Part shown: piece by piece, positions 1 through 64,000 of the stretch
How the letters are laid out: every line of letters starts with the position of its first letter
How positions within the stretch are numbered: position 1 is the stretch's first letter
Assembly: GCF_004138165.1 (NCBI RefSeq)
Contig: NZ_RYFF01000002.1
Location: 62,001-126,000 of the forward strand
Reading direction: 5' to 3'
Source: Candidatus Chloroploca sp. Khr17
Lineage (GTDB): Bacteria > Chloroflexota > Chloroflexia > Chloroflexales > Chloroflexaceae
Length of the DNA stretch: 64,000 nt
The notes under the pieces: model-generated
Told to the model about the DNA's origin: nothing
Database searches by the model: none
What the model saw: only the letters and a program-made list of their open reading frames with translations
Translations under genes and position numbers: made by a program

Positions 1-1
1 G

Positions 2-772
2 GCGGCCCCGCGTGAGGCGTTGTCTCTTGCCGATCGCTTGATCTTCCCCGCCGCAGCGACGGCAGCCCTCTATCGCGGGTTTACTTCACGTCAACTTCCC
101 ACGCCGCTGCCGTATGGAGTGCCTGATCTTCCCTTTGAGCCTGACCGGCCTCGCGATCCTGAAGAACCGCTGATGGTGCTGGTGATCGCCAGTATGGAGA
201 CCCGCAAAGGCCAGGATCTCGTTGTCAAAGCCTTCCAGCAGTTGCCCCCGGCGGTGCGTGCCCAGTTTGAACTCTATTTCATCGGTGGTATTCACGATCC
301 ACACTATTATCGCCAGGTACGCGCCGATCTCGCGGCTGAACCAAATGTCTATTTTATCGGGTTGCTCAACCGCGATCAGACCCTGACCTATCTGCGCCAG
401 GCCGATATCTTTGTTCTGCCTTCGCGTGACGAGGTGTTGCCTGTCTCGATCCTTGAGGCGATGGCCTGTGGCAAGGCGATGGTCGTGACCGATGTTGGTG
501 GTGTGACCGAAGCAGTGCGCCATGAACAAGAAGGCCTTGTTGTACCGCCTGATGATGCGGGTCAATTGGCTGCGAGTCTGGCTCGCTTGATCAGTGCGCC
601 CGAGCTCCGTCAACGCCTCGGTCGTGCCGCGCGTGTGCGCTACGAAGAGCGTTTTACCGCTGCGACCTTTGCGCAAGCGATGGGGGCGCTTGTGCGTGAT
701 CTTCTACCCCCTGAACGTGCGTTGCCCGCTGGTCACGATGCTGATGCAGAGCCTCAGCTACCCCAGGAGTAA
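2..772 (+). CDS. Glycosyltransferase family 4 (5' end outside window)
   Basis: C-terminal part of a GT-B fold retaining glycosyltransferase that adds a sugar from a nucleotide-sugar donor to a surface glycan or lipid. The frame is open from base 2, so the true start lies upstream; the TTG at 20 is only the first internal start-like codon. Visible are the beginning of the donor-binding lobe (LVIASMETRKGQDLVVKAF), the segment YFIGLLNRDQTLTYLRQADI, and the EX7E nucleotide-sugar motif in LPVSILEAMACG, then GLVVPPDD. The TAA at 770-772 is one base before the next ATG, so the two genes are co-transcribed. Family assignment is firm; donor and acceptor cannot be read. Confidence 0.88.
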   Translation, partial: AAPREALSLADRLIFPAAATAALYRGFTSRQLPTPLPYGVPDLPFEPDRPRDPEEPLMVLVIASMETRKGQDLVVKAFQQLPPAVRAQFELYFIGGIHDPHYYRQVRADLAAEPNVYFIGLLNRDQTLTYLRQADIFVLPSRDEVLPVSILEAMACGKAMVVTDVGGVTEAVRHEQEGLVVPPDDAGQLAASLARLISAPELRQRLGRAARVRYEERFTAATFAQAMGALVRDLLPPERALPAGHDADAEPQLPQE

Positions 773-773
773 T

Positions 774-2207
774 ATGACACGTGTTTTGATGGTGAGTACC
801 GATGTGGTCGGTCCATCAATGGCGGGGCCAGGTATTCGTGCGCTCGAATTGGCGCGCGTGCTCGCACGTACACACGAGGTGACCCTTGCGATCCCCGAGG
901 GCAGTAGGCCTTCGTCGCTGCCCTATGCGGTTGTTGCGTATCAGCCAGGCCGTGCGGGCGATCTTGCCGCTGCGGTCGCTGACACCGAGGTGATTGTTGG
1001 GCAGGGCTTTGTCTTTTCGCGCCATCCTGAATTGTTGGCTGCCTCACAACCGATTGCCATCGACCTTTACGATCCTCAGATCCTCGAGAGTCTGCATCTA
1101 GTGCGCCAAGTCGATCCGGTGACGGCGGCGATTGAGGCGCAGGGCTTTGTCGCTCGTACCAGGGCGCAACTCGAGCGGGGGGACTTCTTTTTTTGTGCGA
1201 CTGCGGTGCAACGCGATTATTGGCTTGGGGCTTTGAGTGTGCTTGGTCGTATGACGCCAACGCTGGTGGCTGAGGCTGATGATGATCTGCGCAGTTTGAT
1301 CGATCTTGTGCCGAGTGGCCTCGATCCTCAACCGCCACGTCGGGATCAGCCTGTTCTGCGTGGGGTGCATCCGGCGATTCCCGAGGATGCGTTTCTCTTG
1401 ATCTGGGCCGGTGGTCTCTGGGATTGGTTCGATCCGCAGCTTGTCGTACGTGCCGTTGCGCAACTCCGTGAGACGTGTCCACAACTCAGGCTCTGCTTCT
1501 TTGCCGGGGCTCGCCCTAATCCTGATGGCCCACCGATTGTGACGCCCGAGGGTCTGGCTGTGCGCGAATTGGCCGCGCACCTTGGGGTGCTCAACGAGAC
1601 GGTGATCATGCTTGATACCTGGGTGCCCTATGCCGAACGCGGTCGTTATCTCAGCGAAGCTGATGTTGGCGTCTCGGCGCATATGCCTGGGATCGAGACC
1701 CACTTTGCCTTTCGCACCCGTCTGCTCGATTATCTCTGGGCGCGTCTGCCGATCGTCTGTTCGCTGGGTGATAGTCTGGGGGAGCAGATCGCGCAGGCGG
1801 GGGGCGCGATCTGTGTTGCGCCCTACGATCTTGATGGCTGGTGCGCGGCCCTTCACCAACTCTATCACGATCGCGCGCAATGCAGGGCTATGGCTGCGTC
1901 AAGCGATGGCGTGGCTTGTACGTTCACCTGGGACGCGGTTGCTCAACCGCTGGTAGCTTTTTGTGATGCACCGCGTCGCACGGCACCCGATCATGGTGCA
2001 ACCGAACGCCCGGCCCCAGTCGGGCTTGATCCGCAAGTGCTCGTGGCGAAACAAGCACAACTCGTCGCGCTTGATCACTATGCGCGGCAACTTGACGCCG
2101 CCTTGAACCAGAAAAATCAGCATATTGCCCACCTTGAACGCCATATCGAGCGGATCGAGATGGGCCGTGTGATGCGCTTGCTCAAGTTGCTGACCCGACA
2201 GCGGTAG
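774..2207 (+). CDS. Glycosyltransferase family 4-like protein with C-terminal coiled coil
   Basis: Predicted 477-residue GT-B glycosyltransferase. I chose ATG 774: AGGAG lies at 765-769, and it follows the previous stop by one base. The longer frame from 594 overlaps the upstream gene. The N-terminus (VLMVSTDVVGPSMAGPGIRA) carries the glycine loop of a GT4 acceptor lobe. IWAGGLWDWFDPQ starts the donor lobe, and DVGVSAHMPGIETHFAFRTR lies where EX7E normally sits, so the catalytic motif is degenerate. The last ~55 residues form a helical coiled coil ending in GRVMRLL. It is closely similar to the product of 2394-3968, so the two look like tandem paralogs. Substrate unknown. Confidence 0.85.
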   Translation: MTRVLMVSTDVVGPSMAGPGIRALELARVLARTHEVTLAIPEGSRPSSLPYAVVAYQPGRAGDLAAAVADTEVIVGQGFVFSRHPELLAASQPIAIDLYDPQILESLHLVRQVDPVTAAIEAQGFVARTRAQLERGDFFFCATAVQRDYWLGALSVLGRMTPTLVAEADDDLRSLIDLVPSGLDPQPPRRDQPVLRGVHPAIPEDAFLLIWAGGLWDWFDPQLVVRAVAQLRETCPQLRLCFFAGARPNPDGPPIVTPEGLAVRELAAHLGVLNETVIMLDTWVPYAERGRYLSEADVGVSAHMPGIETHFAFRTRLLDYLWARLPIVCSLGDSLGEQIAQAGGAICVAPYDLDGWCAALHQLYHDRAQCRAMAASSDGVACTFTWDAVAQPLVAFCDAPRRTAPDHGATERPAPVGLDPQVLVAKQAQLVALDHYARQLDAALNQKNQHIAHLERHIERIEMGRVMRLLKLLTRQR

Positions 2208-2230
2208 CCCCTCTGTCTGCTATGACGTAT

Positions 2231-2335
2231 CTGTTCAGACTTGGGGTAAAGCACCATCCTGGGAGCGCGGGTGGCTCGCCCGCGCTGGTCTCGATGCGGG
2301 TGAGCCGCCCGCGCTCCCAGGAGAAGTGTGAACAG
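2231..2335. repeat. Nested inverted-repeat element (MITE/REP-like)
   Basis: Outer arms CTGTTCAGACTT (2231-2242) and its near-complement (2324-2335, 11 of 12) enclose a second palindrome with 24-base arms at 2258-2281 and 2298-2321 (22 of 24 paired). The inner arm reads CCTGGGAGCGCGGG then GGCTCGCCC. The 56517-56650 element has the same nested plan and a related inner arm. No coding capacity. It fills the gap between the paralogous glycosyltransferases and may also end transcription from the upstream gene. Confidence 0.75.
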
Positions 2336-2393
2336 GTACGCTATGACCTCGATTTAATGTGGCTCTCGAAGCGATTAGCCTGACCTTGCCAAT

Positions 2394-3968
2394 ATGATGC
2401 AGTTGTTGATGTTGAGCCACGATGTTGTAGGATCGCGCATGGCCGGGCCGGGTATCCGCGCCTGGGAGCTTGCCTGTGCCCTGGCAGGCCACGTGCCAAC
2501 AACCCTCGTTGCGCCTAATCAGATCGATTTGCCCCCACCGCCTGGTTTGCAACTCGGTTCCTATACACCGGGTGAGCCAGCTAGTTTTGCCCCCTGGTTT
2601 GCTGGTGCAACGGTTGTGTTGCTCAATGGGCATCTGCTTGAGGCGCATCCTGAACTGGCTGAGCTTGATGTGCCTTTGCTCATCGATCTCTATGATCCCA
2701 CCATGCTCGAAAATCTTGAACTCTTCCGCACTGCCTCAGCGGCGGAACGCTCATTGCGCCACCAGCGTGATGTGGCGCTTTTCCAGCGTCAGTTAGCCAC
2801 CGGGGATTGTTTTCTCTGCGCCACTGAGCGTCAGCGGGATCTCTATATCGGTGCTTTGCTTCTCGCTGGCCGGGTGACGCCCACCTTGACTGACCACGAT
2901 CCCGATCTTCGTCGCCTCATTGATGTGGTGCCGTTTGGCCTCCCTGCGGCTGCTCCTGTTCGCCAGGGGCCAGGGTTGCGCGGTGTGGTGCCTGGTATTG
3001 GCCCGGATGATCTGCTGGTGCTCTGGAGTGGCGGCCTGTGGGATTGGATGGATCCGCAGACGCTGGTAGCGGCAATGCCGGCGGTTGCCGAGGCGTTGCC
3101 TCAGGTGCGGCTGGTCTTTCTGGCGGGGCGGCACCCTGGACATGCGCTGCCAATGCAGGCAGGGGCGCAGGCACGTACGCTTGCGGCTCGCCTTGGGTTG
3201 CTTGATCGCCACGTCTTTTTCTATGACGAATGGCTGCCCTATGCCCAACGCGCCGATCTGTTGCTTGAGGCGGATCTCTTTGTTTCGTTGCATCGTGACC
3301 ACCTCGAGACCCGCTATGCGGCGGTGCGTTCGCGGGTGCTTGATCATTTCTGGGTGGGCCGCCCGAGTCTCTTGAGCGACGGCGATCCAGCGGCCGAATT
3401 GATCCGTGCCGAAGGCGTTGGCTTGGTTGTTCCTCCTGAAGATCCGACTGCTGTGAGTGCGGCCCTTGTGCAGTTACTTGAGGATGCTGAGTTGCGGTCA
3501 CAACAGGCGATTCGGGCGCACGCCCTGGCATCACGGTTGCAATGGGCGCACCTGATTGAGCCAATCCTGCGTTTTGTCCGTGAGCCTGTGCGTACCCGAA
3601 CTCTTGTTCCTCTTCTCCGTGAGCCGGTACGCCCAACGGCGGCTTCGCCAGTTGCGCAACGCAATGAAGCCGTGCGTTTGCTGGAAGAACGTTGGCATCA
3701 GTTGCAGCAACCTGCCCCTGGCACGCCCTTCCTGGCGCACCTTGGCAGACGCCTGGCGCATCTGCTCGTGCGCCCCGTCATGCCGCTGCTTGCAGCGCAT
3801 ATTCAGGTTGTCTATGCCCAGGCCGAAGTAACTGATCATCTGGCTCGGGTTGGCAAAACCCAGATCGAAGCCTTTGCGATGCAACTCCAGGGCCTCGAGG
3901 ATGCTGTCTTGCGCTTGGAGGCGTTGCAACGCGGGGAGGTTCCACCTCCCCCCACCAGTAAGGAGTAA
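2394..3968 (+). CDS. Glycosyltransferase family 4-like protein with helical C-terminal tail
   Basis: 524-residue paralog of the preceding gene: MLSHDVVGSRMAGPGIRAWE at the N-terminus, VLWSGGLWDWMDPQTLVAA at the start of the donor lobe, and LFVSLHRDHLETRYAAVRSR in the donor-site region. Tandem ATG codons occur at 2394 and 2397, with no strong Shine-Dalgarno. After the catalytic part (to ~residue 400) comes a ~120-residue helical tail (RLAHLLVRPVMPLLAAHIQV and a coiled coil) resembling the free-standing protein at 6145-6543. A GT2 gene follows after 5 bases. The acceptor is probably a surface polysaccharide, inferred from neighbours only. Confidence 0.83.
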   Translation: MMQLLMLSHDVVGSRMAGPGIRAWELACALAGHVPTTLVAPNQIDLPPPPGLQLGSYTPGEPASFAPWFAGATVVLLNGHLLEAHPELAELDVPLLIDLYDPTMLENLELFRTASAAERSLRHQRDVALFQRQLATGDCFLCATERQRDLYIGALLLAGRVTPTLTDHDPDLRRLIDVVPFGLPAAAPVRQGPGLRGVVPGIGPDDLLVLWSGGLWDWMDPQTLVAAMPAVAEALPQVRLVFLAGRHPGHALPMQAGAQARTLAARLGLLDRHVFFYDEWLPYAQRADLLLEADLFVSLHRDHLETRYAAVRSRVLDHFWVGRPSLLSDGDPAAELIRAEGVGLVVPPEDPTAVSAALVQLLEDAELRSQQAIRAHALASRLQWAHLIEPILRFVREPVRTRTLVPLLREPVRPTAASPVAQRNEAVRLLEERWHQLQQPAPGTPFLAHLGRRLAHLLVRPVMPLLAAHIQVVYAQAEVTDHLARVGKTQIEAFAMQLQGLEDAVLRLEALQRGEVPPPPTSKE

Positions 3969-3973
3969 CGCCG

Positions 3974-4972
3974 GTGCGGGTGGCTGTTGTGGTCTTGAGT
4001 TGGAATGCTGCCGATGCTCTGTGCGCCTGCCTTGCCGCTCTGTTGCGCCAGCAGCGCCCTGCCGACAAGCTTCTGGTGGTGGATAATGCCTCTGCCGATG
4101 CGAGCGTCGCTCGGGTTGCCGCCGCCTTCCCCGAAGTCGAAATCCTGACGAATCCACACAATCTTGGCTTTGCCGGAGGGATGAACGTGGGCCTGCGCTC
4201 CTTGCTCGCCGCCTCGCCCCCGTTTGACATTGCTGTCCTGCTCAACCAGGATACCCTGGTTGATCCAGGCTGGCTGGCCGGTTTGTTGGCTCCCCTCGAT
4301 GAGCCTCAGGTTGCAGCCGTTGGCAGCAAGATTCGCTACCCTGACGGACGCCTGCAGCATGCCGGGGCGCTGCTGGAGTGGCCGTTGGGCTTGGTACGCC
4401 ATGTTGGGTGGGGCGAGCCTGATCAGGGCCAGTATGAGTTGCCTCGTGACTATGAGGTGCTGACCGGGGCGGCGCTGGCGTTGCGCCTGGCAGCGCTCGT
4501 TGACGTTGGTCTCTTTGATGAAGGCTTCTGGCCCGCGTACTACGAGGATGTCGATCTCTGCTGGCGGCTCGCCCGCGCTGGCTACCGGCTGGTGTATGCC
4601 TCGGCGGCGACGCTCGCCCATCAAGAGTCACACTCGACACGCGACGAAGTCACCCGCATGACCTACTATCACCGCGGTCGCCTACGATACCTCTTCAAAC
4701 ACCTCACGGTCGATCAGTTAACCAGAAGCTTTCTGCCTGCCGAAACAACCTACCTGGCGACCAGGCTTGCCTCACCCGAAGCGCGTGCCCTTCGGCGAGC
4801 ATATGCTGACACCCGTGACACGGTGCATGAACTCTGTGAGGCGCGTGCCTTCTTCCATCCAGATGAGCCTGGTGTGAGCACGCATCTGCAACATATCCTT
4901 GCTCATGTGCAACAGACCATCGCCCAGGCTTACGTTCGCCAGGCCCACGATGTTGCTGCAGCCTTAGGTTAA
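3974..4972 (+). CDS. Glycosyltransferase family 2, rhamnosyltransferase (WbbL)-like
   Basis: 332-residue inverting GT-A glycosyltransferase. GTG 3974 is chosen because AGGAG at 3961-3965 is well spaced and the next upstream gene ends at 3968. Motifs in order: VVVLSWNAADAL near residue 5, LVVDNASADASV, NPHNLGFAGGMNVGL, the metal-site region LLNQDTLVDP (~residue 88-97), and YYEDVDLCWRLARAGYR. This pattern is typical of rhamnosyl/dTDP-sugar transferases that build O-antigen-like chains. The last ~80 residues are helical and unassigned. It belongs to the same + strand transcription unit as the three preceding transferases. Confidence 0.88.
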   Translation: MRVAVVVLSWNAADALCACLAALLRQQRPADKLLVVDNASADASVARVAAAFPEVEILTNPHNLGFAGGMNVGLRSLLAASPPFDIAVLLNQDTLVDPGWLAGLLAPLDEPQVAAVGSKIRYPDGRLQHAGALLEWPLGLVRHVGWGEPDQGQYELPRDYEVLTGAALALRLAALVDVGLFDEGFWPAYYEDVDLCWRLARAGYRLVYASAATLAHQESHSTRDEVTRMTYYHRGRLRYLFKHLTVDQLTRSFLPAETTYLATRLASPEARALRRAYADTRDTVHELCEARAFFHPDEPGVSTHLQHILAHVQQTIAQAYVRQAHDVAAALG

Positions 4973-4985
4973 GCCTGGGCTGTGA

Positions 4986-5909
4986 TTAAATGACGCGTAA
5001 AATCATAATAAATTCAAGCTCGTTTTTGAGCGTCATTTCAATATCAAATGGCAATGTAAAGTCGCGCCTTAAAATTACCAGAAGCTCAAGCAATTCAAAT
5101 TGCGTCCAGGCGTGATAGTGGATGCTGTAATCTATATCCAACAGAAAAGTGACGTGTTGGGCAATCGCTTCTTCCCCTTCGACTTTATGGACAAATTGAG
5201 TCCACTCTTCAAAATGTTGATGCTTTGACCAGGCCGATCCTTCGGCATGATCACGCAACAGATGTTCAATGCTGGTTGACGGGCGCTCATGGTCAAAGGT
5301 AAAGCGTTTATCGGGAACAGCCAGGTAGAGGAAGCCTCCGCGCTTCAAGACACGTAACAGATTTTTGATCGTGCCAATGGGATCCTCGCAATGTTCAAGG
5401 AAATGATTGGCAATCACAAAATCTTGCGACTCACTGGCAATGGTTGTTAATGTTTCACCGTTGTCAATAATGTCTGGTTCAACCAGATCTAAATGTGCCA
5501 GTTCAGCGTAGTGTGTACGCAAATCGGCGACTGACATCCGATCAACATATTTGACATGGGCTGTGGGTGGAACTCGTAACGGTTGATTGAGTGCCCCGAT
5601 CTCAAGTCCTTCACCGTGGAGGTACCGCGATGCGGCGAGCCAACGCCCTATCTCGAAAGGTGTGGTAGGCACAGACTCGCTGGGAGGGACTTCTTCGCTG
5701 GGAGGGACTTCTTCGCTGGGAGGGACTTCTTCGCTGGGAGGGACTTCTTCGCTGGATAGGGGCGGTTCGGCACTTGAAACGGTGCTTGAGAGAACCGGGG
5801 GTGGTATCAAAAGGGCACCTGATGGAACCGGCATCGCAACAGGCTCAACTCCTGCTAGCGCACGGAAGCTTGCACGGAGGCGTTTTTTGACTCCATTCAA
5901 TCCTGACAT
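4986..5909 (-). CDS. SAM-dependent methyltransferase with N-terminal SEEVPP repeat
   Basis: 307 residues. The N-terminal ~80 residues are a Pro/Ser-rich linker with four copies of a six-residue SEEVPP unit (about residues 53-77), encoded by an 18-bp minisatellite. Behind it is a Rossmann methyltransferase: GLEIGALNQPL (SAM motif I), VEPDIIDNGETL, FVIANHFLEHCEDPI (motif IV with EH pair), and LRVLKRGGFLYLAVPD. Proteins of this kind often methylate sugars or lipids in surface-glycan clusters, which suits the neighbours. It is convergent with the GT2 gene at 4972, with only 13 bases between. Substrate unknown. Confidence 0.83.
   Translation of the reverse strand: MSGLNGVKKRLRASFRALAGVEPVAMPVPSGALLIPPPVLSSTVSSAEPPLSSEEVPPSEEVPPSEEVPPSEEVPPSESVPTTPFEIGRWLAASRYLHGEGLEIGALNQPLRVPPTAHVKYVDRMSVADLRTHYAELAHLDLVEPDIIDNGETLTTIASESQDFVIANHFLEHCEDPIGTIKNLLRVLKRGGFLYLAVPDKRFTFDHERPSTSIEHLLRDHAEGSAWSKHQHFEEWTQFVHKVEGEEAIAQHVTFLLDIDYSIHYHAWTQFELLELLVILRRDFTLPFDIEMTLKNELEFIMILRVI
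5678..5755. repeat. In-frame 18-bp minisatellite (4 full copies)
   Basis: Unit CGCTGGGAGGGACTTCTT repeats identically at 5678-5695, 5696-5713, 5714-5731 and 5732-5749, then six more bases. The copies are exact and lie wholly inside the methyltransferase gene. A gain or loss of one unit would change the protein by six residues without a frameshift. Confidence 0.95.
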
Positions 5910-6053
5910 AAGATCCGCTTCCTCCAGGTTATATTACTCAGAAAATTATAGCCCCCATTGCGTGTCAATAGCACGCTCTTATTGATGAAACGAGGATAGC
6001 GTAAGTATACCACATTGCACTTTCATTGGCTCTTTGCTAGACGCCTCAGCAGC

Positions 6054-6081
6054 TTTACAAGGCTGCAAGGACTGTTATAGT
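6054..6081 (+). promoter_or_regulatory. Candidate sigma-70-type promoter for 6145-7616
   Basis: TTTACA (6054-6059), 16-base spacer, TATAGT (6076-6081), in the 235-bp divergent gap. A GCGTTAAG-like direct repeat lies between this site and the start codon at 6145. Confidence 0.5.
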
Positions 6082-6144
6082 ATAGCAGGTACGACGTTAA
6101 GGCGTTAAGGCCACACTCTTCATAACCAGGGCCGAGGAGATGTT

Positions 6145-6543
6145 GTGACGAAGAAGTTTGACCCCCAACCTCTGTTTGTTGTCCCTGATACCCAGAACGA
6201 ACCCCTGCTCGTCGCTGTTGAACGTGCTTTGCACGCTGATCACCCTGCGCTCGCGTCCTTGCCAACGCTGACTGAGCTCGCGCTGCGCGATCCGTTTCTT
6301 GCCCGTGAACTGGTGGCCCTGCGCGAGCAGTGCGAGCTTCGCCCGCCTCCCGCGCACGGTTTTGTTGCTCGCCTCCGCACGCGTCTGGCCTGGTGGTTGC
6401 TTGGCCCCGAGTTGGCCCAGACGAGTGCGTTCCATGCTTCGCTGGTGCGCGTTGTTGATAGCCTGACGGCCCATCTGGATGAAGAACGGGCCGCTCGGGC
6501 GCGCCTCGAGGCGCGTGTACAAGCATTGGAGCGTGAGGCGTGA
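6145..6543 (+). CDS. Small helical/coiled-coil protein of glycosyltransferase cluster
   Basis: 132 residues starting at GTG 6145, with GAGGAG at 6134-6139. I do not recognise a named family. Residues ~65-132 (RLRTRLAWWLLGPELAQTSA onward) are a membrane-proximal helix followed by a coiled coil. They resemble the C-terminal tail of the glycosyltransferase at 2394-3968 in order and in the R-L-A-x-L-L pattern. It overlaps the next glycosyltransferase by four bases (GTGA), so translation is coupled. It may be a detached accessory or membrane-association module for a glycosyltransferase, which is inference only. Confidence 0.7.
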   Translation: MTKKFDPQPLFVVPDTQNEPLLVAVERALHADHPALASLPTLTELALRDPFLARELVALREQCELRPPPAHGFVARLRTRLAWWLLGPELAQTSAFHASLVRVVDSLTAHLDEERAARARLEARVQALEREA

Positions 6544-7616
6544 CCGAATTTGTCTGGCATTCGTCGTTTACGTCACTCACCGGCTATAGTGGCTCGTCCC
6601 GGGCGCTTGTCCTTGCGCTGCGCGACCAGGGGCGTGCTGTGCGCCCGCTCTATCTCTTCGACTCAGATGACCGTGAGGCCACCCTCTTTGGGGTCGGCGA
6701 TCCGCAGATCGCTGCGTTGCAAGCGTTGCCCCTGCGCCTCGATGTGCCCCAGGTGGTCTATGGTCGCGGCGATCTCTTTGCCAAGAATAGTGGTCGTTAT
6801 CGCCTTGGTTTTACGATGCTTGAGGTTGATCGGTTGCCGTCAACCTGGGTAGCCCAGGCCAATCTGATGGACGAGGTCTGGACGCCGACGGCGTGGGGGG
6901 CGGCGATGTTCCGTGCGAGTGGCGTGACGCGCCCGGTACATGTAGTGCCGCTCGGCGTCGATCTGGCGACGTTTCGCCCCGCGCCTGCGCGTGAACGTCT
7001 TGCTGAGCGTACAATCTTTCTTTCCGTCTTCGAGTGGGGCCGGCGCAAGGGGTGGGATTTGCTCTTGTCGGCCTATCGGGCGGCCTTTCGCCCTGATGAT
7101 CCGGTGCTTTTGCTGCTGAAACTTGACTGCCGCACGCCTGCGACCAATCCCCTCCGTGAGTTACACGCTGCCTTGCCCGCGCCCGCACCGCCTGTAGGCA
7201 TCCTCTACAACCGTGCGCTGACTGCGCCGCAACTGGCTGAACTCTATCAGAGTGTCGATTGCTTTGTGCTGCCGAGTCGCGGCGAGGGCTGGTGTATGCC
7301 CGCCCTTGAAGCAATGGCGTGCGGTGTGCCTGCGATCGTCACGGACTGGAGCGGGCCAACCGCTTTTCTCACGGAAGCCTGTGGCTATCCGCTCGCCGTG
7401 CGTCGCATGGTGCCCGCCGATCTGCACGAGCCACTCTACCGTGGCGCGCAGTGGGCCGAGCCTGACCATGACCACCTAGTGGCCCTCCTGCGCCACGTCC
7501 ATCTGCATCGCGACGAAGCCCGCGCCCGTGGTCAGGCCGCCGTGCTTGAGGCGCAACGCTGGAGTTGGGCGGCAGCCGCAGACGTGATCACGCAGCGCCT
7601 TGCTGCGCTTACGTGA
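6540..7616 (+). CDS. Glycosyltransferase family 4
   Basis: 358-residue GT-B transferase. The GTG start at 6540 overlaps the previous stop. N-terminal lobe SSFTSLTGYSGSSRALVLAL; the hinge VPLGVDLATFRP; donor lobe with a canonical EX7E in SRGEGWCMPALEAMACG (about residues 246-262), then VPAIVTDWSGP. The sequence around LGFTMLEVDRLPSTWV is typical of cyanobacterial and Chloroflexota members that act on exported glycans. It is the last gene of the + strand glycan block and is followed by the 7631-7686 hairpin. Confidence 0.87.
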   Translation: MTEFVWHSSFTSLTGYSGSSRALVLALRDQGRAVRPLYLFDSDDREATLFGVGDPQIAALQALPLRLDVPQVVYGRGDLFAKNSGRYRLGFTMLEVDRLPSTWVAQANLMDEVWTPTAWGAAMFRASGVTRPVHVVPLGVDLATFRPAPARERLAERTIFLSVFEWGRRKGWDLLLSAYRAAFRPDDPVLLLLKLDCRTPATNPLRELHAALPAPAPPVGILYNRALTAPQLAELYQSVDCFVLPSRGEGWCMPALEAMACGVPAIVTDWSGPTAFLTEACGYPLAVRRMVPADLHEPLYRGAQWAEPDHDHLVALLRHVHLHRDEARARGQAAVLEAQRWSWAAAADVITQRLAALT

Positions 7617-7630
7617 CTGAGATGACCAAT

Positions 7631-7686
7631 CCTATCGCTCCAACCCGAAGGCCAGCTTTTGCTGGCCTTCGGGTTGGAGCGATAGG
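7631..7686. terminator. Perfect 26-bp palindrome between convergent genes
   Basis: Arms 7631-7656 and 7661-7686 pair perfectly around a TTTT loop, with apex GGCCAGC/GCTGGCC. Placed between a + gene ending at 7616 and a - gene ending at 7705, it could end transcription both ways, although no U-tract follows on either strand. Confidence 0.75.
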
Positions 7687-7704
7687 AATTGAACGTGCTG
7701 CTCG

Positions 7705-8844
7705 TTACACAGCATCCCCCAGCACCTCGCCCACCTTCAGTACCTCTTCGGTCGTATTGTAGAAGTGGGGCGCAAAGCGCAGCCCACCGCGTACCGTTGC
7801 AATCACCCCGGCTTCATCAAGGCGCTTGCTGGCTGCATCGGGGTCGGGCAGGTTGTTAATGACTACAATGCCACTGCGATGCGCTGGCGACGGATCGGCA
7901 GCAAACGTATACCCGCGCTCACTCAGGTCATTGATCAGCGTATCCACATGCGTCAGCACCTGGCGCTGAATCCGCTCGATGCCAACCTCTTGCAGCAACA
8001 TCACCGACTCGCGCAGGGCCACCGCCCCATAAATATTCGGTGTGCCAAGCGTAAAGCGATCAGCGCTTGCCGGGAAAGTGAGGTTGTAATCGAGGTAATT
8101 CATCGCGTCAACGACACTCGACGCCCCCACATACGCCCCTGGCTCAAGCTCATCAAGCAGTTCTTGACGGACATAGAGAAAGCCCGCCCCTGGTGCCGAG
8201 AGCATCCACTTTTGCGAGCCAGCCGCCAGGAAATCAATGTTGCACGCTTGCACATCCATTGGGAACGCCCCCAGCGTCTGGATGCCATCAACCACAAAAT
8301 AGATCCCACGCTCTTTGCAGAGCTTGCCGACGGCCTCGATATCATTGCGAAAGCCGGTGGCAAACATTGCGGTGCTGAGGGCGATCACGCGGGTATGGCG
8401 ATCAATGCGGGCGGCGAGCATGTCGAGATCGAGGCCACCCTTGTGTTGCGGCACTACCTTGGTCAGAACGCCCTTGTAGGCCAGTTGTTGCCAGGGGTAG
8501 ACATTGGCGGGATAGTCACCTTCGAGAATCAAGACATTATCGCCGCGCCGCAACGGCAGGCTGACTGCCGCTGTATTAAGGCCCATCGCCGTATTGGGCA
8601 TCAACACCACTTCGGAGGCCTCGCGGGCATTGATCAGCGTCGCCAGGCGTTGGCGCAGATCGCCCATCAGTTGAAAAACCTGCCCCAGAAAACGCATCGG
8701 TGGCTCGGTTGAAGCAAGTTGATTGTGGGCGGCAACGGCCTGCACAATGCGTGTATTGAGCGGCGAGACAGCCGCATGGCTCAAAAAGGCGTACTTCTCA
8801 GTAATCGGAAATTCAGCCCGGTAACGGACGAGATCTTCGCTCAT
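7705..8844 (-). CDS. Class V aminotransferase (cysteine desulfurase / isopenicillin N epimerase-like)
   Basis: 379-residue PLP fold-type I enzyme. FLSHAAVSPLN near residue 20 is the usual N-terminal substrate loop. MPNTAMGLN binds the cofactor phosphate region, VVDGIQTLGAFP (~184-196) contains the PLP-pyridine Asp, and Lys212 in GSQKWML is the Schiff-base lysine. RGGLRFAPHFYNTTEEV near the end matches class V. The start is ATG 8844 with AGAGG upstream. It lies 15 bases downstream of a hydrolase gene. Related enzymes act as cysteine desulfurases, epimerases or lyases; the exact reaction cannot be set from sequence. Confidence 0.85.
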   Translation of the reverse strand: MSEDLVRYRAEFPITEKYAFLSHAAVSPLNTRIVQAVAAHNQLASTEPPMRFLGQVFQLMGDLRQRLATLINAREASEVVLMPNTAMGLNTAAVSLPLRRGDNVLILEGDYPANVYPWQQLAYKGVLTKVVPQHKGGLDLDMLAARIDRHTRVIALSTAMFATGFRNDIEAVGKLCKERGIYFVVDGIQTLGAFPMDVQACNIDFLAAGSQKWMLSAPGAGFLYVRQELLDELEPGAYVGASSVVDAMNYLDYNLTFPASADRFTLGTPNIYGAVALRESVMLLQEVGIERIQRQVLTHVDTLINDLSERGYTFAADPSPAHRSGIVVINNLPDPDAASKRLDEAGVIATVRGGLRFAPHFYNTTEEVLKVGEVLGDAV

Positions 8845-8859
8845 GCCATCCTCTACTGC

Positions 8860-9711
8860 TCAATCAAGAAACTCACGCAACACCCGATGATAGACCTTCG
8901 GCCGCTCGATCATTGGCAAATGCCCACACCGCTCGATCCAGACCAGACGGCTATCAGCAATCAGGCGTGCCACTTCAGGGGTTCCTGATGGTGGCATAAT
9001 CGTATCCTGGCGCGCCCCGATCACCAGGGTCGCATTGCGTACCGACGCCATTGCTGGATGGATGGCGTGATCGCCGGCACTCGACGCCGTTTCGAGCGCG
9101 GTACGCTGATCCATCTTCATAAAGTCAATGAAACTCTCGTAGAGGATCTGATCATCACTGGGCGTTCGATAAAAAAAGCGTGACGCAACCGTACGATAAA
9201 AAGGACGCACTCGCCCCATCCACGGTCGTCGTAGCGCCATCCAGAGCGCCAGAATATGATGTACTTGCTCGACAATGCGCCGCTCGCCTTCACTGCGAAA
9301 CGTACTTACGCAGGTAAGCACGAGCCGTCGCACGCGGTGCGGATATCGCACCGCTAAATGGACGGCTACACTGGCACAGAACGAGTGCCCATTAAGGTCA
9401 AACTGTTCCAGCCCCATCCTGTCGGCAAACGCAATCACTATCTCAGCCAGATTCTCGGCGGTAGCAGTACCCTTCAGTGGTGGCGACTCACCGAACCCGG
9501 GCAAATCAGGGGCGATCACCACACGATCGTTGCCCAGATCAGCCATCGTCGGGCGCCAGTAGCGTGATGAGCCACCCCACCCGTGCAAGAGCAAAAGGGG
9601 TGGGTGAACCGCTGGCTCACCAATCGTTTCACGGTAAAAGACAGGCCCATCCCAGATTTGAATCGGCCCACGGAGTGGATACTCATCAACGGGCAGGACG
9701 TTTGCCTGCAT
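8860..9711 (-). CDS. Alpha/beta hydrolase
   Basis: 283 residues. ATG 9711 is chosen because GGAGG lies five bases upstream; the longer frame to 9771 has no ribosome site and overlaps the promoter region. It has the oxyanion HGWGGSSRYW loop (~43-52), nucleophile Ser110 in NGHSFCAS, Asp236 in GARQDT, and His264 in CGHLP, giving a complete catalytic triad. The nucleophile elbow is G-x-S-x-C instead of the usual G-x-S-x-G. It probably hydrolyses a small ester or amide. First gene of a two-gene - strand operon with the PLP enzyme. Confidence 0.87.
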   Translation of the reverse strand: MQANVLPVDEYPLRGPIQIWDGPVFYRETIGEPAVHPPLLLLHGWGGSSRYWRPTMADLGNDRVVIAPDLPGFGESPPLKGTATAENLAEIVIAFADRMGLEQFDLNGHSFCASVAVHLAVRYPHRVRRLVLTCVSTFRSEGERRIVEQVHHILALWMALRRPWMGRVRPFYRTVASRFFYRTPSDDQILYESFIDFMKMDQRTALETASSAGDHAIHPAMASVRNATLVIGARQDTIMPPSGTPEVARLIADSRLVWIERCGHLPMIERPKVYHRVLREFLD

Positions 9712-9764
9712 AATGCCTCCGCGAACTAAACCGAGCACATAATGCGTGCTATTATACACCACGC

Positions 9765-9794
9765 TTGACAATCATCAGCGCAATGCGCTATACT
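9765..9794 (+). promoter_or_regulatory. Strong promoter for the 9937-12915 operon
   Basis: TTGACA (9765-9770), 18-base spacer, TATACT (9789-9794). A TATAAT on the opposite strand (complement of 9751-9756) faces the hydrolase gene, so the two promoters sit nearly back to back. Confidence 0.7.
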
Positions 9795-9936
9795 TCCCCC
9801 GAAAGCGGCGCGTAAAATTGCGCAGTCTGATGCCGCAAATGTGCCTGAGCAATCTTGTTCATCGTGCTGTTCAGCGTCTCTCCTCCCCGGTGTTTGTACA
9901 GCATGCACCAGTTTGCACAACCACGAGGTTTGTCCT

Positions 9937-11004
9937 ATGGCTCAAGGCTCTGCCTGGCCTCCTGAACCTGATCTCCCGCCATCTTCAGCCCAGGAAAGTT
10001 CGTTTGATGACGAACAGCGCTTCAGTGAGTGGATTCAGAAGCGGTTGGCGATCTATCAAACACTTGAGCAGCAAATTCAAACGAGTATCCAGCAGACGGT
10101 GGAGTTTGGTGGTGAGTTTACCCGCCAGCTTGAGCAGGAGACCGAGCGCTTCATTGCGCGCTACCGGCGTCAGCGTCAGGAGCAGATCCAGATGCGCGAT
10201 GCTCTGCGCCAGGAACTTGCCGATCTCCGTATGGCTCTCGCTGAGGAACGCCGCCAGCACGAGCAGGCTCTGAGCCAGGCTCGTCATCAGGCCGACCAAG
10301 AACGCGCCCAGACACGCCAACAGGTGGCCGCCGAGGTTGCCCAGCAACGCGCTTCCGCTAAAGCCGATTGCGAACGCATGATCCGCGAGGCCCAGGTCGA
10401 GCGTGAGCAAATCCTTGCTGAAACGCAGCAGATGTCAGCCCAGTTGATGGATCTCCAGCGCTCGCTCAGCAATATGCTCAAGCCAATGTCTTCGGTCGGG
10501 TTGCCCCCGGCATCTACCTCTGAAGCAAAAAAAAAGACCGAGTTAGCTGAACGCTCGTATGCGCGTGTCAGTGAGGCACCGTCGACTGTTACTCCCCCTC
10601 CTGTTCGGGCGAACTGGCCTGAGCCATCGGTGCGTCCGTTTGCGCCCGATGCTCCTCTGTTCCAGCCAGATCCTGAACCTCAGCAGATCGTCGAAGCGAC
10701 ATCGTCCGGTGAGTCTGCGGTGGTGGTTGAACCCGCGCCATCTGCCGAACCTGCGTCGCCCACGGCTCCCCCTGAACAAACCGAATATATGGTGCATTTC
10801 AAAAATGTGCAGAGCTTTATCATTGCCTCGGATCTGCTTGATCGCATCGGTAACCTCAATGGGATTGAAAGCACGCGTCTGGTAGAGTACGAGCATCAGC
10901 AGCTCTCGGTTGCGGTGAGCTACCAAGGTGCTATTCCTCTTGAGCGTATGCTCAAAGAACGCCTGTCCGAAGTCACCGTAGTGGTTGACGTAGTTGGTCA
11001 GTAG
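9937..11004 (+). CDS. Coiled-coil protein with C-terminal ferredoxin-like domain (uncharacterised)
   Basis: 355 residues from ATG 9937 (GAGG at 9925-9928). The longer frame from 9841 would add a Cys-rich stretch that looks non-coding. Residues ~30-195 are a long charged coiled coil (many Q, E, R; a DivIVA/ATP-synthase-b-like look). A Pro-rich linker spans ~200-285. The last ~70 residues (YMVHFKNVQSF to VTVVVDVVG) show a beta-alpha-beta-beta-alpha-beta pattern like ACT- or NolW-size domains. No signal peptide or membrane segment. I do not recognise a family. First gene of a three-gene operon whose other products are membrane-anchored, suggesting a cytoplasmic scaffold at the envelope. Confidence 0.75.
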   Translation: MAQGSAWPPEPDLPPSSAQESSFDDEQRFSEWIQKRLAIYQTLEQQIQTSIQQTVEFGGEFTRQLEQETERFIARYRRQRQEQIQMRDALRQELADLRMALAEERRQHEQALSQARHQADQERAQTRQQVAAEVAQQRASAKADCERMIREAQVEREQILAETQQMSAQLMDLQRSLSNMLKPMSSVGLPPASTSEAKKKTELAERSYARVSEAPSTVTPPPVRANWPEPSVRPFAPDAPLFQPDPEPQQIVEATSSGESAVVVEPAPSAEPASPTAPPEQTEYMVHFKNVQSFIIASDLLDRIGNLNGIESTRLVEYEHQQLSVAVSYQGAIPLERMLKERLSEVTVVVDVVGQ

Positions 11005-11018
11005 CCTTCGCAACGCTG

Positions 11019-12497
11019 ATGACACGTCACCCTCAGCCATCAGACGCCTTTCTTATTGATGTTGCCAGTGATGGTCAAGCATTTCTTGTTGATACCCTGA
11101 CCGGTGTTGGCTATCAGGTGACCTTGCTCAGCCACGATCAGGTGCCGTTCCATCCTCTGGTGGAAATGGCTGCACTGGTTGTCGTTGGCAGTGCCGGTGG
11201 CGACACGAATGTCCTCATCAGCTATCGCCATTTTCATCATCATCCCCCGCTGATCATTGTTGATCCCGCTCAGGTGCGCCTGGCTGTCGGCTTCGAGCCC
11301 CTTCCTCCCGGGCCGCATCCCCTTGCTACTTTGCCTGCATTGCTCCGTCAACATCGGGGCCTCCCTGAGCCTGTGCCTTTCGCCGGGGTTGGTGGCGATG
11401 ATCCTCACTTTGATGCGCTGCTGAGGACGCAAGAGCCCCCCATGCCCGCCGAGGTAGCTGAGGCAACGGCCGAAGCGCCTCCTTCGCATGCCCAGGCAGG
11501 AGAAGAGTCCGTAGCGCCGCCTATGCCCGCCGAGGTGGCTGAGGAAGCGGCTGAAGCGCCTCCTTCGCATGCCCAGGCAGGAGAAGAGTCTGTAGCGCCG
11601 CCTATGCCCGCCGAGGTGGCTGATGTCGATGACGGGGAGTCTCTCGTTGGCCCGGGCAGTGAAGCCCCGCCTATGGCCGAAGAAGACCAGCGAGCTTCCT
11701 GGGATGATCAGCCGCGCACGTCTCCGTTCCGTAGTCCACTCGAAGAGGCTCTTGGGGCATATGGCAAGCCCGCTACTTCTTCGCCCGTAACACCTGATGA
11801 GGGGGCTGAGGAAGAACGTTCTGGCCCGGTTCTATGGGTCTGGTTGCTCTTTTTGCTTGGTGTGGTGATGTTGGTCGTCTTTGTGGTGGGCAACCTCATT
11901 GCGCGTCAAGACCCGCTTGCTGGGCAAACACCGGTGCCGACCGCTGTTCCAACGCTGCCGACCAGCATGGCCGAGGCTACTGCCCCTCCTTTGCCACCTG
12001 AGCCATCGATGACCGTCAATCCTCCGACCCGCGTTGTGCCACCGACGCCGACCTCGGTGTCTGCTATGGCGCAGATCGAGATCGAGATTGTTGCCGTTAC
12101 GCCTTCACAACCGCAGGTTGGTGAAAACGTCAATATTCTCGTTCAGGTGCGCAATGTTGGTACCATGCCCATCAACCAACCCTTCTGGGTTGATCTCTAT
12201 GTTGATCCTGATTTACCACCGGCGCTGGCCGTTGCCTGGCCCGAGATTGCCGAGTATGGCTCAACCTGGCGGGTTGATCGCTTGGCACCGGGCGAAGTCC
12301 GTGATCTTAATACCCTCAATGCCGACCCCGAACGCTCGAACTTTCTTGCGTTCTCCATCGCCCAGGAGTACGAGATCTATGCACTGGCCGATACATTTGA
12401 CGAGTTGTCAACTGACCCATCTTTTGATCAAGGTGATCTGTTGCCCCTAGCAATGATCACGGTGAACGTGGTAGAGAATGTCTCAACACAGCCGTAG
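11019..12497 (+). CDS. Bitopic membrane protein: pseudo-receiver-like domain, Pro repeats, TM, CARDB domain
   Basis: 492 residues. Residues ~8-112 alternate strands and helices like a response-regulator receiver (AFLIDVASDGQAFLVDTL, ALVVVGSAGG, PPLIIVDP) but lack a clear phosphoacceptor constellation. Residues ~140-200 carry two 27-residue repeats plus part of a third. A single membrane segment lies at ~270-291 (VLWVWLLFLLGVVMLVVFVV). Then come a Pro/Thr-rich spacer and a CARDB/beta-sandwich domain from ~352 (IEIEIVAVTPSQPQVGENVN) to the end, probably outside the membrane. No clear Shine-Dalgarno. The layout suggests a trans-envelope sensor or scaffold; function unknown. Confidence 0.72.
   Translation: MTRHPQPSDAFLIDVASDGQAFLVDTLTGVGYQVTLLSHDQVPFHPLVEMAALVVVGSAGGDTNVLISYRHFHHHPPLIIVDPAQVRLAVGFEPLPPGPHPLATLPALLRQHRGLPEPVPFAGVGGDDPHFDALLRTQEPPMPAEVAEATAEAPPSHAQAGEESVAPPMPAEVAEEAAEAPPSHAQAGEESVAPPMPAEVADVDDGESLVGPGSEAPPMAEEDQRASWDDQPRTSPFRSPLEEALGAYGKPATSSPVTPDEGAEEERSGPVLWVWLLFLLGVVMLVVFVVGNLIARQDPLAGQTPVPTAVPTLPTSMAEATAPPLPPEPSMTVNPPTRVVPPTPTSVSAMAQIEIEIVAVTPSQPQVGENVNILVQVRNVGTMPINQPFWVDLYVDPDLPPALAVAWPEIAEYGSTWRVDRLAPGEVRDLNTLNADPERSNFLAFSIAQEYEIYALADTFDELSTDPSFDQGDLLPLAMITVNVVENVSTQP
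11436..11625. repeat. 81-bp tandem repeat in coding sequence (2.3 copies)
   Basis: Copies at 11436-11516 and 11517-11597 differ at few positions; a third copy is cut short after about 28 bases. Each encodes a 27-residue unit beginning PPMPAEVAE and ending AGEESVA, within the cytoplasmic Pro-rich linker of the 11019-12497 product. Confidence 0.9.
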
Positions 12498-12915
12498 TCT
12501 CTTCCTCCCCCTTCTGCTGATCCTCCTGGTATTGATGATCGCCTCGGGAGGATATGCTGATGGAACAGGGGTGGTGCAGGCACATGTCAGTCCGCCTCGT
12601 GAGGCATATGGCGCAATGGTTAGCCTCCGCCCGACGCTTGATCCGACCCGAATGCCACTCACCACGCAGCCAGTTGAGACGATTCGCGCCGAATTGACGG
12701 CTACCGCACTGGCTCCTTCGCCGACCCCCACCGCAATGCGCCCAACCGTCACACGCACGCCTAGTGCCATTGCCACGGTCACCCCGACCAGTCCCCACGT
12801 TCCCCACGTAGGAGCCTCCCGTTCCTCTGCAGGATCGCTCGCTTTGCTCTGGATCGGGTTGTTCTTCTGTGTCGTAGGGCTTGTCTTCAAGTGGCTCAGC
12901 TCACAGCGTTCGTAG
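12478..12915 (+). CDS. Small exported, C-terminally membrane-anchored protein (unknown)
   Basis: 145 residues, overlapping the previous gene by 20 bases. Residues ~8-25 (FLPLLLILLVLMIASGG) form a signal peptide or first membrane segment. The middle is Pro/Thr-rich (PSPTPTAMRPTVTRTP), and residues ~117-138 (AGSLALLWIGLFFCVVGLVF) form a second membrane helix followed by a short basic tail. There is no sortase LPxTG motif. No family recognised. With the two upstream genes it forms an envelope operon ended by the hairpin at 12971-13014. Confidence 0.72.
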   Translation: MSQHSRSLFLPLLLILLVLMIASGGYADGTGVVQAHVSPPREAYGAMVSLRPTLDPTRMPLTTQPVETIRAELTATALAPSPTPTAMRPTVTRTPSAIATVTPTSPHVPHVGASRSSAGSLALLWIGLFFCVVGLVFKWLSSQRS

Positions 12916-12970
12916 CACGAGGCTCGCGTTGTTCAGCAGGCTGATGAACCCAGTCGGCAGGATCCGCTGG

Positions 12971-13014
12971 CCATCTGGCTTGATCGCGTTCGTAGCCCGC
13001 GACCAAGCCAGATG
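12971..13014 (+). terminator. Rho-independent-type terminator of the envelope operon
   Basis: CCATCTGGCTTG-TCGCG (12971-12988) pairs with 12998-13014, one wobble. It is followed by a T-rich stretch (GCATTTGTTTCTTTT), which makes it the most conventional intrinsic terminator in the window. Confidence 0.75.
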
Positions 13015-13430
13015 GGCATTTGTTTCTTTTATACAATCAGGCCGTGCTGAGATTGGATCTTCTCACTCTGGCACGAGGGCCAAGTGTCGCTTATGATGGA
13101 GTGTAATGTGCATGGGCAAATCGCTTGTCCAGACCCGCGCAAGGAGAGATCGACATCGTGGTGCGCCAGGTACGCGTGATACTTGTCGACATTGCAATGG
13201 CGCAGACAGTCGCAATCAACGGTTCAGCCCTTTCTGTATCTCGGAAGATATACAGAGTCCCCGGGGTTGACGTTTTCTCGTCTCTTCTCCCGTCCATCGC
13301 CCATCAGGGCTTTTCGTCAGTGCATTCGCGCCGTGTCGCGCCCCAGTATTGTCGCGCCGCCGCGTTGCGCAGGTTGGATCGCGTCCGCAGGACCCTGTCC
13401 GTTCTGTAGCTACACAAGGAGATTGGCTGT
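13015..13430 (+). other. Long leader/intergenic region before glnA
   Basis: About 415 bases without a convincing gene. It contains a possible small frame from GTG 13158 (AAGGAG at 13141-13146 is 11 bases upstream) running to 13409, about 83 codons, with no recognised motif. No certain promoter was found; CTGGCA with 18-base spacing to TATGAT near 13092 is weak. No known riboswitch consensus was recognised. AAGGAG at 13417-13422 serves glnA. Confidence 0.4.
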
Positions 13431-14852
13431 ATGAGTATGACCGCTAAGGACGTTCTCAAACTGATTAAAGACCATGACATCAAGATTGTCGACACCCGTT
13501 TTACCGATCTTTTCGGTGCATGGCAGCACTATTCACTGCCTGCCTCGCGGTTGACCGAAGATATGATGGAAGAGGGTCTGGGGTTTGACGGTTCATCAAT
13601 TAAGGGTTTTCAGGTGATCAACGAGAGCGATATGCTCATGGTGCCTGATCCCAGTTCGGCCTTTGTTGATACGACGCTCGGGGTGCCGACGCTGGTGCTG
13701 ATCTGTGACATTATTGATCCTATTGTCCGCGAACCGTATTCACGTGACCCGCGCAATGTTGCCAAGAAGGCGGAAGCTTATCTCAAGAGCACTGGCCTTG
13801 CTGATACGGCCTACTTTGGCCCTGAGGCTGAGTTTTTCCTCTTTAGCGATGTGCGCTTTAGCCAGGCGGCTAATCACGGCTACTACTTCGTGGATAGCCC
13901 CGAGGCGGTGTGGAATACCGGTGCCGAGGTTCCTGGTGGCAACAAGGGCTATCGCATTCGCCACAAAGAGGGTTATTTCCCCGTGCCGCCCACCGATACC
14001 CTCCAGGATCTTCGTTCCAAGATGATCTTGAAGATGATGGAGTTTGGGATCGATATCGAACTGCACCACCACGAAGTGGCAACAGCCGGGCAGTGCGAAA
14101 TTGATATGCGCTTTGATACGCTGGTCAAGATGGCTGACCAGTTGCAGAAGTACAAGTATGTGGTGCGTCAGATCGCACGTGAGCATGGCTATAGCGCGAC
14201 CTTTATGCCCAAGCCCCTCTTTGGCGACAATGGCTCGGGCATGCACTGTCACCAGAGTCTCTGGAAAGATGGCGAGCCGCTCTTCTTTGATGAGACGCAG
14301 TATGCGCTGCTCTCGAAGATGGCGCAGTATTACACTGGTGGCATTCTCAAGCACGCCCCGGCCCTGCTGGCGATCTGTGCACCTTCAACCAACAGCTATC
14401 GGCGTCTGGTTCCGGGCTTTGAGGCCCCCATCAACCTGGTCTACTCAGTGCGCAACCGTTCGGCGGCCATTCGTGTCCCGACCTATTCGTCGTCGCCCAA
14501 GTCACGCCGCATCGAGTTCCGTGCCCCCGATGCGATGTGCAACCCCTACCTGGCCTTTGCTGCGATGATGATGGCTGGCTTGGATGGGATTATGAACAAG
14601 ATTGAGCCGCCGCCGCCGCTTGATGTTGATATTTACGAACTGTCGCCCGAAGAGAAGGCCGATATCCGCGGTACGCCTGGTTCGCTGAGCGAAGCGCTGG
14701 ATGCCCTTGAGGCTGACTACGAGTTCTTGCTGCAGGGCGGTGTCTTTACGCCTGACCTGCTCGAGGCGTATATTGATGCCAAGCGCCGTGAGGCTGTCTC
14801 CATTGCGCTGCGTCCGCATCCTTATGAGTTCTCGATGTACTACGACGCATAG
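13431..14852 (+). CDS. glnA: Glutamine synthetase, type I
   Basis: 473-residue dodecameric GSI, catalysing ATP-dependent glutamine formation from glutamate and ammonium in the cytoplasm. Signature regions: [10 protein letters not shown] (51-60), PEAEFFLF with metal-ligand Glu residues, [11 protein letters not shown] (~268-278), and NRSAAIRVP (~342-350). Tyr402 in DIYELSPEE occupies the adenylylation-loop position, so GlnE-type control is possible but not shown. The start is ATG 13431 with AAGGAG eight bases upstream. An ammonium transporter lies 2 kb downstream on the other strand, forming a nitrogen-assimilation locus. Full family length, no oddities. Confidence 0.98.
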
Positions 14853-14854
14853 GC

Positions 14855-14921
14855 CTCGGTTACAGACGAACACGAAAAAGGCCAGCATTGCTGGCCTTTT
14901 TCGTGTTCGTCTGTAACCGAG
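14855..14921. terminator. Perfect 32-bp palindrome after glnA
   Basis: Arms 14855-14886 and 14890-14921 pair without mismatch around a 3-base loop. The apex is AAAAAGGCCAGC/GCTGGCCTTTTT, so A- and T-tracts are built into the stem and can act in both directions. It lies between convergent glnA and the 14961-15239 gene. Confidence 0.85.
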
Positions 14922-14960
14922 ATTTATCTTATTTTACCCGACCAATGAATGGTTCGCGCT

Positions 14961-15239
14961 TCAAGAGCGGGTGTGTGTCCGACGCGATATGCCAACGACC
15001 ATAATCACGCCAAGGGCAAGCGTCGTGATGCATACATACAGCACGGCGGTATAGGTGTTGAGCAGACCTTGCAACACCAGCGCCCCAAACGCAGGGATCA
15101 TCCAGATCGTCCAACTAAAGACACTCATGACTCGACGGTCGGTAACGGTCAAACGTGAAGCATTCTCAAGCATTAACGTGGTGGCTGCCCAGCCGATCAA
15201 CCCGATCAAGAGACTTTGCAGGTCAGATAGCATTTCCAT
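14961..15239 (-). CDS. Small membrane protein (unknown)
   Basis: 92 residues from ATG 15239, chosen because GGAGG lies seven bases upstream and because the longer frame's ATG at 15287 overlaps the -10 box. It has three hydrophobic segments: LLIGLIGWAATTLML, VFSWTIWMIPAFGALVLQGL and VLYVCITTLALGVIMVVG. The C-terminus is basic. No family recognised. It sits between glnA and amt with its own promoter and a hairpin behind it, so it is probably a monocistronic gene. Confidence 0.65.
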   Translation of the reverse strand: MEMLSDLQSLLIGLIGWAATTLMLENASRLTVTDRRVMSVFSWTIWMIPAFGALVLQGLLNTYTAVLYVCITTLALGVIMVVGISRRTHTRS

Positions 15240-15282
15240 GGTTGAACCTCCGCTGCATCGTTGCAGTTTCTTTCCTGGTTCA

Positions 15283-15311
15283 ATCATAGCAGACGAATTG
15301 GATCATTTCAA
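15283..15311 (-). promoter_or_regulatory. Promoter of the small membrane protein gene
   Basis: On the - strand TTGAAA (complement of 15306-15311), 17-base spacer, TATGAT (complement of 15283-15288), about 45 bases before ATG 15239. Confidence 0.6.
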
Positions 15312-15354
15312 CAAATACAAGCCCCATGAAGTGTACAAAATGCACAACTTAAGT

Positions 15355-15416
15355 CAACCCAAACAACGCGTGAGGCGGCAGGCTTGAGCCTGCCGCCTCA
15401 CGCGTTGTTTGGGTTG
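15355..15416. terminator. Perfect 30-bp palindrome after amt
   Basis: Arms 15355-15384 and 15387-15416 pair perfectly around a 2-base loop; the arm reads CAACCCAAACAACGCGTGAG and continues to GGCT. It lies 10 bases past the amt stop on the - strand. There is no U-tract. Confidence 0.8.
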
Positions 15417-15426
15417 TGACGAAAAG

Positions 15427-16746
15427 TTACTTGGCCGGGGCGCGGCTGACGCCACCGGAAGGAGGTGCCGGTGGGGCCATGCCCGGGGTTGGGGTTGGGA
15501 GGAAGTCAGGATAGGCAACCATACCGTGCTCGCCAAGGTCGAGGCCGAGTTCCTCTTCCTCTTTGCTAACACGCAGACCGATGGTGGCCTTGAGTGCATA
15601 GAACAGCGCACCCGAGAGTACGACTGTCCAGACGGCAACCGCTACCACACCAATCGCCTGAGCGATCAGCAGGGCCACGCCGCCACCGTAGAAGAGGCCA
15701 AGCGTGCCTGTGTTGCCCTCGATGGCGGCAAAGAGACCAAGGGCCAGGGTGCCCCAGACACCATTGACCAGGTGAGCAGGCACAGCGCCGACTGGATCGT
15801 CAATCTTCAACGACTCAAGCCAGGAGGTCGAGAAGACCAGGAGCGGCCCGGCGACCAGGCCGATAATTATGGCACCCACCGGCGTTACAAAGGCACACGC
15901 CGCAGTAATTGCCACCAGACCACCGACGACACTGTTGAGGGTCAGGCCAGCATCGGGCTTGCCCGTGCGGATCCAGGTGAGAATAACAGTGGCCATAGCA
16001 GCAGCAGCGGCTGCCAGGGTTGTATTGACGGCAACCAGTGCGACTGCATTGGCATCAGCCTGCGACGAGAGCGCCAGTTGGCTCCCAGGATTGAAGCCGA
16101 ACCAGCCGAGCCAGAGAATGAAAACACCAAGACCGACCAGCGAGACGTTGTGCCCAGGAATTGGCTGCGATTTGCCATCTTTGGAGAAGCGACCAATGCG
16201 TGCGCCGAGCACAATGGCCCCCATCAAGGCAGCCCAACCGCCGACGCTGTGGACGACCGTGCTACCAGCGAAATCGGTAAAGCCAATCGCGGTCAGCCAA
16301 CCTGCGCCACTCCAGACCCAGTGAACCACCACCGGATAGATGAGCACTGCCATTAGGGCACTGACAATCAGGTATGACGAGAATTTCGTGCGCTCGGCCA
16401 TAGCTCCCGAGACAATTGTGGCTGCGGTACCGGCAAAGACGACCTGAAAGAGCCAACTTGCCAGGATTGGGACGCCGCCAGCCTCAGCTGCATCATAACC
16501 GAGGAAGAACTGATCAACACCGATAAAACCACCTGCTGAGGCACCGTAGGCAAAGCCCCACCCGATCATCCAGAAGGTGAGCGCTCCGATGCAGAAGTCC
16601 ATCAAATTTTTCATCAAAATGTTGACGGCATTTTTTGAGCGCGTCGCCCCGGCTTCCAGCAAGGCAAACCCGGCCTGCATGAAGAAGACAAGGAACGCTG
16701 CCAACAACAACCACATCGTATCAAGTGCAACTACCATCTCTTCCAT
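15427..16746 (-). CDS. amt: Ammonium transporter (Amt/Mep/Rh family)
   Basis: 439-residue integral membrane channel/transporter with about 11 transmembrane helices that brings ammonium into the cell for glutamine synthetase. ATG 16746 is chosen because GGAG lies eight bases upstream; the upstream GTG at 16755 is less well placed. The conserved twin pore histidines are His166 (STVVHSVGG) and His325 (AVPAHLVNG). The entrance region FALLEAGATRSKN (~28-39) and DDPVGAVPAH are typical. The cytoplasmic tail ends with a Pro-rich stretch. No glnK gene is adjacent, which is less usual for amt loci. Confidence 0.96.
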   Translation of the reverse strand: MEEMVVALDTMWLLLAAFLVFFMQAGFALLEAGATRSKNAVNILMKNLMDFCIGALTFWMIGWGFAYGASAGGFIGVDQFFLGYDAAEAGGVPILASWLFQVVFAGTAATIVSGAMAERTKFSSYLIVSALMAVLIYPVVVHWVWSGAGWLTAIGFTDFAGSTVVHSVGGWAALMGAIVLGARIGRFSKDGKSQPIPGHNVSLVGLGVFILWLGWFGFNPGSQLALSSQADANAVALVAVNTTLAAAAAAMATVILTWIRTGKPDAGLTLNSVVGGLVAITAACAFVTPVGAIIIGLVAGPLLVFSTSWLESLKIDDPVGAVPAHLVNGVWGTLALGLFAAIEGNTGTLGLFYGGGVALLIAQAIGVVAVAVWTVVLSGALFYALKATIGLRVSKEEEELGLDLGEHGMVAYPDFLPTPTPGMAPPAPPSGGVSRAPAK

Positions 16747-17187
16747 TCTGAACACTCCTTAACAACATATGCAGCTTGTGACCAGTTCGGATGCGTGAAA
16801 CTTATGACACATACGAGAGAAATCCATCCGGTCGACTTCGGAAGTACGCTACTCAGCGATAGTTGTGTCTCGTTAGAGCAGCTCACCCCCGGCGCTGCGA
16901 CGTTGCAGAGCGGGTAGCGAACGCAGTACTCACCCCCCTTAAGCATCTTGGCACACATGGCCTGAAATATCTGTCTTCTTTGGTTGCTAGATAATAACTA
17001 TGTTAACAGAATGCTCTGTTGTATCAAGAGTCAAGGCATCCAAAATCATTCGAACGAAAGCTGGATCTTTTGTACAAGTCATTCATGGTGGCTGCACACA
17101 ACCGTATCCAGACGCGGTACAATAGAGGCAATGGTGGCGAGCTATGTCTGCTTGCCGGCAAGCCCGTATGGGCAAGGAGCACGTGCC
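16747..17187. other. Divergent intergenic region (amt / 17188)
   Basis: About 440 bases with no gene I can support. AAGGAG of amt is at the left edge. TACAAT at 17118-17123 is a possible -10 for the + strand gene but lacks a good -35. No inverted repeat of note. Confidence 0.4.
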
Positions 17188-17748
17188 ATGGCTATGGTGA
17201 TGGCAACCTTTACTGACCAGGCGCAAGCCCAACTGGCGGCGTCCCGTTTGCGAGAGGCTGGCCTTGGTGAGGTGACGGTCGGGATGAGTGACGATGACGC
17301 TGGTGCGTACCTTGGTCTTGGCGAGACGGTTGAATGGTTTCGTATCAAGGCCATTCTGGTCTCGACCCTGGGTGGGATGGTGACCATTGGTGCGCTCGGT
17401 GGTCTGCTCGGGTTGATTTATGGGGTCTTTCCCGAGAACCGGAATATGGGTATGCTGGCGAACTTTCCGACGACCCTTGCCGTTGCGCTGACCTGGCTTG
17501 GGGTTGCTCTGGTCATTGGCATTGTCCTCGGTTTTCTGGCTGGCATTCCTGTTGCGTATCTGCTGGGCAGTGCGGCTGAGCAGGCCGCTGCGCGCGGTGA
17601 AATCCAACGCCGCCCACTTGTGTCGGCCAGTGCGCCTACCTCTGAGGCCGTTGATACGGCGTTTGCTGTGATCAAGACCTGCAGTCCTTTTGAGATCGCT
17701 CGCGTCGAGCCTCCGACCGGGCTGCGACGGATGACGGTACGAGCGTAG
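17188..17748 (+). CDS. Membrane protein with N-terminal YflT-like segment
   Basis: 186 residues. ATG 17188 has AAGGAG at 17174-17179; the longer frame from 16984 has no such support. Residues 5-35 (MATFTDQAQAQLAASRLREA, then GLGEVTV) resemble the start of the general-stress YflT/DUF1269 family, a beta-alpha-beta unit. Two long hydrophobic stretches follow at ~55-82 and ~95-128, rich in Gly, then a ~55-residue soluble tail. Probably an inner-membrane protein; no function assigned. It stands alone between amt and the 17772 hairpin. Confidence 0.65.
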   Translation: MAMVMATFTDQAQAQLAASRLREAGLGEVTVGMSDDDAGAYLGLGETVEWFRIKAILVSTLGGMVTIGALGGLLGLIYGVFPENRNMGMLANFPTTLAVALTWLGVALVIGIVLGFLAGIPVAYLLGSAAEQAAARGEIQRRPLVSASAPTSEAVDTAFAVIKTCSPFEIARVEPPTGLRRMTVRA

Positions 17749-17771
17749 GCCCCCAGAGGGTGGTCTGTCTT

Positions 17772-17816
17772 AAGTTGGTCAAAAACGCCAGTTTCGCTGG
17801 CGTTTTTGATCAACTT
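17772..17816 (+). terminator. 20-bp hairpin terminator
   Basis: Arms 17772-17791 and 17797-17816, one G-T wobble, loop of 5. The AAAAACGCCAG/CTGGCGTTTTT apex has tracts inside the stem. It separates 17188-17748 from the next operon. Confidence 0.75.
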
Positions 17817-17829
17817 GAATCTCGCCTGT

Positions 17830-17858
17830 TTGGGCAATCACGCTAGCTATGGTATGAT
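17830..17858 (+). promoter_or_regulatory. Promoter for 17897-21561
   Basis: TTGGGC (17830-17835), 17-base spacer, TATGAT (17853-17858), 38 bases before ATG 17897. Confidence 0.5.
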
Positions 17859-17896
17859 CATGCTGGTTCCGGCTGACCCCAGACAGAAGGGTAGCG

Positions 17897-19153
17897 ATGA
17901 AGATTTTACTGCTTGCCCCGTATCCTCCTTTCCCACCGCGTAGTGGTGGTGCTTTGCGGGTCTTTCATTTGGCCCGCGGCCTTGCGATGCATCATGATCT
18001 GACCTTGCTGACTTTTGCCCCCAATGCGGACGCGGCTGCTGCACTGGCACCGTTGCGCGAACGTTATAGTGTGGTGACTGTGCATGGCCCTCCCCCGCGT
18101 TCGATGCTGCGCCGTGCCGTGACTACGCTGGCGGCACCGTTGCCCGATATGGCCCTACGGAATCGTAGCCAGCCGTATGCAGAGGCGTTGAGCCGGTTGC
18201 TGGCGGCGGAACATTATGATGTGGTGCAGGCCGAGAGTATCGAGATGGCCCATTATGCGCTGATGGCACGCGATTTGACGCAGCGAATCGTGCTTGATCA
18301 GTTCAATGCTGAATATCTGTTGCAACGCCGCGCTGCGCTTGCCGATCTGAAGGGCGGTCTCGCGCTTCCACCTGGCAGACTCGTTGCCGGGATCTATTCG
18401 TTGGTGCAGTGGCGTAAGTTGTCGCGCTATGAACGACGTTTGCTGCGGGCGTTTGACCATATTCTGGTCGTCTCGGAGCAGGATCGTGCTGCGCTGCAAC
18501 GCCTGGTGGCTGCGGCTGCGTCGAAACTGGCGGTTGTGCCCAATGGCGTTGATACGGCGCGCATTCGTCCTGGGGCAGTACGGGGCGATCTCGGTGCCTC
18601 GACCATGGTTTTTGTGGGTGCGCTTGACTATCGCCCAAATCTTGATGCCCTGCGCTGGTTTACCGCTGAAGTTCTGCCTCTGCTGCGGCAGAAACGCCGC
18701 GGGGTGCGCCTCCTGGTTGTTGGCCGCGCCCCGGGGCGTGTTGTGCAGACCTTGGCAAGCGATGAGGTTGAATTAATTGGTGAGGTGCCTAGTGTTGCCC
18801 CTTATATTGATGGAGCTGCGGTCTTTGTTGTCCCGATGCGCATTGGCGGCGGCTCGCGTCTCAAGTTGCTCGAGGCGCTCGCGATGGAGGCACCGGTGGT
18901 GGCAACGTCTATGGCGGTCGAGGGGATTGCGGGGGTGCGAAATGGCAAGCATTTGTTGATTGCCGATCGCCCTGAGGCGTTTGCTGATGCGGTGTTTCGC
19001 CTGATGCAAGACCCTGAACTGGGACGGACGCTCGGGGCCGCCGGGCGGTCCCATGTGGTCGATCACTATGATTGGGACGCAAGCATTGCTTCGCTCAATC
19101 AATTGTATCAGCAGGTGAGTGAACCAGTAGCCAACGAACGGAAACGACGATGA
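17897..19153 (+). CDS. Glycosyltransferase family 4
   Basis: 418 residues. N-terminal lobe LLLAPYPPFPPRSGGALRVF with the Gly-rich acceptor loop; VVPNGVDTARIRPG at the hinge (~residue 213); donor lobe MVFVGALDYRPNLDALRWF. The C-terminal motif is VVPMRIGGGSRLKLLEALAM, where the EX7E is shifted as in the PEP-CTERM/exosortase-associated and Chloroflexota GT4 subfamily. AVEGIAGVRNGKHLLIADRP follows. Its stop overlaps the next ATG by four bases (ATGA), so it is translated with a thiamine-diphosphate enzyme, an unexpected partner. Substrate unknown. Confidence 0.86.
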   Translation: MKILLLAPYPPFPPRSGGALRVFHLARGLAMHHDLTLLTFAPNADAAAALAPLRERYSVVTVHGPPPRSMLRRAVTTLAAPLPDMALRNRSQPYAEALSRLLAAEHYDVVQAESIEMAHYALMARDLTQRIVLDQFNAEYLLQRRAALADLKGGLALPPGRLVAGIYSLVQWRKLSRYERRLLRAFDHILVVSEQDRAALQRLVAAAASKLAVVPNGVDTARIRPGAVRGDLGASTMVFVGALDYRPNLDALRWFTAEVLPLLRQKRRGVRLLVVGRAPGRVVQTLASDEVELIGEVPSVAPYIDGAAVFVVPMRIGGGSRLKLLEALAMEAPVVATSMAVEGIAGVRNGKHLLIADRPEAFADAVFRLMQDPELGRTLGAAGRSHVVDHYDWDASIASLNQLYQQVSEPVANERKRR

Positions 19154-21561
19154 CAACTTCCAGGCAGCGCCGCCCGGCAGATGCGTTGCCAGTGGACACG
19201 CCACTGGCTCCGGTTATATCCGCAGATGAGCTTGCGGCCCTTGAACGGGTGCAGCAACGGCTTCTCTGGTTGTCTACGCTCATTGTCCATCATGCCAATT
19301 ATGTACGCCCAAATCATGATGGCACCAAGGTTGGTGGTCATCAGGCTTCCTCGGCTTCGATGATTTCGATCTTGACGGCACTCTATTTTCACTATTTGCG
19401 TCCTGGTGACCGCGTGGCTGTCAAGCCCCATGCCTCACCGGTCTTTCATGCGATCCAGTATCTGCTTGGTCAGTTGCCCGAAGACTATCTGCCGACGCTG
19501 CGCTCCTTCGGTGGGTTGCAGGCCTATCCATCGCGGACGAAAGATCCTGATCACGTCGATTTTTCAACGGGTTCGGTTGGGCTTGGTGCGGTCGCGCCTG
19601 CATTTGCGGCCCTCGCTGGGCGTTATGCGACCGCCCATTTTGGTGCGCCTGATACCCGTCGTTTTGTGGCCCTTGTCGGTGATGCTGAACTTGATGAGGG
19701 CAATGTCTGGGAGGCGATTCTTGATCCGGCCCTCGCTGGTCTTGAGCATCTGCTCTGGATCGTTGATCTCAATCGTCAGAGCCTTGATCGGGTCGTGCCT
19801 GGGATTCGGGCGGCTCATCTCAAGCGTCTTTTTGCCGAGAGTGGCTGGCGTGTGCTCGAGGCGAAGTATGGTCGTCGTTTGCAGGCGCTCTTTGCCCGTG
19901 AGGGTGGTGCGGCGCTGCGGCAACGCATTGATGAGATGCGCAATGAGGAGTATCAGGCGCTGATTCGGTTGCCGGGGGCGGAACTTCGCCCGCGTTTGCT
20001 TGGCGATGATCCGGCGCTGGCGGCGTTACTGGCGGATGTTCCTGATGCTGAATTACCCCAGATCCTGGCGAACCTGGGCGGTCACGATCTCGAAGAATTG
20101 TTGGCAACGCTGGCCCAGGCTGATGAAGCGCCGCGTCGCCCGACGATCATTTTTGCCTATACGATCAAGGGGTGGGGCTTGCCGATTGCCGGGCATCCGC
20201 TGAACCACTCGCAGTTGCTGACAACTGATCAGATCGAGACGCTCCGTGACCATCTTGGCATCAAGTCTGAGGCGCTCTGGGCCAGTTTTGAGCCTGCGAG
20301 CCCCGAAGGACAGCTGTGTACTGCCGTTGCGCAGCGTCTGTATGGGCCACACGAGGCGTCTTTGGGGGCGCGTGAGCGTCTCGCCGCAGTTGCGGCAACA
20401 ATTCCTGATGATCTTGAGGTGCTGGCGACCGGGCAGACAAGTACGCAGGAGAGTTTTGGGCGTGCGTTGATGCGTCTGAGCGAGGTGCCAGGGCTGCGTG
20501 AACGCATTGTGACCACCTCGCCGGATGTCTCGGTGTCAACGAATCTTTCGGGTTGGATCAATAAGACCGGGGTCTATGCGCCCACCGAAGAACCCGATTT
20601 CGAGAGCGCCGAGGTCTATCGGTTGCTCCGCTGGCAACGCGGGCCTTCGGGTCAGCATATTGAACTGGGCATCTCTGAGATGAACCTGTTTATGCTGCTG
20701 GGCATGTTTGGGTTGAGTCACGAGTTGCTTGATGAACTGTTGCTTCCGATTGGCACCGTCTATGACCCATTTGTGTGTCGGGGGCTTGATGCCTTGATTT
20801 ACGGGCTCTATGCGGGGGCAAAGTTTGTCGTGGCCGGCACGCCTTCGGGCATTACGCTGGCCCCGGAGGGTGGTGCGCACCAGTCAACCGTCACGCCCTC
20901 ACTCGGCATCGAGTTGCCCAATTTGCACAGTTTTGAGCCTTGCTTTGCGGTCGAGTTGGTCTGGACGCTGCTAGAGGGGCTCACGCAGTGTTGTGATCGC
21001 GAGAAGGGTCGGGCGACCTATTTGCGTCTTTCGACGCGGCCGCTTGATCAGGGATTGCTTGAACCAGCGCTGCAACGGCTTGGGCGGGCCGCGTTGCGGC
21101 GTCAAGTGCTGGCCGGCGGTTATCGGTTGATTGACCGCCGTGATCATGCCGATCACCCCGCATCCCCGGTCTTGCAATTGGCGGCAGCCGGCGCGGTGAT
21201 GCCCGAAGTGGTGGCTGCTGCTGACTACCTGCGTCGCGAGGGCGTTGCGGTCAATGTGCTCAACCTGACGAGTCCGCGGCGGCTCTATGAAGCCTGGCGT
21301 GCTGGTGATGACCTGACCTGGTTGATTCCGCCCGATGAAGCGACGGCACCTTTTGTGACCGTGCATGATGCTTCGTCACACGCACTGGCCTGGCTCGGCA
21401 GCATCTATGGTGCACCGGTGCTTGCGCTGGGCGTGGATGCCTTTGGTCAGTCGGGGACACGTGATGAACTCTATCGCGCTTTTGGGCTTGATGTCGAAAG
21501 CATTATCAAGGCGGGGTTTGCGGCCGTTGATCGTATGCTGGTGCCCACAGCAGGGTGGTAG
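19150..21561 (+). CDS. Transketolase-fold TPP enzyme, homodimeric pyruvate dehydrogenase E1 (AceE)-like
   Basis: 803 residues. The region HVDFSTGSVGLGAVAPAFAA, then GDAELDEGNVWEA to IVDLNRQSLDR (~residues 175-217), is the thiamine-diphosphate/Mg motif and matches single-chain PDH E1 (GDGEMDE...N) better than true transketolases. FAYTIKGWGLPIAGHPLNHS follows as in AceE. GISEMNLFMLLGMFGLS and SGITLAPEGGAHQSTVTPSL form the pyrimidine-domain site, and the last ~170 residues are the C-terminal domain. Likely decarboxylates a 2-oxo acid. No E2/E3 gene is adjacent, so pyruvate as substrate is not certain, and a transketolase-like role remains possible. Confidence 0.8.
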   Translation: MTTSRQRRPADALPVDTPLAPVISADELAALERVQQRLLWLSTLIVHHANYVRPNHDGTKVGGHQASSASMISILTALYFHYLRPGDRVAVKPHASPVFHAIQYLLGQLPEDYLPTLRSFGGLQAYPSRTKDPDHVDFSTGSVGLGAVAPAFAALAGRYATAHFGAPDTRRFVALVGDAELDEGNVWEAILDPALAGLEHLLWIVDLNRQSLDRVVPGIRAAHLKRLFAESGWRVLEAKYGRRLQALFAREGGAALRQRIDEMRNEEYQALIRLPGAELRPRLLGDDPALAALLADVPDAELPQILANLGGHDLEELLATLAQADEAPRRPTIIFAYTIKGWGLPIAGHPLNHSQLLTTDQIETLRDHLGIKSEALWASFEPASPEGQLCTAVAQRLYGPHEASLGARERLAAVAATIPDDLEVLATGQTSTQESFGRALMRLSEVPGLRERIVTTSPDVSVSTNLSGWINKTGVYAPTEEPDFESAEVYRLLRWQRGPSGQHIELGISEMNLFMLLGMFGLSHELLDELLLPIGTVYDPFVCRGLDALIYGLYAGAKFVVAGTPSGITLAPEGGAHQSTVTPSLGIELPNLHSFEPCFAVELVWTLLEGLTQCCDREKGRATYLRLSTRPLDQGLLEPALQRLGRAALRRQVLAGGYRLIDRRDHADHPASPVLQLAAAGAVMPEVVAAADYLRREGVAVNVLNLTSPRRLYEAWRAGDDLTWLIPPDEATAPFVTVHDASSHALAWLGSIYGAPVLALGVDAFGQSGTRDELYRAFGLDVESIIKAGFAAVDRMLVPTAGW

Positions 21562-21663
21562 CCATTTCTCAACACCCTGTAGAGCGCATGAAACCATTTT
21601 CTTGATCGTGGCTGTGACTGCCGGGTGTATACTACATAACATCCAGTGAAAGGCAGTGCGGCC

Positions 21664-22377
21664 ATGAGCATTGATCACTATCCTAATCGCATCCAGGAAC
21701 CATCGGGGCGTTTTCTTGAAATTGCCGAGCGTGAGGTAGGCCGGATCATTCTTGATATTCATGATGGCCCGGTGCAAAATATTTTTGCCGCGCTTTCGCA
21801 ACTCTATGTTGTGCAACGCCGGATGGTGCAAAGCCCTGATCAAGCCCCGGATGAGCTCGAACGGATCAGGCGCAGTGTGACCCTCCTTGAACATGCCCTC
21901 AATGAGATCCGTACCTTTATGGGTGCGTTTCGTCCGCCTGAATTTGAACGCCGTGACCTGGTTGCCATCCTTGAAGGGCTGGTGATCCAGCACGAGGAAT
22001 TGACGGGTAATCCAGTCTGCCTGGAGCTTGAGGGTGAACTTCCTGCGGTACCTTTGCCCGTGAAGATCAGTTTCTACCGTATCTTGCAAGAGGCACTCTC
22101 GAATGCGGTGCGCCATGGCGAAGCCGACCATCATACGGTGGGCCTACACTGTGAGGGTCACAATGTGATCATGGAAGTACGCGACAATGGCTGTGGCTTT
22201 GATGCTTCGTCGGTGTTGCAGCAGGCGCTTACTGGTCATTTTGGGCTACAAGGGATGCGTGAACGGGTGGGTCTGCTCGGGGGTACCTTTATGATCGAGA
22301 GTAGCCCTGGTCTTGGGACGTGTGTGCGGGTTATCGTGCCATGTGGTGACAATGATCAAAGTCTTTCTTGCGGATGA
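21664..22377 (+). CDS. Soluble histidine kinase, HisKA_3 (NarL-type partner)
   Basis: 237 residues from ATG 21664 (GTG 21646 is an alternative). There is no membrane or PAS segment, only a short N-terminus. The dimerisation box LDIHDGPVQNIFAALSQ has phospho-acceptor His33. The HATPase_c domain follows: N-box EALSNAVRHGEA, G1 box VRDNGCGFD, then FGLQGMRERVGLLGGTF. Such minimal kinases sense through partner proteins or cytoplasmic signals. It overlaps the response regulator gene by 26 bases. TATACT at 21628-21633 is a likely -10. Confidence 0.9.
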   Translation: MSIDHYPNRIQEPSGRFLEIAEREVGRIILDIHDGPVQNIFAALSQLYVVQRRMVQSPDQAPDELERIRRSVTLLEHALNEIRTFMGAFRPPEFERRDLVAILEGLVIQHEELTGNPVCLELEGELPAVPLPVKISFYRILQEALSNAVRHGEADHHTVGLHCEGHNVIMEVRDNGCGFDASSVLQQALTGHFGLQGMRERVGLLGGTFMIESSPGLGTCVRVIVPCGDNDQSLSCG

Positions 22378-22981
22378 CCATGCGCTTGTCCTTGAAGGTC
22401 TGCGTTCGCTGATCGAGGGTGAAGGCGACATGGAGGTTGTGGGGACGGCCAGTGATGGCGATCAGGTGCTCGAACGAGTTCGTGCGCTTGCGCCCGATGT
22501 GGTGGTGCTCGATCTTCAGATGCCGACCGTTGGTGGGATTGCGTGCCTGCAGAGTATTCGGGCGGCGAATGTGCCTGCGAAGGTGTTAATTCTCTCGGCC
22601 TTCTATGACGGCGATACGATGCAATCGGCGCTTGAGGCCGAAGCCGATGGCTTTGCGCTCAAAACCGAGGCTCCACAACAGACCCTGGCCTGTATTCGTC
22701 AGGTCTACCAGGGCCAGCTTGTCTTTCCGCAGGCAGCCAAGCGTTGGTTACGGCAACACCGCCAGCGCCCCAGCCCGGCCTCTGATCTCTCTGATCGCGA
22801 AGCCGAGGTCTTGACCCTGGTGGCGCAGGGGCTGACGAATACGCAGATCGCCCAGCGCCTGCAGGTCAGCGATAATACGGTCAAATTCCATCTGCAGAAT
22901 ATCTACCAGAAGCTGGGTGTGAGCAACCGCACCGAAGCAGCCGGTATTTTCTTCAAGTTGCGTCAGGAAGGTCGGCGGTGA
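22352..22981 (+). CDS. Response regulator, NarL/FixJ family
   Basis: 209 residues. ATG 22352 begins the receiver precisely (MIKVFLADDHALV). Acidic pocket Asp8-Asp9, phospho-acceptor Asp54 in VVVLDLQMP, and the Lys in FALKTEAP complete the receiver. The C-terminal LuxR-type helix-turn-helix (LSDREAEVLTLVAQGLTNTQ to NIYQKLGVSNRTEA, ~145-205) binds DNA. It is the cognate partner of the overlapping kinase. Targets are not evident. Its stop overlaps the next start by four bases. Confidence 0.95.
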   Translation: MIKVFLADDHALVLEGLRSLIEGEGDMEVVGTASDGDQVLERVRALAPDVVVLDLQMPTVGGIACLQSIRAANVPAKVLILSAFYDGDTMQSALEAEADGFALKTEAPQQTLACIRQVYQGQLVFPQAAKRWLRQHRQRPSPASDLSDREAEVLTLVAQGLTNTQIAQRLQVSDNTVKFHLQNIYQKLGVSNRTEAAGIFFKLRQEGRR

Positions 22982-23238
22982 GTGCGTATGTGCTCTTCTT
23001 TGGTGCTGCCGTGTTGCTCATCGGGCTGATTGGCCTCGTCTGGTATGCCTGGTTCACGTTTGTGCGCCGGAGTCCTGCTGAGCAAGAGCATGAGCGGGCG
23101 CTGGCGTCGCTCAACGATGCCCAGGCCAACCGGTTCAGTGATGAGCAACTGACGCAGGTTCCCGACACCGATACCGCCTGGCAGACAATGGTGCAACGAG
23201 GGAATGCACCACCACGTCGCACCAAACGACGTCGTTGA
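22978..23238 (+). CDS. Small single-pass membrane protein
   Basis: 86 residues from GTG 22978, coupled to the response regulator. One N-terminal membrane helix (VLFFGAAVLLIGLIGLVWYA, ~5-24) is followed by a charged cytoplasmic part and a very basic C-terminus (RRTKRRR). No family recognised. As the third gene of a two-component operon lacking a membrane sensor, it could link the soluble kinase to the membrane; this is inference. Confidence 0.68.
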   Translation: MSAYVLFFGAAVLLIGLIGLVWYAWFTFVRRSPAEQEHERALASLNDAQANRFSDEQLTQVPDTDTAWQTMVQRGNAPPRRTKRRR

Positions 23239-23246
23239 ACTGATTC

Positions 23247-23289
23247 TTCGTGCCCCCCAAACCCGCGCAGCGGGTTTGGGGGGCACGAA
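23247..23289. terminator. Perfect 20-bp palindrome between convergent genes
   Basis: TTCGTGCCCCCCAAACCCGC (23247-23266) pairs exactly with 23270-23289 around a GCA loop. It is between a + gene ending at 23238 and a - gene ending at 23295. No U-tract. Confidence 0.8.
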
Positions 23290-23294
23290 AGAGT

Positions 23295-24650
23295 TTACAC
23301 TAGGGCTGGTGCCTCATTGCCCACTTCTTCGATCGCACGGCGGACATTGACAAAGAAGAGCAGGACAATGCCGGCAATGAAGAAGACGATCAGCGAGATG
23401 AGGGCAATGCGGTAACTGCCCGTCATTTGAAAGGCGAGCCCAAACAAGAGCGGCGCAAGCCAACTCGTGCCCCGTTCGCTGATCTCGTAGATGCTGAAAT
23501 ACTCGGCTTCCTGCCCCTTCGGGATCATGAGCGAAAAGAGCGAACGACTGAGCGCCTGACTGCCCCCGAGAACGACGGCAATCGCTGCGGCAAGCAAGAA
23601 AAATTGGGCGGGCACCCCGGCGGGCATCACATAGCTATAGGTGACCACAACAGTCCAGATCACAAGACTGAGCATAATCGCCCTCTTGCTGCCGATGCGC
23701 TGCGCTAACCGGCCAAAGGCGAGCGCACCAAAAAAGGCGACAAACTGCACCATCAGGATCGCCTGAATGATCACGCCCTGGGGCATCCCGAGTTCTTCGG
23801 CTCCAAAGAGGGCGGCCAGCGCAATGACGGCCTGAATGCCATCGTTATAGAGCAGGTAGCCCAGCAAAAAGAGCAGAGTCTGGCGATAGTGCTGCATCTG
23901 GCTAAACGTATGAGCCAGTTGCTTGAAGCCAATCGTCACGTAGCGCTCGCCGGGGGGCAGGCGCTTGATGGTGCCACGGGTACGCAGGCGGATCAGCGGC
24001 ATAATCGTGAAGATAGCCCACCAGAGACCGGCAGAGGTGATACAGATGCGGACGGCTGTGCCTTCGTCGAGCCCCAGAGCCTCGGCATTGGTAAAAAGGA
24101 TCAGATTCAGGAACAAGAGCACGCCGCCACCAAGGTAGCCCATGGCCCAACCCCTTGACGAGGCCCGGTCGCGGTTATCGGGGCTGGCAATTTCGGGCAA
24201 GAAGGCATTGTAGAAGACAATGGAAGCGCCAAAAGCGAGATTGGCGATCAAAAAGAGCGAGCCGCCAAGGATATAGCGTTCGCCCTGAAGAAAAAACATG
24301 CCCATGGTGGCAAAGGCCCCGATATAGGCAAAGATACCGAGCAAGAGCTTTTTGGCACGCGAGTAGTCAGCAATGGCCCCGAGGATGGGCAGGAAGAAGA
24401 CCTGGAGCAGCACTGAGAGCGAGACGATATAGGCGAAATAGGAACCTGCGGCGACTGGAATACCGAGCGGATAGATCATCCCATCAGCATCGGCTGCGGC
24501 ACGGGCAATCGAAGTCAGATAGGGGCCAAGAAAGACGGTCACAACCGTGGTTGAAAAGGTCGAGTTGGCCCAGTCATAAAAATACCAGCCAACCAGTTCG
24601 CGTCGATCATCGATGGGATACTCTGTTGTGGCCGCTTGCTCGGCACTCAT
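23295..24650 (-). CDS. MFS transporter, UMF1/Atg22-like
   Basis: 451 residues with about 12 membrane helices. The opening VGWYFYDWANSTFSTTVVTV (residues ~20-39) is the hallmark of the UMF1 (Atg22-related) major facilitator group. ILGAIADYSRAKKLLLGIF is the loop 2-3 MFS motif, ALAFGRLAQRIGSKRAIMLS its second-half copy, and GGSQALSRSLFSLMIPKGQE is also family-typical. Yeast Atg22 exports amino acids from the vacuole; bacterial substrates are unknown. Monocistronic, with a hairpin on each side. Confidence 0.9.
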   Translation of the reverse strand: MSAEQAATTEYPIDDRRELVGWYFYDWANSTFSTTVVTVFLGPYLTSIARAAADADGMIYPLGIPVAAGSYFAYIVSLSVLLQVFFLPILGAIADYSRAKKLLLGIFAYIGAFATMGMFFLQGERYILGGSLFLIANLAFGASIVFYNAFLPEIASPDNRDRASSRGWAMGYLGGGVLLFLNLILFTNAEALGLDEGTAVRICITSAGLWWAIFTIMPLIRLRTRGTIKRLPPGERYVTIGFKQLAHTFSQMQHYRQTLLFLLGYLLYNDGIQAVIALAALFGAEELGMPQGVIIQAILMVQFVAFFGALAFGRLAQRIGSKRAIMLSLVIWTVVVTYSYVMPAGVPAQFFLLAAAIAVVLGGSQALSRSLFSLMIPKGQEAEYFSIYEISERGTSWLAPLLFGLAFQMTGSYRIALISLIVFFIAGIVLLFFVNVRRAIEEVGNEAPALV

Positions 24651-24723
24651 AGAGACTCTTTCTGCTCAGATGCATGAACCCCCAGCACGAGCGCAATCCT
24701 TGGGAGTCTGCGACCCCATCATG

Positions 24724-24768
24724 CTTCTGGCGCAAGATGTCAGCAAGGCTGGCATCTTGCGCCAGAAG
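24724..24768 (-). terminator. 21-bp hairpin after the M16C protease gene
   Basis: Arms 24724-24744 and 24748-24768 with one wobble, loop AAG; arm CTTCTGGCGCAAGATG then TCAGC/GCTGG. It lies 38 bases beyond the - strand stop at 24807. Confidence 0.7.
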
Positions 24769-24806
24769 TATCTTTCCTAGGGGCTGCAGGCCTCCAGAAA
24801 GCACCC

Positions 24807-27725
24807 CTACCCCATAACATTCACCGGGTTGAGCAACCCGGGGTGCTCACGGTTAGCGGTGGCGATCGCCTCGGCGGAACCAACGACGGCAATGATACCA
24901 TGATCGCGCACGGTGTCGAGGATCTCGGCGAAGGCGCGGAAGTCAGCTTCGGTCGCATCGAGGATCTGTTCGCGCAGTGCTTGACGATAAGCGTCGGTAA
25001 TGCCGTTGAGGTGGCGCATCATGGCGGTGTAGCCTTTGGCGTCGGGCAGTTGGTAGCCGTCAATGTCGCCAATGGTTCCGATGATGCTGCGTTCGATCGC
25101 CGTCGCATCCATTGCTACCGTGCGCAGATAGTCGCCGGCTCGGTCATAGACGGCAAGGGTTTTGAGCAGATGCGGGTCACGGTACGAGACAGCCCCGAAG
25201 ATGCCCGTACTACGCTCAAAACTGGCTCCGACCCCATAGGCACCGCCTTGAACACGCACTTTTTCGAGGTAGTAGCCGATATTCAGGAAGCGGGTGATGG
25301 CACTTGCCGCCCCACTAACCTTGAGCCCCAACGGGTAGAGGCTTGCAGCTTTGGCGACATAATTGACTTTCGCGGGGACGATCAGGCCTTCACCGGGGCC
25401 TGGCTCGGTGATCGTCCACGGGGCCGGTTCGTAGGCAGTGGAGGGCAATGTGCCGAGGAAGGCTGTGAGGGCTGGTTCCACCTGGCGTTGATTGGCTTCG
25501 TCGAGCGTCAGATTCGCCACCATCGTGCTGCGATTGATCAGACTGGTGCGGATCAGTTCGAGATCGGCCAGCACACCCGGCCAGTCCTCGTCAATGCGTT
25601 GCACCAGTTGACGGACAAAGAAGAGGGCGCTGATGCCACCGAGTTGCTCGTCGGCCCATTCTGCCGGGGCAAGGCGGGCGAGGATGCGCTTGCGGGCGAA
25701 GGCATTGCCACTTGGCACAAGCGCTGATTCACGCATGGCCCGGCTGCGAGTGGCGATCTGGCGGAACCGCTCGCGGTCATTGAGGTTGACGGTCAACAGG
25801 ATGTCGTGCATCAGGGCGAGCATCGCCTCGGTCTGGGCGACGGTCGCCTTGCCTCGGATCACGAAGTGCCCCAGTGGTTCGCCGGTCTGGAGATGGGTTG
25901 AGGTGCTTGTTGAGGCATAGATGCCACCGGTGTCGCGCCCGATGCGCTGCACAAGGCGCACAAAATCCTCGTTGGCGGTGCCCATCTCGGTCAGGGCGCG
26001 GGCGAAGAGCGGGACATAGCCGAGCAGGTGCGCTGGAACGGCCCGCAGATCAAAGACGAGATCGAGATAGACGATGCCGTTGGTAAAGAGATCGTGATAG
26101 AGCAGAGGTACTTCACCGCTGGTCAGTCGTGCCGTTGGGATCGTTTTGCCCTGACGATCCAGGTCGCCCAGGGTCAGCGTAGGAATCCGGGCGAGATCTT
26201 CGGGGCGATCCGGGGTCTCTTGCAAGATCTTCAAGGCCTGGGTATCGGCAATAATTTGTTCAAGATCCTGGTCGTTCAGGGTCGCCTGGACGGCGTCGAG
26301 CCGAGCGCGTTCTTCCGCCGCATCGCGGGTTGCCTGTTCGGGATCGGGGCGCAGCATCACTCGTACCCGGTGCGTATTTTCGAGCAGGGTGTGACGGATC
26401 AGATCTTCAAACATTCGTTCGCCGTTGGCAAGGGCGGCCTTGATCGTTGCCAGCGGGGCCTCGAAGCGCAGCGGGGCCAGCGGGTCGCCATCGTAGAGCC
26501 AGGTATCGAGCGCACGGAGCATGATGCTCAGCCCGCGAGGGAAGCCGCCGGTATTATTCTCGCGCAGCGAAAACTCGACCGTGTTGAGCGCAGAGGCCAA
26601 CTGGTCGGCATCAAAGCCTTCGTCGGCCAGGCGTTGCAAGGTGGTCAGGACAAGTTCCTCGGTGGCCGGTGCAGCGGTCGGATCAATGCCTTTGAGTCCC
26701 ACCGAAAAGGTGTGCTGTCGTAGCCCATCGTTATAGCCGCCACCGGTCAGGCTATCGCCGAGGCCCGAGTCAGTGAGCGCCTTGTAGAGCGGTGCGGCTG
26801 GCGTGCCGAGCAACAGATAGCTCAGCATTGCCATCGCGAGGACACGGGTTTCGTCGTCTTCTTCGCCGATCATCCAGTTGATCGTCACCATCCCCTTCTT
26901 GCTACTCTCTTCAGAGGGCGCCGTATAAGTCTCTTCGACGATGCGAGGCTCGGGGAAGCGGGGTTGCAGGGCTACCTCGGATGGAATAGGCAGGGCGTCG
27001 AACTGTGCCAGGTACTCGTCAAGCAGTTCAAGGCGACGCTCGGGATCGTCATCGCCATAAAAATAGATCCGAGCGTTGGAGGGATGATAGAGCGTCGTGT
27101 GGAAGTTTTGGAACGCCTCAAAAGTGAGATCGGGAATGTATTTTGGATCGCCTCCCGAGGCCATGCCATAGGTTGTTGCGGGGAAAAGCGCGGCCTGACT
27201 GGTGCGATAGAGCAGATAATCAGGTGACGAATACTGCCCCTTCATCTCGTTAAAAACCACCCCGTGGAAGGAGAGCGGCTCATCTTTGCGGGTCAATTCG
27301 TAGTGCCAACCCTCTTGTTTGAGCACTTCGGGCGTGATCCGCGGAAAAAAGACCGCATCAAGATAGACATCAACGAGATGATAAAAATCGGCAAGATTCG
27401 TTGATGCGACGGGATAAGTGGTCTTATCTGGGTAGGTCATCGCATTGAGGAAGGTCTTGACTGAACTCTTGACCAGTTCAAAAAAGGGCTTCTTGACGGG
27501 ATACTTGCGTGAGCCACAGAGCACGGAATGTTCGAGGATATGGGCTATCCCGGTATGATCGGCTGGCGGCGTACGAAACGTGATACCAAAACATTTATTT
27601 TCATCAGCGCACTCGAGCGAGAGCAGATCGGCCCCGGTGTGCGTGTGGCGATACAGCCGGGCGCGGGTATTCAACTCGGTGATCTGCTCATCGCGAAGCA
27701 GTTCAAAACCGTGGTTACGGCTCAT
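24807..27725 (-). CDS. Presequence protease-like zinc metallopeptidase (M16C)
   Basis: 972 residues, the usual length for PreP/Cym1 peptidasomes, which form a closed chamber and degrade short peptides. ATG 27725 is chosen for GGAGG five bases upstream. The inverted zinc motif is HILEH (His62, Glu65, His66); the distal Glu ligand is expected near EEL/NEMKGQ further on. GSRKYPVKKPFFELVKSSVK follows as in PreP. Four homologous alpha/beta repeats with a long central coiled linker are expected. No signal peptide, so it is probably cytoplasmic. Confidence 0.93.
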   Translation of the reverse strand: MSRNHGFELLRDEQITELNTRARLYRHTHTGADLLSLECADENKCFGITFRTPPADHTGIAHILEHSVLCGSRKYPVKKPFFELVKSSVKTFLNAMTYPDKTTYPVASTNLADFYHLVDVYLDAVFFPRITPEVLKQEGWHYELTRKDEPLSFHGVVFNEMKGQYSSPDYLLYRTSQAALFPATTYGMASGGDPKYIPDLTFEAFQNFHTTLYHPSNARIYFYGDDDPERRLELLDEYLAQFDALPIPSEVALQPRFPEPRIVEETYTAPSEESSKKGMVTINWMIGEEDDETRVLAMAMLSYLLLGTPAAPLYKALTDSGLGDSLTGGGYNDGLRQHTFSVGLKGIDPTAAPATEELVLTTLQRLADEGFDADQLASALNTVEFSLRENNTGGFPRGLSIMLRALDTWLYDGDPLAPLRFEAPLATIKAALANGERMFEDLIRHTLLENTHRVRVMLRPDPEQATRDAAEERARLDAVQATLNDQDLEQIIADTQALKILQETPDRPEDLARIPTLTLGDLDRQGKTIPTARLTSGEVPLLYHDLFTNGIVYLDLVFDLRAVPAHLLGYVPLFARALTEMGTANEDFVRLVQRIGRDTGGIYASTSTSTHLQTGEPLGHFVIRGKATVAQTEAMLALMHDILLTVNLNDRERFRQIATRSRAMRESALVPSGNAFARKRILARLAPAEWADEQLGGISALFFVRQLVQRIDEDWPGVLADLELIRTSLINRSTMVANLTLDEANQRQVEPALTAFLGTLPSTAYEPAPWTITEPGPGEGLIVPAKVNYVAKAASLYPLGLKVSGAASAITRFLNIGYYLEKVRVQGGAYGVGASFERSTGIFGAVSYRDPHLLKTLAVYDRAGDYLRTVAMDATAIERSIIGTIGDIDGYQLPDAKGYTAMMRHLNGITDAYRQALREQILDATEADFRAFAEILDTVRDHGIIAVVGSAEAIATANREHPGLLNPVNVMG

Positions 27726-27831
27726 TGCAACCTCCATCTAGTAGTTTTCGAAAATGAAAACAGGTCGACGCCTGTGATGTGCGAGTAATAGTTTTTAAGT
27801 ACATAATTCGCTTCATAAGATACGTTCAGGT

Positions 27832-28800
27832 TCAAGTGACGGGTGACGATGCCTGGAACGTAAGGGCTGGATAGAACCGGTTCATCAAGCCAGCCGTCTG
27901 CTGGAGCATGGTCGGGGTTTCGTGGGCAAGGCTGACCAGGCGTGCGTGCATAGGCGTGCCTTCGTCATATTTCGCATTGACCTTGGCCCATTTGGGCAAG
28001 ACATCCTGCTCGATCCACTGCCAGCGGTCGGCGGCATTGGTGACACTGCGCGTTCCGGTGAGCACCGCGAGCGGCCCATAATAGAACGTGAACGAGGCTT
28101 GGCTTTCCAGAGTGGTGCCGCCTTCAAAGTCGAGCCACGAACCAAGTGAAGCAATGCGTCGCCCCAGATCCGACATCTTTTCCATATACCGGGGCAAGAC
28201 GGTCATTTGCTCGTGGCGCAGCATCGTTACCGCTGCCTGGTTGATCAGGGTGAGGCCTGCCTGATACTCTTGCGGCTTGCAGAGCAAGTGGACAGCTGCG
28301 TCGAGCATCCGGAACGCCTCGCGCAACCCGGATTGATCGCTTGCCGTAAGATTCGCCTCCACGGTATCCAGGCCACCGTAGAGATAGGCCAGATGGGCCC
28401 AGCCAATATCGTTGAAGATGGCATCATTGGCCTGCTTGACGAGTTCGAGGTCAGCGAGCAGCAGGGGGCGCGTGGCGGCATCGTGGAGAGCCAGCGGAAG
28501 TGAGAGCATCAGCTTGAAGACCTGTGCTGCCATCTCGTTATTGGCTCCTGACTGGCCGTTTGCGAGCGCCTCTTCGACGCGCACGGCCTTGTGTGGGGCA
28601 AGGAGCAACTCGACCATCGCGAGGCCAACGCCTACCTGGAAGGAGGCAAACGCCGCCATACCGGCCCATTTGAAGAGCCATGGTTCTTGCAGATACCACC
28701 CCGCATAGCAGGCAGTAATGGCTCGATTCCGGGCAATATAGGTTGATTGAGGCGGAAGTTCGTGCTCGAGAATGGCATTCCACTCGTCGCGTGTAGGCAT
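27832..28800 (-). CDS. Hypothetical helical protein, possibly DUF2515-related
   Basis: 322 residues. ATG 28800 is chosen for GGAG nine bases upstream; the frame to 28848 has no support. Residues ~20-50 (YIARNRAITACYAGWYLQEP, then FKWAGMAAFASFQVG) resemble the start of DUF2515 proteins, where N-R-T-x-A-Y and a W-A-x-L-A segment occur; the match is weak. The remainder is helical with no membrane helix longer than ~18 residues. Divergent from the 28954 membrane protein gene. Function unknown. Confidence 0.6.
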   Translation of the reverse strand: MPTRDEWNAILEHELPPQSTYIARNRAITACYAGWYLQEPWLFKWAGMAAFASFQVGVGLAMVELLLAPHKAVRVEEALANGQSGANNEMAAQVFKLMLSLPLALHDAATRPLLLADLELVKQANDAIFNDIGWAHLAYLYGGLDTVEANLTASDQSGLREAFRMLDAAVHLLCKPQEYQAGLTLINQAAVTMLRHEQMTVLPRYMEKMSDLGRRIASLGSWLDFEGGTTLESQASFTFYYGPLAVLTGTRSVTNAADRWQWIEQDVLPKWAKVNAKYDEGTPMHARLVSLAHETPTMLQQTAGLMNRFYPALTFQASSPVT

Positions 28801-28882
28801 AGTACGGATCTCCAGATAGACATAACGTTGAGGTTTTCGGGCTGACAAGCTATGCCTGCGTTTTCAACACAGGCTACGCCAG

Positions 28883-28913
28883 TTGTTCCAGCGCAGATAC
28901 AGAATGTTATAAT
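28883..28913 (+). promoter_or_regulatory. Candidate promoter for 28954-29898
   Basis: TTGTTC (28883-28888), 19-base spacer, TATAAT (28908-28913), in the divergent gap. Confidence 0.5.
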
Positions 28914-28953
28914 TCATTATACGTCAGTTCAGATAGGCTTGGATATTATTTTG

Positions 28954-29898
28954 ATGCAACAATTCCTGCGGCTGCAACAGCATATTACCCCTCTTCTCGA
29001 GTTGCTTGACGAGGGGTTGCGGCTCTACCGGCGTCATTTGACGCGGTTTCTCTTGCTGGTTGGCATGCTTGCTTTGCCCCTGGGGGCGGCGCTATTTGGC
29101 CTGTTCTTGTTAGCGGATCGCGTGAGTGAGTCGGTTGTCGTATTGCTGATTCTGGGCGGCCTTCTTCTCACTCTCCCGCTGAGCTTTTATATTATGGGAG
29201 CCCTGAGTCGTGCGGCGGTGATGGCAGTTGCAGGTGAGCCGGTACGTCTGCGCGCTGCGCTGACAATTAAGCCGCGCCATCTGGCCGGAATGGGCTGTTA
29301 TGGCACGATCTTTCTGATGGTCGCGAGTGCGATGATGAGCATTGCAAGCCTGGCGTGCATCTTTCTTGCCTACCTCGTTGTCTTTGTTGGCATTATCGCG
29401 GCGACGGCTTTGCCGCTCGGCGGGGGGGCGCTTGAGCAGGCGACGGCTGGCTTGCTGGTGATGGTGGTTGTGCTCATCGTTATCGCCACTTATGTGGTGA
29501 GTCTCGTTGCGAACGGGGCGGTCTATAGCAGTACGATCTATGCCTTGCAGCCATTTGTGCAGGATCAGATCGGGGTACGTGCAGCGATGCAGCGCAGCCT
29601 TGATCTGGTGACCTATCGGTTGGGGCAGAACCTGTTGATGTTTTTCTGTGCGAGCCTAGTCTTTGGGGCGGCAGCATTGGCGACCACCCTGGCGATCGGG
29701 GTGTTGGTGCCCTTGCCGACTTTCTTTTTACTGGGGGAAGAGTCGGCGGTGGCCCAGGCGATCACGGCGGCGGCCTGGGTCACTGGCCTGGCGGCGGCGA
29801 TGCCGTTGTTGCCGATCTGGATGGCCCTCTTTTACCAGCAGCGGCGCATTGCGCGACGTGGTGAAGACCTCGCCGCTCGGATTAACAGAGTCGCCTGA
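28954..29898 (+). CDS. Multi-pass membrane protein (six or so helices)
   Basis: 314 residues. ATG 28954 is preferred over the frame from 28852, which runs across the promoter. After an amphipathic start (LLELLDEGLRLYRRHLTRFL) come paired hydrophobic segments near 35-60, 65-90, 125-155, 170-195, 235-260 and 275-300. The alternation of long Ala/Val/Leu helices with an LYRRH entrance resembles the glycerophosphodiester phosphodiesterase membrane domain/DUF975 type of proteins, but I cannot confirm a family. No enzymatic motif visible. Confidence 0.65.
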   Translation: MQQFLRLQQHITPLLELLDEGLRLYRRHLTRFLLLVGMLALPLGAALFGLFLLADRVSESVVVLLILGGLLLTLPLSFYIMGALSRAAVMAVAGEPVRLRAALTIKPRHLAGMGCYGTIFLMVASAMMSIASLACIFLAYLVVFVGIIAATALPLGGGALEQATAGLLVMVVVLIVIATYVVSLVANGAVYSSTIYALQPFVQDQIGVRAAMQRSLDLVTYRLGQNLLMFFCASLVFGAAALATTLAIGVLVPLPTFFLLGEESAVAQAITAAAWVTGLAAAMPLLPIWMALFYQQRRIARRGEDLAARINRVA

Positions 29899-29911
29899 GT
29901 GATGGTACAAT
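29882..29911 (+). promoter_or_regulatory. Promoter for CpXC gene and glycine cleavage operon
   Basis: TTAACA (29882-29887), 18-base spacer, TACAAT (29906-29911), lying at the very end of the upstream gene and ~55 bases before ATG 29965. Confidence 0.55.
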
Positions 29912-29964
29912 AGAACATCATACAGGCGTGCTCCAGTTGTTCCATGTGTTTAGCGTAGAGTTCT

Positions 29965-31191
29965 ATGCCCATTGCTTATCAAGAGCCTGAAGCGTTTGTG
30001 TGCCCCGACTGTGGTGCCGATTTCGAGGCACCAGTCTGGCTCATTCTTGATGCCCAGGAAGTGCCAGAAGCGGTTGCGGCGTTGCTTGAGGGTACCCTCA
30101 ATCTGGTGACCTGTCCCGCGTGCCAGCGGCGTGGTCCCGCCGGTGCGCCGTTACTTTTTCACGATGGCCTGGCGCGCCGCGTGATCTTTGCGCCTGCACC
30201 TGGCTTGCCCGAGCATGCCTGGGGTGAGCAGGCCCGTGATTTGCATGCGGTGCTGGTTGGCTCGATCCCTGAAGAAGCGCGCCGCCCCTATCTGGCGGAT
30301 GTTGATATTGCCCAGGATCTGGCCGGCATTGCTCATCTGTTGCGCCGGATAAAGCGTCGTCCGGTTGCACAAGCGGAGTCAGGCGTGCCCGAGGCCCCTG
30401 TTGGGCCGCCTGTGCATGAACCTGTTGCGGCGGCGCAGGTTCGCCCGCCAGCCGACGAGCAAGATGCTCCTCCATTGTTGCTGGCGGTCGAGGCGTTGCT
30501 GGGGGCCAATAGCGCCGAAGAACTTGAGCAGGTTGTGGCGCAGTACCCGATCCTCTTTGCGCCGACCACTGATGCGGTGCTCAACGAACTCGTTGAGGTC
30601 GCCGCCAATCAGCGTGCCTTCGAGATTGCCGAGAGTCTCCGTGAGGCGCGGGCTTTGCTCGCCCGGATGAGTCAGCGCCTCAGCGTTGCTTTGCCGCCTG
30701 CTCTGGTTGCTGGTGAGCCTGTCCTCCCTGCTGCCCTCACCTACGTGCCTGACGAGGTGCTCCAGGCGTTATTGCAAGCCCAGAGTGCCGCAGAAGTGGC
30801 GCAGGTTGCGGCACAGCATCCGCTGCTGTTGCAGCCAGAGATAGATCAATTGCTGGCAGAGCGTATCGAGCAGGCCCTTGATGATGAGCACGAGCGCTTG
30901 GCGCAGGTGCTCGAAGATCGCCGTGAGGCGCTTGCCCAGGTGCGTGCGCAGGCTGCTGGTGATCCAGGTGAGCTTGATGAGGCGATTGAAGCACTCTTGC
31001 TGGCCGATGGAGTTGACAGTCTTTCGCAGGTGCTGGATCGTTACCCGATCTTATTGGAAGAAGTTGCCCTGCAGGCGCTCTGGCAATTTGCTGCTGAGGC
31101 GCGCGCCGTTGATGATCACGACCTGGCCCGCTATGCCATCGAGTGTCGTGAGATGTTGCTTCGTGTTCGTAAGGGACTGAATTCGTCGTAA
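29965..31191 (+). CDS. CpXC-domain protein with three C-terminal helical repeats
   Basis: 408 residues. The N-terminal CpXC domain (residues ~8-125) has paired zinc-type Cys motifs: CPDC at 13-16 and CPACQ near 51. After a Pro-rich linker, three ~65-residue helical repeats follow, starting ALLGANSAEELEQVVAQYPI (~175), ALLQAQSAAEVAQVAAQHPL (~263) and ALLLADGVDSLSQVLDRYPI (~341). Each has a short helix, a YPIL/HPLLL turn and a long helix. Role unknown. It is separated from gcvT by 15 bases, so it shares the glycine cleavage transcript. Confidence 0.78.
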   Translation: MPIAYQEPEAFVCPDCGADFEAPVWLILDAQEVPEAVAALLEGTLNLVTCPACQRRGPAGAPLLFHDGLARRVIFAPAPGLPEHAWGEQARDLHAVLVGSIPEEARRPYLADVDIAQDLAGIAHLLRRIKRRPVAQAESGVPEAPVGPPVHEPVAAAQVRPPADEQDAPPLLLAVEALLGANSAEELEQVVAQYPILFAPTTDAVLNELVEVAANQRAFEIAESLREARALLARMSQRLSVALPPALVAGEPVLPAALTYVPDEVLQALLQAQSAAEVAQVAAQHPLLLQPEIDQLLAERIEQALDDEHERLAQVLEDRREALAQVRAQAAGDPGELDEAIEALLLADGVDSLSQVLDRYPILLEEVALQALWQFAAEARAVDDHDLARYAIECREMLLRVRKGLNSS

Positions 31192-31206
31192 GCAAGGAAA
31201 GATGCC

Positions 31207-32304
31207 ATGCTCAAACGCACGCCGCTTTTTGTAACCCATGTTGGCATGGGTGCCCGCATGGTCGAGTTTGGCGGCTGGGAGATGCCGGTACAGTATAGCG
31301 GGATCATCAATGAACATATGGCGGTACGTCAGGGGGCGGGTCTCTTTGATATCAGTCATATGGGGCGTTTTATGGTGCGCGGGCCGCAGGCCGAGGCTTT
31401 TTTGCAGTATGTGGCGAGTTGCAATGTCGCCGCGATTACGCTGGGCCAGGCCAATTATGGCTTGCTCTGTCAGCCTGACGGTGGCATTGTGGATGATATT
31501 TTCATCTACCACTTGCTCGATGAATATCTGGTGGTGGTGAATGCGTCCAACCGCGACAAGGATTGGGCCTGGTTGACGCAGCATAGCGCCGGGTTTGATG
31601 TCGAGCTTGAAGATCGTTCCGAGCGCTGGGCGATGCTCGCGTTGCAGGGGCCTGCCGCCGAGCAGTTGCTTTGTCAGGCTGAAGACTCAACCACCCACGA
31701 CCTGGCCCATCTGCCGTTTCACGGGGTGGCGCTGACGACGGTCTTTGGTCAGACGGCGCTGATTGCGCGGACGGGCTATACGGGCGAAGATGGCTTCGAG
31801 CTCTTTTTTGCGGCGGGTGCAGCGCCCGAGATGTGGCAACGCCTGCTGGCCCTTGGTGACGTCAAGCCGTGTGGCCTCGGGGCGCGTGATAGCTTGCGTT
31901 TTGAGCCGTGCCTTGCGCTCTATGGGCACGAGATTAGCGCGACGATCAACCCGTACGAGGCTCGTCTTGGCTGGGTGGTCAAGCTTGATAAGGGTGATTT
32001 TGTGGGGCGTGAGGCGCTCGCTGCGATCAAGCAAGCCGGGCCAACCCGCCGCCTGACCGGGTTTGAGCTTGTTGGCAAGGGCATTGCCCGTGGTGACTAT
32101 GCCGTGCATTCGGTGGAAGGGGAACCTGTCGGTGTTGTGACCACTGGTATGCCTTCACCAACGCTCGGTAAGCCATTGGGGATTGCTCTGGTACCGACCG
32201 CGCTCAGCAGTGAAGGCAGTGCCTTTGATGTTATCATTCGCGACCGACCGGTTCGTGCGCGTGCCGTGAAAATGCCGTTCTATAAGCCACGCTATAAGAA
32301 ATAA
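31207..32304 (+). CDS. gcvT: Aminomethyltransferase, glycine cleavage T protein
   Basis: 365 residues. Transfers the aminomethyl carbon from lipoyl-H protein to tetrahydrofolate, giving 5,10-methylene-THF and ammonia. Characteristic parts: FVTHVGMGARMVEFGGWEMP at the N-terminus, LFDISHMGRF (~50-59), NYGLLCQPDGGIVDDIFIY with the catalytic-loop Asp, ARTGYTGEDGFELFF (~185-199), GLGARDSLRFEPCLALYGHE, and a C-terminal barrel with TTGMPSPTLGKPLGIALVP. SD AAGGAAAG precedes ATG 31207. The gene order gcvT-gcvH-gcvPA is a compact operon. Confidence 0.97.
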   Translation: MLKRTPLFVTHVGMGARMVEFGGWEMPVQYSGIINEHMAVRQGAGLFDISHMGRFMVRGPQAEAFLQYVASCNVAAITLGQANYGLLCQPDGGIVDDIFIYHLLDEYLVVVNASNRDKDWAWLTQHSAGFDVELEDRSERWAMLALQGPAAEQLLCQAEDSTTHDLAHLPFHGVALTTVFGQTALIARTGYTGEDGFELFFAAGAAPEMWQRLLALGDVKPCGLGARDSLRFEPCLALYGHEISATINPYEARLGWVVKLDKGDFVGREALAAIKQAGPTRRLTGFELVGKGIARGDYAVHSVEGEPVGVVTTGMPSPTLGKPLGIALVPTALSSEGSAFDVIIRDRPVRARAVKMPFYKPRYKK

Positions 32305-32313
32305 GAGGAGACC

Positions 32314-32703
32314 ATGAGCATCAGTATCCCAGGCGATCTTCGCTACAGCACGTCTGACGAGTGGGTGCGCACCGAGGGTGAGGAAGTGGTGATCGGGATC
32401 ACCGATTATGCCCAGGATGCGCTTGGCGATGTGGTCTATATCGAACTGCCTGCCGTAGGTACGGTATTGACCCCGGGGGAATCGTTTGGTGTGATCGAGT
32501 CGGTCAAAGCCAGTTCTGATCTCTATGCGCCGGTCGGCGGTGAGGTTGTGGCGGTGAATAGTGATCTCGAAGGCGATCAAGAGCCGATTAATCAGGATCC
32601 CTATGGTGCCGGATGGCTGTTGCGCATCCGCCCGTCAGGTGAAGAAGAGCAGTTGATGGATGCGACGGCCTATGCCGCCTATTGTGAAGAACGAGCCCAC
32701 TAG
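32314..32703 (+). CDS. gcvH: Glycine cleavage H protein
   Basis: 129-residue lipoyl carrier that shuttles the aminomethyl group between the P, T and L proteins. Lys65 in IESVKASSDLYAP is the lipoylation site. YSTSDEWVRTEGEEVVIGIT and DYAQDALGDVVYIELPAVG are typical of the barrel-sandwich fold; NQDPYGAGWLLRI lies near the C-terminus. SD AGAGGAG sits ahead of ATG 32314, nine bases after gcvT. Confidence 0.97.
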   Translation: MSISIPGDLRYSTSDEWVRTEGEEVVIGITDYAQDALGDVVYIELPAVGTVLTPGESFGVIESVKASSDLYAPVGGEVVAVNSDLEGDQEPINQDPYGAGWLLRIRPSGEEEQLMDATAYAAYCEERAH

Positions 32704-32714
32704 GGGAGCAGAGC

Positions 32715-34049
32715 ATGTCCCATTATATTTCGATTACCGCGACGGAACGCGCCGAGATGCTCAAGGCGATCGGGGTTGCGTCAACTGATGACATGTTTGT
32801 TGATGTGCCTGAAGGATGGCGCTTTCCGGCCCTGGATCTGCCCGCGCCAATGTCTGAACCAGAATTGGTACGCGCTTTGCTCGCGCGGAGCAATAAGAAT
32901 GCGCATGTCCATACGCACAGCATCTTTCTGGGAGCCGGGGCGTACAACCATTTTGTGCCGACGGCGATTGACCAGATTCTGCGTCGTGGCGAATACTATA
33001 CCTCGTATACCCCCTATCAACCCGAAATTAGCCAGGGGACGTTGCAGGCGATTTTTGAGTACCAGAGCATGATCTGCTCGCTGACCGGGATGGAGATTGC
33101 CAATGCGTCCCACTACGATGGTGCGACGGCGCTGGCCGAGGCGGCGATCATGGCGCTTAACGTGACCCGCAATCGGCGCAAGATCGTCGTGGCTCGTAGT
33201 GTCAATCCGCAGTACCGGGCGGTGTTGCGCACGTATCTGCAGGGGCTTGAGATTGAGGTTGTCGGTGACGAGACGCCGGGCAGCAGCATCGACGATGCGC
33301 TGGCCTTGGTGGATAAACAGACGGCCTTGTTGATTGTGCAGAGTCCTGATTTCTTCGGGCGGATGCATGATCTGCGTGGTCTGGCCGAAAAAGTGCAGGC
33401 TCAGGGTGCGCTGCTGTGTGTCCATTTCGACCCGCTTGCGCTGGGGCTCTTTCAGACGCCCGCCGAAGTCGGGGCCGATATCGCGACCGCTGAAGGGCAA
33501 CCACTGGGTCTTGGGCTGAATTTTGGTGGGCCGTACCTCGGTGTTTTTACCACGCGCCAGAAGCATGTCCACAAGATTGCCGGACGCATTGTTGGTGTCA
33601 CCAAAGATGTTGATGGTCAACTGGCCTATGTGTTGACCCTGCGCGCCCGTGAGCAGGATATTCGGCGTGAGCGGGCGACGAGCAATATCTGTACGAATCA
33701 GGGCCTGATGGCGCTGGCCGCGACGGTCTATATGAGCCTGATGGGCCGCCAGGGGATGCGCAACGTGGCCGAGCTTTGTTATCATCGGGCGCACTATGCC
33801 GCCGAGGCGCTTGCCCGCTTGCCTGGATATCAGGTTGAACCGGGGACGTTCTTCAAAGAGTTTGTGGTGCATTGCCCACGACCGGTGGCCGAGCTTAATG
33901 CGGCGTTGCGTGAGCATCAGATTGTTGGCGGCTATGATCTGGCTGAGGATGAACCGACGCTCGGTAATGCGATGTTGCTCGCGGTAACTGAGATGAATAG
34001 CAAAGCCGACATTGATCGCCTCGTTGAACTACTGGGTCAGTTTGGTTGA
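32715..34049 (+). CDS. gcvPA: Glycine dehydrogenase (decarboxylating) subunit 1
   Basis: 444 residues, the N-terminal half of the two-subunit P protein, which with GcvPB binds PLP and decarboxylates glycine onto the H protein. Signature: FLGAGAYNHFVPTAIDQILR, YTPYQPEISQGTLQAIFEYQ, ANASHYDGATALAEAA, GLNFGGPYLGVFTTRQKHV, GRIVGVTKDVDG. Starts 11 bases after gcvH with GGGGAG. Two-gene P protein is common in thermophiles, Firmicutes and Chloroflexota. A non-cognate Uma2 gene separates it from its partner gcvPB. Confidence 0.97.
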   Translation: MSHYISITATERAEMLKAIGVASTDDMFVDVPEGWRFPALDLPAPMSEPELVRALLARSNKNAHVHTHSIFLGAGAYNHFVPTAIDQILRRGEYYTSYTPYQPEISQGTLQAIFEYQSMICSLTGMEIANASHYDGATALAEAAIMALNVTRNRRKIVVARSVNPQYRAVLRTYLQGLEIEVVGDETPGSSIDDALALVDKQTALLIVQSPDFFGRMHDLRGLAEKVQAQGALLCVHFDPLALGLFQTPAEVGADIATAEGQPLGLGLNFGGPYLGVFTTRQKHVHKIAGRIVGVTKDVDGQLAYVLTLRAREQDIRRERATSNICTNQGLMALAATVYMSLMGRQGMRNVAELCYHRAHYAAEALARLPGYQVEPGTFFKEFVVHCPRPVAELNAALREHQIVGGYDLAEDEPTLGNAMLLAVTEMNSKADIDRLVELLGQFG

Positions 34050-34212
34050 TGCCGGCGAACGTTGGGCAGTTGGCTAGGACGTATGCTTGAGCAGAGCGGC
34101 CGAACTCAGGTCAATTGTTGCCCATACCTTGCCGGGGGCAGGGCTGCTGAGCACGCGGCCCTTTGGTGAGCGAACCCACTGCTGAGAGGTGAAGAGGTGA
34201 AGAGGTGATACG

Positions 34213-34755
34213 ATGAGTACGCTCACGCGCTTGCTGACAGCGGAAACTTTTGCTCTTTTACCTGGTTCACGGCATCAGGAACTTGTAGCGGGAGAGGTTA
34301 TTGATCATATGCCCCCCGGTGGTGTGCATGGGATTGTGGCTGCTATGCTTGCGGCGCTTTTGATCCAGTGGAACAAGCAAACCAACCAGGGCTTTATTGG
34401 CGTTGAGTCGGGGTTTGTGCTTGCGCACGATCCGGACACGGTGCGCAGCCCTGATGTCTATTACGTTCGTGCCGAGCGCCTGCCCAAGCATGGCCTTCCC
34501 GAGGGCTTTTGGCCTTTTGCGCCTGACCTTGCCGTCGAGATTGTATCACCTCATGATACAGCCGATGAAGTACAAGCCAAAGTGGGTGAATACCTGCGCG
34601 CTGGTACGCTTGCCGTCTGGATGGTCTATCCGACCACGCGCCTGCTGGTGGTACATACGCCAGATGGTCTGGCGCGTACCTATGGCCTTGAGGCAACGCT
34701 AGATTCCGTTGAGTTTTTGCCAGGTTTTGTGTTGCCGATCAAAGATTTGTTTTAA
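34213..34755 (+). CDS. Uma2 family PD-(D/E)XK nuclease-fold protein
   Basis: 180 residues of the Uma2 (DUF820) family, abundant in cyanobacteria and Chloroflexota. They have a PD-(D/E)XK nuclease fold but no settled function. Motifs: LVAGEVIDHMPPGGVHG near the start, RSPDVYYV (active-site Asp), DLAVEIVSPHDTADEVQAKV with Glu and Lys of the D...ExK arrangement, and a C-terminal strand EFLPGFVLPIKDLF. ATG 34213 follows GAGGTGA-rich repeats. It is inserted between gcvPA and gcvPB, with 163 bases before it and 56 after, so it probably entered this operon secondarily. Confidence 0.9.
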   Translation: MSTLTRLLTAETFALLPGSRHQELVAGEVIDHMPPGGVHGIVAAMLAALLIQWNKQTNQGFIGVESGFVLAHDPDTVRSPDVYYVRAERLPKHGLPEGFWPFAPDLAVEIVSPHDTADEVQAKVGEYLRAGTLAVWMVYPTTRLLVVHTPDGLARTYGLEATLDSVEFLPGFVLPIKDLF

Positions 34756-34811
34756 CGGGGCACGTATCGAGGGCTTTGCGCCAACGATATGGGTGAAATA
34801 AGGAGAGCTAC

Positions 34812-36287
34812 GTGGATACGTACGAACCGCATATTTATGAACTTTCGGCTCCGGGCAAGCATGGTACCAACCTGCCGCGCCTTGATGTTCCCGAAGCAGC
34901 GTTACCGACCGCATTGCTGCGGCAGGACGGGATGAATGACTTTCCCGAACTGACCGAGCCTGAGGTCATGCGGCACTACACGCGGATTAGCCAGCGCAAT
35001 GCTTCGCCCGATACAATGATGTATCCACTGGGCTCGTGTACGATGAAAGCTACGCCCAAATTGCACGAGGAGGTGGCCCGTTATGCCGGGTTTGCGGCGG
35101 CGCACCCGTTGCAAGACGAGAGCCTGAGCCAGGGTGCGTTGCAATTGATGTACGAATTGCAAGACTACCTTGGTGAAATCTCGGGGTTTGAGGCCGTCTC
35201 GTTGCAACCGGCGGCGGGCGCGCAGGGCGAGTTCACGGGCATTCTGGCGTTCCGGGCGTATCACCTTGATCGCGGCGATCTTGATCGCACCGAAGTGCTG
35301 GTGCCCAACGCTGCGCACGGGACCAACCCTGCGACTGCCGCGATGGTCGGACTCAAGGTTGTCGAGTTGAAGAGCAACGCCCGGGGCAACGTGGATATGG
35401 ACGATCTGCGGGCGAAACTTTCGCCACGTACGGCTGGCATGATGCTGACAAACCCCAATACGCTCGGGCTCTTTGAAGACCAGATTGTCGAGATCTGTCA
35501 GCTTGTCCACGAGGCGGGTGGCCTGATGTACGGAGATGGTGCTAATTTCAATGCAATTCTTGGTATTGCAAAACCAGGTAAGCTTGGTTTTGATTTTATG
35601 CACTATAACTTGCACAAGACCTTTACGACCCCGCACGGCGGTGGTGGCCCTGGTTCAGGGGCGGTCGGTTGCACGGCAGAACTTGCGCCCTTTTTGCCAG
35701 GGCCACGGGTACGTCAGACGGCGAGCGGCAACTACGAACTCTTTACCCCCGAGAAGAGCATCGGGCGCATGAAAGCCTTTCATGGCAACTTTGCCATGCT
35801 TGTGCGGGCGTGGACATACATTCGCACGCTGGGGGCGGCAGGGTTGCGCGAAGTGAGTGAAATCGCCGTTCTCAACGCCAACTATGTGCGCGTGAAACTA
35901 AAAGACATCTACCCGCAGGCGGTTGACCGGATCTGCATGCACGAGACCGTGCTCAAAGGGCAGATTGCCGGTGCGCAGGGCATCCGCACGCTCGACATCG
36001 CCAAGCGGTTGATTGACTATGGGTTCCATCCGCCAACGGTCTACTTCCCCCTGATCGTGCCCGAAGCACTGATGATTGAGCCAACCGAAACCGAAGGCAA
36101 GCGCACCCTGGACATCTTCATTCAGGCCATGCGCGACATTGCCCGCGAAGCCGTTGAGACCCCCGACGTCCTACATGACGCCCCGACGACCGCACCAGTG
36201 CGTCGGCTCGACGAAGTGCGGGCCGCTCGTCAGCCAATTTTGCGTTACAACGCCGAAGCCTTTGCGCAGATCCTCAACGAGCAGTAG
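34812..36287 (+). CDS. gcvPB: Glycine dehydrogenase (decarboxylating) subunit 2
   Basis: 491 residues, the C-terminal half of the P protein carrying the PLP Schiff-base Lys269 in NLHKTFTTPHGGGGPGSG. Other landmarks: YPLGSCTMKATPKLHEEVAR (~71-90), LQPAAGAQGEFTGI, VPNAAHGTNPATAAM, LTNPNTLGLFE and LIVPEALMIEPTETEGKRTL. The GTG start at 34812 follows AAGGAGAG. Together with GcvPA, GcvH, GcvT and a lipoamide dehydrogenase elsewhere, it makes methylene-THF, CO2 and ammonia from glycine. It ends the operon and is followed by hairpins. Confidence 0.97.
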   Translation: MDTYEPHIYELSAPGKHGTNLPRLDVPEAALPTALLRQDGMNDFPELTEPEVMRHYTRISQRNASPDTMMYPLGSCTMKATPKLHEEVARYAGFAAAHPLQDESLSQGALQLMYELQDYLGEISGFEAVSLQPAAGAQGEFTGILAFRAYHLDRGDLDRTEVLVPNAAHGTNPATAAMVGLKVVELKSNARGNVDMDDLRAKLSPRTAGMMLTNPNTLGLFEDQIVEICQLVHEAGGLMYGDGANFNAILGIAKPGKLGFDFMHYNLHKTFTTPHGGGGPGSGAVGCTAELAPFLPGPRVRQTASGNYELFTPEKSIGRMKAFHGNFAMLVRAWTYIRTLGAAGLREVSEIAVLNANYVRVKLKDIYPQAVDRICMHETVLKGQIAGAQGIRTLDIAKRLIDYGFHPPTVYFPLIVPEALMIEPTETEGKRTLDIFIQAMRDIAREAVETPDVLHDAPTTAPVRRLDEVRAARQPILRYNAEAFAQILNEQ

Positions 36288-36304
36288 TGAAGGTAGGTGC
36301 AAGT

Positions 36305-36341
36305 GTGCCTGGACACGGGGCAGAGCCCCGTGTCCAGGCAC
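36305..36341 (+). terminator. 17-bp hairpin after gcvPB
   Basis: GTGCCTGGACACGGGGC (36305-36321) pairs exactly with 36325-36341, loop AGA, and the flanks GCAAGT/ACTTGC extend it with a small bulge. It is 18 bases past the gcvPB stop. No U-tract. Confidence 0.7.
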
Positions 36342-36386
36342 TTGCCTTTGTAGGCAAGGGTATGGGCGCAGCCCCCCAAACATCTC

Positions 36387-36438
36387 GCTTATGCTGGTGC
36401 AAACGGCTAGCTTCGATGGCCTTTGCACCAGCATAAGC
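36387..36438. repeat. Palindromic dispersed element, copy 1
   Basis: GCTTATGCTGGTGCAAA (36387-36403) and its exact complement (36422-36438), with an ACGGCTAGC-containing centre. It is clearly homologous to the element at 40023-40075, and similarity extends into the right flank (AGGGCGATAGCCC here, AGGGCCGCAGGCCC there). Confidence 0.8.
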
Positions 36439-36494
36439 ATGCGTTTTAGGGCGATAGCCCGAACGCCCCCATACCCACTTTCTCAACTTAGCGG

Positions 36495-36500
36495 TATAAT
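36495..36500 (+). promoter_or_regulatory. Candidate -10 box for plsC
   Basis: TATAAT at 36495-36500 in the gap before 36610; no good -35 at 17 bases. Confidence 0.4.
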
Positions 36501-36609
36501 AACTCGAAGCGTATCTGGACGATGAGCTCATACCATATCATGCCAGAAACAAAGTTGAGAGCCAGGGATTAGCCGTGATTCACCTGAAAAACGGCGTGCG
36601 GAGCACGCG

Positions 36610-37305
36610 ATGAGCCTCTATCGGAGCCGCCATGCTGCGGCGCGTTTTCTGCCCGGCATGTTTGTGCGCTTTGTGCAATTGTATGTGCGTCCGCGCATCA
36701 GTGGGCTTGAATATCTTCCTCGCGAGGGTGGGTTTGTCATTGCAGCCAACCACCAGAGTCACGCCGATACGGCCGTTGTTTTTGCAAGTCTTCCCCCCGA
36801 TATTCGCGACCATTTTGTGGCGGCAGCGGCTCAAGATTATTTTTTTCAGGGTGGGCCGCAGCAATATTTTTCCCGCGTGCTGTTCAATGCAATTCCAATT
36901 GCTCGCGATCGCCGTGGTGGGCAAGATCCACTGCGCCATGCGGCGCGGGCGTTGCGTGAAGGGTATGCGCTCTTGCTCTTTCCCGAAGGCACGCGGAGCA
37001 AGGATGGCTCGTTGGGGCCGTTTCGGGCAGGCATTGGCAAGTTGCTGGCCGATTTTCCTCAGATCCCGGTGATCCCAACCTGGATTGGCGGGACAACCAG
37101 GGTCATGCCCAAGGGCAAGTTTGTGCCGCGCCCCGTGCAGGTGACGGTTCGTTTTGGTGAACCGCTGCACGTCGAGGCGCATCCGCGAATGCGGCGTTCG
37201 TGGCAAACTGCTGCTGACCAGATTCGCAATGCGATCCTTGCCATTGGTGATTATGCTCCCGAAACGCCTGATCAAACCGATGCTTTTGCCCAGGACGATG
37301 AATAA
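36610..37305 (+). CDS. plsC: 1-acyl-glycerol-3-phosphate acyltransferase (PlsC family)
   Basis: 231 residues. Membrane-associated acyltransferase that puts the second acyl chain on lysophosphatidate or a related lysolipid. The catalytic HX4D motif is His48-Asp53 (NHQSHAD), and the substrate motif FPEGTRS is at 124-130. VIPTWIGGTTRVMPKGKF is the third block and VTVRFGEPLH the fourth. The start is ATG 36610 with GGAG seven bases upstream. Thirteen to 18 bases separate it from the next gene, so the two are co-transcribed. Confidence 0.93.
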   Translation: MSLYRSRHAAARFLPGMFVRFVQLYVRPRISGLEYLPREGGFVIAANHQSHADTAVVFASLPPDIRDHFVAAAAQDYFFQGGPQQYFSRVLFNAIPIARDRRGGQDPLRHAARALREGYALLLFPEGTRSKDGSLGPFRAGIGKLLADFPQIPVIPTWIGGTTRVMPKGKFVPRPVQVTVRFGEPLHVEAHPRMRRSWQTAADQIRNAILAIGDYAPETPDQTDAFAQDDE

Positions 37306-37323
37306 CAAAGAGGAGTTTTGCGC

Positions 37324-38067
37324 ATGGCTGATGCAAAGAGTCTTGTCGCCCTGTTTGAGGCGATGACCGAGAATCTTGAGCGCGATCGCCCCGATCTCAA
37401 CCAGCTTGATCGCGATGATGGCGATAGCGGCGACAATATGGTCAATAATTTTCGCCTCGTCACGGGTGCCTTGCAGCAACAGATGAATACTGGCGCTGGC
37501 AGTGACCTCGGATCCGCACTGGCTCAGGCGGCCCAGGTGTTGCGTGACAATGGCAAAGGGGCGACCGCTCCGATCTATGCCCAGGGCCTTGATCAGGCGG
37601 CGACGAATCTGGCGGGCCGCTCGGATTTTAGCCTCAGTGATCTGCAACCAATGCTTGAAGGTTTGCTTGGTGGTGCGCAGCAGTCGAGTGGTGCGGCACC
37701 TGGCCAGGGAACCCTGATTGATGTTTTATTGCCTGCGATCGGTGCTTTTAGTCAGGCCAAGAAGAATGGTGATGACGATCTTGCTGCCATTCTTACGGCG
37801 CTGCTCGAAGCACGTCGGGCAGCGAATCATACGGCGCAATCACCTCAGGGGCACGGGCGTGGTTCGGGCCGCAATACCCAGGGTGAGATTGATCCGGGTG
37901 CGGCTGGGGCAGCCTCGCTGCTCGAAGGTCTCTTTGGAGCCTTACTCAAAGGTGCCCTGAATCAGGGCGGTACTGCGGCAGGCTCTAACGGGCCTGCGGC
38001 ACAGCCCGCAGCGAGTGGCAACCCGATTTTTGAGATGATTGGCAGCCTCTTTCGCCCGAAGGGGTGA
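37324..38067 (+). CDS. DAK2/DhaL-like domain protein
   Basis: 247 residues from ATG 37324 (AGGAG at 37311-37315). Residues 29-42 (DRDDGDSGDNMVNN) resemble the Asp-rich nucleotide/Mg motif of DhaL/DAK2 proteins (D-G-D-T-G-x-N-M), and GTLIDVLLPAIGAF (~133-146) resembles their G-T-M-L-D-x-L-x-P-A segment. About 80 residues of low-complexity Gly/Ala/Gln sequence follow, ending in a hydrophobic FEMIGSLF. DhaL binds the nucleotide in dihydroxyacetone kinase, and Dak2-type FakA works in fatty acid phosphorylation. Coupling to plsC makes a lipid-related role plausible; not proven. Confidence 0.72.
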   Translation: MADAKSLVALFEAMTENLERDRPDLNQLDRDDGDSGDNMVNNFRLVTGALQQQMNTGAGSDLGSALAQAAQVLRDNGKGATAPIYAQGLDQAATNLAGRSDFSLSDLQPMLEGLLGGAQQSSGAAPGQGTLIDVLLPAIGAFSQAKKNGDDDLAAILTALLEARRAANHTAQSPQGHGRGSGRNTQGEIDPGAAGAASLLEGLFGALLKGALNQGGTAAGSNGPAAQPAASGNPIFEMIGSLFRPKG

Positions 38068-38096
38068 TTTTGCGGCTGCGCCGCCATCCCCAACCG

Positions 38097-38141
38097 CTTG
38101 CCGTGAACAAAGCCAGCGCAGCTGGCTTTGTTCACGGCAAG
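38097..38141. terminator. Perfect 21-bp palindrome between convergent genes
   Basis: Arms 38097-38117 and 38121-38141, loop GCA, apex AAAGCCAGC/GCTGGCTTT. Between a + gene ending at 38067 and a - gene ending at 38148. Confidence 0.8.
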
Positions 38142-38147
38142 AGAGGC

Positions 38148-39647
38148 TCACCCTGCATCCGCAACCCACGCCCGTAGTGCATCATCATTTCCTGGCAAGA
38201 GCGGTAGGGCGGCGATGCCACTGGGATAGTGCTCCGCTTTGCCTCGACCTGGGTAGAGCAGGGCGACCCCTTCGACGAGGCGTACGCCGTCACGGTTGCC
38301 AATGCTCCCTAGATAGCTGTATCCGTCGGCTAAGGCGTCGGCGGGCACGCCGCCACTGGTATCAAGTCGATATTTGGCGTCGAGCAGGCTGATCCGGGGC
38401 GGGCCGTCAGGCGGGGTCACTTCAAGGGCAAGATCGGGGATGCGTGTGTGCCGGTCGAGTGAGCGCACGTTGGTACCGTCGGGCGGGTAGCGGGGATGAT
38501 AGCGCAAGGTCAAGATGCTCCCATCCTCGTGTGCCAGCACAACGAGCGCCGTTCCTTCCGTCAACGTTAGCCCCTGCTCGCCGGCATCGTCGTTCCACAA
38601 CTCTTGGCTGATCAGCGTATATTCGGGCCTTTCAAGCAAGGTGAGCGCGACGCGCACAGCGCACCATCGCTCGTAGAGGCGGGGTAACTGGCTGATGGGC
38701 AAGGTCAGGGTCGCGGTATCCCAGGTGATCAGTGGATGTCGCCGGAGCCATTGCCAGACCCGGGCGACCATGCGGTAGTCGGTGTCGCGCTGCATACGCG
38801 ATGTGATTCCGCGATAGGCTTGCAGCGGCGGCACCTCGGCAAGCAGGGGCAGTGACCGCAGTTCGCGCAGGCGCTGCCGGGTTGCTTCCAGTTCTGGCGT
38901 CGGGGTGGTCAGGCTCGCCAGTTGTCCAAGGCGATGCAGCAGTACCTCGATGAGCCGTCGCAACAGACGCGCCTCATAGCTGTCGTAGCTCGCCTCGGTT
39001 GCCTCTTCTGGTATGCTGCTCAACGAAGCCGGCGACAGCTTTCCCGGGTCTGTCGCCGACGTTGCTGATGTCTTGATCAACTCGCCCCTGTGAAGCGCCG
39101 GTCGCTGCGCCGTGCCTGGCTCGACCGAGATAGTGCGGGTTCGTAGGCGATCAGGTGGGCGTTGGGCGAGGCGTTCAACTGCTGCGGCAAGGCGCGGGAT
39201 TTCGTCGCGACAGAGGGCGTGTAGCATCGCGGCGGCGTTCGCGCTCGGTGAAGTTGGATCAGGTTGCACCCCGTGCCGTCCACCAGTGAGCGCAAAGACC
39301 AAGCGGGGGGCCACTGCTTGCAAATCCTCAAGGAGCAGTGCATAGTGTTCAGCGTCAAGTTTACGTGGCACAACCACGATCTGCGTACGCACCTCCTCGG
39401 TGCGACCATCAGGCCAGCATGCGCACACCAGTACCTCGTGCCCACCTGTACTGGCCGGAGCAAGCCAGCGCCAGCGCCAGGCCGGGTCACCAGGGCGCAA
39501 AAATGGCTCTAGAGGTACCCCGTCGAGGGTCAGGCTAAGCGAAGAAGCCCCGGATGGTGGCACCGCGTGCAACTCAACCGACGCCCCCTCAACGACGGAA
39601 GAGGGTTCACGATATAACTGTCCATTAAGCAACAGATCGATCGGCAT
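38148..39647 (-). CDS. DUF2357 / PDDEXK_7 restriction endonuclease-like protein
   Basis: 499 residues. The N-terminal ~100 residues are beta-rich. A helical DUF2357 region (~170-335) contains YEARLLRRLIEVLLHRLGQL, and the PD-(D/E)XK-type C-terminal domain starts near residue 330 (LPRLYERWCAVRVALTLLER). The nuclease motif is IPDLALEV (~404) followed by LLDAKYR (~420-424), the D...D-x-K arrangement of this superfamily. Relatives usually pair with an McrB-like AAA+ ATPase in modification-dependent restriction. None is present within the window, so this copy is orphaned or cooperates in trans. It starts six bases after feoC. Confidence 0.82.
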   Translation of the reverse strand: MPIDLLLNGQLYREPSSVVEGASVELHAVPPSGASSLSLTLDGVPLEPFLRPGDPAWRWRWLAPASTGGHEVLVCACWPDGRTEEVRTQIVVVPRKLDAEHYALLLEDLQAVAPRLVFALTGGRHGVQPDPTSPSANAAAMLHALCRDEIPRLAAAVERLAQRPPDRLRTRTISVEPGTAQRPALHRGELIKTSATSATDPGKLSPASLSSIPEEATEASYDSYEARLLRRLIEVLLHRLGQLASLTTPTPELEATRQRLRELRSLPLLAEVPPLQAYRGITSRMQRDTDYRMVARVWQWLRRHPLITWDTATLTLPISQLPRLYERWCAVRVALTLLERPEYTLISQELWNDDAGEQGLTLTEGTALVVLAHEDGSILTLRYHPRYPPDGTNVRSLDRHTRIPDLALEVTPPDGPPRISLLDAKYRLDTSGGVPADALADGYSYLGSIGNRDGVRLVEGVALLYPGRGKAEHYPSGIAALPLLPGNDDALRAWVADAG

Positions 39648-39653
39648 ACGGCT

Positions 39654-39896
39654 TCAGGTGAGGGTAATCGATCGTGGTCTACCACGGTCAAACGTGCAGC
39701 CTTGCGCACCGGGATTACAGTTTCCGCATCCTCCGGCACATGCAGCCAGGCGGCTATCTTTCAGCTTGCCTTTCCGTACCCAAAAATCGATCATTCCCTC
39801 GAGTACCCCCACATCAAGCTCAAGTTGGCGACTCAACTCATCGAGCGACACCGGGCCTTGCGTCTCTTCGAGAGCCTGCAAGACTTTTTGCAACAT
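39654..39896 (-). CDS. feoC: FeoC-like regulator of ferrous iron transport
   Basis: 80 residues from ATG 39896. Winged-helix N-terminus (LQKVLQALEETQGPVSLDEL, then LSRQLELDVGVLEGMIDFWV) and a Cys-rich loop CAGGCGNCNPGAQGC whose four cysteines match the FeoC [Fe-S] or metal-binding wing. FeoC stabilises FeoB or regulates transcription. The assignment is strengthened by feoA-feoB immediately upstream on the same strand, though 202 bases with two hairpins separate it from feoB. The longer frame to 39962 runs through a hairpin. Confidence 0.85.
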   Translation of the reverse strand: MLQKVLQALEETQGPVSLDELSRQLELDVGVLEGMIDFWVRKGKLKDSRLAACAGGCGNCNPGAQGCTFDRGRPRSITLT

Positions 39897-39943
39897 GTGA
39901 TGCTTTGCTTTCTTTTTGTTACCTGGAGCCAACGGTTTGTTTT

Positions 39944-39980
39944 GCTGGAAAAAAGCCAGCAATGCTGGCTTTTTTCCAGC
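39944..39980 (-). terminator. 17-bp palindrome between feoB and feoC
   Basis: GCTGGAAAAAAGCCAGC (39944-39960) pairs exactly with 39964-39980, loop AAT. The A/T runs are inside the stem. It could attenuate feoC relative to feoAB. Confidence 0.75.
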
Positions 39981-40022
39981 GAAGGAAGCCAGGTTTGCGG
40001 GTCAGCGGCTAGCGAGAGCCTC

Positions 40023-40075
40023 GCTTGTGCTGGCACAAACGGCTAGCGAAGCTGGCCGTTTGTGCCAGCACAAGC
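40023..40075. repeat. Palindromic dispersed element, copy 2
   Basis: Perfect 21-base arms 40023-40043 and 40055-40075 (arm begins GCTTGTGCTGGCACAAACGG). Homologous over ~75 bases to 36387-36438, including the ACGGCTAGC centre and the following AGGGCC palindrome. Lies 24 bases past the feoB membrane-subunit stop. Confidence 0.8.
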
Positions 40076-40098
40076 ATCAGTTTGTAGGGCCGCAGGCC

Positions 40099-41820
40099 CT
40101 ACAAAAAGAAACGCCCCCCCTGGAAGACGATCAGTGCTGCGAGCCAGGCGATGACAAACTGGCCGATAATGCTGACCCACATCCAGCGCGAGCCAAACTC
40201 TTGGCGAGCAGCCGCAACCGCGACCATACAGGGCGTATAGAGCAACACAAAGACCAGGAAGGCGAGGGCCGCCAGCGCCCCGTGCCCGCCGCTACTGGCG
40301 TCAAAACCCTGGCGAATCGCCCCTGTGAGGCCGTCTGGAGCTTGCTCGTCCTCTTCTGCGGCGAGATTGATCCCGATGATCGAGGGGATTGCTTTGAGGG
40401 CGTCGCTGGTGGCGCTGACAAAACTGCCGCCGATTGCCAACAGGTCTTCACCAAAGGTGGTTGCAACGGCCTCTTCTTCTTCTTCCCCAGGCACATTGTA
40501 GACCTGGATCATCGTGCTCACCACGACTTCTTTGGCAACAAAGCCGGTCAACAGTGCCCCGCTCGTCTCCCAACTGCCAAAGCCAAGGGGGGCAAAGACG
40601 GGCGTCACCACCCCTGAAACGGCTGCGAAGGCACTCTGGTCAACGTCAGTCTCAGCAAAACCGCCTTCGCCGCTGACCGGAAGTGCGAGCAGCAGCCAGA
40701 TGAGCATGCTGGTACCCAGAATAATTGTCCAGGCATGCTGGAGAAAAGCCGCAGTTCGTTCCCACATCTGTTGCCAGATATTGCGCAAGGTTGGCAGGCG
40801 GTAAGGCGGCAATTCGATCACAAACGGTGTCGGTAGTTCATTGCCAAAAAGAGTATGCTTGAGCAGGATCCCCAGGCCGATCGCCACCAGGATGCCCGTC
40901 AGATAGAGCCCGAAGATGACCAGTCCCGCCATCGTTGGGAAAAAGATCGCCGCAACGAGGACATACACCGGTAGGCGGGCACTGCAACTCATAAAGGGCA
41001 CCAACAAGCCTGTCAGGATGCGGTCACGTTCATTTTCGAGCGTACGGGTGGCGTAAATCGCAGGCACCGAACAACCAAAACCCACAATCATCGGCAAGAA
41101 ACTCTTGCCATGCAGCCCGAGGCGATGCATCAAGCGATCCATCACAAAGGCTGAGCGGGCCATATAGCCTGAGTCCTCAAGGATCGCCAACGCAAAATAG
41201 AGGGAAAAGAGCACAGGAATAAAGACGAGCACCCCACCCACACCGGCGATAACGCCATCAATGAGCAGAGACTCGAGCCAACCTCCGCTGAGCCCAGTGA
41301 TTGACAACAAGCTGATGATCCAGTGGCTGACTGGCCCGGTCAAAACTGCATCAATCCAGTCAACAAAGGGTGCGGCAACATCAGTGGTCAGCTTGAAGAC
41401 GACCCACATAAGCCCAAGAAAGATCGGAATGCCCAACCAGCGATTGGTGACAATGCGATCAACGCGGTCGGACATGGTCAGAGAGGGTGTCTTGGGGCGG
41501 GTCAGGGCCTGTGCGGCAAGATCGTGGACAAAGCGATAGCGCTGGTCAACCATGGCAACATCAAGATCTTCGCCATAGTGTGTTTCCAGGCGCATCCGAC
41601 TCGCTGCGAGCGCTTCGCTTGCCACTGATCCCCCAAGGCGTTCAACCTCGGCCTGCAGCAACGCATCACCTTCAAGCAACTGGATCGCCAGCCAGCGCAT
41701 CGGATAGCGCGCAACAAGGTCTGGGCAATGCCCGAGATCCTCACTCAACCTGGTCAGTTCAGCTTCAATCGGTGACGCATAGGTCATCCGCAGTGACGGC
41801 GTGAGCCCAATACTCGTCAT
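40099..41820 (-). CDS. feoB: FeoB membrane permease part (separate gene)
   Basis: 573 residues. ATG 41820 is chosen because AGGAGG overlaps the stop of the upstream G-domain gene. Residues ~15-110 are the guanine-dissociation-inhibitor-like helical region (MRWLAIQLLEGDALLQAEVE). Then come gate and core helices with the FeoB signatures FLPMIVGFGCSVPAIYATRT, LVPFMSCSARLPVYVLVAA and FVAKEVVVSTMIQVYNV, ending in a last helix pair. It moves Fe2+ across the cytoplasmic membrane. The GTPase is encoded by a separate gene 11 bases upstream. Confidence 0.93.
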   Translation of the reverse strand: MTSIGLTPSLRMTYASPIEAELTRLSEDLGHCPDLVARYPMRWLAIQLLEGDALLQAEVERLGGSVASEALAASRMRLETHYGEDLDVAMVDQRYRFVHDLAAQALTRPKTPSLTMSDRVDRIVTNRWLGIPIFLGLMWVVFKLTTDVAAPFVDWIDAVLTGPVSHWIISLLSITGLSGGWLESLLIDGVIAGVGGVLVFIPVLFSLYFALAILEDSGYMARSAFVMDRLMHRLGLHGKSFLPMIVGFGCSVPAIYATRTLENERDRILTGLLVPFMSCSARLPVYVLVAAIFFPTMAGLVIFGLYLTGILVAIGLGILLKHTLFGNELPTPFVIELPPYRLPTLRNIWQQMWERTAAFLQHAWTIILGTSMLIWLLLALPVSGEGGFAETDVDQSAFAAVSGVVTPVFAPLGFGSWETSGALLTGFVAKEVVVSTMIQVYNVPGEEEEEAVATTFGEDLLAIGGSFVSATSDALKAIPSIIGINLAAEEDEQAPDGLTGAIRQGFDASSGGHGALAALAFLVFVLLYTPCMVAVAAARQEFGSRWMWVSIIGQFVIAWLAALIVFQGGRFFL

Positions 41821-41831
41821 TGCCTCGCCTC

Positions 41832-42365
41832 CTATGCACATACCGAGCTACCAACCATCGCCTCACGAGGGGTGCGTGCGAGGGTTGCCAGCAGTCTCTT
41901 TAGTTCACTTAAGCCTTGTCCGCGACTGGCGGCCATCGTAATGACTGGAATCCCGAGCCGTGTACTGAGCACTTCGGGATGGATCTGGAGGCCACGTGCC
42001 GTTGCCACATCGGTCATATTGAGGACAAGGATCATAGGAGCCCCGGTTTCAAGGATCTGGGCAGAGAGATAGAGATTGCGCTCAAGATTTGCCGCATCGA
42101 GCACATTGACCACTGCATCGGGCCGTCCACAGACAATGAAATTGCGGGCGATTTCTTCCTCAGGCGAATGCGCTGAAAGGCTGTAGGTTCCTGGTAGATC
42201 GATGATCGTCAGGTGCTTTCCCTCAATTATCAGCTTGCCCTCTTGTTTGGCGACCGTCTTGCCCGGCCAGTTCCCTACATGCTGATGCTTCCCCGTCAGG
42301 GCATTAAAGAGGGTACTCTTGCCCACATTGGGATTGCCGGCAAGGGCAATGGTTAGATCAGCCAT
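41832..42365 (-). CDS. feoB: FeoB GTPase domain (separate gene)
   Basis: 177 residues, only the G domain of FeoB. G1 GNPNVGKST (10-18), switch I around GNWPGKTV, G3 DLPGTYSL (56-63), G4 NMTD (116-119), G5 near AASRGQG. The frame stops cleanly (TAG 41832-41834) before the GDI helices, which are encoded by the next gene with its own ribosome site, so the split looks genuine and not a sequencing frameshift. ATG 42365 overlaps the feoA stop by one base (TAATG). Confidence 0.93.
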
Positions 42366-42619
42366 TACTGCTTCCTCTCCAGGAACGTTACCAGTACCTT
42401 ATGAGCCAAGCCACGCCCAAGAGCTAAGCGTGTATCCCCAATTCCGATGACCATTCCGCCGCCATGGGCGGTAATGATCGTCAGTTCTGTGCCAGGAATC
42501 AAACCAAGTTCTGCCAACCGATGAGCGCTACGCATCCCACCACTGAACCGAACGATACGGACATACGCACCGACCTCGACAAGCGAGAGTGGTAGCGTTG
42601 TTTCATCTGCGATGTGCAT
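42365..42619 (-). CDS. feoA: Ferrous iron transport protein A
   Basis: 84 residues from ATG 42619 (AAAGG upstream; the frame to 42685 is unsupported). SH3-like fold: [38 protein letters not shown] and [13 protein letters not shown]. FeoA assists FeoB, probably by contacting the G domain. First gene of the operon. Promoter TTGTTC-17-TATACC lies ~115 bases upstream. Confidence 0.94.
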
Positions 42620-42730
42620 TGCTAGCCTTTGCCCTGGGCCTCTCTCTTGATGACACTGGTCGTTCCCGGAGGGTATAGTATGCATGGGACTCTTTCATTC
42701 TCCGATCTTTGGGTGTGCCTGTACACTAGA

Positions 42731-42759
42731 GGTATATCACTTTGGGTAAGGCTGAACAA
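42731..42759 (-). promoter_or_regulatory. Promoter of the feo operon
   Basis: On the - strand TTGTTC (complement of 42754-42759), 17-base spacer, TATACC (complement of 42731-42736). Confidence 0.5.
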
Positions 42760-42846
42760 GTAGTGGCAACACAACTGCCAGGAGAGAAAAAATCACTATC
42801 TACCCTCCAGAAAGTACGGTATACTACTTTTGTCTCACTTGATAGT

Positions 42847-42861
42847 ATAGGTTGACCTTAT
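42847..42861. promoter_or_regulatory. Candidate DtxR-type operator
   Basis: ATAGGTTGACCTTAT contains the palindrome AGGTTGACCT and resembles half of the DtxR/IdeR consensus. It lies between feoA and the divergent DtxR-family gene, close downstream of a TATACT at 42820-42825. Confidence 0.45.
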
Positions 42862-42865
42862 TTTT

Positions 42866-42916
42866 CTTCTTCTGATGGAAGATGCCAGTAAAAGTGGCAT
42901 CTTCCATCAGAAGAAG
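42866..42916. repeat. Perfect 22-bp palindrome in the feoA/dtxR divergent region
   Basis: Arms 42866-42887 and 42895-42916 pair exactly around a 7-base loop; arm CTTCTTCTGATGGAAGATGC plus CA. Unlike the other palindromes it is between divergent genes, where no terminator is needed. Confidence 0.8.
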
Positions 42917-42979
42917 AGTGGATGTTGAAAGCCTTGCTGCCGAGATGTCGTATGGTATGCTCCAGGGTGGGAGTCGATA

Positions 42980-43708
42980 ATGAGTGAAAGTATTGAGATG
43001 TACCTGGTGATGACGGCGCTGCTCCGCAGTGAGCCGCAACAGCCAGTACCAGTATCGTTATTGGCGAATAAACTCGGTGTCTCGCAGGTCTCGGCCAACG
43101 AGATGTGTCACAAGCTCGATGAGCGCGGCCTTCTTGCTTATCAGCCCTACAAAGGGGTGACCTTGACCGAACATGGCGAGACGCAGGCCCAGCAGATCCT
43201 TTCGCGTCGCCGTCTCTGGGTCATGTTTCTGGTCGAAAATCTGGGCATTGAACCGGAAGAGGCCGATGACCTCGCCTGTCAGCTTGAACATATTACGTCG
43301 GAACGGCTGGTGACAGCGCTCAAGGCGTTTCTCGAGCACGCACCTGGGTCGAGGCAGCGTGCGTTCGAGGCAGTGCCGACCCAGGAACTTGCCCATTGCA
43401 CAGCGGGAACCCGTGGCATCGTGGCATCGGTCGCCACCGAGCCGATGGTGGCTGCATTTTTGCGTGCCCAGGGTGTCGTGCCTGGTACGATGGCCGAGGT
43501 GCTCGCGATCAGCGCCGAAGGTGCTGTGCTTGTCGGGCTTGGCGAACACCACGTTGCCCTTGCCCCTTCGATGGCAACGCAGATTATGCTCGCCCCGCCT
43601 TCAACTGATCAGAGCTCGCGTCATCGTGCCTGGGCGCGTTGCAGCGCCTACTGGTCGTGTCCACACAGCGACACATGTGATTGTGTCCGCGACTACCAGG
43701 TGCAGTGA
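42980..43708 (+). CDS. DtxR/MntR-family metal-dependent regulator with C-terminal FeoA-like domain and Cys cluster
   Basis: 242 residues. Winged helix ~1-70 (VSLLANKLGVSQVSANEMCH is the recognition region), dimer/metal domain ~70-140 (EPEEADDLACQLEHITSERL contains typical Cys/Glu/His ligands), and an SH3/FeoA-like domain ~145-210 (VVPGTMAEVLAISAEGAVLV). The extra tail CSAYWSCPHSDTCDC carries four cysteines not usual in DtxR. Divergent from the feo operon, so it is the likely Fe-responsive repressor. Its last 16 bases overlap the convergent gene ending at 43693. Confidence 0.88.
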   Translation: MSESIEMYLVMTALLRSEPQQPVPVSLLANKLGVSQVSANEMCHKLDERGLLAYQPYKGVTLTEHGETQAQQILSRRRLWVMFLVENLGIEPEEADDLACQLEHITSERLVTALKAFLEHAPGSRQRAFEAVPTQELAHCTAGTRGIVASVATEPMVAAFLRAQGVVPGTMAEVLAISAEGAVLVGLGEHHVALAPSMATQIMLAPPSTDQSSRHRAWARCSAYWSCPHSDTCDCVRDYQVQ

Positions 43709-45123
43709 TAGATCTGGAGCGGGGTGGCAAACCGTGGATCGGGGAGGGCGGCGACTTCTTTACATGCTTCGGCCAGCGCCGGATCATACGTGATCAGTGG
43801 AAAAGCCGTTTCGTGGTTGACGACGTACGCTGGCCGGTAGTGCGCAAGGGCAGCGAGCGCCGCTTCGCGGTAGCCGCCTCCAGCGCGAAAGATCGCGTTC
43901 ACTTCGGGCTGGATTAGGCCGGCGAAATCAATCATGTGGCGCTGGCTATAGTAGCCGATGACCCCGATTTCGAGGGTGCCAACACGGGCGTCGGGCTCGG
44001 TATTGGCTGCCAGCCACTCGCCCGCAGCGCGGTACGCGGGGATACGGAGATCCGGGTTGCGCGTCGCAAGGGTGACGATGCTGCCATAGCCAGCCAGGGC
44101 GAGCACGATCAAACCTGTTGCCACGCTCAGCCCTGCTCTTCGTCCTCCGATACGCTCCCCAAGCTCAGCCAGCAACTGGATGCCCAGCGCCCCCAAGATG
44201 GTCAAGCCGGTCATCACCGGGCCAAAGTACCAGAAATAGTCGGTTACACCCAGCAGACTATAGGCCAGCGCGTGCGCCAATGACCATCCCGCCACCAGGG
44301 CCAACGGGCCGCGTTTCCAGAGTGCCTGGACCCCACCGATGATGATCAGCACCGCAAAAGGCCGCCACGGCATCCAGTTCCAGAGGTTGCCCAGGCGCAG
44401 CACGAGCCCTGCCAGATAGTTGCGCCCACCTGGAATATCGGCCTGGCTCTGTTTGGCCCCCAGCGTCACCGGCAAAGGCGAGCCAAAATACCACCAGGCA
44501 GCCGCCACAAAAGGCAGGGCTGTTAGCGTCACGGCTACCCCAAAGTTCAACGCCGGACGCAGCCCATTGCGCTTGAGCAAGAGCAGACCGACCATCACCA
44601 CAGCCAACCCCGCATCGGCGCGGGTCAGCGTGGCCGCCGCGAGCAGCACCCCGGCGAGCCATGGCCGTTCGCGCCAGGCCGCCTCGAAGCCCCAGAGCAC
44701 CAGGGCCAGAAAGAGCATCGTTTCAGCACCGAGCGTATTGATCAGCAGGGGCGTCAACGGAAAGAGCAGCGCTGCCGCTGCACCGGCGACGGGCATCTCA
44801 CCCATCCGGCCCATCCGCCAGAGCGCCACCGAACCTGCGCCGAGACTCAGCGTGCCGATCAGATTGCTCACGAGGGGCAGATCTGCCTCGATCGCTGCAA
44901 ACGGCACTAGTAGCAACGCATAGAGCGGTGCCGTCGTACTGAGCACCCGTTCACCAGGATTATAGACAAACCCATTGCCGTGCGCGAGATTGACCGCGTA
45001 GCGATAGGTAATGAAAGGATCATCGAAGCCGGCATCACGGAAGACCACAAAAAGCACCGCAGCGCTCAGGATCGCCCAGGCGAGGATCAACCGATCAGCG
45101 AAGCCAGACTTCACGGTGCTCAT
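43693..45123 (-). CDS. Membrane glycosyltransferase, GT39/ArnT-like (GT-C fold)
   Basis: 476 residues from ATG 45123, overlapping the preceding GT2 stop (ATGA). The N-terminal loop FRDAGFDDPFITYRYAVNLA holds the acidic Asp-Asp pair of GT-C enzymes that use polyprenyl-phosphate sugars, and FVYNPGERVLSTTAPLYALL is close to mycobacterial arabinosyltransferase-like and ArnT relatives. About ten membrane helices follow, then a ~100-residue periplasmic-type C-terminal domain. Last gene of the long - strand polysaccharide cluster. Donor unknown. Confidence 0.82.
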   Translation of the reverse strand: MSTVKSGFADRLILAWAILSAAVLFVVFRDAGFDDPFITYRYAVNLAHGNGFVYNPGERVLSTTAPLYALLLVPFAAIEADLPLVSNLIGTLSLGAGSVALWRMGRMGEMPVAGAAAALLFPLTPLLINTLGAETMLFLALVLWGFEAAWRERPWLAGVLLAAATLTRADAGLAVVMVGLLLLKRNGLRPALNFGVAVTLTALPFVAAAWWYFGSPLPVTLGAKQSQADIPGGRNYLAGLVLRLGNLWNWMPWRPFAVLIIIGGVQALWKRGPLALVAGWSLAHALAYSLLGVTDYFWYFGPVMTGLTILGALGIQLLAELGERIGGRRAGLSVATGLIVLALAGYGSIVTLATRNPDLRIPAYRAAGEWLAANTEPDARVGTLEIGVIGYYSQRHMIDFAGLIQPEVNAIFRAGGGYREAALAALAHYRPAYVVNHETAFPLITYDPALAEACKEVAALPDPRFATPLQIYHCTW

Positions 45124-45929
45124 AGCAACGCTTTCAGGCGCTGATAGATCAGCAAACCGATCACCAGCCACAGCCGGAACGAAGGCGGATAATGCCGTCC
45201 ATAAAAAGAGCGCAGACTCGCATAATACGCGGCTTGCGCAGCCGGATTCTGTTGCAAACTCTGCCCACCGAGATGGGTAATCGCAACGGTAGGCACATAA
45301 CAGATCTTCCAGCCATGATGCCTGATGCGCCGACAGAGATCAACATCCTCAAAATACATAAAAAACGCCTCATCGAAACCCTTGACTATGGCAAGGGCTT
45401 CGCGCCGGAGCATCAAACACGTTCCGGCGACCCACGCCACCTCAAGCACCTGTGCAACCCCCCAGTCATGGAGCGAGCGGTTGAAGAGCAAGCGCCACAG
45501 ACCGCGACGCAGCAGATAGGCAGGCGTCGGATCATCACCAAACGCAAACGCCTGCGGCTGACCTGTAGCTGTCAACAGACGCGGACTGCAAGCCCCCACC
45601 GCTGGATGCGCATCCATAAAATGCAGCAACCCCTCGATCGCCCCGGGCGGCACGAGCGTATCAGTATTCAGCAACAGCAGATAGCGCCCCTGGGCAAGCG
45701 CGAGTGCCTGATTATTCGCACGAGCAAACCCCACATTCTGCACATTCTGGATCAGCGTCACCTGGGGGAAATCAGCGGCTACCATCGCCGCGCTCCCATC
45801 GGAGGAAGCATTATCAACGACGATAAGCTCAGCCTGAGCCTGTTGCAGATAGGGCGCAAGCGTAGTCAAAAGCGCGTGCAGCAGGGCGTGGGTATTCCAG
45901 TTGATGATAATGATGGAGAGATCAGGCAT
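45120..45929 (-). CDS. Glycosyltransferase family 2
   Basis: 269 residues. The start is uncertain: ATG 45929 is used, while GTG 45941 would add four residues and overlap the upstream gene by eight bases. GT-A motifs: LSIIIINWNTHALL, LIVVDNASSDGSAAMV, NVGFARANNQAL, the metal site LLLNTDTLVPP, and FFMYFEDVDLCRRIRHHGWK. Typical of rhamnosyl- or galactosyl-type transferases of O-antigen clusters. A hydrophobic C-terminal helix (FRLWLVIGLLIYQRL) may attach it to the membrane. Confidence 0.87.
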   Translation of the reverse strand: MPDLSIIIINWNTHALLHALLTTLAPYLQQAQAELIVVDNASSDGSAAMVAADFPQVTLIQNVQNVGFARANNQALALAQGRYLLLLNTDTLVPPGAIEGLLHFMDAHPAVGACSPRLLTATGQPQAFAFGDDPTPAYLLRRGLWRLLFNRSLHDWGVAQVLEVAWVAGTCLMLRREALAIVKGFDEAFFMYFEDVDLCRRIRHHGWKICYVPTVAITHLGGQSLQQNPAAQAAYYASLRSFYGRHYPPSFRLWLVIGLLIYQRLKALL

Positions 45930-45933
45930 TGCA

Positions 45934-47127
45934 TCAGGCACGATCGCAGACCTTCTGGTAGATCGCTTCTAACGCCGCAATTGTTGAGGGCCAATGATGC
46001 TGACGAAGTACACATGCTCGACCTGCGCGGGCTAAGTGCATCCACAGCGTATCATCTTGGAGCAACCGGACTACCGCATGACCAAAGGCAGTGGCATCAT
46101 CAGCAAGAAGCACTTCCTGCTCGTCGCGTACAGCAAGGCCTTCCACCCCGATGCGGGTCGTAACGATAGGACATCCGGCCGCCAGTGCATCAATTGCCTT
46201 CTTGATAATACCACCCCCAACAAAAAGAGGGACGATAGCGAGCCGCGATGAAGCATAAAAGTCCTCGATCCGTTCAACTGCACCAGTCACAACAACCCCA
46301 GGATCTTTCGCCAGGCTTCTAATGGTATCCGGTGGATCGGCACCGACCACCACTAAACGGGCCGCTGGCACCTGCTGGCGCACATACGGAAAGACCTGGT
46401 GATAAAACCATAAAACAGCACTCACATTGAATGGTCGTTGCATATGGCCAACAAACACAATATCTTTGGATTCATGCAACTGGAGCGGCAATTGCAGAAG
46501 AGTCTCATCGACACCGGGCAGCAAGACACTTGCTTGCACCTGGCGTATATGGTTCATCAGATAGTCATGATCTTTCTGCGACAGGGTAATGATATGGTCG
46601 ATCTGCGGATAGATTTTTTTCTCGTAGCGCTTGGCATCCTTGGCATACCAAGACAACCAGAGCTTACGCACAAAATCTTTCTCATTGGCCCAGTCCCGTT
46701 CAAGCGTCGTCGATAATACATCAATTGCACATAACACCGTTGCACTTTTTTGCTTGAGCAAGCCTACGTACTGGCCCAATTCACTCCAATTGAGCTGCAC
46801 AACATCAAAGGTTTCCTGCGCCACCAGGTTCTGCAAGACCGCTGCCAGCTTCGGATGCCAGCCTGGAAAGGTTGCCGGAGCAAGCAGGTGGCGTGGCAGA
46901 TACTGCACCGCATGGCGCCAGTGCGGATCGGTAGGGATGGTAACAACGCGGCTACAGATTGCTTTCATTGGTGCAAGATGGCGCGCTTCTTCCTCAGTAA
47001 CGAGTGACAGTAGCGTCACCGCATGACCATGTTCGGCCAGCCCCTGGATCATGCGAAATGTATAAACGCCACCTGCATGGGCCACACTCGGATAGGGAAA
47101 ATAGGGTGTAACAAAAAGAATCTTCAC
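45934..47127 (-). CDS. Glycosyltransferase family 4
   Basis: 397 residues. ILFVTPYFPYPSVAHAGGVY contains the acceptor-lobe Gly loop; DVVQLNWSELGQYV; the donor lobe VFVGHMQRPFNVSAVLWFYH; VVTGAVERIEDFYASSRLAI; and VPLFVGGGIIKKAIDALAAG in place of a standard EX7E, like the 17897-19153 enzyme. GVEGLAVRDEQEVLLADD follows. AT content is somewhat higher than in the flanking housekeeping genes. Part of the 18-kb - strand glycan cluster; linkage unknown. Confidence 0.86.
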   Translation of the reverse strand: MKILFVTPYFPYPSVAHAGGVYTFRMIQGLAEHGHAVTLLSLVTEEEARHLAPMKAICSRVVTIPTDPHWRHAVQYLPRHLLAPATFPGWHPKLAAVLQNLVAQETFDVVQLNWSELGQYVGLLKQKSATVLCAIDVLSTTLERDWANEKDFVRKLWLSWYAKDAKRYEKKIYPQIDHIITLSQKDHDYLMNHIRQVQASVLLPGVDETLLQLPLQLHESKDIVFVGHMQRPFNVSAVLWFYHQVFPYVRQQVPAARLVVVGADPPDTIRSLAKDPGVVVTGAVERIEDFYASSRLAIVPLFVGGGIIKKAIDALAAGCPIVTTRIGVEGLAVRDEQEVLLADDATAFGHAVVRLLQDDTLWMHLARAGRACVLRQHHWPSTIAALEAIYQKVCDRA

Positions 47128-47136
47128 AGCAATGAG

Positions 47137-47958
47137 CTATTTTCTACCTACAATAATGATCTGACTTCCGATTGATGTGTAATGCAGCAAGCGAGCATAC
47201 AACGCTCGCAAAGTACTTCCCAGCATAGGCATCTGTGTCATTGCTACGGCTATGCGATGCCCCCGATGCTGGGGTTGTCCGCGCATAATTGGCTTGACGG
47301 CAAGCTTGCGCAGACCAGCCTGCCGCAGCGCCCGCACATACTCAGACTCGAGATAGCTATGTTCATTCACCCCGAATGGGACGGCGGGATGACGTTGACG
47401 AAATTGTTCATCGCTACTCCACCATGGGCGACGATGATCGCCGTAGGCGTAAAAAATTCCGCCTGGTTTCAGCACACGGATCAAATTTTTCGTTAATTTT
47501 TGCAGATCAAAGGCATGATGCAATGCCTCACGACAATACACAATATCGAAACGATCAGCTTGTACGGCTATATATTCGCCATCAGCAACAATAGGCTGGA
47601 TCTGCTGGCGATAGGACTGAAAAATAGCTGCACTTCGCATCATCCCAAGACCAGCATCCTGACTTGCATTGATGTCAATAGCTACGACCTTGCACCCGGC
47701 CTGCGCAAAGGCAAATGAAGCAAGCCCTCGTCCTGCGCCATAATCGAGTACCATCATCCCAGGCTCTGGTTTAAGCATCGCGATCGTCGTGTCCCATTCC
47801 TGGCTTTGGCCAAATTGCTCTACGGCGAGATCGATGTCTTCATAGAGAAAATTATCAGCAATGATCTCTTCGCCATTCGGCAAACTGCGCAAGGCAGCCA
47901 GCACATCCCCGTAACCTCTTACCTCATCCTGTTTAATTTTGGTTTCATCCGGTACCAT
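47137..47958 (-). CDS. Class I SAM-dependent methyltransferase
   Basis: 273 residues from ATG 47958 (AAGGA upstream); the frame to 47991 is possible and would overlap the previous gene more. SAM motif I MVLDYGAGRGLASFAFAQAG (~80-99), acidic loop VVAIDINASQD, FDIVYCREALHHAFDLQKLT, and LIRVLKPGGIFYAYGDHRRP. The ~40-residue N-terminal extension is acidic. Probably O-methylates a sugar residue or chain end within the polysaccharide cluster; inference from location. Confidence 0.84.
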   Translation of the reverse strand: MVPDETKIKQDEVRGYGDVLAALRSLPNGEEIIADNFLYEDIDLAVEQFGQSQEWDTTIAMLKPEPGMMVLDYGAGRGLASFAFAQAGCKVVAIDINASQDAGLGMMRSAAIFQSYRQQIQPIVADGEYIAVQADRFDIVYCREALHHAFDLQKLTKNLIRVLKPGGIFYAYGDHRRPWWSSDEQFRQRHPAVPFGVNEHSYLESEYVRALRQAGLRKLAVKPIMRGQPQHRGHRIAVAMTQMPMLGSTLRALYARLLHYTSIGSQIIIVGRK

Positions 47959-49303
47959 TACTTCTATTTCCTTTTGCTTCACACGCCGCATTCAGGACCT
48001 CGGCAAGCTTGCCCGTGAGTTGTTTGCGGTCGTAGTGTGGATATACCCCCAATGCTCCTGCATGAGGCGGCTCTTGCTGAAACTGCTCGAACAACAGCAT
48101 AATTGCCTGACGGATTGCCTCGACATCATCAGGATTCACCACGATCCCTGCACTCTCTTGCCGAATCAGTTGTGCGGCTTCACCCTCAGGTGGGACAAGC
48201 GCGAGCATCTTTTTGCCACATCCCAGATATTCAAAGAGCTTATTGCCATGCGAAAGCTCAATCCCTGGCACATCAGAGGGGTATTTCAAAAGAGCCACAT
48301 CAGCCTGAAGGATTTCGCGTAAGGCTTCGTGATGCGTAACAGGTGGACGGAGCACAAGAAATTCATGGTCTTGCATCGCAGCAAGTTGGTGCTGTATCTC
48401 TGGTGGCACATGCCCGATAAATCTGAATTGCATGGCATGCGCAAGATCTGTATTGTGGTAAATTGCTTGCAAGGCCGTGATCAAGGGGTCTTCTTTTGAT
48501 GAAGCATACCAGGTTCCCACATGCGTAACCGTGAATCTTGCATGCGGTTTGCGATCAGATTCAAGCTGAAGCTTGCTCAAGTCGTAGCCATTGGTAAGCG
48601 TTACGATCTTTGCTTCTTCAAGGTCTGGATGCTGATGCAACGTGAGCTGGCGAATACCCTCAGTCACAACAAGGACGCGATCAGCCTGTCGCATACACCG
48701 ACGTTCTTGTTGTACGGCGGTCTGGTAGCCTGATGTTGCTTTCGTAAAGCGGTTTTCGCTCCACAAATCGCGTAGATCCATCACCCATGGTAGCTCGGGA
48801 TAGCGCTTTTTGAGCATGTACCCTAATAACTGGGTTCGATGTGGTGGTGATGTCGTTAAAATGGCATCAACCGTGCCAGATTCGATGAGTGAACACGCCT
48901 GCTGATAGGCAAAAAACATCCATGAGCGCACATTGATCTCGGCTTGCACTACTTTTTGCATAATGCTTTTGAGCGAAGAAGGTGCTCGTTGCGTTGTGAT
49001 CGCAGCCTGAACGGAACGAGCGCTGGCGGTGGGTTGCGCCATCCTCAGCTTGCGCAGCGCGGTAAAGACCCCAAAGCGCTGCAGTGTGGCAAAGAGATCA
49101 TAAGTACGATAGATCGCTTGACCGTGTGGCAGATCCATGAACAGATCGCGATCATACTGTGAGACAAATGAGGTTGTCACAATAAGCGGCTTCCACCCAT
49201 AGATTGGTAGATATGTGCAGAACTTGGCGATCCTGATTGTTCCCGACCCAGCCTGAGGAGGATAATAGTAGGTCAGCACGAGCACTTTTCGTACGTTTCG
49301 CAT
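47945..49303 (-). CDS. Glycosyltransferase family 4 (capsular-type)
   Basis: 452 residues. LVLTYYYPPQAGSGTIRIAK is the start of WcaI/capsular-type GT4 enzymes; ILTTSPPHRTQLLGYMLKKR, WVMDLRDLWSENRF, and VLVVTEGIRQLTLHQHPDLE lie in the first lobe. TVTHVGTWYASSKEDPLITA begins the donor lobe, and SHGNKLFEYLGCGKKMLALV holds the functional EX7E-equivalent region. The 3' end overlaps the next gene. Likely adds a sugar to a lipid-linked intermediate on the cytoplasmic face. Confidence 0.87.
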   Translation of the reverse strand: MRNVRKVLVLTYYYPPQAGSGTIRIAKFCTYLPIYGWKPLIVTTSFVSQYDRDLFMDLPHGQAIYRTYDLFATLQRFGVFTALRKLRMAQPTASARSVQAAITTQRAPSSLKSIMQKVVQAEINVRSWMFFAYQQACSLIESGTVDAILTTSPPHRTQLLGYMLKKRYPELPWVMDLRDLWSENRFTKATSGYQTAVQQERRCMRQADRVLVVTEGIRQLTLHQHPDLEEAKIVTLTNGYDLSKLQLESDRKPHARFTVTHVGTWYASSKEDPLITALQAIYHNTDLAHAMQFRFIGHVPPEIQHQLAAMQDHEFLVLRPPVTHHEALREILQADVALLKYPSDVPGIELSHGNKLFEYLGCGKKMLALVPPEGEAAQLIRQESAGIVVNPDDVEAIRQAIMLLFEQFQQEPPHAGALGVYPHYDRKQLTGKLAEVLNAACEAKGNRSNGTG

Positions 49304-49314
49304 AGGAGGGTATC

Positions 49315-50148
49315 TCAGGATTGACCTCGAGTTGGGTGCGAGGCGACACGATCACGTACTTCCCTGGCAATAGCCCGAACAAAGCGATACGTTCGACTGA
49401 ACACATTCGTGATCGGCATCCAGCGCTCGTTCGCCTGGCGTTCGTAGAGTGCAGGATCGGGCAGCACAAAATCATCGCGTAGCCGGGTCAGCGAAGCGCG
49501 GGGCCAGATCGCTAACGCATTGCCCATGTTCCGTTGATGCACAAGTTGCAGCCACATCGGGTCAGTGCGGAGGTTCTTGATTGGCCCGATCTCGCTGAGA
49601 AATGTATGATTGTGGCACAACACTGTGCGCGGGTTGTCCGCACGCTCAATCAGGCTGATAAACGAATTAGAGGTGTAGTTGCGTAGAAAGAGCCGACGGC
49701 CCTGCAAATCGAGGGTATAGCCATCAGCAAAATTGACAAACTCAAACGGTTGAAACGCAAATTGCCCCTGCAATTGTTCAACAAAACGTTTTGACAGAGC
49801 ATCATCATTGTCAAGCCGGGTGGTAATCAAGTAGGGGGTTTGCACGTAGTTTTGGATCACGTCCAGCAGATTTTCGAGCGTGAAGTGTTGCATGTAGATG
49901 GGCTGAAAGTTTGGCCATGTGGCATACGTTGCAATCTTTGCCCGAAATGGTTCAGGGGTTCCAGCATCAAAGAGCACCAACCAGCGAAAATGCTGGCATG
50001 TCTGTGCCTCAAGCGAAGGCAGACAGAAGCGCTCAAAGAGCTCGAAACGATGCGTCAACCATGCCTCATCGGGAGGTTCTTGAATCCACTGCCCAATGCG
50101 CACATTGAAACGGGTCAGAATTAAGTGATCAAACAATGCTTCGGGCAT
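49315..50148 (-). CDS. Putative rhamnosyl transferase family protein
   Basis: 277 residues. FDHLILTRFNVRIGQW at the start, HRFELFERFCLPSLEAQTCQ, FRWLVLFDAGTPEPFRAKIA, and the acidic DxD-like TRLDNDDALSKRFVEQLQ match the family annotated as putative rhamnosyl transferase (PF11316). SFISLIERADNPRTVLCHNH is in the conserved middle. Substrate not known with certainty even in the family. It lies 11 bases downstream of no other gene on its 3' side and 86 bases after wbpI. Confidence 0.82.
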   Translation of the reverse strand: MPEALFDHLILTRFNVRIGQWIQEPPDEAWLTHRFELFERFCLPSLEAQTCQHFRWLVLFDAGTPEPFRAKIATYATWPNFQPIYMQHFTLENLLDVIQNYVQTPYLITTRLDNDDALSKRFVEQLQGQFAFQPFEFVNFADGYTLDLQGRRLFLRNYTSNSFISLIERADNPRTVLCHNHTFLSEIGPIKNLRTDPMWLQLVHQRNMGNALAIWPRASLTRLRDDFVLPDPALYERQANERWMPITNVFSRTYRFVRAIAREVRDRVASHPTRGQS

Positions 50149-50234
50149 ACAACTGCTTTTTCAACTAAGGCAAGGTTTCAGGCTACTCTACCGTTCGGAG
50201 GCGTGAAGCGCGTCCTGATCTGCTCGGCTATTTC

Positions 50235-51329
50235 CTATTTTCTAGCTGCTACATCCTTCTCTAAGACAGTTATGCTTTGCAGCGCTGCTTGGCCATCACC
50301 AAACACTGATGGTGGCGCGGATGACGGCCATATGTGCTCCCGCAACGTCGTGGCAATGCGCTCCTTGCTGGCTCCCACCACCACATTCCACCCCGCCTCG
50401 ACCGTCTCAACCCACTCTGTCTCTGGGCGCAGTGTAATACACGGCACGGCAAAGAAGTAAGCTTCCTTTTGCATCCCACCCGAATCGGTCAGGATCATCC
50501 GGGCGTTCTGCTCCAGCATCAACATATCCAGGTACCCCACCGGCTCAATGAGGCGCACATGGGGCGCGTCTTTGAGCATCGCCATCACGCCGGCGTCGGC
50601 TAGTCGCGCCCGTGTACGGGGATGCACCGGAAAAATCACGGTTTCACCGCATGCGACAAAGGCCGATATGATAGAGCGTAGATGCTCTGGGTTATCCGTG
50701 TTGTAGGGCCGATGCGCGGTCGCCAGCAGATACTGTTTGGGCGTCAGGCCAAGCGTCTCCAGGATGCGCGAGCGTTGGCGGGCAAGCTCGCCGAACTGCA
50801 AGACAGCGTCATACATCGTATCACCAACCAGATGAACCCCCTGGGTGATCCCTTCCCGCGCCAGATTATCCACGGCGGTCTGGGTGGGGCAGAAGAGCAG
50901 ATCAGCGCAGTGGTCGGTCAGCACACGATTATGTTCTTCGGGCATCTCGCGGTTGAAGGAGCGCAACCCAGCCTCGACATGGGCGACGGGCACGTGCAAT
51001 TTGACCGCAGCCAGGGCACCAGCCAGGGTCGAATTGGTGTCACCATAGATCAGCACCCAATCTGGTCGCTGCTCAAGGATCACCTCTTCCAAGCGCATCA
51101 GCATCGCGCCAGTCTGCTTGCCGTGCCCACCCGAACCAACCCCCAGGTTGACATCTGGTTGTGGAATGCCGAGTTCATCAAAGAAGATCTGCGACATCGC
51201 GTGGTCGTAGTGCTGACCGGTATGCACCAGATACTCGTGATGGCCGGCCTCACGCAGGGCCTTGCTGACCGGCGCGGCCTTGATGAATTGGGGGCGAGCG
51301 CCGAGGACGGTGAGGATGTGCATAATCAT
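50235..51329 (-). CDS. wbpI: UDP-GlcNAc-type 2-epimerase, closest in style to WbpI
   Basis: 364 residues, non-hydrolysing UDP-sugar 2-epimerase fold. ILTVLGARPQFIKAAPVSKA, HTGQHYDHAMSQIFFDELGI, LIYGDTNSTLAGALAAVKL, HVEAGLRSFNREMPEEHNRV, and TDSGGMQKEAYFFAVPCITL match the family. The MSQIFFDELGIPQPD and ATAHRPYNTDN segments are nearer to WbpI/WlbD (epimerising UDP-2,3-diacetamido-glucuronate to the manno form) than to WecB, and wbpB, wbpE and wbpD lie upstream in the cluster. WecB remains an alternative. Start overlaps the flippase stop (ATGA). Confidence 0.85.
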   Translation of the reverse strand: MIMHILTVLGARPQFIKAAPVSKALREAGHHEYLVHTGQHYDHAMSQIFFDELGIPQPDVNLGVGSGGHGKQTGAMLMRLEEVILEQRPDWVLIYGDTNSTLAGALAAVKLHVPVAHVEAGLRSFNREMPEEHNRVLTDHCADLLFCPTQTAVDNLAREGITQGVHLVGDTMYDAVLQFGELARQRSRILETLGLTPKQYLLATAHRPYNTDNPEHLRSIISAFVACGETVIFPVHPRTRARLADAGVMAMLKDAPHVRLIEPVGYLDMLMLEQNARMILTDSGGMQKEAYFFAVPCITLRPETEWVETVEAGWNVVVGASKERIATTLREHIWPSSAPPSVFGDGQAALQSITVLEKDVAARK

Positions 51330-52720
51330 GGATTCACTGATTTCAGTCCGGCGATTTTAGCTAAGACAAGGTGTAATTGATGAACAATCTGGGCATCATA
51401 TGCATTGAAAAGGAAAACTTCATACCAAGAATTTTTACTCACCTGTGCATACATCGAGACTTGAGTAACACAAGCGACAAGATATGCAATAGTCGTCGCA
51501 AGGGCGGCCCCTGTGATGCCCATGCGTGGTATCAAAACAATGTTTCCTATGATATTAATCACCACAACGATAGCCATATTGTACATATTTAATTCAGGGC
51601 GTCCACGTGATGCGAGGTCATTCGCTAAGATTCGCACGAGACTCCAACTTACAACGCCAGGTAGTAAAAAGAGAAGCGGTTTGAGCGTTTCTCTATAGGC
51701 TGGGCCAAATAAGATCATAATCAAAAATGGGGCGATAATGGCAAGAGCAATGGCTCCTGCGGTTGTGAAGATGAGCGTCCAACGCGCAATTAAGGGGGTT
51801 AGTTGCTTGCGAATCTCGTCATCATGATGCAGTTCTGCCAGGCGTGGGAGGAGGACAGTGCTGATCGACTGTGAAAGAAACCATAACTTTTCACTGAGCG
51901 ATATTGCAATCACATAAATACCCGCCGTAGCTGGATTTAGGATTAAATTAACCATGAAAAGATCTGCGCGATAATTGATAAAAGTCAAAACCCCACTTCC
52001 GTGGGCTTTTATTCCATATCGTGCGGCTTGGATGGTATATTGTTTATGATTGATGGCTTGTTCTGTCTTCAGCAGTTCATTTACATCGGATTTCAGATGA
52101 TGGCGAACTAACAAGTAATGGATGATCACGTTGACAACCTGAACAAGAACGAGAGCAGCAATAACGGAGGTAATCCCTCCCCCGATGACAAAGAGTAATG
52201 ATACGACGCCAAACATCATGGCAGGTAAGGAAATGGTTGCGAGATTATAACGACGAAAATCTTGGACTGCTTGCAACAAACTGCCAAGATAAAATTGTAG
52301 TAGTCCTGATGGGAAGGAGAGGAGAGCTAACCAGAGAAGCAGGGTTGGCATGCCAGGAAAGAGCATATCACCATAGAATATGATTGATGCACCCCCAATA
52401 AACATACCAATACATGTAAGACCTATCCATATAGAGAGACTGGCTTTGAAAGCAGTATGCAGTCTTACGACTTGACCGCCTACATAATACACATTTGCTG
52501 CCCCAATGCCTAACTCTAACATGGTCAAGAGAAATGTTGGGAGGAGCAGGGCAATGGCATATTGCCCATTGCCTTCAGGGCCAAGTACCCGGGCTATAAT
52601 GACAACGGTTCCAAGACCAAACAGAAAGCCAAGCAATTGACGCCCAAGAGTATGTCCAATATTTGTCGCTATTTTGCTCAGACCCAGTTGACGTGGTGGC
52701 TTGTCGTCCTTGGAACCCAT
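51326..52720 (-). CDS. Polysaccharide flippase, Wzx/MATE-like
   Basis: 464 residues, about 12-14 membrane helices. LGRQLLGFLFGLGTVVIIAR and VLGPEGNGQYAIALLLPTFL are the standard start of polysaccharide-synthesis membrane proteins (PF01943 type). A cytoplasmic loop LKSDVNELLKTEQAINHKQY is followed by the second bundle YGIKAHGSGVLTFINYRADL. It would flip the lipid-linked oligosaccharide outward. The gene is visibly more AT-rich than its surroundings, as is the next upstream gene. No Wzy-type polymerase is obvious in the window. Confidence 0.87.
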   Translation of the reverse strand: MGSKDDKPPRQLGLSKIATNIGHTLGRQLLGFLFGLGTVVIIARVLGPEGNGQYAIALLLPTFLLTMLELGIGAANVYYVGGQVVRLHTAFKASLSIWIGLTCIGMFIGGASIIFYGDMLFPGMPTLLLWLALLSFPSGLLQFYLGSLLQAVQDFRRYNLATISLPAMMFGVVSLLFVIGGGITSVIAALVLVQVVNVIIHYLLVRHHLKSDVNELLKTEQAINHKQYTIQAARYGIKAHGSGVLTFINYRADLFMVNLILNPATAGIYVIAISLSEKLWFLSQSISTVLLPRLAELHHDDEIRKQLTPLIARWTLIFTTAGAIALAIIAPFLIMILFGPAYRETLKPLLFLLPGVVSWSLVRILANDLASRGRPELNMYNMAIVVVINIIGNIVLIPRMGITGAALATTIAYLVACVTQVSMYAQVSKNSWYEVFLFNAYDAQIVHQLHLVLAKIAGLKSVNP

Positions 52721-52721
52721 G

Positions 52722-53981
52722 TTATTCTTTCCCCGCCACAGGTGTCATATCATCAATAACCTGTTGCACGAAGGAGGTGTAATTGCTCTCGGCGTTGAAG
52801 TGTTTGATGATCCATTGCCTTGCTGCCTGACGTGTCTGGTTATCTTTATAGTGATCATAGGCACACAGGGCGCAGGCTATTTCTTCTATCGAGGGCTGCG
52901 CTGATAATAACCATCCATGTTCCGGTCGTACAAGTTCTGGGATACCACCTACAGCCGGTGCAATGCTTGGAATGCCGTGCGCCATTGCTTCCATAATCGA
53001 AACAGGTATACCTTCAGACTCACTTGTATTGATCAGCACATCAATAGAATGTGTTTTGAGGTAGCGTAAGACTTCTTGATTTTTAAGATGACCCATAAAT
53101 GTAAACTTAACTTTGCTGAGTTTTCCAAGTATCTTTTGGGCATACACGCTCAGTTCATCTTGAAGATCCCCGCCCCCAAGATGGATCCAATCTATTTCTA
53201 CTTCTTGTCCGATCTGCGCTGATGCAAGCGCAAGCGCATCAATGATGCGATCAATTCGTTTGATAGGTGTGCAAAAGGCAATAGATGCAACCTCTATCTT
53301 GCCATCTGGTGATTGTGGTGTTACGTCCTGAGCGATGTTGACACCAAGCCGTGCAATGGCAAGGCGATCGTGAGGGATGGCATATTCTTTGTTTAGATAA
53401 GCATAACTTGCTTGTGAAATGGCAAAAATCTTATCAACTTTATCTCCGAATTGTCTTTTAAGAGGCATATAATGTTCTTTTTGACGCTCTTGATACACAT
53501 CTGAACTATGTGCTCGTGTAATGACTTTGTGCAATAGATTTTTCTGTTTTAACAATGCAGATCCATACGTTGCAATGTCAAACCAGTAGCTATAACAAAC
53601 GACGGACTCGGCTTCTGTTTTTTTGCGCTTATACTTTAAGCTTGTATATATGCGTAGAACTGTTGCGGTCATGCGCCAGGCAAGCAAGATACTATGGAGT
53701 GAGCAAGCTCTGTTTTGTTGTAACCAGATAACTTCACGCAGGAAAATTACTGAAAACAGTGCTTGAACAAGCGAAAAGATTTTTCTTATGACGTTGCTAT
53801 TCGCTATGCATAGATCTACTGAGATGTCAGACGGGATCGGGCGCATCTTCTCCTTGGCAAGTATCGGAAGACAAGTGACTTTAACCCCATCTAATTGATG
53901 CCAATATGTAATTTCTGTCTCTAAGAATTGTTCGCCGGATCCATAAGGAAATGAACTCGTCAGAATCCAGATTTCTTTCAT
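52722..53981 (-). CDS. Glycosyltransferase family 4 (AT-rich)
   Basis: 419 residues. WILTSSFPYGSGEQFLETEI at the N-terminus, VITRAHSSDVYQERQKEHYM, IAFCTPIKRIDRIIDALALA at the donor lobe, FMGHLKNQEVLRYLKTHSID, and a clean EX7E in NTSESEGIPVSIMEAMAHGI followed by PSIAPAVGGIPELV. Lys/Ile/Tyr-rich composition and low GC differ from the cluster's 5' genes and suggest separate acquisition. It abuts the flippase gene by one base. Similar to WcfI/AmsK-type transferases; linkage unknown. Confidence 0.87.
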   Translation of the reverse strand: MKEIWILTSSFPYGSGEQFLETEITYWHQLDGVKVTCLPILAKEKMRPIPSDISVDLCIANSNVIRKIFSLVQALFSVIFLREVIWLQQNRACSLHSILLAWRMTATVLRIYTSLKYKRKKTEAESVVCYSYWFDIATYGSALLKQKNLLHKVITRAHSSDVYQERQKEHYMPLKRQFGDKVDKIFAISQASYAYLNKEYAIPHDRLAIARLGVNIAQDVTPQSPDGKIEVASIAFCTPIKRIDRIIDALALASAQIGQEVEIDWIHLGGGDLQDELSVYAQKILGKLSKVKFTFMGHLKNQEVLRYLKTHSIDVLINTSESEGIPVSIMEAMAHGIPSIAPAVGGIPELVRPEHGWLLSAQPSIEEIACALCAYDHYKDNQTRQAARQWIIKHFNAESNYTSFVQQVIDDMTPVAGKE

Positions 53982-53987
53982 AGGTCG

Positions 53988-54662
53988 TTAAGCTTGTTTC
54001 GTTGCGATGATGAGCAGGCCATCCTGAAGTAAAGGATATTTTTTGAGGAGCAGGTTGCGGTATAATCTGAATTTTGATGGGTAATCGGTGAATTCGATCG
54101 CTTCGATCTGGTATTTTGCTTCTGTCACCACTTTTGCTAAGGTAAAAGGCGAAAACCAGTACCGATGATCGGTGTTGATAAGTTCTGCTTTGTATTGCTT
54201 TCGGTTTATTCTTCGATATGCGTTCGGCGTGGTAATGACCAGTCTGTCAAAGGTGTATCGTTTGAGATCTGTCAAGAAGAGATTGACATTTGGCACATGT
54301 TCAATGACATCGGCAGCAATGAGCAGGTCATAGTTTGCTTCTGGTGCCATTGAGGGATGGTAAATATTTGAAAACCCCAGCTTTTGCATCACTTCTATGC
54401 TTTCAGGATTTATGTCTATGCCTACCAGTTTGCTGCTGGTATGCTGTAATAACTCATGTAAGTACTTGCCCTTCTTGATTTTACTCTGAATTAAACCAGT
54501 GTGATCAGCGCACCCGATGTGAAGAACTGCTTTGTTTTGGGCAAGCTCCACTAGACGCTCGTTGCGTGAGACGATGCGCTGCTGCCTGGGTATCGTGAGC
54601 GACCATCCGTTTGAAAAATGCTCTCCACGAAGGTACGTGTATGCTTCTTCAGAAATCAACAT
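53988..54662 (-). CDS. SAM-dependent methyltransferase (AT-rich)
   Basis: 224 residues from ATG 54662, five bases after the aminotransferase stop; the longer frame to 54812 reads antisense-like sequence inside that gene. AVLHIGCADHTGLIQSKI is SAM motif I, LVGIDINPESIEVMQKLGFS gives the ribose-binding acidic residue, NYDLLIAADVIEHVPNVNLF is motif IV, and LVITTPNAYRRINRKQYK follows. Class I methyltransferase or ubiquinone-UbiG style; probably modifies the glycan. Shares low GC with the adjacent GT4. Confidence 0.83.
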   Translation of the reverse strand: MLISEEAYTYLRGEHFSNGWSLTIPRQQRIVSRNERLVELAQNKAVLHIGCADHTGLIQSKIKKGKYLHELLQHTSSKLVGIDINPESIEVMQKLGFSNIYHPSMAPEANYDLLIAADVIEHVPNVNLFLTDLKRYTFDRLVITTPNAYRRINRKQYKAELINTDHRYWFSPFTLAKVVTEAKYQIEAIEFTDYPSKFRLYRNLLLKKYPLLQDGLLIIATKQA

Positions 54663-54667
54663 GATTT

Positions 54668-55792
54668 TTAGATCCAGGTTTGAATAGTATCGACAATCCT
54701 GGCTTGCTGATCTTGCCCCAACTCTGGATACACCGGGATCGCCAGCGTCTCTTCTGCGGCGTCTTCGCTTGCCGGGAAACTGCCTACTTCGTAGCCAAGG
54801 CTGGCAAAACATTCTTGCAGGTGGATCGGTACCGGGTAGTAGATTTCACACCCGATCTGGTGTGCCTTTAGGTGGGCCATGAGGTCGTCGCGCCGCTCGC
54901 TCCGGATGACGAATTGGTTGTAGATGTGCCGCCCGTAGCCAGCATCTTGAGGCAATCCGATGTTTGCTCCAGCCGCGCTGAAGAGTTGATGGTAGCGTTC
55001 GGCGTTCTGCTGCCGCGCTGCCGTCCACTGGTCGAGATACGCGAGCTTGACCCGTAGGACGGCCGCTTGCAGCGCGTCGAGCCGGAAGTTGCCGCCGATG
55101 AGCCGGTGGTAGTATTTTGGGTGCGCACCATGGCCGCGTAGCAGTCTGATCCGTTCGGCAAGTTTGGGGTCATTCGTGGTGACCATGCCCCCGTCTCCAA
55201 AGCCGCCTAGGTTTTTCGAGGGGAAGAAGCTGAAACAACCCATGTGTCCAATCGATCCGGCCCGCCGACTTTTGTATTCCGCCCCGATTGCCTGTGCCGC
55301 ATCTTCAATGACATACAGCCCGTGATACTCTGCGAGGCCCATGATCGGCTCCATGTCGGCCATCTGACCAAAGAGATGCACTGGCATGATCGCTCTGGTG
55401 CGCGGGGTGATCGCCGCCTCGATGCCGGCCGGGTCGATGTTGTAGGTCAGCGGATCAATGTCAACAAAGACCGGTTGCCCACCAAGACGCGCAATCGAAC
55501 CAGCTGTTGCAAAGAAGGTGTACGGCGTGGTGATGACTTCGTCACCCGGCTGCAGGTCGATCGCCATCAGGGCAACTAGCAGTGCGTCGGTTCCCGAGGA
55601 GACGCCAATGCCATAGGCACACTGGCTGTACGCAGCTATTTCTTGCTCGAAGGCCTCAACTTCTGGCCCCAGGATGAACTGTTGACTCTCAATGATCCGC
55701 TCGATCGCAGCCGCGATCTCTTCACGCAGCGTTGCATACTGGGCCTTTAGGTCGAGCAGTGGGATTGGCTCTGGATTTGATCCTGTTGTCAT
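54668..55792 (-). CDS. wbpE: DegT/DnrJ/EryC1 sugar aminotransferase, WbpE-like
   Basis: 374-residue PLP enzyme making an amino sugar from a 3-keto nucleotide sugar with glutamate. [20 protein letters not shown] opening; [45 protein letters not shown] with the PLP Asp; and Schiff-base Lys193 in [14 protein letters not shown]. With WbpB-type (56798-57745) and WbpD-type (55876-56484) genes on the same strand, the 3-amino transfer on UDP-GlcNAc uronate is the likely reaction. The family also includes other NDP-keto-sugar aminotransferases. Confidence 0.9.
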
Positions 55793-55875
55793 GGGCTTGT
55801 TCCTGGTTTCTCAGCCGCAGGCGGCGGGTGGGGCGTGGGTGGACACCTGACTGTGATGCGCACACGCCTGGTTCT

Positions 55876-56484
55876 TTATCCCGTCAGGGCCTGGTCTTCG
55901 GGCCAGTCGAGGCAGCGCACGAGGCCTGGTTGCTCTTCACGATAACGCCAGCCGCTTATCTGGCACGTCATGATACCATTCTCGCCGGGCAGTGGCAAGC
56001 GTTGCCCATGGCGACTCATCCAGCCCCGTTGTTTGCCAGGGACGCCGACGATCAGGGCGTAGTCGGGGACGTTGCCACGTATGACCGCTCCTGCACCTAT
56101 GAAGGCGTAGCGCCCGATGGTGGCCCCGCAGACGATGGTGGCGTTGGCCCCGATGGTCGCCCCGCGTCGGACGAGCGTTGGCTGGTACTCGCTCTGGCGG
56201 TTGATCTGTGAACGTGGGTTGACCACGTTGGTAAAGACGCACGATGGCCCGCAAAAGACGTCGTCTTCTAGTTCGACGCCGGTGTAGAGGCTGACGTTGT
56301 TCTGGATTTTGACGTTGTTACCAATCCGTACGTGTGAGGCAACCATGACATTTTGCCCCAGGGTGCAATGTGTGCCAATGCGTGCGTGGGGCATGATGTG
56401 GCAGAAATGCCAGATTTTTGTGCCTTCCCCTATCGTGCAAGGTTGATCAAGATAGGCACTTTCGTGGGCGAAATATGGGGTCAT
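55876..56484 (-). CDS. wbpD: UDP-amino-sugar N-acetyltransferase, WbpD/WlbB-like (left-handed beta helix)
   Basis: 202 residues. ATG 56484 is chosen because the upstream part of the frame falls in a repeat. Hexapeptide repeats run from ~10 to ~160 ([80 protein letters not shown]). IWHFCHIM and [10 protein letters not shown] are close to WbpD/WlbB, which acetylates the 3-amino group using acetyl-CoA. The C-terminal ~30 residues extend past the typical end. 83 bases separate it from wbpE. Confidence 0.88.
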
Positions 56485-56516
56485 TTTTTCTTCTGGAGCC
56501 AGTGGCCCCAGCATAC

Positions 56517-56650
56517 GTAGTCTGGAACAAAGGTTTGCTGATACTTCGCGCCCCTGCCCTGGGTACGCGGACGTCCCGCCCGCTTGTGCTCCCGAAGCGG
56601 GCGAGACGCCGCATACCCAGGAATGCCACAAACCGTAGGCTCCAGACTAC
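56517..56650. repeat. Nested inverted-repeat element (MITE/REP-like), copy 2
   Basis: Terminal arms GTAGTCTGGA (56517-56526) and TCCAGACTAC (56641-56650), extended by GGTTTG/CAAACC. Inside lies a palindrome of 27-base arms (56558-56585 with 56595-56621) whose arm begins CCTGGGTACGCGG and ends CCCGCCCGC. The same two-layer plan and the same style of GC-rich core occur at 2231-2335. It is non-coding and sits in the gap between wbpB and wbpD. Confidence 0.78.
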
Positions 56651-56684
56651 TCATTAGGGCGTAACCTGCGTTTTCTGATCCACA

Positions 56685-56765
56685 GCCGACCACGAATGGG
56701 GCCACGAAGAAACGAATACCGCACCGCCCCTATTCGTTTCTTCGTGATCAGTATTCGTGGTCGGC
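56685..56765. repeat. Long palindrome with CACGAAGAAACGAATA arms
   Basis: GCCGACCACGAAT plus CACGAAGAAACGAATA on the left pairs with CTATTCGTTTCTTCGTG plus ATTCGTGGTCGGC on the right, with a short unpaired stretch in the middle of each arm. The total span is 81 bases. It lies 33 bases downstream of the wbpB stop. Confidence 0.75.
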
Positions 56766-56797
56766 GGCGCTACCGGAAAACTTCATTCACACACTAC

Positions 56798-57745
56798 TTA
56801 GCATAACGACGGATGCCGCATCAAGGGTTCGTCGGCGACGATGGGGGCGTTACGCAGTTGATGCACCAGTTCAATCGATGGTCGTACTTCGTCAATGCCA
56901 AAGCCCCCGCCGGCCAGGATGTCTTCGTAGACACGGGTATGTAGATCGGTAAAACCTGCGGTGAATTCAACCTCTTGTTCGTCAATGGTGATCGAGCGAT
57001 ACGTGGTTTTGGTGCCAGCCTGGGCTGCAAAAGGCAGGTCGTGATGATCAACCGAGAGAAACCAGCGGACGCGGGCGCGTTCGAGTTCGAGGATGCCGCC
57101 CATCCGCTGCGGATCGCTGTGATGAACCCGCTGCTCGAGCACGTCGCCAAAGAGCCAGATCAGCAGGTCAAAGAAGTGGATGCCAATGTTGGTGGCGATG
57201 CCTCCTGATTTTTCGCTGATCCCTTTCCACGAAATGTGGTACCAGAAGCCGCGTGCGGTAATGTAGGTGAGTACCACCTCATGACGGTGGCCCCTCGGCG
57301 CTTGCTGTAGCTGTTCCCGCAAGGCGATGAGCCGTGGATGCAGGCGCAGTTGCAGGATCGTGTAGATCCGTTTGCCGCTCTCTTGCTCGAGTTCTTGCAG
57401 CGGGTCGAGGTTCCACGGGTTGATCACCAACGGTTTTTCGCAGATGGCGTCGGCCCCAATGCGTAGCGCCGCCCGACAGTGCGCGTCGTGCAGGTAGTTT
57501 GGTGCGCAGATGCTGAGATAGTGAACCCGTTGCTCTGCCGGGCCGCGCCGCAGTTTTTCGAGATGACGATCAAAACGCTCAAATTCAGTAAAGAATCTGA
57601 CATCAAAAGCATATTGATCAAGAATGCCAACCGCATCATTCGGGTCGATCGCCGCCACCAGGCGGTTGCCCGTCTCTTTGATGGCCTTGAGGTGACGTGG
57701 GGCAATGTACCCCGCCACGCCGGTCATGGCGAAATTTTTAGGCAT
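56798..57745 (-). CDS. wbpB: UDP-GlcNAc-uronate 3-dehydrogenase, WlbA/WbpB-like (Gfo/Idh/MocA family)
   Basis: 315 residues from ATG 57745 (GGAGG five bases upstream; GTG 57751 would be an alternative). Rossmann start NFAMTGVAGYIAPRHLKAIK, AAIDPNDAVGILDQYAFDVR, FFTEFERFDRHLEKL, LSICAPNYLHDAHCRAALRI, the catalytic CEKPL (Glu103-Lys104-Pro105), and GGIATNIGIHFFDLLIWLFG. These are characteristic of WlbA/WbpB, which oxidise the C3 hydroxyl of UDP-GlcNAc uronic acid. The start overlaps the asnB end by eight bases, so the genes are coupled. The UDP-GlcNAc 6-dehydrogenase expected before it is not in the window. Confidence 0.92.
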   Translation of the reverse strand: MPKNFAMTGVAGYIAPRHLKAIKETGNRLVAAIDPNDAVGILDQYAFDVRFFTEFERFDRHLEKLRRGPAEQRVHYLSICAPNYLHDAHCRAALRIGADAICEKPLVINPWNLDPLQELEQESGKRIYTILQLRLHPRLIALREQLQQAPRGHRHEVVLTYITARGFWYHISWKGISEKSGGIATNIGIHFFDLLIWLFGDVLEQRVHHSDPQRMGGILELERARVRWFLSVDHHDLPFAAQAGTKTTYRSITIDEQEVEFTAGFTDLHTRVYEDILAGGGFGIDEVRPSIELVHQLRNAPIVADEPLMRHPSLC

Positions 57746-59648
57746 GGACACCTCCCTTCATCCGTTGTTCGGCCCAGAGCCCGAACATTAAGAGGGCCCA
57801 GAGCTTTTTGCCGTGGTTGGCCCGCCTTGCGCAGTGGTCTTCAAAGAGGGTCTGGACGGCCGCCGGTTGAAACCATTCGTCAAGTGCTGGATTGCCAAGC
57901 AGCCGTTCGCGGGCCCAGGTGCGGAGGTCGTTGCGTAGCCAGTGACTGATTGGCACGCCAAAACCCTGTTTGCCCCGGGCGACAATGGCCGGTGGTAGTG
58001 TAGCGCCAAAAGCCGCTTTGAGCAACCATTTGGTGGTGCCGCCACGGATTTTGTAGCGCCGCGGAAGTTGGGCCGTCCAGGTGACCCAGTCCACATCGAG
58101 AAAGGGTGCGCGTGCTTCGATCGAGTGCGCCATCGTCATGCGGTCAGTTTTGGGGAGAAGGTCGCCCGCGAGATAGGTGGCATGATCCGCGGCCAGGGTG
58201 CGGTCCAGTTGGCTGCGTGCCTGCGCTGCATCATACGCTGCGGCCAGCCACGTCGCGCTGTCGTGTGCCCCTGGCTCTTCGCGCCACCGTTCGTGGTACA
58301 AGGCCAGCTTTTCGGCATGGGTGAAGTATGAGCCCCAGCGTACCAACGAGGCTTTGTGAGTGACAGAAGCGAAATGACCCAGACGCTTCAAGCCTGTGAT
58401 TGGGTTGCGATCTTCGGGGAGCCACGAGGGTTCTGGGATCATTGCGGCCATCCCAGGTATTGCCTGCTGGGTAATCCAGTTTGGAAGGGCGGCATAGGGC
58501 CGCAACCACTCGTCAAGCAGGTAGCGTCGGTACCCGGCAAGGGTCTCATCACCCCCATCGCCACTCAGGGCGACCGTGACATGCTGCCTGGTCTGACGGG
58601 CCAACTCGTAGAGTGGCAAGGCCGCCGGGTCAGCAAAAGGCTCGTCGGCGGCAGCGGCGACGCCTTCAATCACGCGCACGAGATCCTCGGGCCGAAAGAT
58701 AAATTCGTAGTGCTGGGTGCCGTACCGTTCGGCCAGTTGGCGCGCATAGCCGACCTCGGAAAAGTGGCGTTCGACAAAGCCAATCGAGAAGGTGCGCACT
58801 GGCTCGCGGGTGCGTTCGGCCATCAGCGCGACAATGATCGATGAGTCGATTCCGCCACTGAGGAACGCCCCGAGCGGTACTTCGCTAATCAACTGACGCT
58901 CGACCGCCGCCGTCAACAAGGTCCGGGCTTGCTCAATCGCTTCGGCATCGCTTAGTTGCTCTTTTGGCTCAAACTGAAGTTGCCACCAGCGCTCGATACG
59001 CGGCGGTGCGCCAGCTTCCACCACCAGTTTGTGTGCCGCCGGCAACTGCATGATCCCCGCGTAGATGGTCAGGGGGTCAGGGGTATACTGCAAACTCAGA
59101 TAGTGGTGCAGTGCCAGGGGTTCAATCTGCCGTTCCACCCAGGGCGCCGCCAGCACCGCCTTGGCCTCAGAACCCCAGACGAGACCGTGGTCGCTGTCGT
59201 GCCAGTAGAGCGGCTTTTCACCCATACGGTCACGCGCAAGCAGCAACCGGCGCCGTCGCCCATCCCAGAGTGCAAGCGCAAACATGCCCTTGAGTCGCAG
59301 CAGCATCGCGTCGCCCCACTCTTCATAGGCATGCACGATCACCTCGGTATCGCTGTCGCTCGCAAAATGATGCCCACAGGCGCGCAATGTTTCGCGTAAC
59401 CCCTGAAAATTGTAGATCTCGCCGTTAAAGACCAGCGCAATCGTGCCATCCTCATTGAAGACCGGCTGCTGACCACCGCTCACATCAATGATCGCCAGGC
59501 GTCGCATTGCCATGCCCAGTGCCCCTTGCACCAGGAAACCAGCGCTATCAGGGCCACGATGGATCAGCGTCGCATTGAGTCGCTCGAGCAACGCAGGCTC
59601 GACACGGCGTTCAGGATCACGATAGAGCACGCCGCAAATTCCACACAT
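57738..59648 (-). CDS. asnB: Asparagine synthase (glutamine-hydrolysing)-type amidotransferase
   Basis: 636 residues. ATG 59648 puts the nucleophile Cys at position 2 (MCGICGVLYR) and has GGAG seven bases upstream. The class II glutaminase domain occupies ~1-200 (NGEIYNFQGLRETLRACG). The ATP-pyrophosphatase loop FLSGGIDSSIIVALM lies at ~260-270, and ALSGDGGDETLAGYRRYLLD follows. In glycan clusters AsnB homologs such as WbpS amidate uronic acid carboxyls. That would fit the diacetamido-uronate genes beside it, although a housekeeping asparagine synthetase cannot be ruled out. Confidence 0.9.
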   Translation of the reverse strand: MCGICGVLYRDPERRVEPALLERLNATLIHRGPDSAGFLVQGALGMAMRRLAIIDVSGGQQPVFNEDGTIALVFNGEIYNFQGLRETLRACGHHFASDSDTEVIVHAYEEWGDAMLLRLKGMFALALWDGRRRRLLLARDRMGEKPLYWHDSDHGLVWGSEAKAVLAAPWVERQIEPLALHHYLSLQYTPDPLTIYAGIMQLPAAHKLVVEAGAPPRIERWWQLQFEPKEQLSDAEAIEQARTLLTAAVERQLISEVPLGAFLSGGIDSSIIVALMAERTREPVRTFSIGFVERHFSEVGYARQLAERYGTQHYEFIFRPEDLVRVIEGVAAAADEPFADPAALPLYELARQTRQHVTVALSGDGGDETLAGYRRYLLDEWLRPYAALPNWITQQAIPGMAAMIPEPSWLPEDRNPITGLKRLGHFASVTHKASLVRWGSYFTHAEKLALYHERWREEPGAHDSATWLAAAYDAAQARSQLDRTLAADHATYLAGDLLPKTDRMTMAHSIEARAPFLDVDWVTWTAQLPRRYKIRGGTTKWLLKAAFGATLPPAIVARGKQGFGVPISHWLRNDLRTWARERLLGNPALDEWFQPAAVQTLFEDHCARRANHGKKLWALLMFGLWAEQRMKGGVHA

Positions 59649-59670
59649 TCGCTTCTCCGCCTTATGAGAG

Positions 59671-60807
59671 TCACAGTCCTCGCTCAAAGATCGCCAGATA
59701 GCGTTCCGCCGCATGTTCCCAGGTAAAAGCGCGGGCACGCATCCGGGCGGCGTCCCCCATCTGGCGGGCCAGGGTGCGGTCGTTCGCAAAACCGCGCAGG
59801 TACTCAGTCAGGGCCTCAAGATCTGCCCAGGCGAACCGGAAACCCGAAACGCCGTCGGCAATCAATTCGTCAGTCCCACTTGTCTTGGTTACCACGGCGG
59901 GCAAGCCAGCCGCCATCGACTCAAGCGTCGCAACGCTCATCCCCTCGTTGAATGAAGCAAGCACAAAAACATGGGCAGCAGCATAGCGCCCAGGGATCGC
60001 TTCACGCGGCACATAACCAGCAAATTGCACGCGCTGACTCACCCCGGCCTGATGAGCCTGTGCGCGCAAGGAGGCCTCGGCATCGCCGGTACCAACGAGT
60101 TCCAGGACAACATCGTACCCTTCGGCGACCAGGCGGCGCACCGCTTCAATGAGATGGTGCTGACCTTTCCGCTCAATAAGCCGCGCTACGCTCAGCAGGC
60201 GCAGCGGGCCATCATCGTGGATCGGGGCCTGGGGAAACTGGGTCAGATCAACTCCATTCGGGATCAGATCAATCGTCAGCCCTGGTGCAACCGCCAGCAT
60301 CATTTCGGCCTCGCCCTGACATTTTGCCACCAGATGCGACGCCCCATACCAGATCGCCTTGATCACCGGCGTCAACACCGGATAGAGTGGCCCATACCGT
60401 CGTTCAAAACCAGGAATATCGGGGCCACAGACCCGCACAAGGTACGGCAAACCCGAGAGACGACGCAGGGCTAGCGCAACCCCCCCGGCAGGCACGGCAC
60501 TCCACGCAAAGACCGCATCATAGGGATGCGTGCGCTGCAAACGCAACGCCATCGGCAGCGCACGCGCCGCATACGTCAGCAACTCGCGGTTACTGGAATG
60601 GTGCAAATTCCGGTTCCTCACCGGAACCTTATAGATCCGCACCTGCTCAGCAAACTGCTCATACTCAACCGCCCGCCCGAGCGCCGACGTCACCAGATCA
60701 ATCCGCACACCTGGCACATCCGCCATGCGCGCCAGAATCGCCCGGTTCACCGTTCCCGTCCCCCCACCCAGCGGAGGGAACTCGTTATTGAGCATGAGAA
60801 TATGCAT
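59671..60807 (-). CDS. Glycosyltransferase family 4
   Basis: 378 residues from ATG 60807, overlapping the upstream GT2 gene by 23 bases. HILMLNNEFPPLGGGTGTVN has the Gly-rich acceptor loop, PYLVRVCGPDIPGFERRYGP lies in the first lobe, and LIPNGVDLTQFPQAP is the hinge. The donor lobe has LLSVARLIERKGQHHLIEAV and a canonical EX7E in ASFNEGMSVATLESMAAGLP. TKTSGTDELIADGVSGF follows. Typical lipid-linked-oligosaccharide or O-antigen transferase. Confidence 0.9.
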   Translation of the reverse strand: MHILMLNNEFPPLGGGTGTVNRAILARMADVPGVRIDLVTSALGRAVEYEQFAEQVRIYKVPVRNRNLHHSSNRELLTYAARALPMALRLQRTHPYDAVFAWSAVPAGGVALALRRLSGLPYLVRVCGPDIPGFERRYGPLYPVLTPVIKAIWYGASHLVAKCQGEAEMMLAVAPGLTIDLIPNGVDLTQFPQAPIHDDGPLRLLSVARLIERKGQHHLIEAVRRLVAEGYDVVLELVGTGDAEASLRAQAHQAGVSQRVQFAGYVPREAIPGRYAAAHVFVLASFNEGMSVATLESMAAGLPAVVTKTSGTDELIADGVSGFRFAWADLEALTEYLRGFANDRTLARQMGDAARMRARAFTWEHAAERYLAIFERGL

Positions 60808-61951
60808 AGTTTCGATATACTTGTCTGACAACGTACAAAGGCCGATGCTTCACTTCTTCAAAGATACGCCCGACGTATTCGCCAATAACCCCGATGGTGA
60901 TGAGTTGGATGCCGGCAAAGAAGAAGACGGCGACGACAAGGGTTGCAAAGCCGGGTGGTGAGAGGCCAATGGTGAGGCGCTGGATGACGTAACCGATGGC
61001 GATGAGGATGGAGAGCAGTGAGACGATGAGGCCGGCGACTGAGATCATGCGCAATGGAATGTAGCTGAATGAGACGAGGCCATCGAGGGCGAGGTAGATC
61101 AGTTTGCTGATCGTATATTTGGGCTTGCCGGCATAACGAGCGTGCCGTTCATAGGCGAGTCCGGTTTGCCGAAAGCCAACCCAGCTCCGGATGCCGCGGA
61201 CAAACCGGTTGCGTTCGGGCATCCCGTTGAGAATGTCAACGACCCGGCGATCCATCACGCAGAAATCACCCGCATCAAGGGGGATGTCAATTTGGGCAAT
61301 GCGCTTCAGGATACGGTAAAAACTCAGGTACGCGAATTGTTTGAGCATACTCTCTTTGCGCTGCTCACGGATCGCGTAGACAACTTCGTAGCCTTCGCGC
61401 CATTTGGCGATAAACGCCGGCAGTATTTCGGGAGGATCTTGCAGATCAGCGTCCATAATGGCGACCGCCTGCCCATGACTATAATCCATCCCGGCACTGA
61501 TGGCGACCTGATGCCCAAAGTTACGCGCCAGATCAACGACTAAAACACGTGCATCTTGACGGGCCAGATCTTGCAACAGCGTGAGTGTCTGGTCGTGGCT
61601 GCCATCGTTGACAAAGATGATCTCGTAGCTCAGGCCGAGCGGGTCAAGGGCGGCGATGATCCGCTGATAGAGCGTCGGCAGATTCTGTGCTTCATTGAAG
61701 GCCGGGATCACCAGCGAGAGTTCAACGGTTGGCGGTCGCCGCGGGGGCAATTGAGGGGCAAGAATGCTTGTTTGCGCCAGCCCTATGCTCGAGTTGTTGG
61801 CCCCGGTCAACGCCGCCAGGGTGCGGCAAAAGTGGAGGGCTGCTTCGGGATCATCAGTCGGAATAGGTGCAAAGGCGAGGGGGGCTTCCGGGCCTGGGGA
61901 GATTGGTCTACTCGTGGCAGTCTCGTTGACCGTTGATTCACTGCTCGCCAT
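60785..61951 (-). CDS. Polyprenyl-phosphate glycosyltransferase (GT2, DPM1/GtrB/ArnC-like)
   Basis: 388 residues. An ~70-residue low-complexity N-terminal extension precedes the GT-A domain. LSLVIPAFNEAQNLPTLYQR (~78-97), EIIFVNDGSHDQTLTLLQDL, RNFGHQVAISAGMDYSHGQA, the DxD site AIMDADLQDPPEI, and GDFCVMDRRVVDIL. Two C-terminal membrane helices (MISVAGLIVSLLSILIAIGY and VVAVFFFAGIQLITIGVIGE) identify the GtrB/ArnC class, which charges undecaprenyl phosphate. It could supply the donor for the GT39-like enzyme at the cluster's far end. SD AAGGAG upstream. Confidence 0.9.
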   Translation of the reverse strand: MASSESTVNETATSRPISPGPEAPLAFAPIPTDDPEAALHFCRTLAALTGANNSSIGLAQTSILAPQLPPRRPPTVELSLVIPAFNEAQNLPTLYQRIIAALDPLGLSYEIIFVNDGSHDQTLTLLQDLARQDARVLVVDLARNFGHQVAISAGMDYSHGQAVAIMDADLQDPPEILPAFIAKWREGYEVVYAIREQRKESMLKQFAYLSFYRILKRIAQIDIPLDAGDFCVMDRRVVDILNGMPERNRFVRGIRSWVGFRQTGLAYERHARYAGKPKYTISKLIYLALDGLVSFSYIPLRMISVAGLIVSLLSILIAIGYVIQRLTIGLSPPGFATLVVAVFFFAGIQLITIGVIGEYVGRIFEEVKHRPLYVVRQVYRNYAYSHAQ

Positions 61952-62459
61952 ATCCCATCTCCTTGCAAGTCTGTCTTTTCTTTCGTTGCCTCATTCTATT
62001 ATACGTATCTGGAAGAACCAGGGGTGTACCAGAAGAACCGGGGCTTTGCTCCATGCTTCCAGCGAGAAGGTCGGGTGTCACCCCCATGTCCACTCACGGA
62101 ACGGTCTGGCTAACCGAGCCGATCCGCTGGATGCCCGCTTTCGCGGGCATGACATAGTGCGCGTGTAGATTGGGCGTGTAGCGCATCGGGATGAGGTCGG
62201 CATCGCGCTGATGCCCGAACAAGTCGCCCGGTACTCCAATAGATACGACCCTCCGTGTCGTTCCCGCGCAGGCGGGAACCTAGGCCGCACACGCGGCCAC
62301 CAGCCCGCGTACCACGGGTCGTTCCCGCGCAGGCGGGAACCTAGGCCGCACACGCGGCCACCAGCCCGCGTACCACGGGTCGTTCCCGCGCAGGCGGGAA
62401 CCCAGGGCTGGCATTTGCGTTGACCGCGCCGATGATGCAGTTACTGCCTTCAAACAAAG
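61952..62459. other. Non-coding region with REP-like palindromes
   Basis: About 500 bases without a gene I can support. TATAAT on the - strand (complement of 61998-62003) is a likely -10 for the polysaccharide cluster. ATGCCCGC-TTTC-GCGGGCAT at 62131-62150 is a small palindrome of the widespread REP type. The tandem repeat at 62257-62403 is listed separately. Confidence 0.5.
62257..62403. repeat. 61-bp tandem REP-like repeat (2.4 copies)
   Basis: Copies at 62257-62317 and 62318-62378 are identical apart from the first few bases, and a third starts at 62379 and breaks off after the palindrome. Each holds GTTCCCGC-GCAG-GCGGGAAC and then a second small palindrome GGCCGC-ACAC-GCGGCC. Confidence 0.85.
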
Positions 62460-62488
62460 TTGTCTCGGATGGAACCCTATGGTATACT
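62460..62488 (+). promoter_or_regulatory. Promoter for rplS
   Basis: TTGTCT (62460-62465), 17-base spacer, TATACT (62483-62488), about 120 bases before ATG 62612, leaving a long untranslated leader. Confidence 0.65.
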
Positions 62489-62611
62489 ACACGCTTGTGA
62501 ACTGCACTGGCAGCGTCTTATGCTGCTCTGCTTGCTTATTCTGTTGCCTCATCAGTCCCGCGTTGGTGCGGGCGCCTGGTAGAGGTTGATGCTGAAAGGA
62601 ACGACATCGTC

Positions 62612-62977
62612 ATGTCGCAGCAAACCCTGGATGATTTGGCTCAACGCTATCTCAAGCCTGCTCTTCCTGAGTTTCAGGTGGGTGATACCGTGCGCGTTGG
62701 GGTGAAGGTGGTTGAAGGAACTCGTGAGCGTGTGCAGGATTTTGAGGGTGTCGTGATTCGCCGCCGCAGTGGTGGTTTGAATGAGAATTTTACGGTGCGC
62801 CGCATTGCTTCGCACGGGATCGGTGTTGAGCGTACTTTTTTGGTGCATGCGCCTCGGGTTGATTCGATCAAGGTGATTCGGCGCGGTAAGGTGCGTCGGG
62901 CCAAGCTCTACTATCTGCGTGGGCGTTCGGGCAAAGCGGCTCGGATCAAAGAGCGTCGCGATACGGTGCGTCGCTAA
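62612..62977 (+). CDS. rplS: 50S ribosomal protein L19
   Basis: 121 residues, full length. It sits at the 30S-50S interface. [20 protein letters not shown] (~20-39), [60 protein letters not shown] and [16 protein letters not shown] are all standard L19 blocks. AAAGGA precedes ATG 62612. It is followed directly by a methyltransferase gene and rnhB; an rplS-rnhB neighbourhood is common in bacteria. Confidence 0.98.
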
Positions 62978-62981
62978 ACTG

Positions 62982-63671
62982 GTGTTGCTCTATCGCCGTG
63001 TGGTGCGGTGGGCTTTTCACGTGCTCTACCACGAGTTTGCGTGGAGTTATGACTTTGTAGCGGCGCTGGTGTCACGTGGGTACTGGCAGCGCTGGACAGC
63101 AGCAGCGCTGCCTGAGTTGCATGGTGTGACGCTTGAGCTTGGCGTGGGGCCGGGCCACATGCAAGTGGCCCTTGCGAACCGTGCGGCAACTTTTGGCTTG
63201 GATCGCTCGCCCACGATGCTGGCCCTTGCTGCCAGACGGGTGCGTCGGGCAGGGGCAACACCCCGTTTGATGCGTGCGGATGCCGCCGCGTTGCCTGTGC
63301 GCTCGGCGGCTTGTGCGACGCTTTTTGCTACCTTTCCCTCGGAATATATCGTCGATCCCGCAACGCAGGCTGAAATTCGCCGCGTGCTGGTGCCCGGCGG
63401 TCGGCTGGTGCTGGTGCCGTTTGCCGAACTGGATGCCGGTTGGTATCAACGGTTGATGGCGCTGGCGTACCGTCTGACGCTTCAGTTCCGCCCGCGTGTC
63501 GATCACCAATCTGACCAGGGGGCCTCCTTGCCTGGATCGCCCGCTGGGACGCCCGAGCGCCTCGAACTGGCCGGGATGATTCTCCACGGCCGCTGGGTGA
63601 GGGTCGGGGCGAGTCGCGTAATGGTGATGGTTGGTACTCACGGTCAGGAGGCATATGGCACCGACCTGTGA
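62982..63671 (+). CDS. Class I SAM-dependent methyltransferase
   Basis: 229 residues from GTG 62982, four bases after the rplS stop; the frame that begins at 62919 overlaps rplS. The first ~40 residues are basic and hydrophobic. SAM motif I is LELGVGPGHMQVALANRA (~48-65), followed by FGLDRSPTMLALAARRV, RADAAALPVRSAACATLFAT, and RVLVPGGRLVLVPFAELDAG. Similar to UbiE/phospholipid methyltransferase-like proteins; substrate unknown. It is translated by coupling to rplS, and its 3' end overlaps rnhB by 17 bases. Confidence 0.82.
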   Translation: MLLYRRVVRWAFHVLYHEFAWSYDFVAALVSRGYWQRWTAAALPELHGVTLELGVGPGHMQVALANRAATFGLDRSPTMLALAARRVRRAGATPRLMRADAAALPVRSAACATLFATFPSEYIVDPATQAEIRRVLVPGGRLVLVPFAELDAGWYQRLMALAYRLTLQFRPRVDHQSDQGASLPGSPAGTPERLELAGMILHGRWVRVGASRVMVMVGTHGQEAYGTDL

Positions 63672-64000
63672 ATACGAACGTGAGCTTGTAGCGCAGGGCT
63701 ATCAGGTGATTGCTGGTCTTGACGAGGCCGGTCGTGGGTGCTGGGCCGGGCCAGTCGTCGCGGCTGCGGTCGTCTTTCCGCGTGATCTGTTGATGCGCTC
63801 GGAGACTTTGTACGGCATTGACGACTCCAAGCAACTCTCTGCCCTTGCGCGTGAGCAGGGCTATGCTCAGGTGAGGCGATGGGCAACAGGAATTGGTGTC
63901 GGTATTGTCCCGGCCTACCTGATTGATGCCTTTGGCATTATTGCCGCGACGAGGCTGGCAATGATGGTTGCGTTGCTGCAGTTGCCCTGTCAACCTCACG
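63655..64000 (+). CDS. rnhB: Ribonuclease HII (3' end outside window)
   Basis: First ~115 residues of RNase HII, which cuts RNA in RNA-DNA hybrids and at single ribonucleotides. ATG 63655 has AGGAGG at 63646-63651 with a short spacer. VIAGLDEAGRGCWAGPVVAA carries the catalytic Asp-Glu pair (GLDEAGRG), and YGIDDSKQLSALARE is the second conserved block. The third catalytic Asp block lies beyond the window. The motif has Cys-Trp where most members have Pro-Leu after GRG. Confidence 0.95.
   Translation, partial: MAPTCEYERELVAQGYQVIAGLDEAGRGCWAGPVVAAAVVFPRDLLMRSETLYGIDDSKQLSALAREQGYAQVRRWATGIGVGIVPAYLIDAFGIIAATRLAMMVALLQLPCQPH

Follow-up and report, generated by a model that had tools for sequence, protein, structure and literature searches.

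In Candidatus Chloroploca sp. Khr17, three co-directional genes within the window analysed here (64,000 nucleotides) form one conserved operon (Table 1). Together with small stand-alone receiver-like proteins encoded in the same genomes, their products may constitute an accessory, pseudo-receiver-based scaffold or relay that spans the envelope, although we hold this reading tentatively. The initial annotation had seen three genes between one strong promoter and one conventional terminator, and had suggested a trans-envelope scaffold or signalling assembly, perhaps for filament structure, gliding or wall growth. The genes proved real, and their architecture and conservation as an operon are in keeping with such an assembly, but not with a general role in filaments, gliding or the wall.

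Table 1. Features of the operon and its flanks (positions in the window)
Feature	Position	Strand	Basis
Sigma-70-like promoter, TTGACA-18-TATACT (11/12)	9765-9794	+	consensus scan only
Gene 1 (355 aa)	9937-11004	+	reading frame, AlphaFold model, orthologues, hydropathy
Gene 1, coiled coil (residues 22-184)	10000-10488	+	AlphaFold, pLDDT mostly 93-98
Gene 1, disordered linker	between coiled coil and C-terminal domain	+	AlphaFold model
Gene 1, C-terminal alpha/beta domain (residues 282-352)	~10774-11001	+	AlphaFold, pLDDT 54-75
Gene 2 (492 aa)	11019-12497	+	reading frame, Pfam, profile comparison, orthologues
Gene 2, receiver-like domain without phospho-acceptor Asp	11019-11354	+	profile comparison, alignment
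Gene 2, in-frame tandem repeat in linker (81-base unit, 2.3 copies)	11423-11623	+	Tandem Repeats Finder
Gene 2, single transmembrane helix	~11829-11885	+	
Gene 2, CARDB-like domain	~12075-12494	+	sub-threshold Pfam match
Gene 3 (145 aa)	12478-12915	+	reading frame, orthologues, hydropathy
Gene 3, N-terminal hydrophobic helix	12496-12552	+	hydropathy
Gene 3, conserved block RPTLDPTRxPLTxxPxxTIRAELTATA	~12628-12714	+	orthologues
Gene 3, Pro/Thr linker	between conserved block and VPHVG-like site	+	
Gene 3, VPHVG-like site, then C-terminal helix, then basic tail	helix at 12832-12888	+	
Approximate scar of deleted operon-linked stand-alone receiver-like gene	12945-12960		three-way intergenic alignment
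Hairpin then T-rich tract, possible terminator	~12968-13018	+	RNA folding

A conserved operon with a patchy distribution

Genes 1-3 are real genes since they are under purifying selection, with dN/dS values of 0.13-0.34 in nine pairwise comparisons among three Chloroploca species and, for a pair of genomes from another genus, of 0.22, 0.31 and 0.49. The overlap between genes 2 and 3 is 20 bases long in five of the six genomes measured and 4 bases long in the sixth. The flanking signals are less clear-cut. The promoter described as strong does match the consensus closely, but promoter-like sites are no more numerous than expected by chance (three found, versus 1.5 +/- 1.3 in shuffles). As for the terminator, the terminator scan returned none on the + strand, but RNA folding revealed a very stable hairpin followed by a T-rich tract (-34.3 kcal/mol, z -5.05). 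In two sister species this hairpin lies beyond an extra gene, and it need not therefore be the operon's own terminator.

That the genes should keep together in relatives had been set beforehand as a test, and genes 1 and 3 were indeed found in the same 9 of 158 genomes of the class, belonging to two families and five genera. Gene 2 lies beside them in all nine, spread over two contigs in one (G023). The order 1-2-3 was read in G000, G001, G002, G021, G064 and G066, with G067 consistent with it, and the order 2-3-1 in G003. G064, G066 and G067 were recovered blind by gene 1 and stand-alone profiles built without these genomes. The whole set is also all-or-none within two genera, being present in two of the six members seen of one and in one of three of the other. 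These co-occurrence counts are not independent of phylogeny, and the absences are not absolute since each genome was scored for a restricted number of first-look candidates. In a phylum-wide scan, 6 of 400 genomes matched, of which five were among the nine; the sixth, G260, contains a stop codon and, at E 6.7e-4, was treated as a chance match. Filaments and gliding have been described throughout the Chloroflexales (PMC7332563). A set found in 9 of 158 genomes, and missing from further members of two of its genera, is thus not core machinery for filaments, gliding or wall growth there.

The fourth part of the set, which lay beyond the view of the initial annotation, is a small stand-alone protein of the same type as the receiver-like domain of gene 2. 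Its gene occurs in the very same nine genomes as genes 1 and 3, in one to four copies per genome, and lies next to the operon in five of them. The operon-linked copy is present in both sister Chloroploca species and has been cleanly deleted in the window, as seen in the assembly and in a three-way alignment. Since its arrangement beside the operon varies among genera, adjacency alone was not counted as evidence. In a tree of 14 stand-alone sequences, which omits two of the four copies from G066, those of one host mostly cluster together. Support is good for 4 of 11 inner branches, and long branches make the deeper order unsure.

Predicted architecture of the four proteins

Gene 2 had been proposed to join a degenerate receiver-like domain inside the cell to a CARDB domain outside through one membrane helix, a layout that subsequent analysis supports. 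The receiver-like domain matches no Pfam family. Response_reg (PF00072) likewise gives no match in seven gene 2 rows and weakly matches 2 of 13 stand-alone proteins, below its cut-off (best E 0.024). In hhalign, this domain aligned with the stand-alone protein (P 2e-5, probability 77; reversed control P 0.17) and with true receivers (P 1.9e-5, probability 78; reversed control 0.076), while the stand-alone protein aligned with true receivers at P 5.8e-4 (reversed-receiver control 0.29); unrelated-domain controls gave P values of 0.12-0.6. The receiver profile was built from 20 receivers of the genome, kept out of 30 fetched. A first run of gene 2 domain against stand-alone family, with fewer sequences, had given a probability of 15 and P 0.0017, and the improved value for these two families came after rows were added. 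By profile comparison, the similarity of both to true receivers exceeds that of the controls. Among 18 weak PDB sequence matches of the gene 2 domain, 11 were to CheY, response regulators or other receiver proteins, four to designed proteins and three to others; the stand-alone proteins gave a single, unrelated PDB sequence match (E 0.97). In a joint alignment with eight receivers, the phospho-acceptor aspartate is absent from all ten rows, which have G, A, E, N, P or S in its place. Profile probabilities are moderate (29-85%) and the beta4-beta5 region is several residues shorter than in true receivers, so this may be another Rossmann-like domain. Because AlphaFold failed on the domain (pLDDT of 27-40 over residues 1-112 and a mean of 38.8 for gene 2, from an input of three near-identical sequences), the receiver fold comes from profile comparison only, and the gene 2 model was not used for this claim.

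At the other end of the protein, the match to CARDB (PF07705) is below threshold (E 0.0012, 19.5 bits versus a cut-off of 22.7). It was seen in four of seven gene 2 rows when matches up to E 1 were considered, this one being the best, and the homologous stretches of four other Chloroflexales proteins fall above the cut-off (two), at it (one) or below it (one). A match was found in 46 of 61 relatives, for the most part to this extracellular region and in different reading frames, many of them far longer. Its junction with a receiver-like domain was seen only in the nine operon genomes.

For gene 1, the AlphaFold model supports both the long coiled coil and the small alpha/beta domain that had been described, and hydropathy indicates no transmembrane helix. 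The order of elements in the C-terminal domain is ferredoxin-like in the model. It has no PDB sequence relative up to E 10, but structural comparison with VIA-align gave a best Z of 8.8 to a LepA region (rmsd 2.8 over 76 residues) and 7.0 to a de novo ferredoxin fold, so that the modelled domain is a common fold that names no function. An anti-phage defence system was considered and rejected, PADLOC giving only weak matches over the gene 1 coiled coil (E 0.004 and 0.018) and none for the other six of seven proteins.

Gene 3 was thought to be anchored at both ends, and hydropathy bears this out with a hydrophobic helix at each terminus. The C-terminal helix is found in all eight copies listed and is followed in most by a basic end. 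Two weak matches of gene 3 to phage families of no known function were set aside.

A possible trans-envelope scaffold or relay and its alternatives

In the arrangement that we favour tentatively, gene 2 would be the hub, a single helix crossing the membrane between a cytoplasmic receiver-like domain and an external CARDB-like one. The gene 1 product would be a cytoplasmic coiled coil, oligomerising under the membrane and presenting its ferredoxin-like domain, while the short Pro/Thr stalk of gene 3 would be retained on the outer side, perhaps being passed to a sortase. The stand-alone proteins, one of which would in some species be made next to a sensor kinase, would be mobile partners docking on the hub or on each other via receiver-type surfaces, independently of phosphorylation. 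Such a system, whose topology, docking, localisation and any cargo we infer, would work like FrzS of Myxococcus xanthus, as a phosphorylation-independent docking platform placing something at an envelope site; the function of FrzS is reported to depend on its receiver output face but not on phosphorylation (PMC1974792). The loss of the operon-linked copy from the window species, and the presence of the kinase in genomes that have no operon, count against this arrangement.

A somewhat less likely possibility is that the system senses rather than scaffolds, with the CARDB-like domain and gene 3 detecting the state of the surface or wall, and the signal passing via gene 2 to a stand-alone protein that modulates a multi-helix kinase with a LuxR output, gene 1 being accessory. 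In four of the nine genomes, a stand-alone gene does lie directly 3' of a large sensor kinase on the same strand, and Pfam scans of two of these kinases identify HAMP, HisKA_3, HATPase, receiver and LuxR domains. There is also a precedent in the hybrid kinase ShkA, whose pseudo-receiver domain reportedly binds HisKA and blocks autophosphorylation (PMC12632262). However, this adjacency was seen in only two of the five genera, no stand-alone copy being next to this kinase in the neighbourhoods read in G003, G023, G064, G066 and G067. Moreover, the kinase is found where the operon is missing, with a match to almost all of it in G006 (with a stop) and to the first two thirds of it in G012, and a long coiled coil would be unusual in a pure sensor.

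It is unlikely, though worth weighing, that gene 3 and the CARDB-like domain of gene 2 build or retain a structure outside the cell (a layer, fibril or adhesin) at particular sites, for example septa or the ends of filaments, to which genes 1 and 2 would direct it. The CARDB-like domains point this way, as do the features of gene 3 (N-terminal helix, Pro/Thr stalk, xPxxG-like site, C-terminal helix and basic end), the sortase genes that a scan of the nine operon genomes found in each of them, and a terminal-cell-restricted layer reported in the related filamentous Ca. Viridilinea mediisalina (PMC7332563). Against it, the sorting-like site (VPHVG, VPHAG, VPNAG, IPAAG or MPESG) is not a true LPXTG motif in any gene 3 copy.

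It is improbable that these are ordinary lineage-specific genes sharing an operon but no joint function. No database family covers genes 1 and 3, and the set is confined to five genera, as would be expected, but it is all-or-none, often-unlinked fourth gene included, in both families and inside the two genera where it is patchy. An accessory function for gas vesicles, such as their positioning, is highly improbable: PF00741 is found in seven of the nine operon genomes versus 31 of 158 overall (naive hypergeometric P 1.6e-4), but this excess follows family membership, 24 of the 31 gas-vesicle genomes have no operon, and an obligate link, which held in 6/6 of a first set, was dropped because two of the nine operon genomes (G066 and G067, of the other family) gave no match.

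Relation to known systems

TadZ/CpaE of Tad pili combine a receiver-like N-terminus with a MinD-like ATPase. They resemble the scaffold or relay proposed here in having a receiver-like domain in an envelope-associated positioning protein, but no ATPase match was found in genes 1-3 or the stand-alone proteins. Genes for Tad pili are the only ones for any pili that have been described in three Chloroflexales (PMC7332563). The likeness to FrzS lies in the combination of an Asp-less receiver-like domain with extensive coiled coil (PMC1974792, PMC12632262). FrzS acts by docking and localisation rather than phosphorylation, as is proposed here, but has both parts in one soluble protein. In every operon read they are encoded separately, one of the receiver-like domains belongs to a membrane protein whose exterior is CARDB-like, and additional stand-alone copies occur. 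With aspartate-less or pseudo-receivers in general, the common ground is receiver profile similarity with loss of the aspartate (PMC4395418, PMC12632262). Most of the examples consulted are response regulators whose outputs bind DNA or are enzymes, unlike the present domains, which are fused to a transmembrane helix and a CARDB-like domain or stand alone, and which PF00072 does not recognise at its cut-off. Gene 2 shares its extracellular domain with CARDB surface proteins of Chloroflexales, but these are long reading frames. Text searches that paired CARDB with receiver domain, or Chloroflexus with pseudo-receiver, returned no paper containing both terms.

Little is known about the cell biology of multicellular Chloroflexales. 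Cryo-tomography has revealed septal channels, septum-anchored pili, end-specific layers and filament sheets of unknown nature, and no homologues of cyanobacterial septal-junction genes were reported to be found (PMC7332563). A compact, all-or-none set that combines a coiled coil with a membrane hub makes a concrete candidate for one of these place-specific structures or for its control, and the operon would extend the range of parts known to be attached to pseudo-receivers. There is a small chance that this is a hitherto unrecognised system, in which pseudo-receivers encoded elsewhere on the chromosome plug, with no phosphorylation, into a transmembrane pseudo-receiver/CARDB hub on a coiled-coil base. 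If so, cytoplasmic signalling proteins would control where an extracellular module sits or which state it adopts, and multicellular Chloroflexales would possess a machine of a new type, derived from two-component systems, that might mark septa or the ends of filaments.

A compact operon with a patchy distribution

The three genes were read in the window with the coordinates and order initially claimed, and the description given of them was accurate. Gene 1 and gene 2 are separated by 14 bases, and the 20-base overlap between gene 2 and gene 3 recurs in 5 of the 6 genomes measured. Since their dN/dS values among the three Chloroploca species are 0.13-0.34, all three are protein-coding and under selection. 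As for the strong promoter and conventional terminator proposed to enclose them, a promoter scan finds a match at 11 of 12 positions upstream of gene 1, but as a count promoter-like matches show no excess over chance, and RNA folding predicts a very stable hairpin followed by a T-rich tail 3' of gene 3, although a terminator scan found none on the operon strand.

The idea of an operon is upheld by its distribution. Gene 1, gene 3 and a stand-alone gene for a small receiver-like protein each occur in 9/158 genomes of the class, the identical nine (seven in one family, two in another), three of which the profiles of gene 1 and of the stand-alone gene found blind. In all nine, gene 2 was read immediately beside genes 1 and 3, in two pieces in G023. 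Two genera include genomes both with and without the set; within each, any genome without one part is without the rest as well. The naive chance is <1e-14 for an identical set of nine and 5e-8 for five genera among 78, both too small given relatedness. Outside the class, no credible match was found in a 400-genome draw from the phylum.

Coordinates of the features discussed
Feature	Position	Length	Content
Gene 1	window 9937-11004, + strand		
Gene 2	window 11019-12497, + strand		
Gene 3	window 12478-12915, + strand		
Interval between gene 3 and glnA	window 12915-13431		
Tandem repeat	window 5677-5755		
Sensor kinase	L047:9221-12424 and L049:8279-11425	about 1050-1070 aa, single chain	HAMP, HisKA_3, HATPase, receiver, LuxR output

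Architecture of the three proteins

The gene 2 protein begins with a receiver-like domain, which a variable linker connects to one strong hydrophobic helix; a CARDB-like domain follows, whose Pfam match falls slightly under the cut-off. Its N-terminal domain is probably a degenerate receiver-like domain, judging from sequence comparison: profile alignment with 20 receivers encoded in that genome gave P 1.9e-5 (controls: reversed receivers, P 0.076; unrelated domains, P 0.12 or worse). Among all PDB sequences there were 18 weak matches, of which 11 are receivers; the top three of the 18 are designed proteins of Rossmann or P-loop type. A joint alignment shows no phospho-acceptor Asp in any of its 10 receiver-like rows, and true receivers have a longer segment separating strands 4 and 5. 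AlphaFold, given only three near-identical sequences, produced no usable fold of this domain.

Gene 2 has matches in 46 of the 61 relatives searched, nearly all to the predicted extracellular CARDB-like region, which recurs in other, often much larger, reading frames of most of these relatives; of four such stretches scanned for CARDB, two score above, one at and one below the cut-off. The linker contains an 81-base repeat in the window strain and an array of VIEPPPV in genome G023, where the assembly broke at the array and left gene 2 in two parts on separate contigs (L033 = C250, L034 = C1000). Elsewhere in the window, a perfect 18-base tandem repeat (4.4 copies) encodes repeated SEEVPP in a methyltransferase-like protein, whose sister in the Chloroploca locus L035 has a variant array.

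Gene 1 residues 22-184 are modelled by AlphaFold as a single unbroken helix (pLDDT mostly 93-98), followed by a disordered linker and, with moderate confidence, a beta-alpha-beta-beta-alpha-beta domain; hydropathy reveals no membrane helix. The short gene 3 product has one helix at its N-terminus and another at its C-terminus, the latter preceded by an xPxxG-like site; between them lie one strongly conserved block and a Pro/Thr stalk.

A fourth part and its kinase neighbour

Both sister Chloroploca species (G001, G002) have an extra gene between gene 3 and glnA, on the opposite strand, encoding a small soluble protein similar to the gene 2 receiver-like domain (profile comparison, P 2e-5). This stand-alone gene adjoins the operon in G001, G002, G003, G021 and G064. 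Compared with the sister loci L035 and L036, the window has cleanly lost ~600 bases, the whole gene, in the interval between gene 3 and glnA, the only such loss among the three Chloroploca genomes. The window species keeps one copy elsewhere in its genome; this unlinked fourth part was beyond reach of the earlier reading.

This copy lies directly 3' of a gene for a large kinase with transmembrane helices and the domains tabulated, of which the receiver is a normal one, and so do the corresponding copies in G001, G002 and G021; domains were scanned in the G000 (window genome) and G021 kinases. The kinases of L047 and L049 have hydrophobic N-terminal helices and a weak, sub-threshold nidogen-like match. 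The kinase also occurs in operon-free genomes, nearly full length with a stop in G006 and as its first two thirds in G012.

In G066, of the second family, the stand-alone family has four matches (L117, L118, L119, L121), none on the operon contig and one broken by stop codons. In L049 (G021) and L117 (G066), from genomes of different families, a stand-alone gene lies near an isoleucyl-tRNA-synthetase-like gene, recognised by eye, which may mark an old shared location.

Possible roles

The best analogy is FrzS, which combines a receiver-like domain that works without phosphorylation with a coiled coil and acts via docking and localization (PMC1974792); in the operon these two elements are split, and a predicted hub in the membrane, bearing a domain outside the cell, comes in addition. 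We tentatively propose that the operon forms a scaffold or relay. A purely sensory role is rather doubtful and a surface anchor unlikely. The role in filament structure, gliding or wall growth suggested by the initial annotation was too general a guess; the operon is patchy among the 158 class genomes, which argues against a core part in filaments, wall or gliding, given that gliding is described across the order (PMC7332563). Chloroploca itself is described as motile, presumably gliding (PMC6180586). Gas vesicles as an obligate link were tested and dropped. The scaffold or relay, sensory and anchor readings overlap in practice, and the operon is a real, compact and uncharacterised module.
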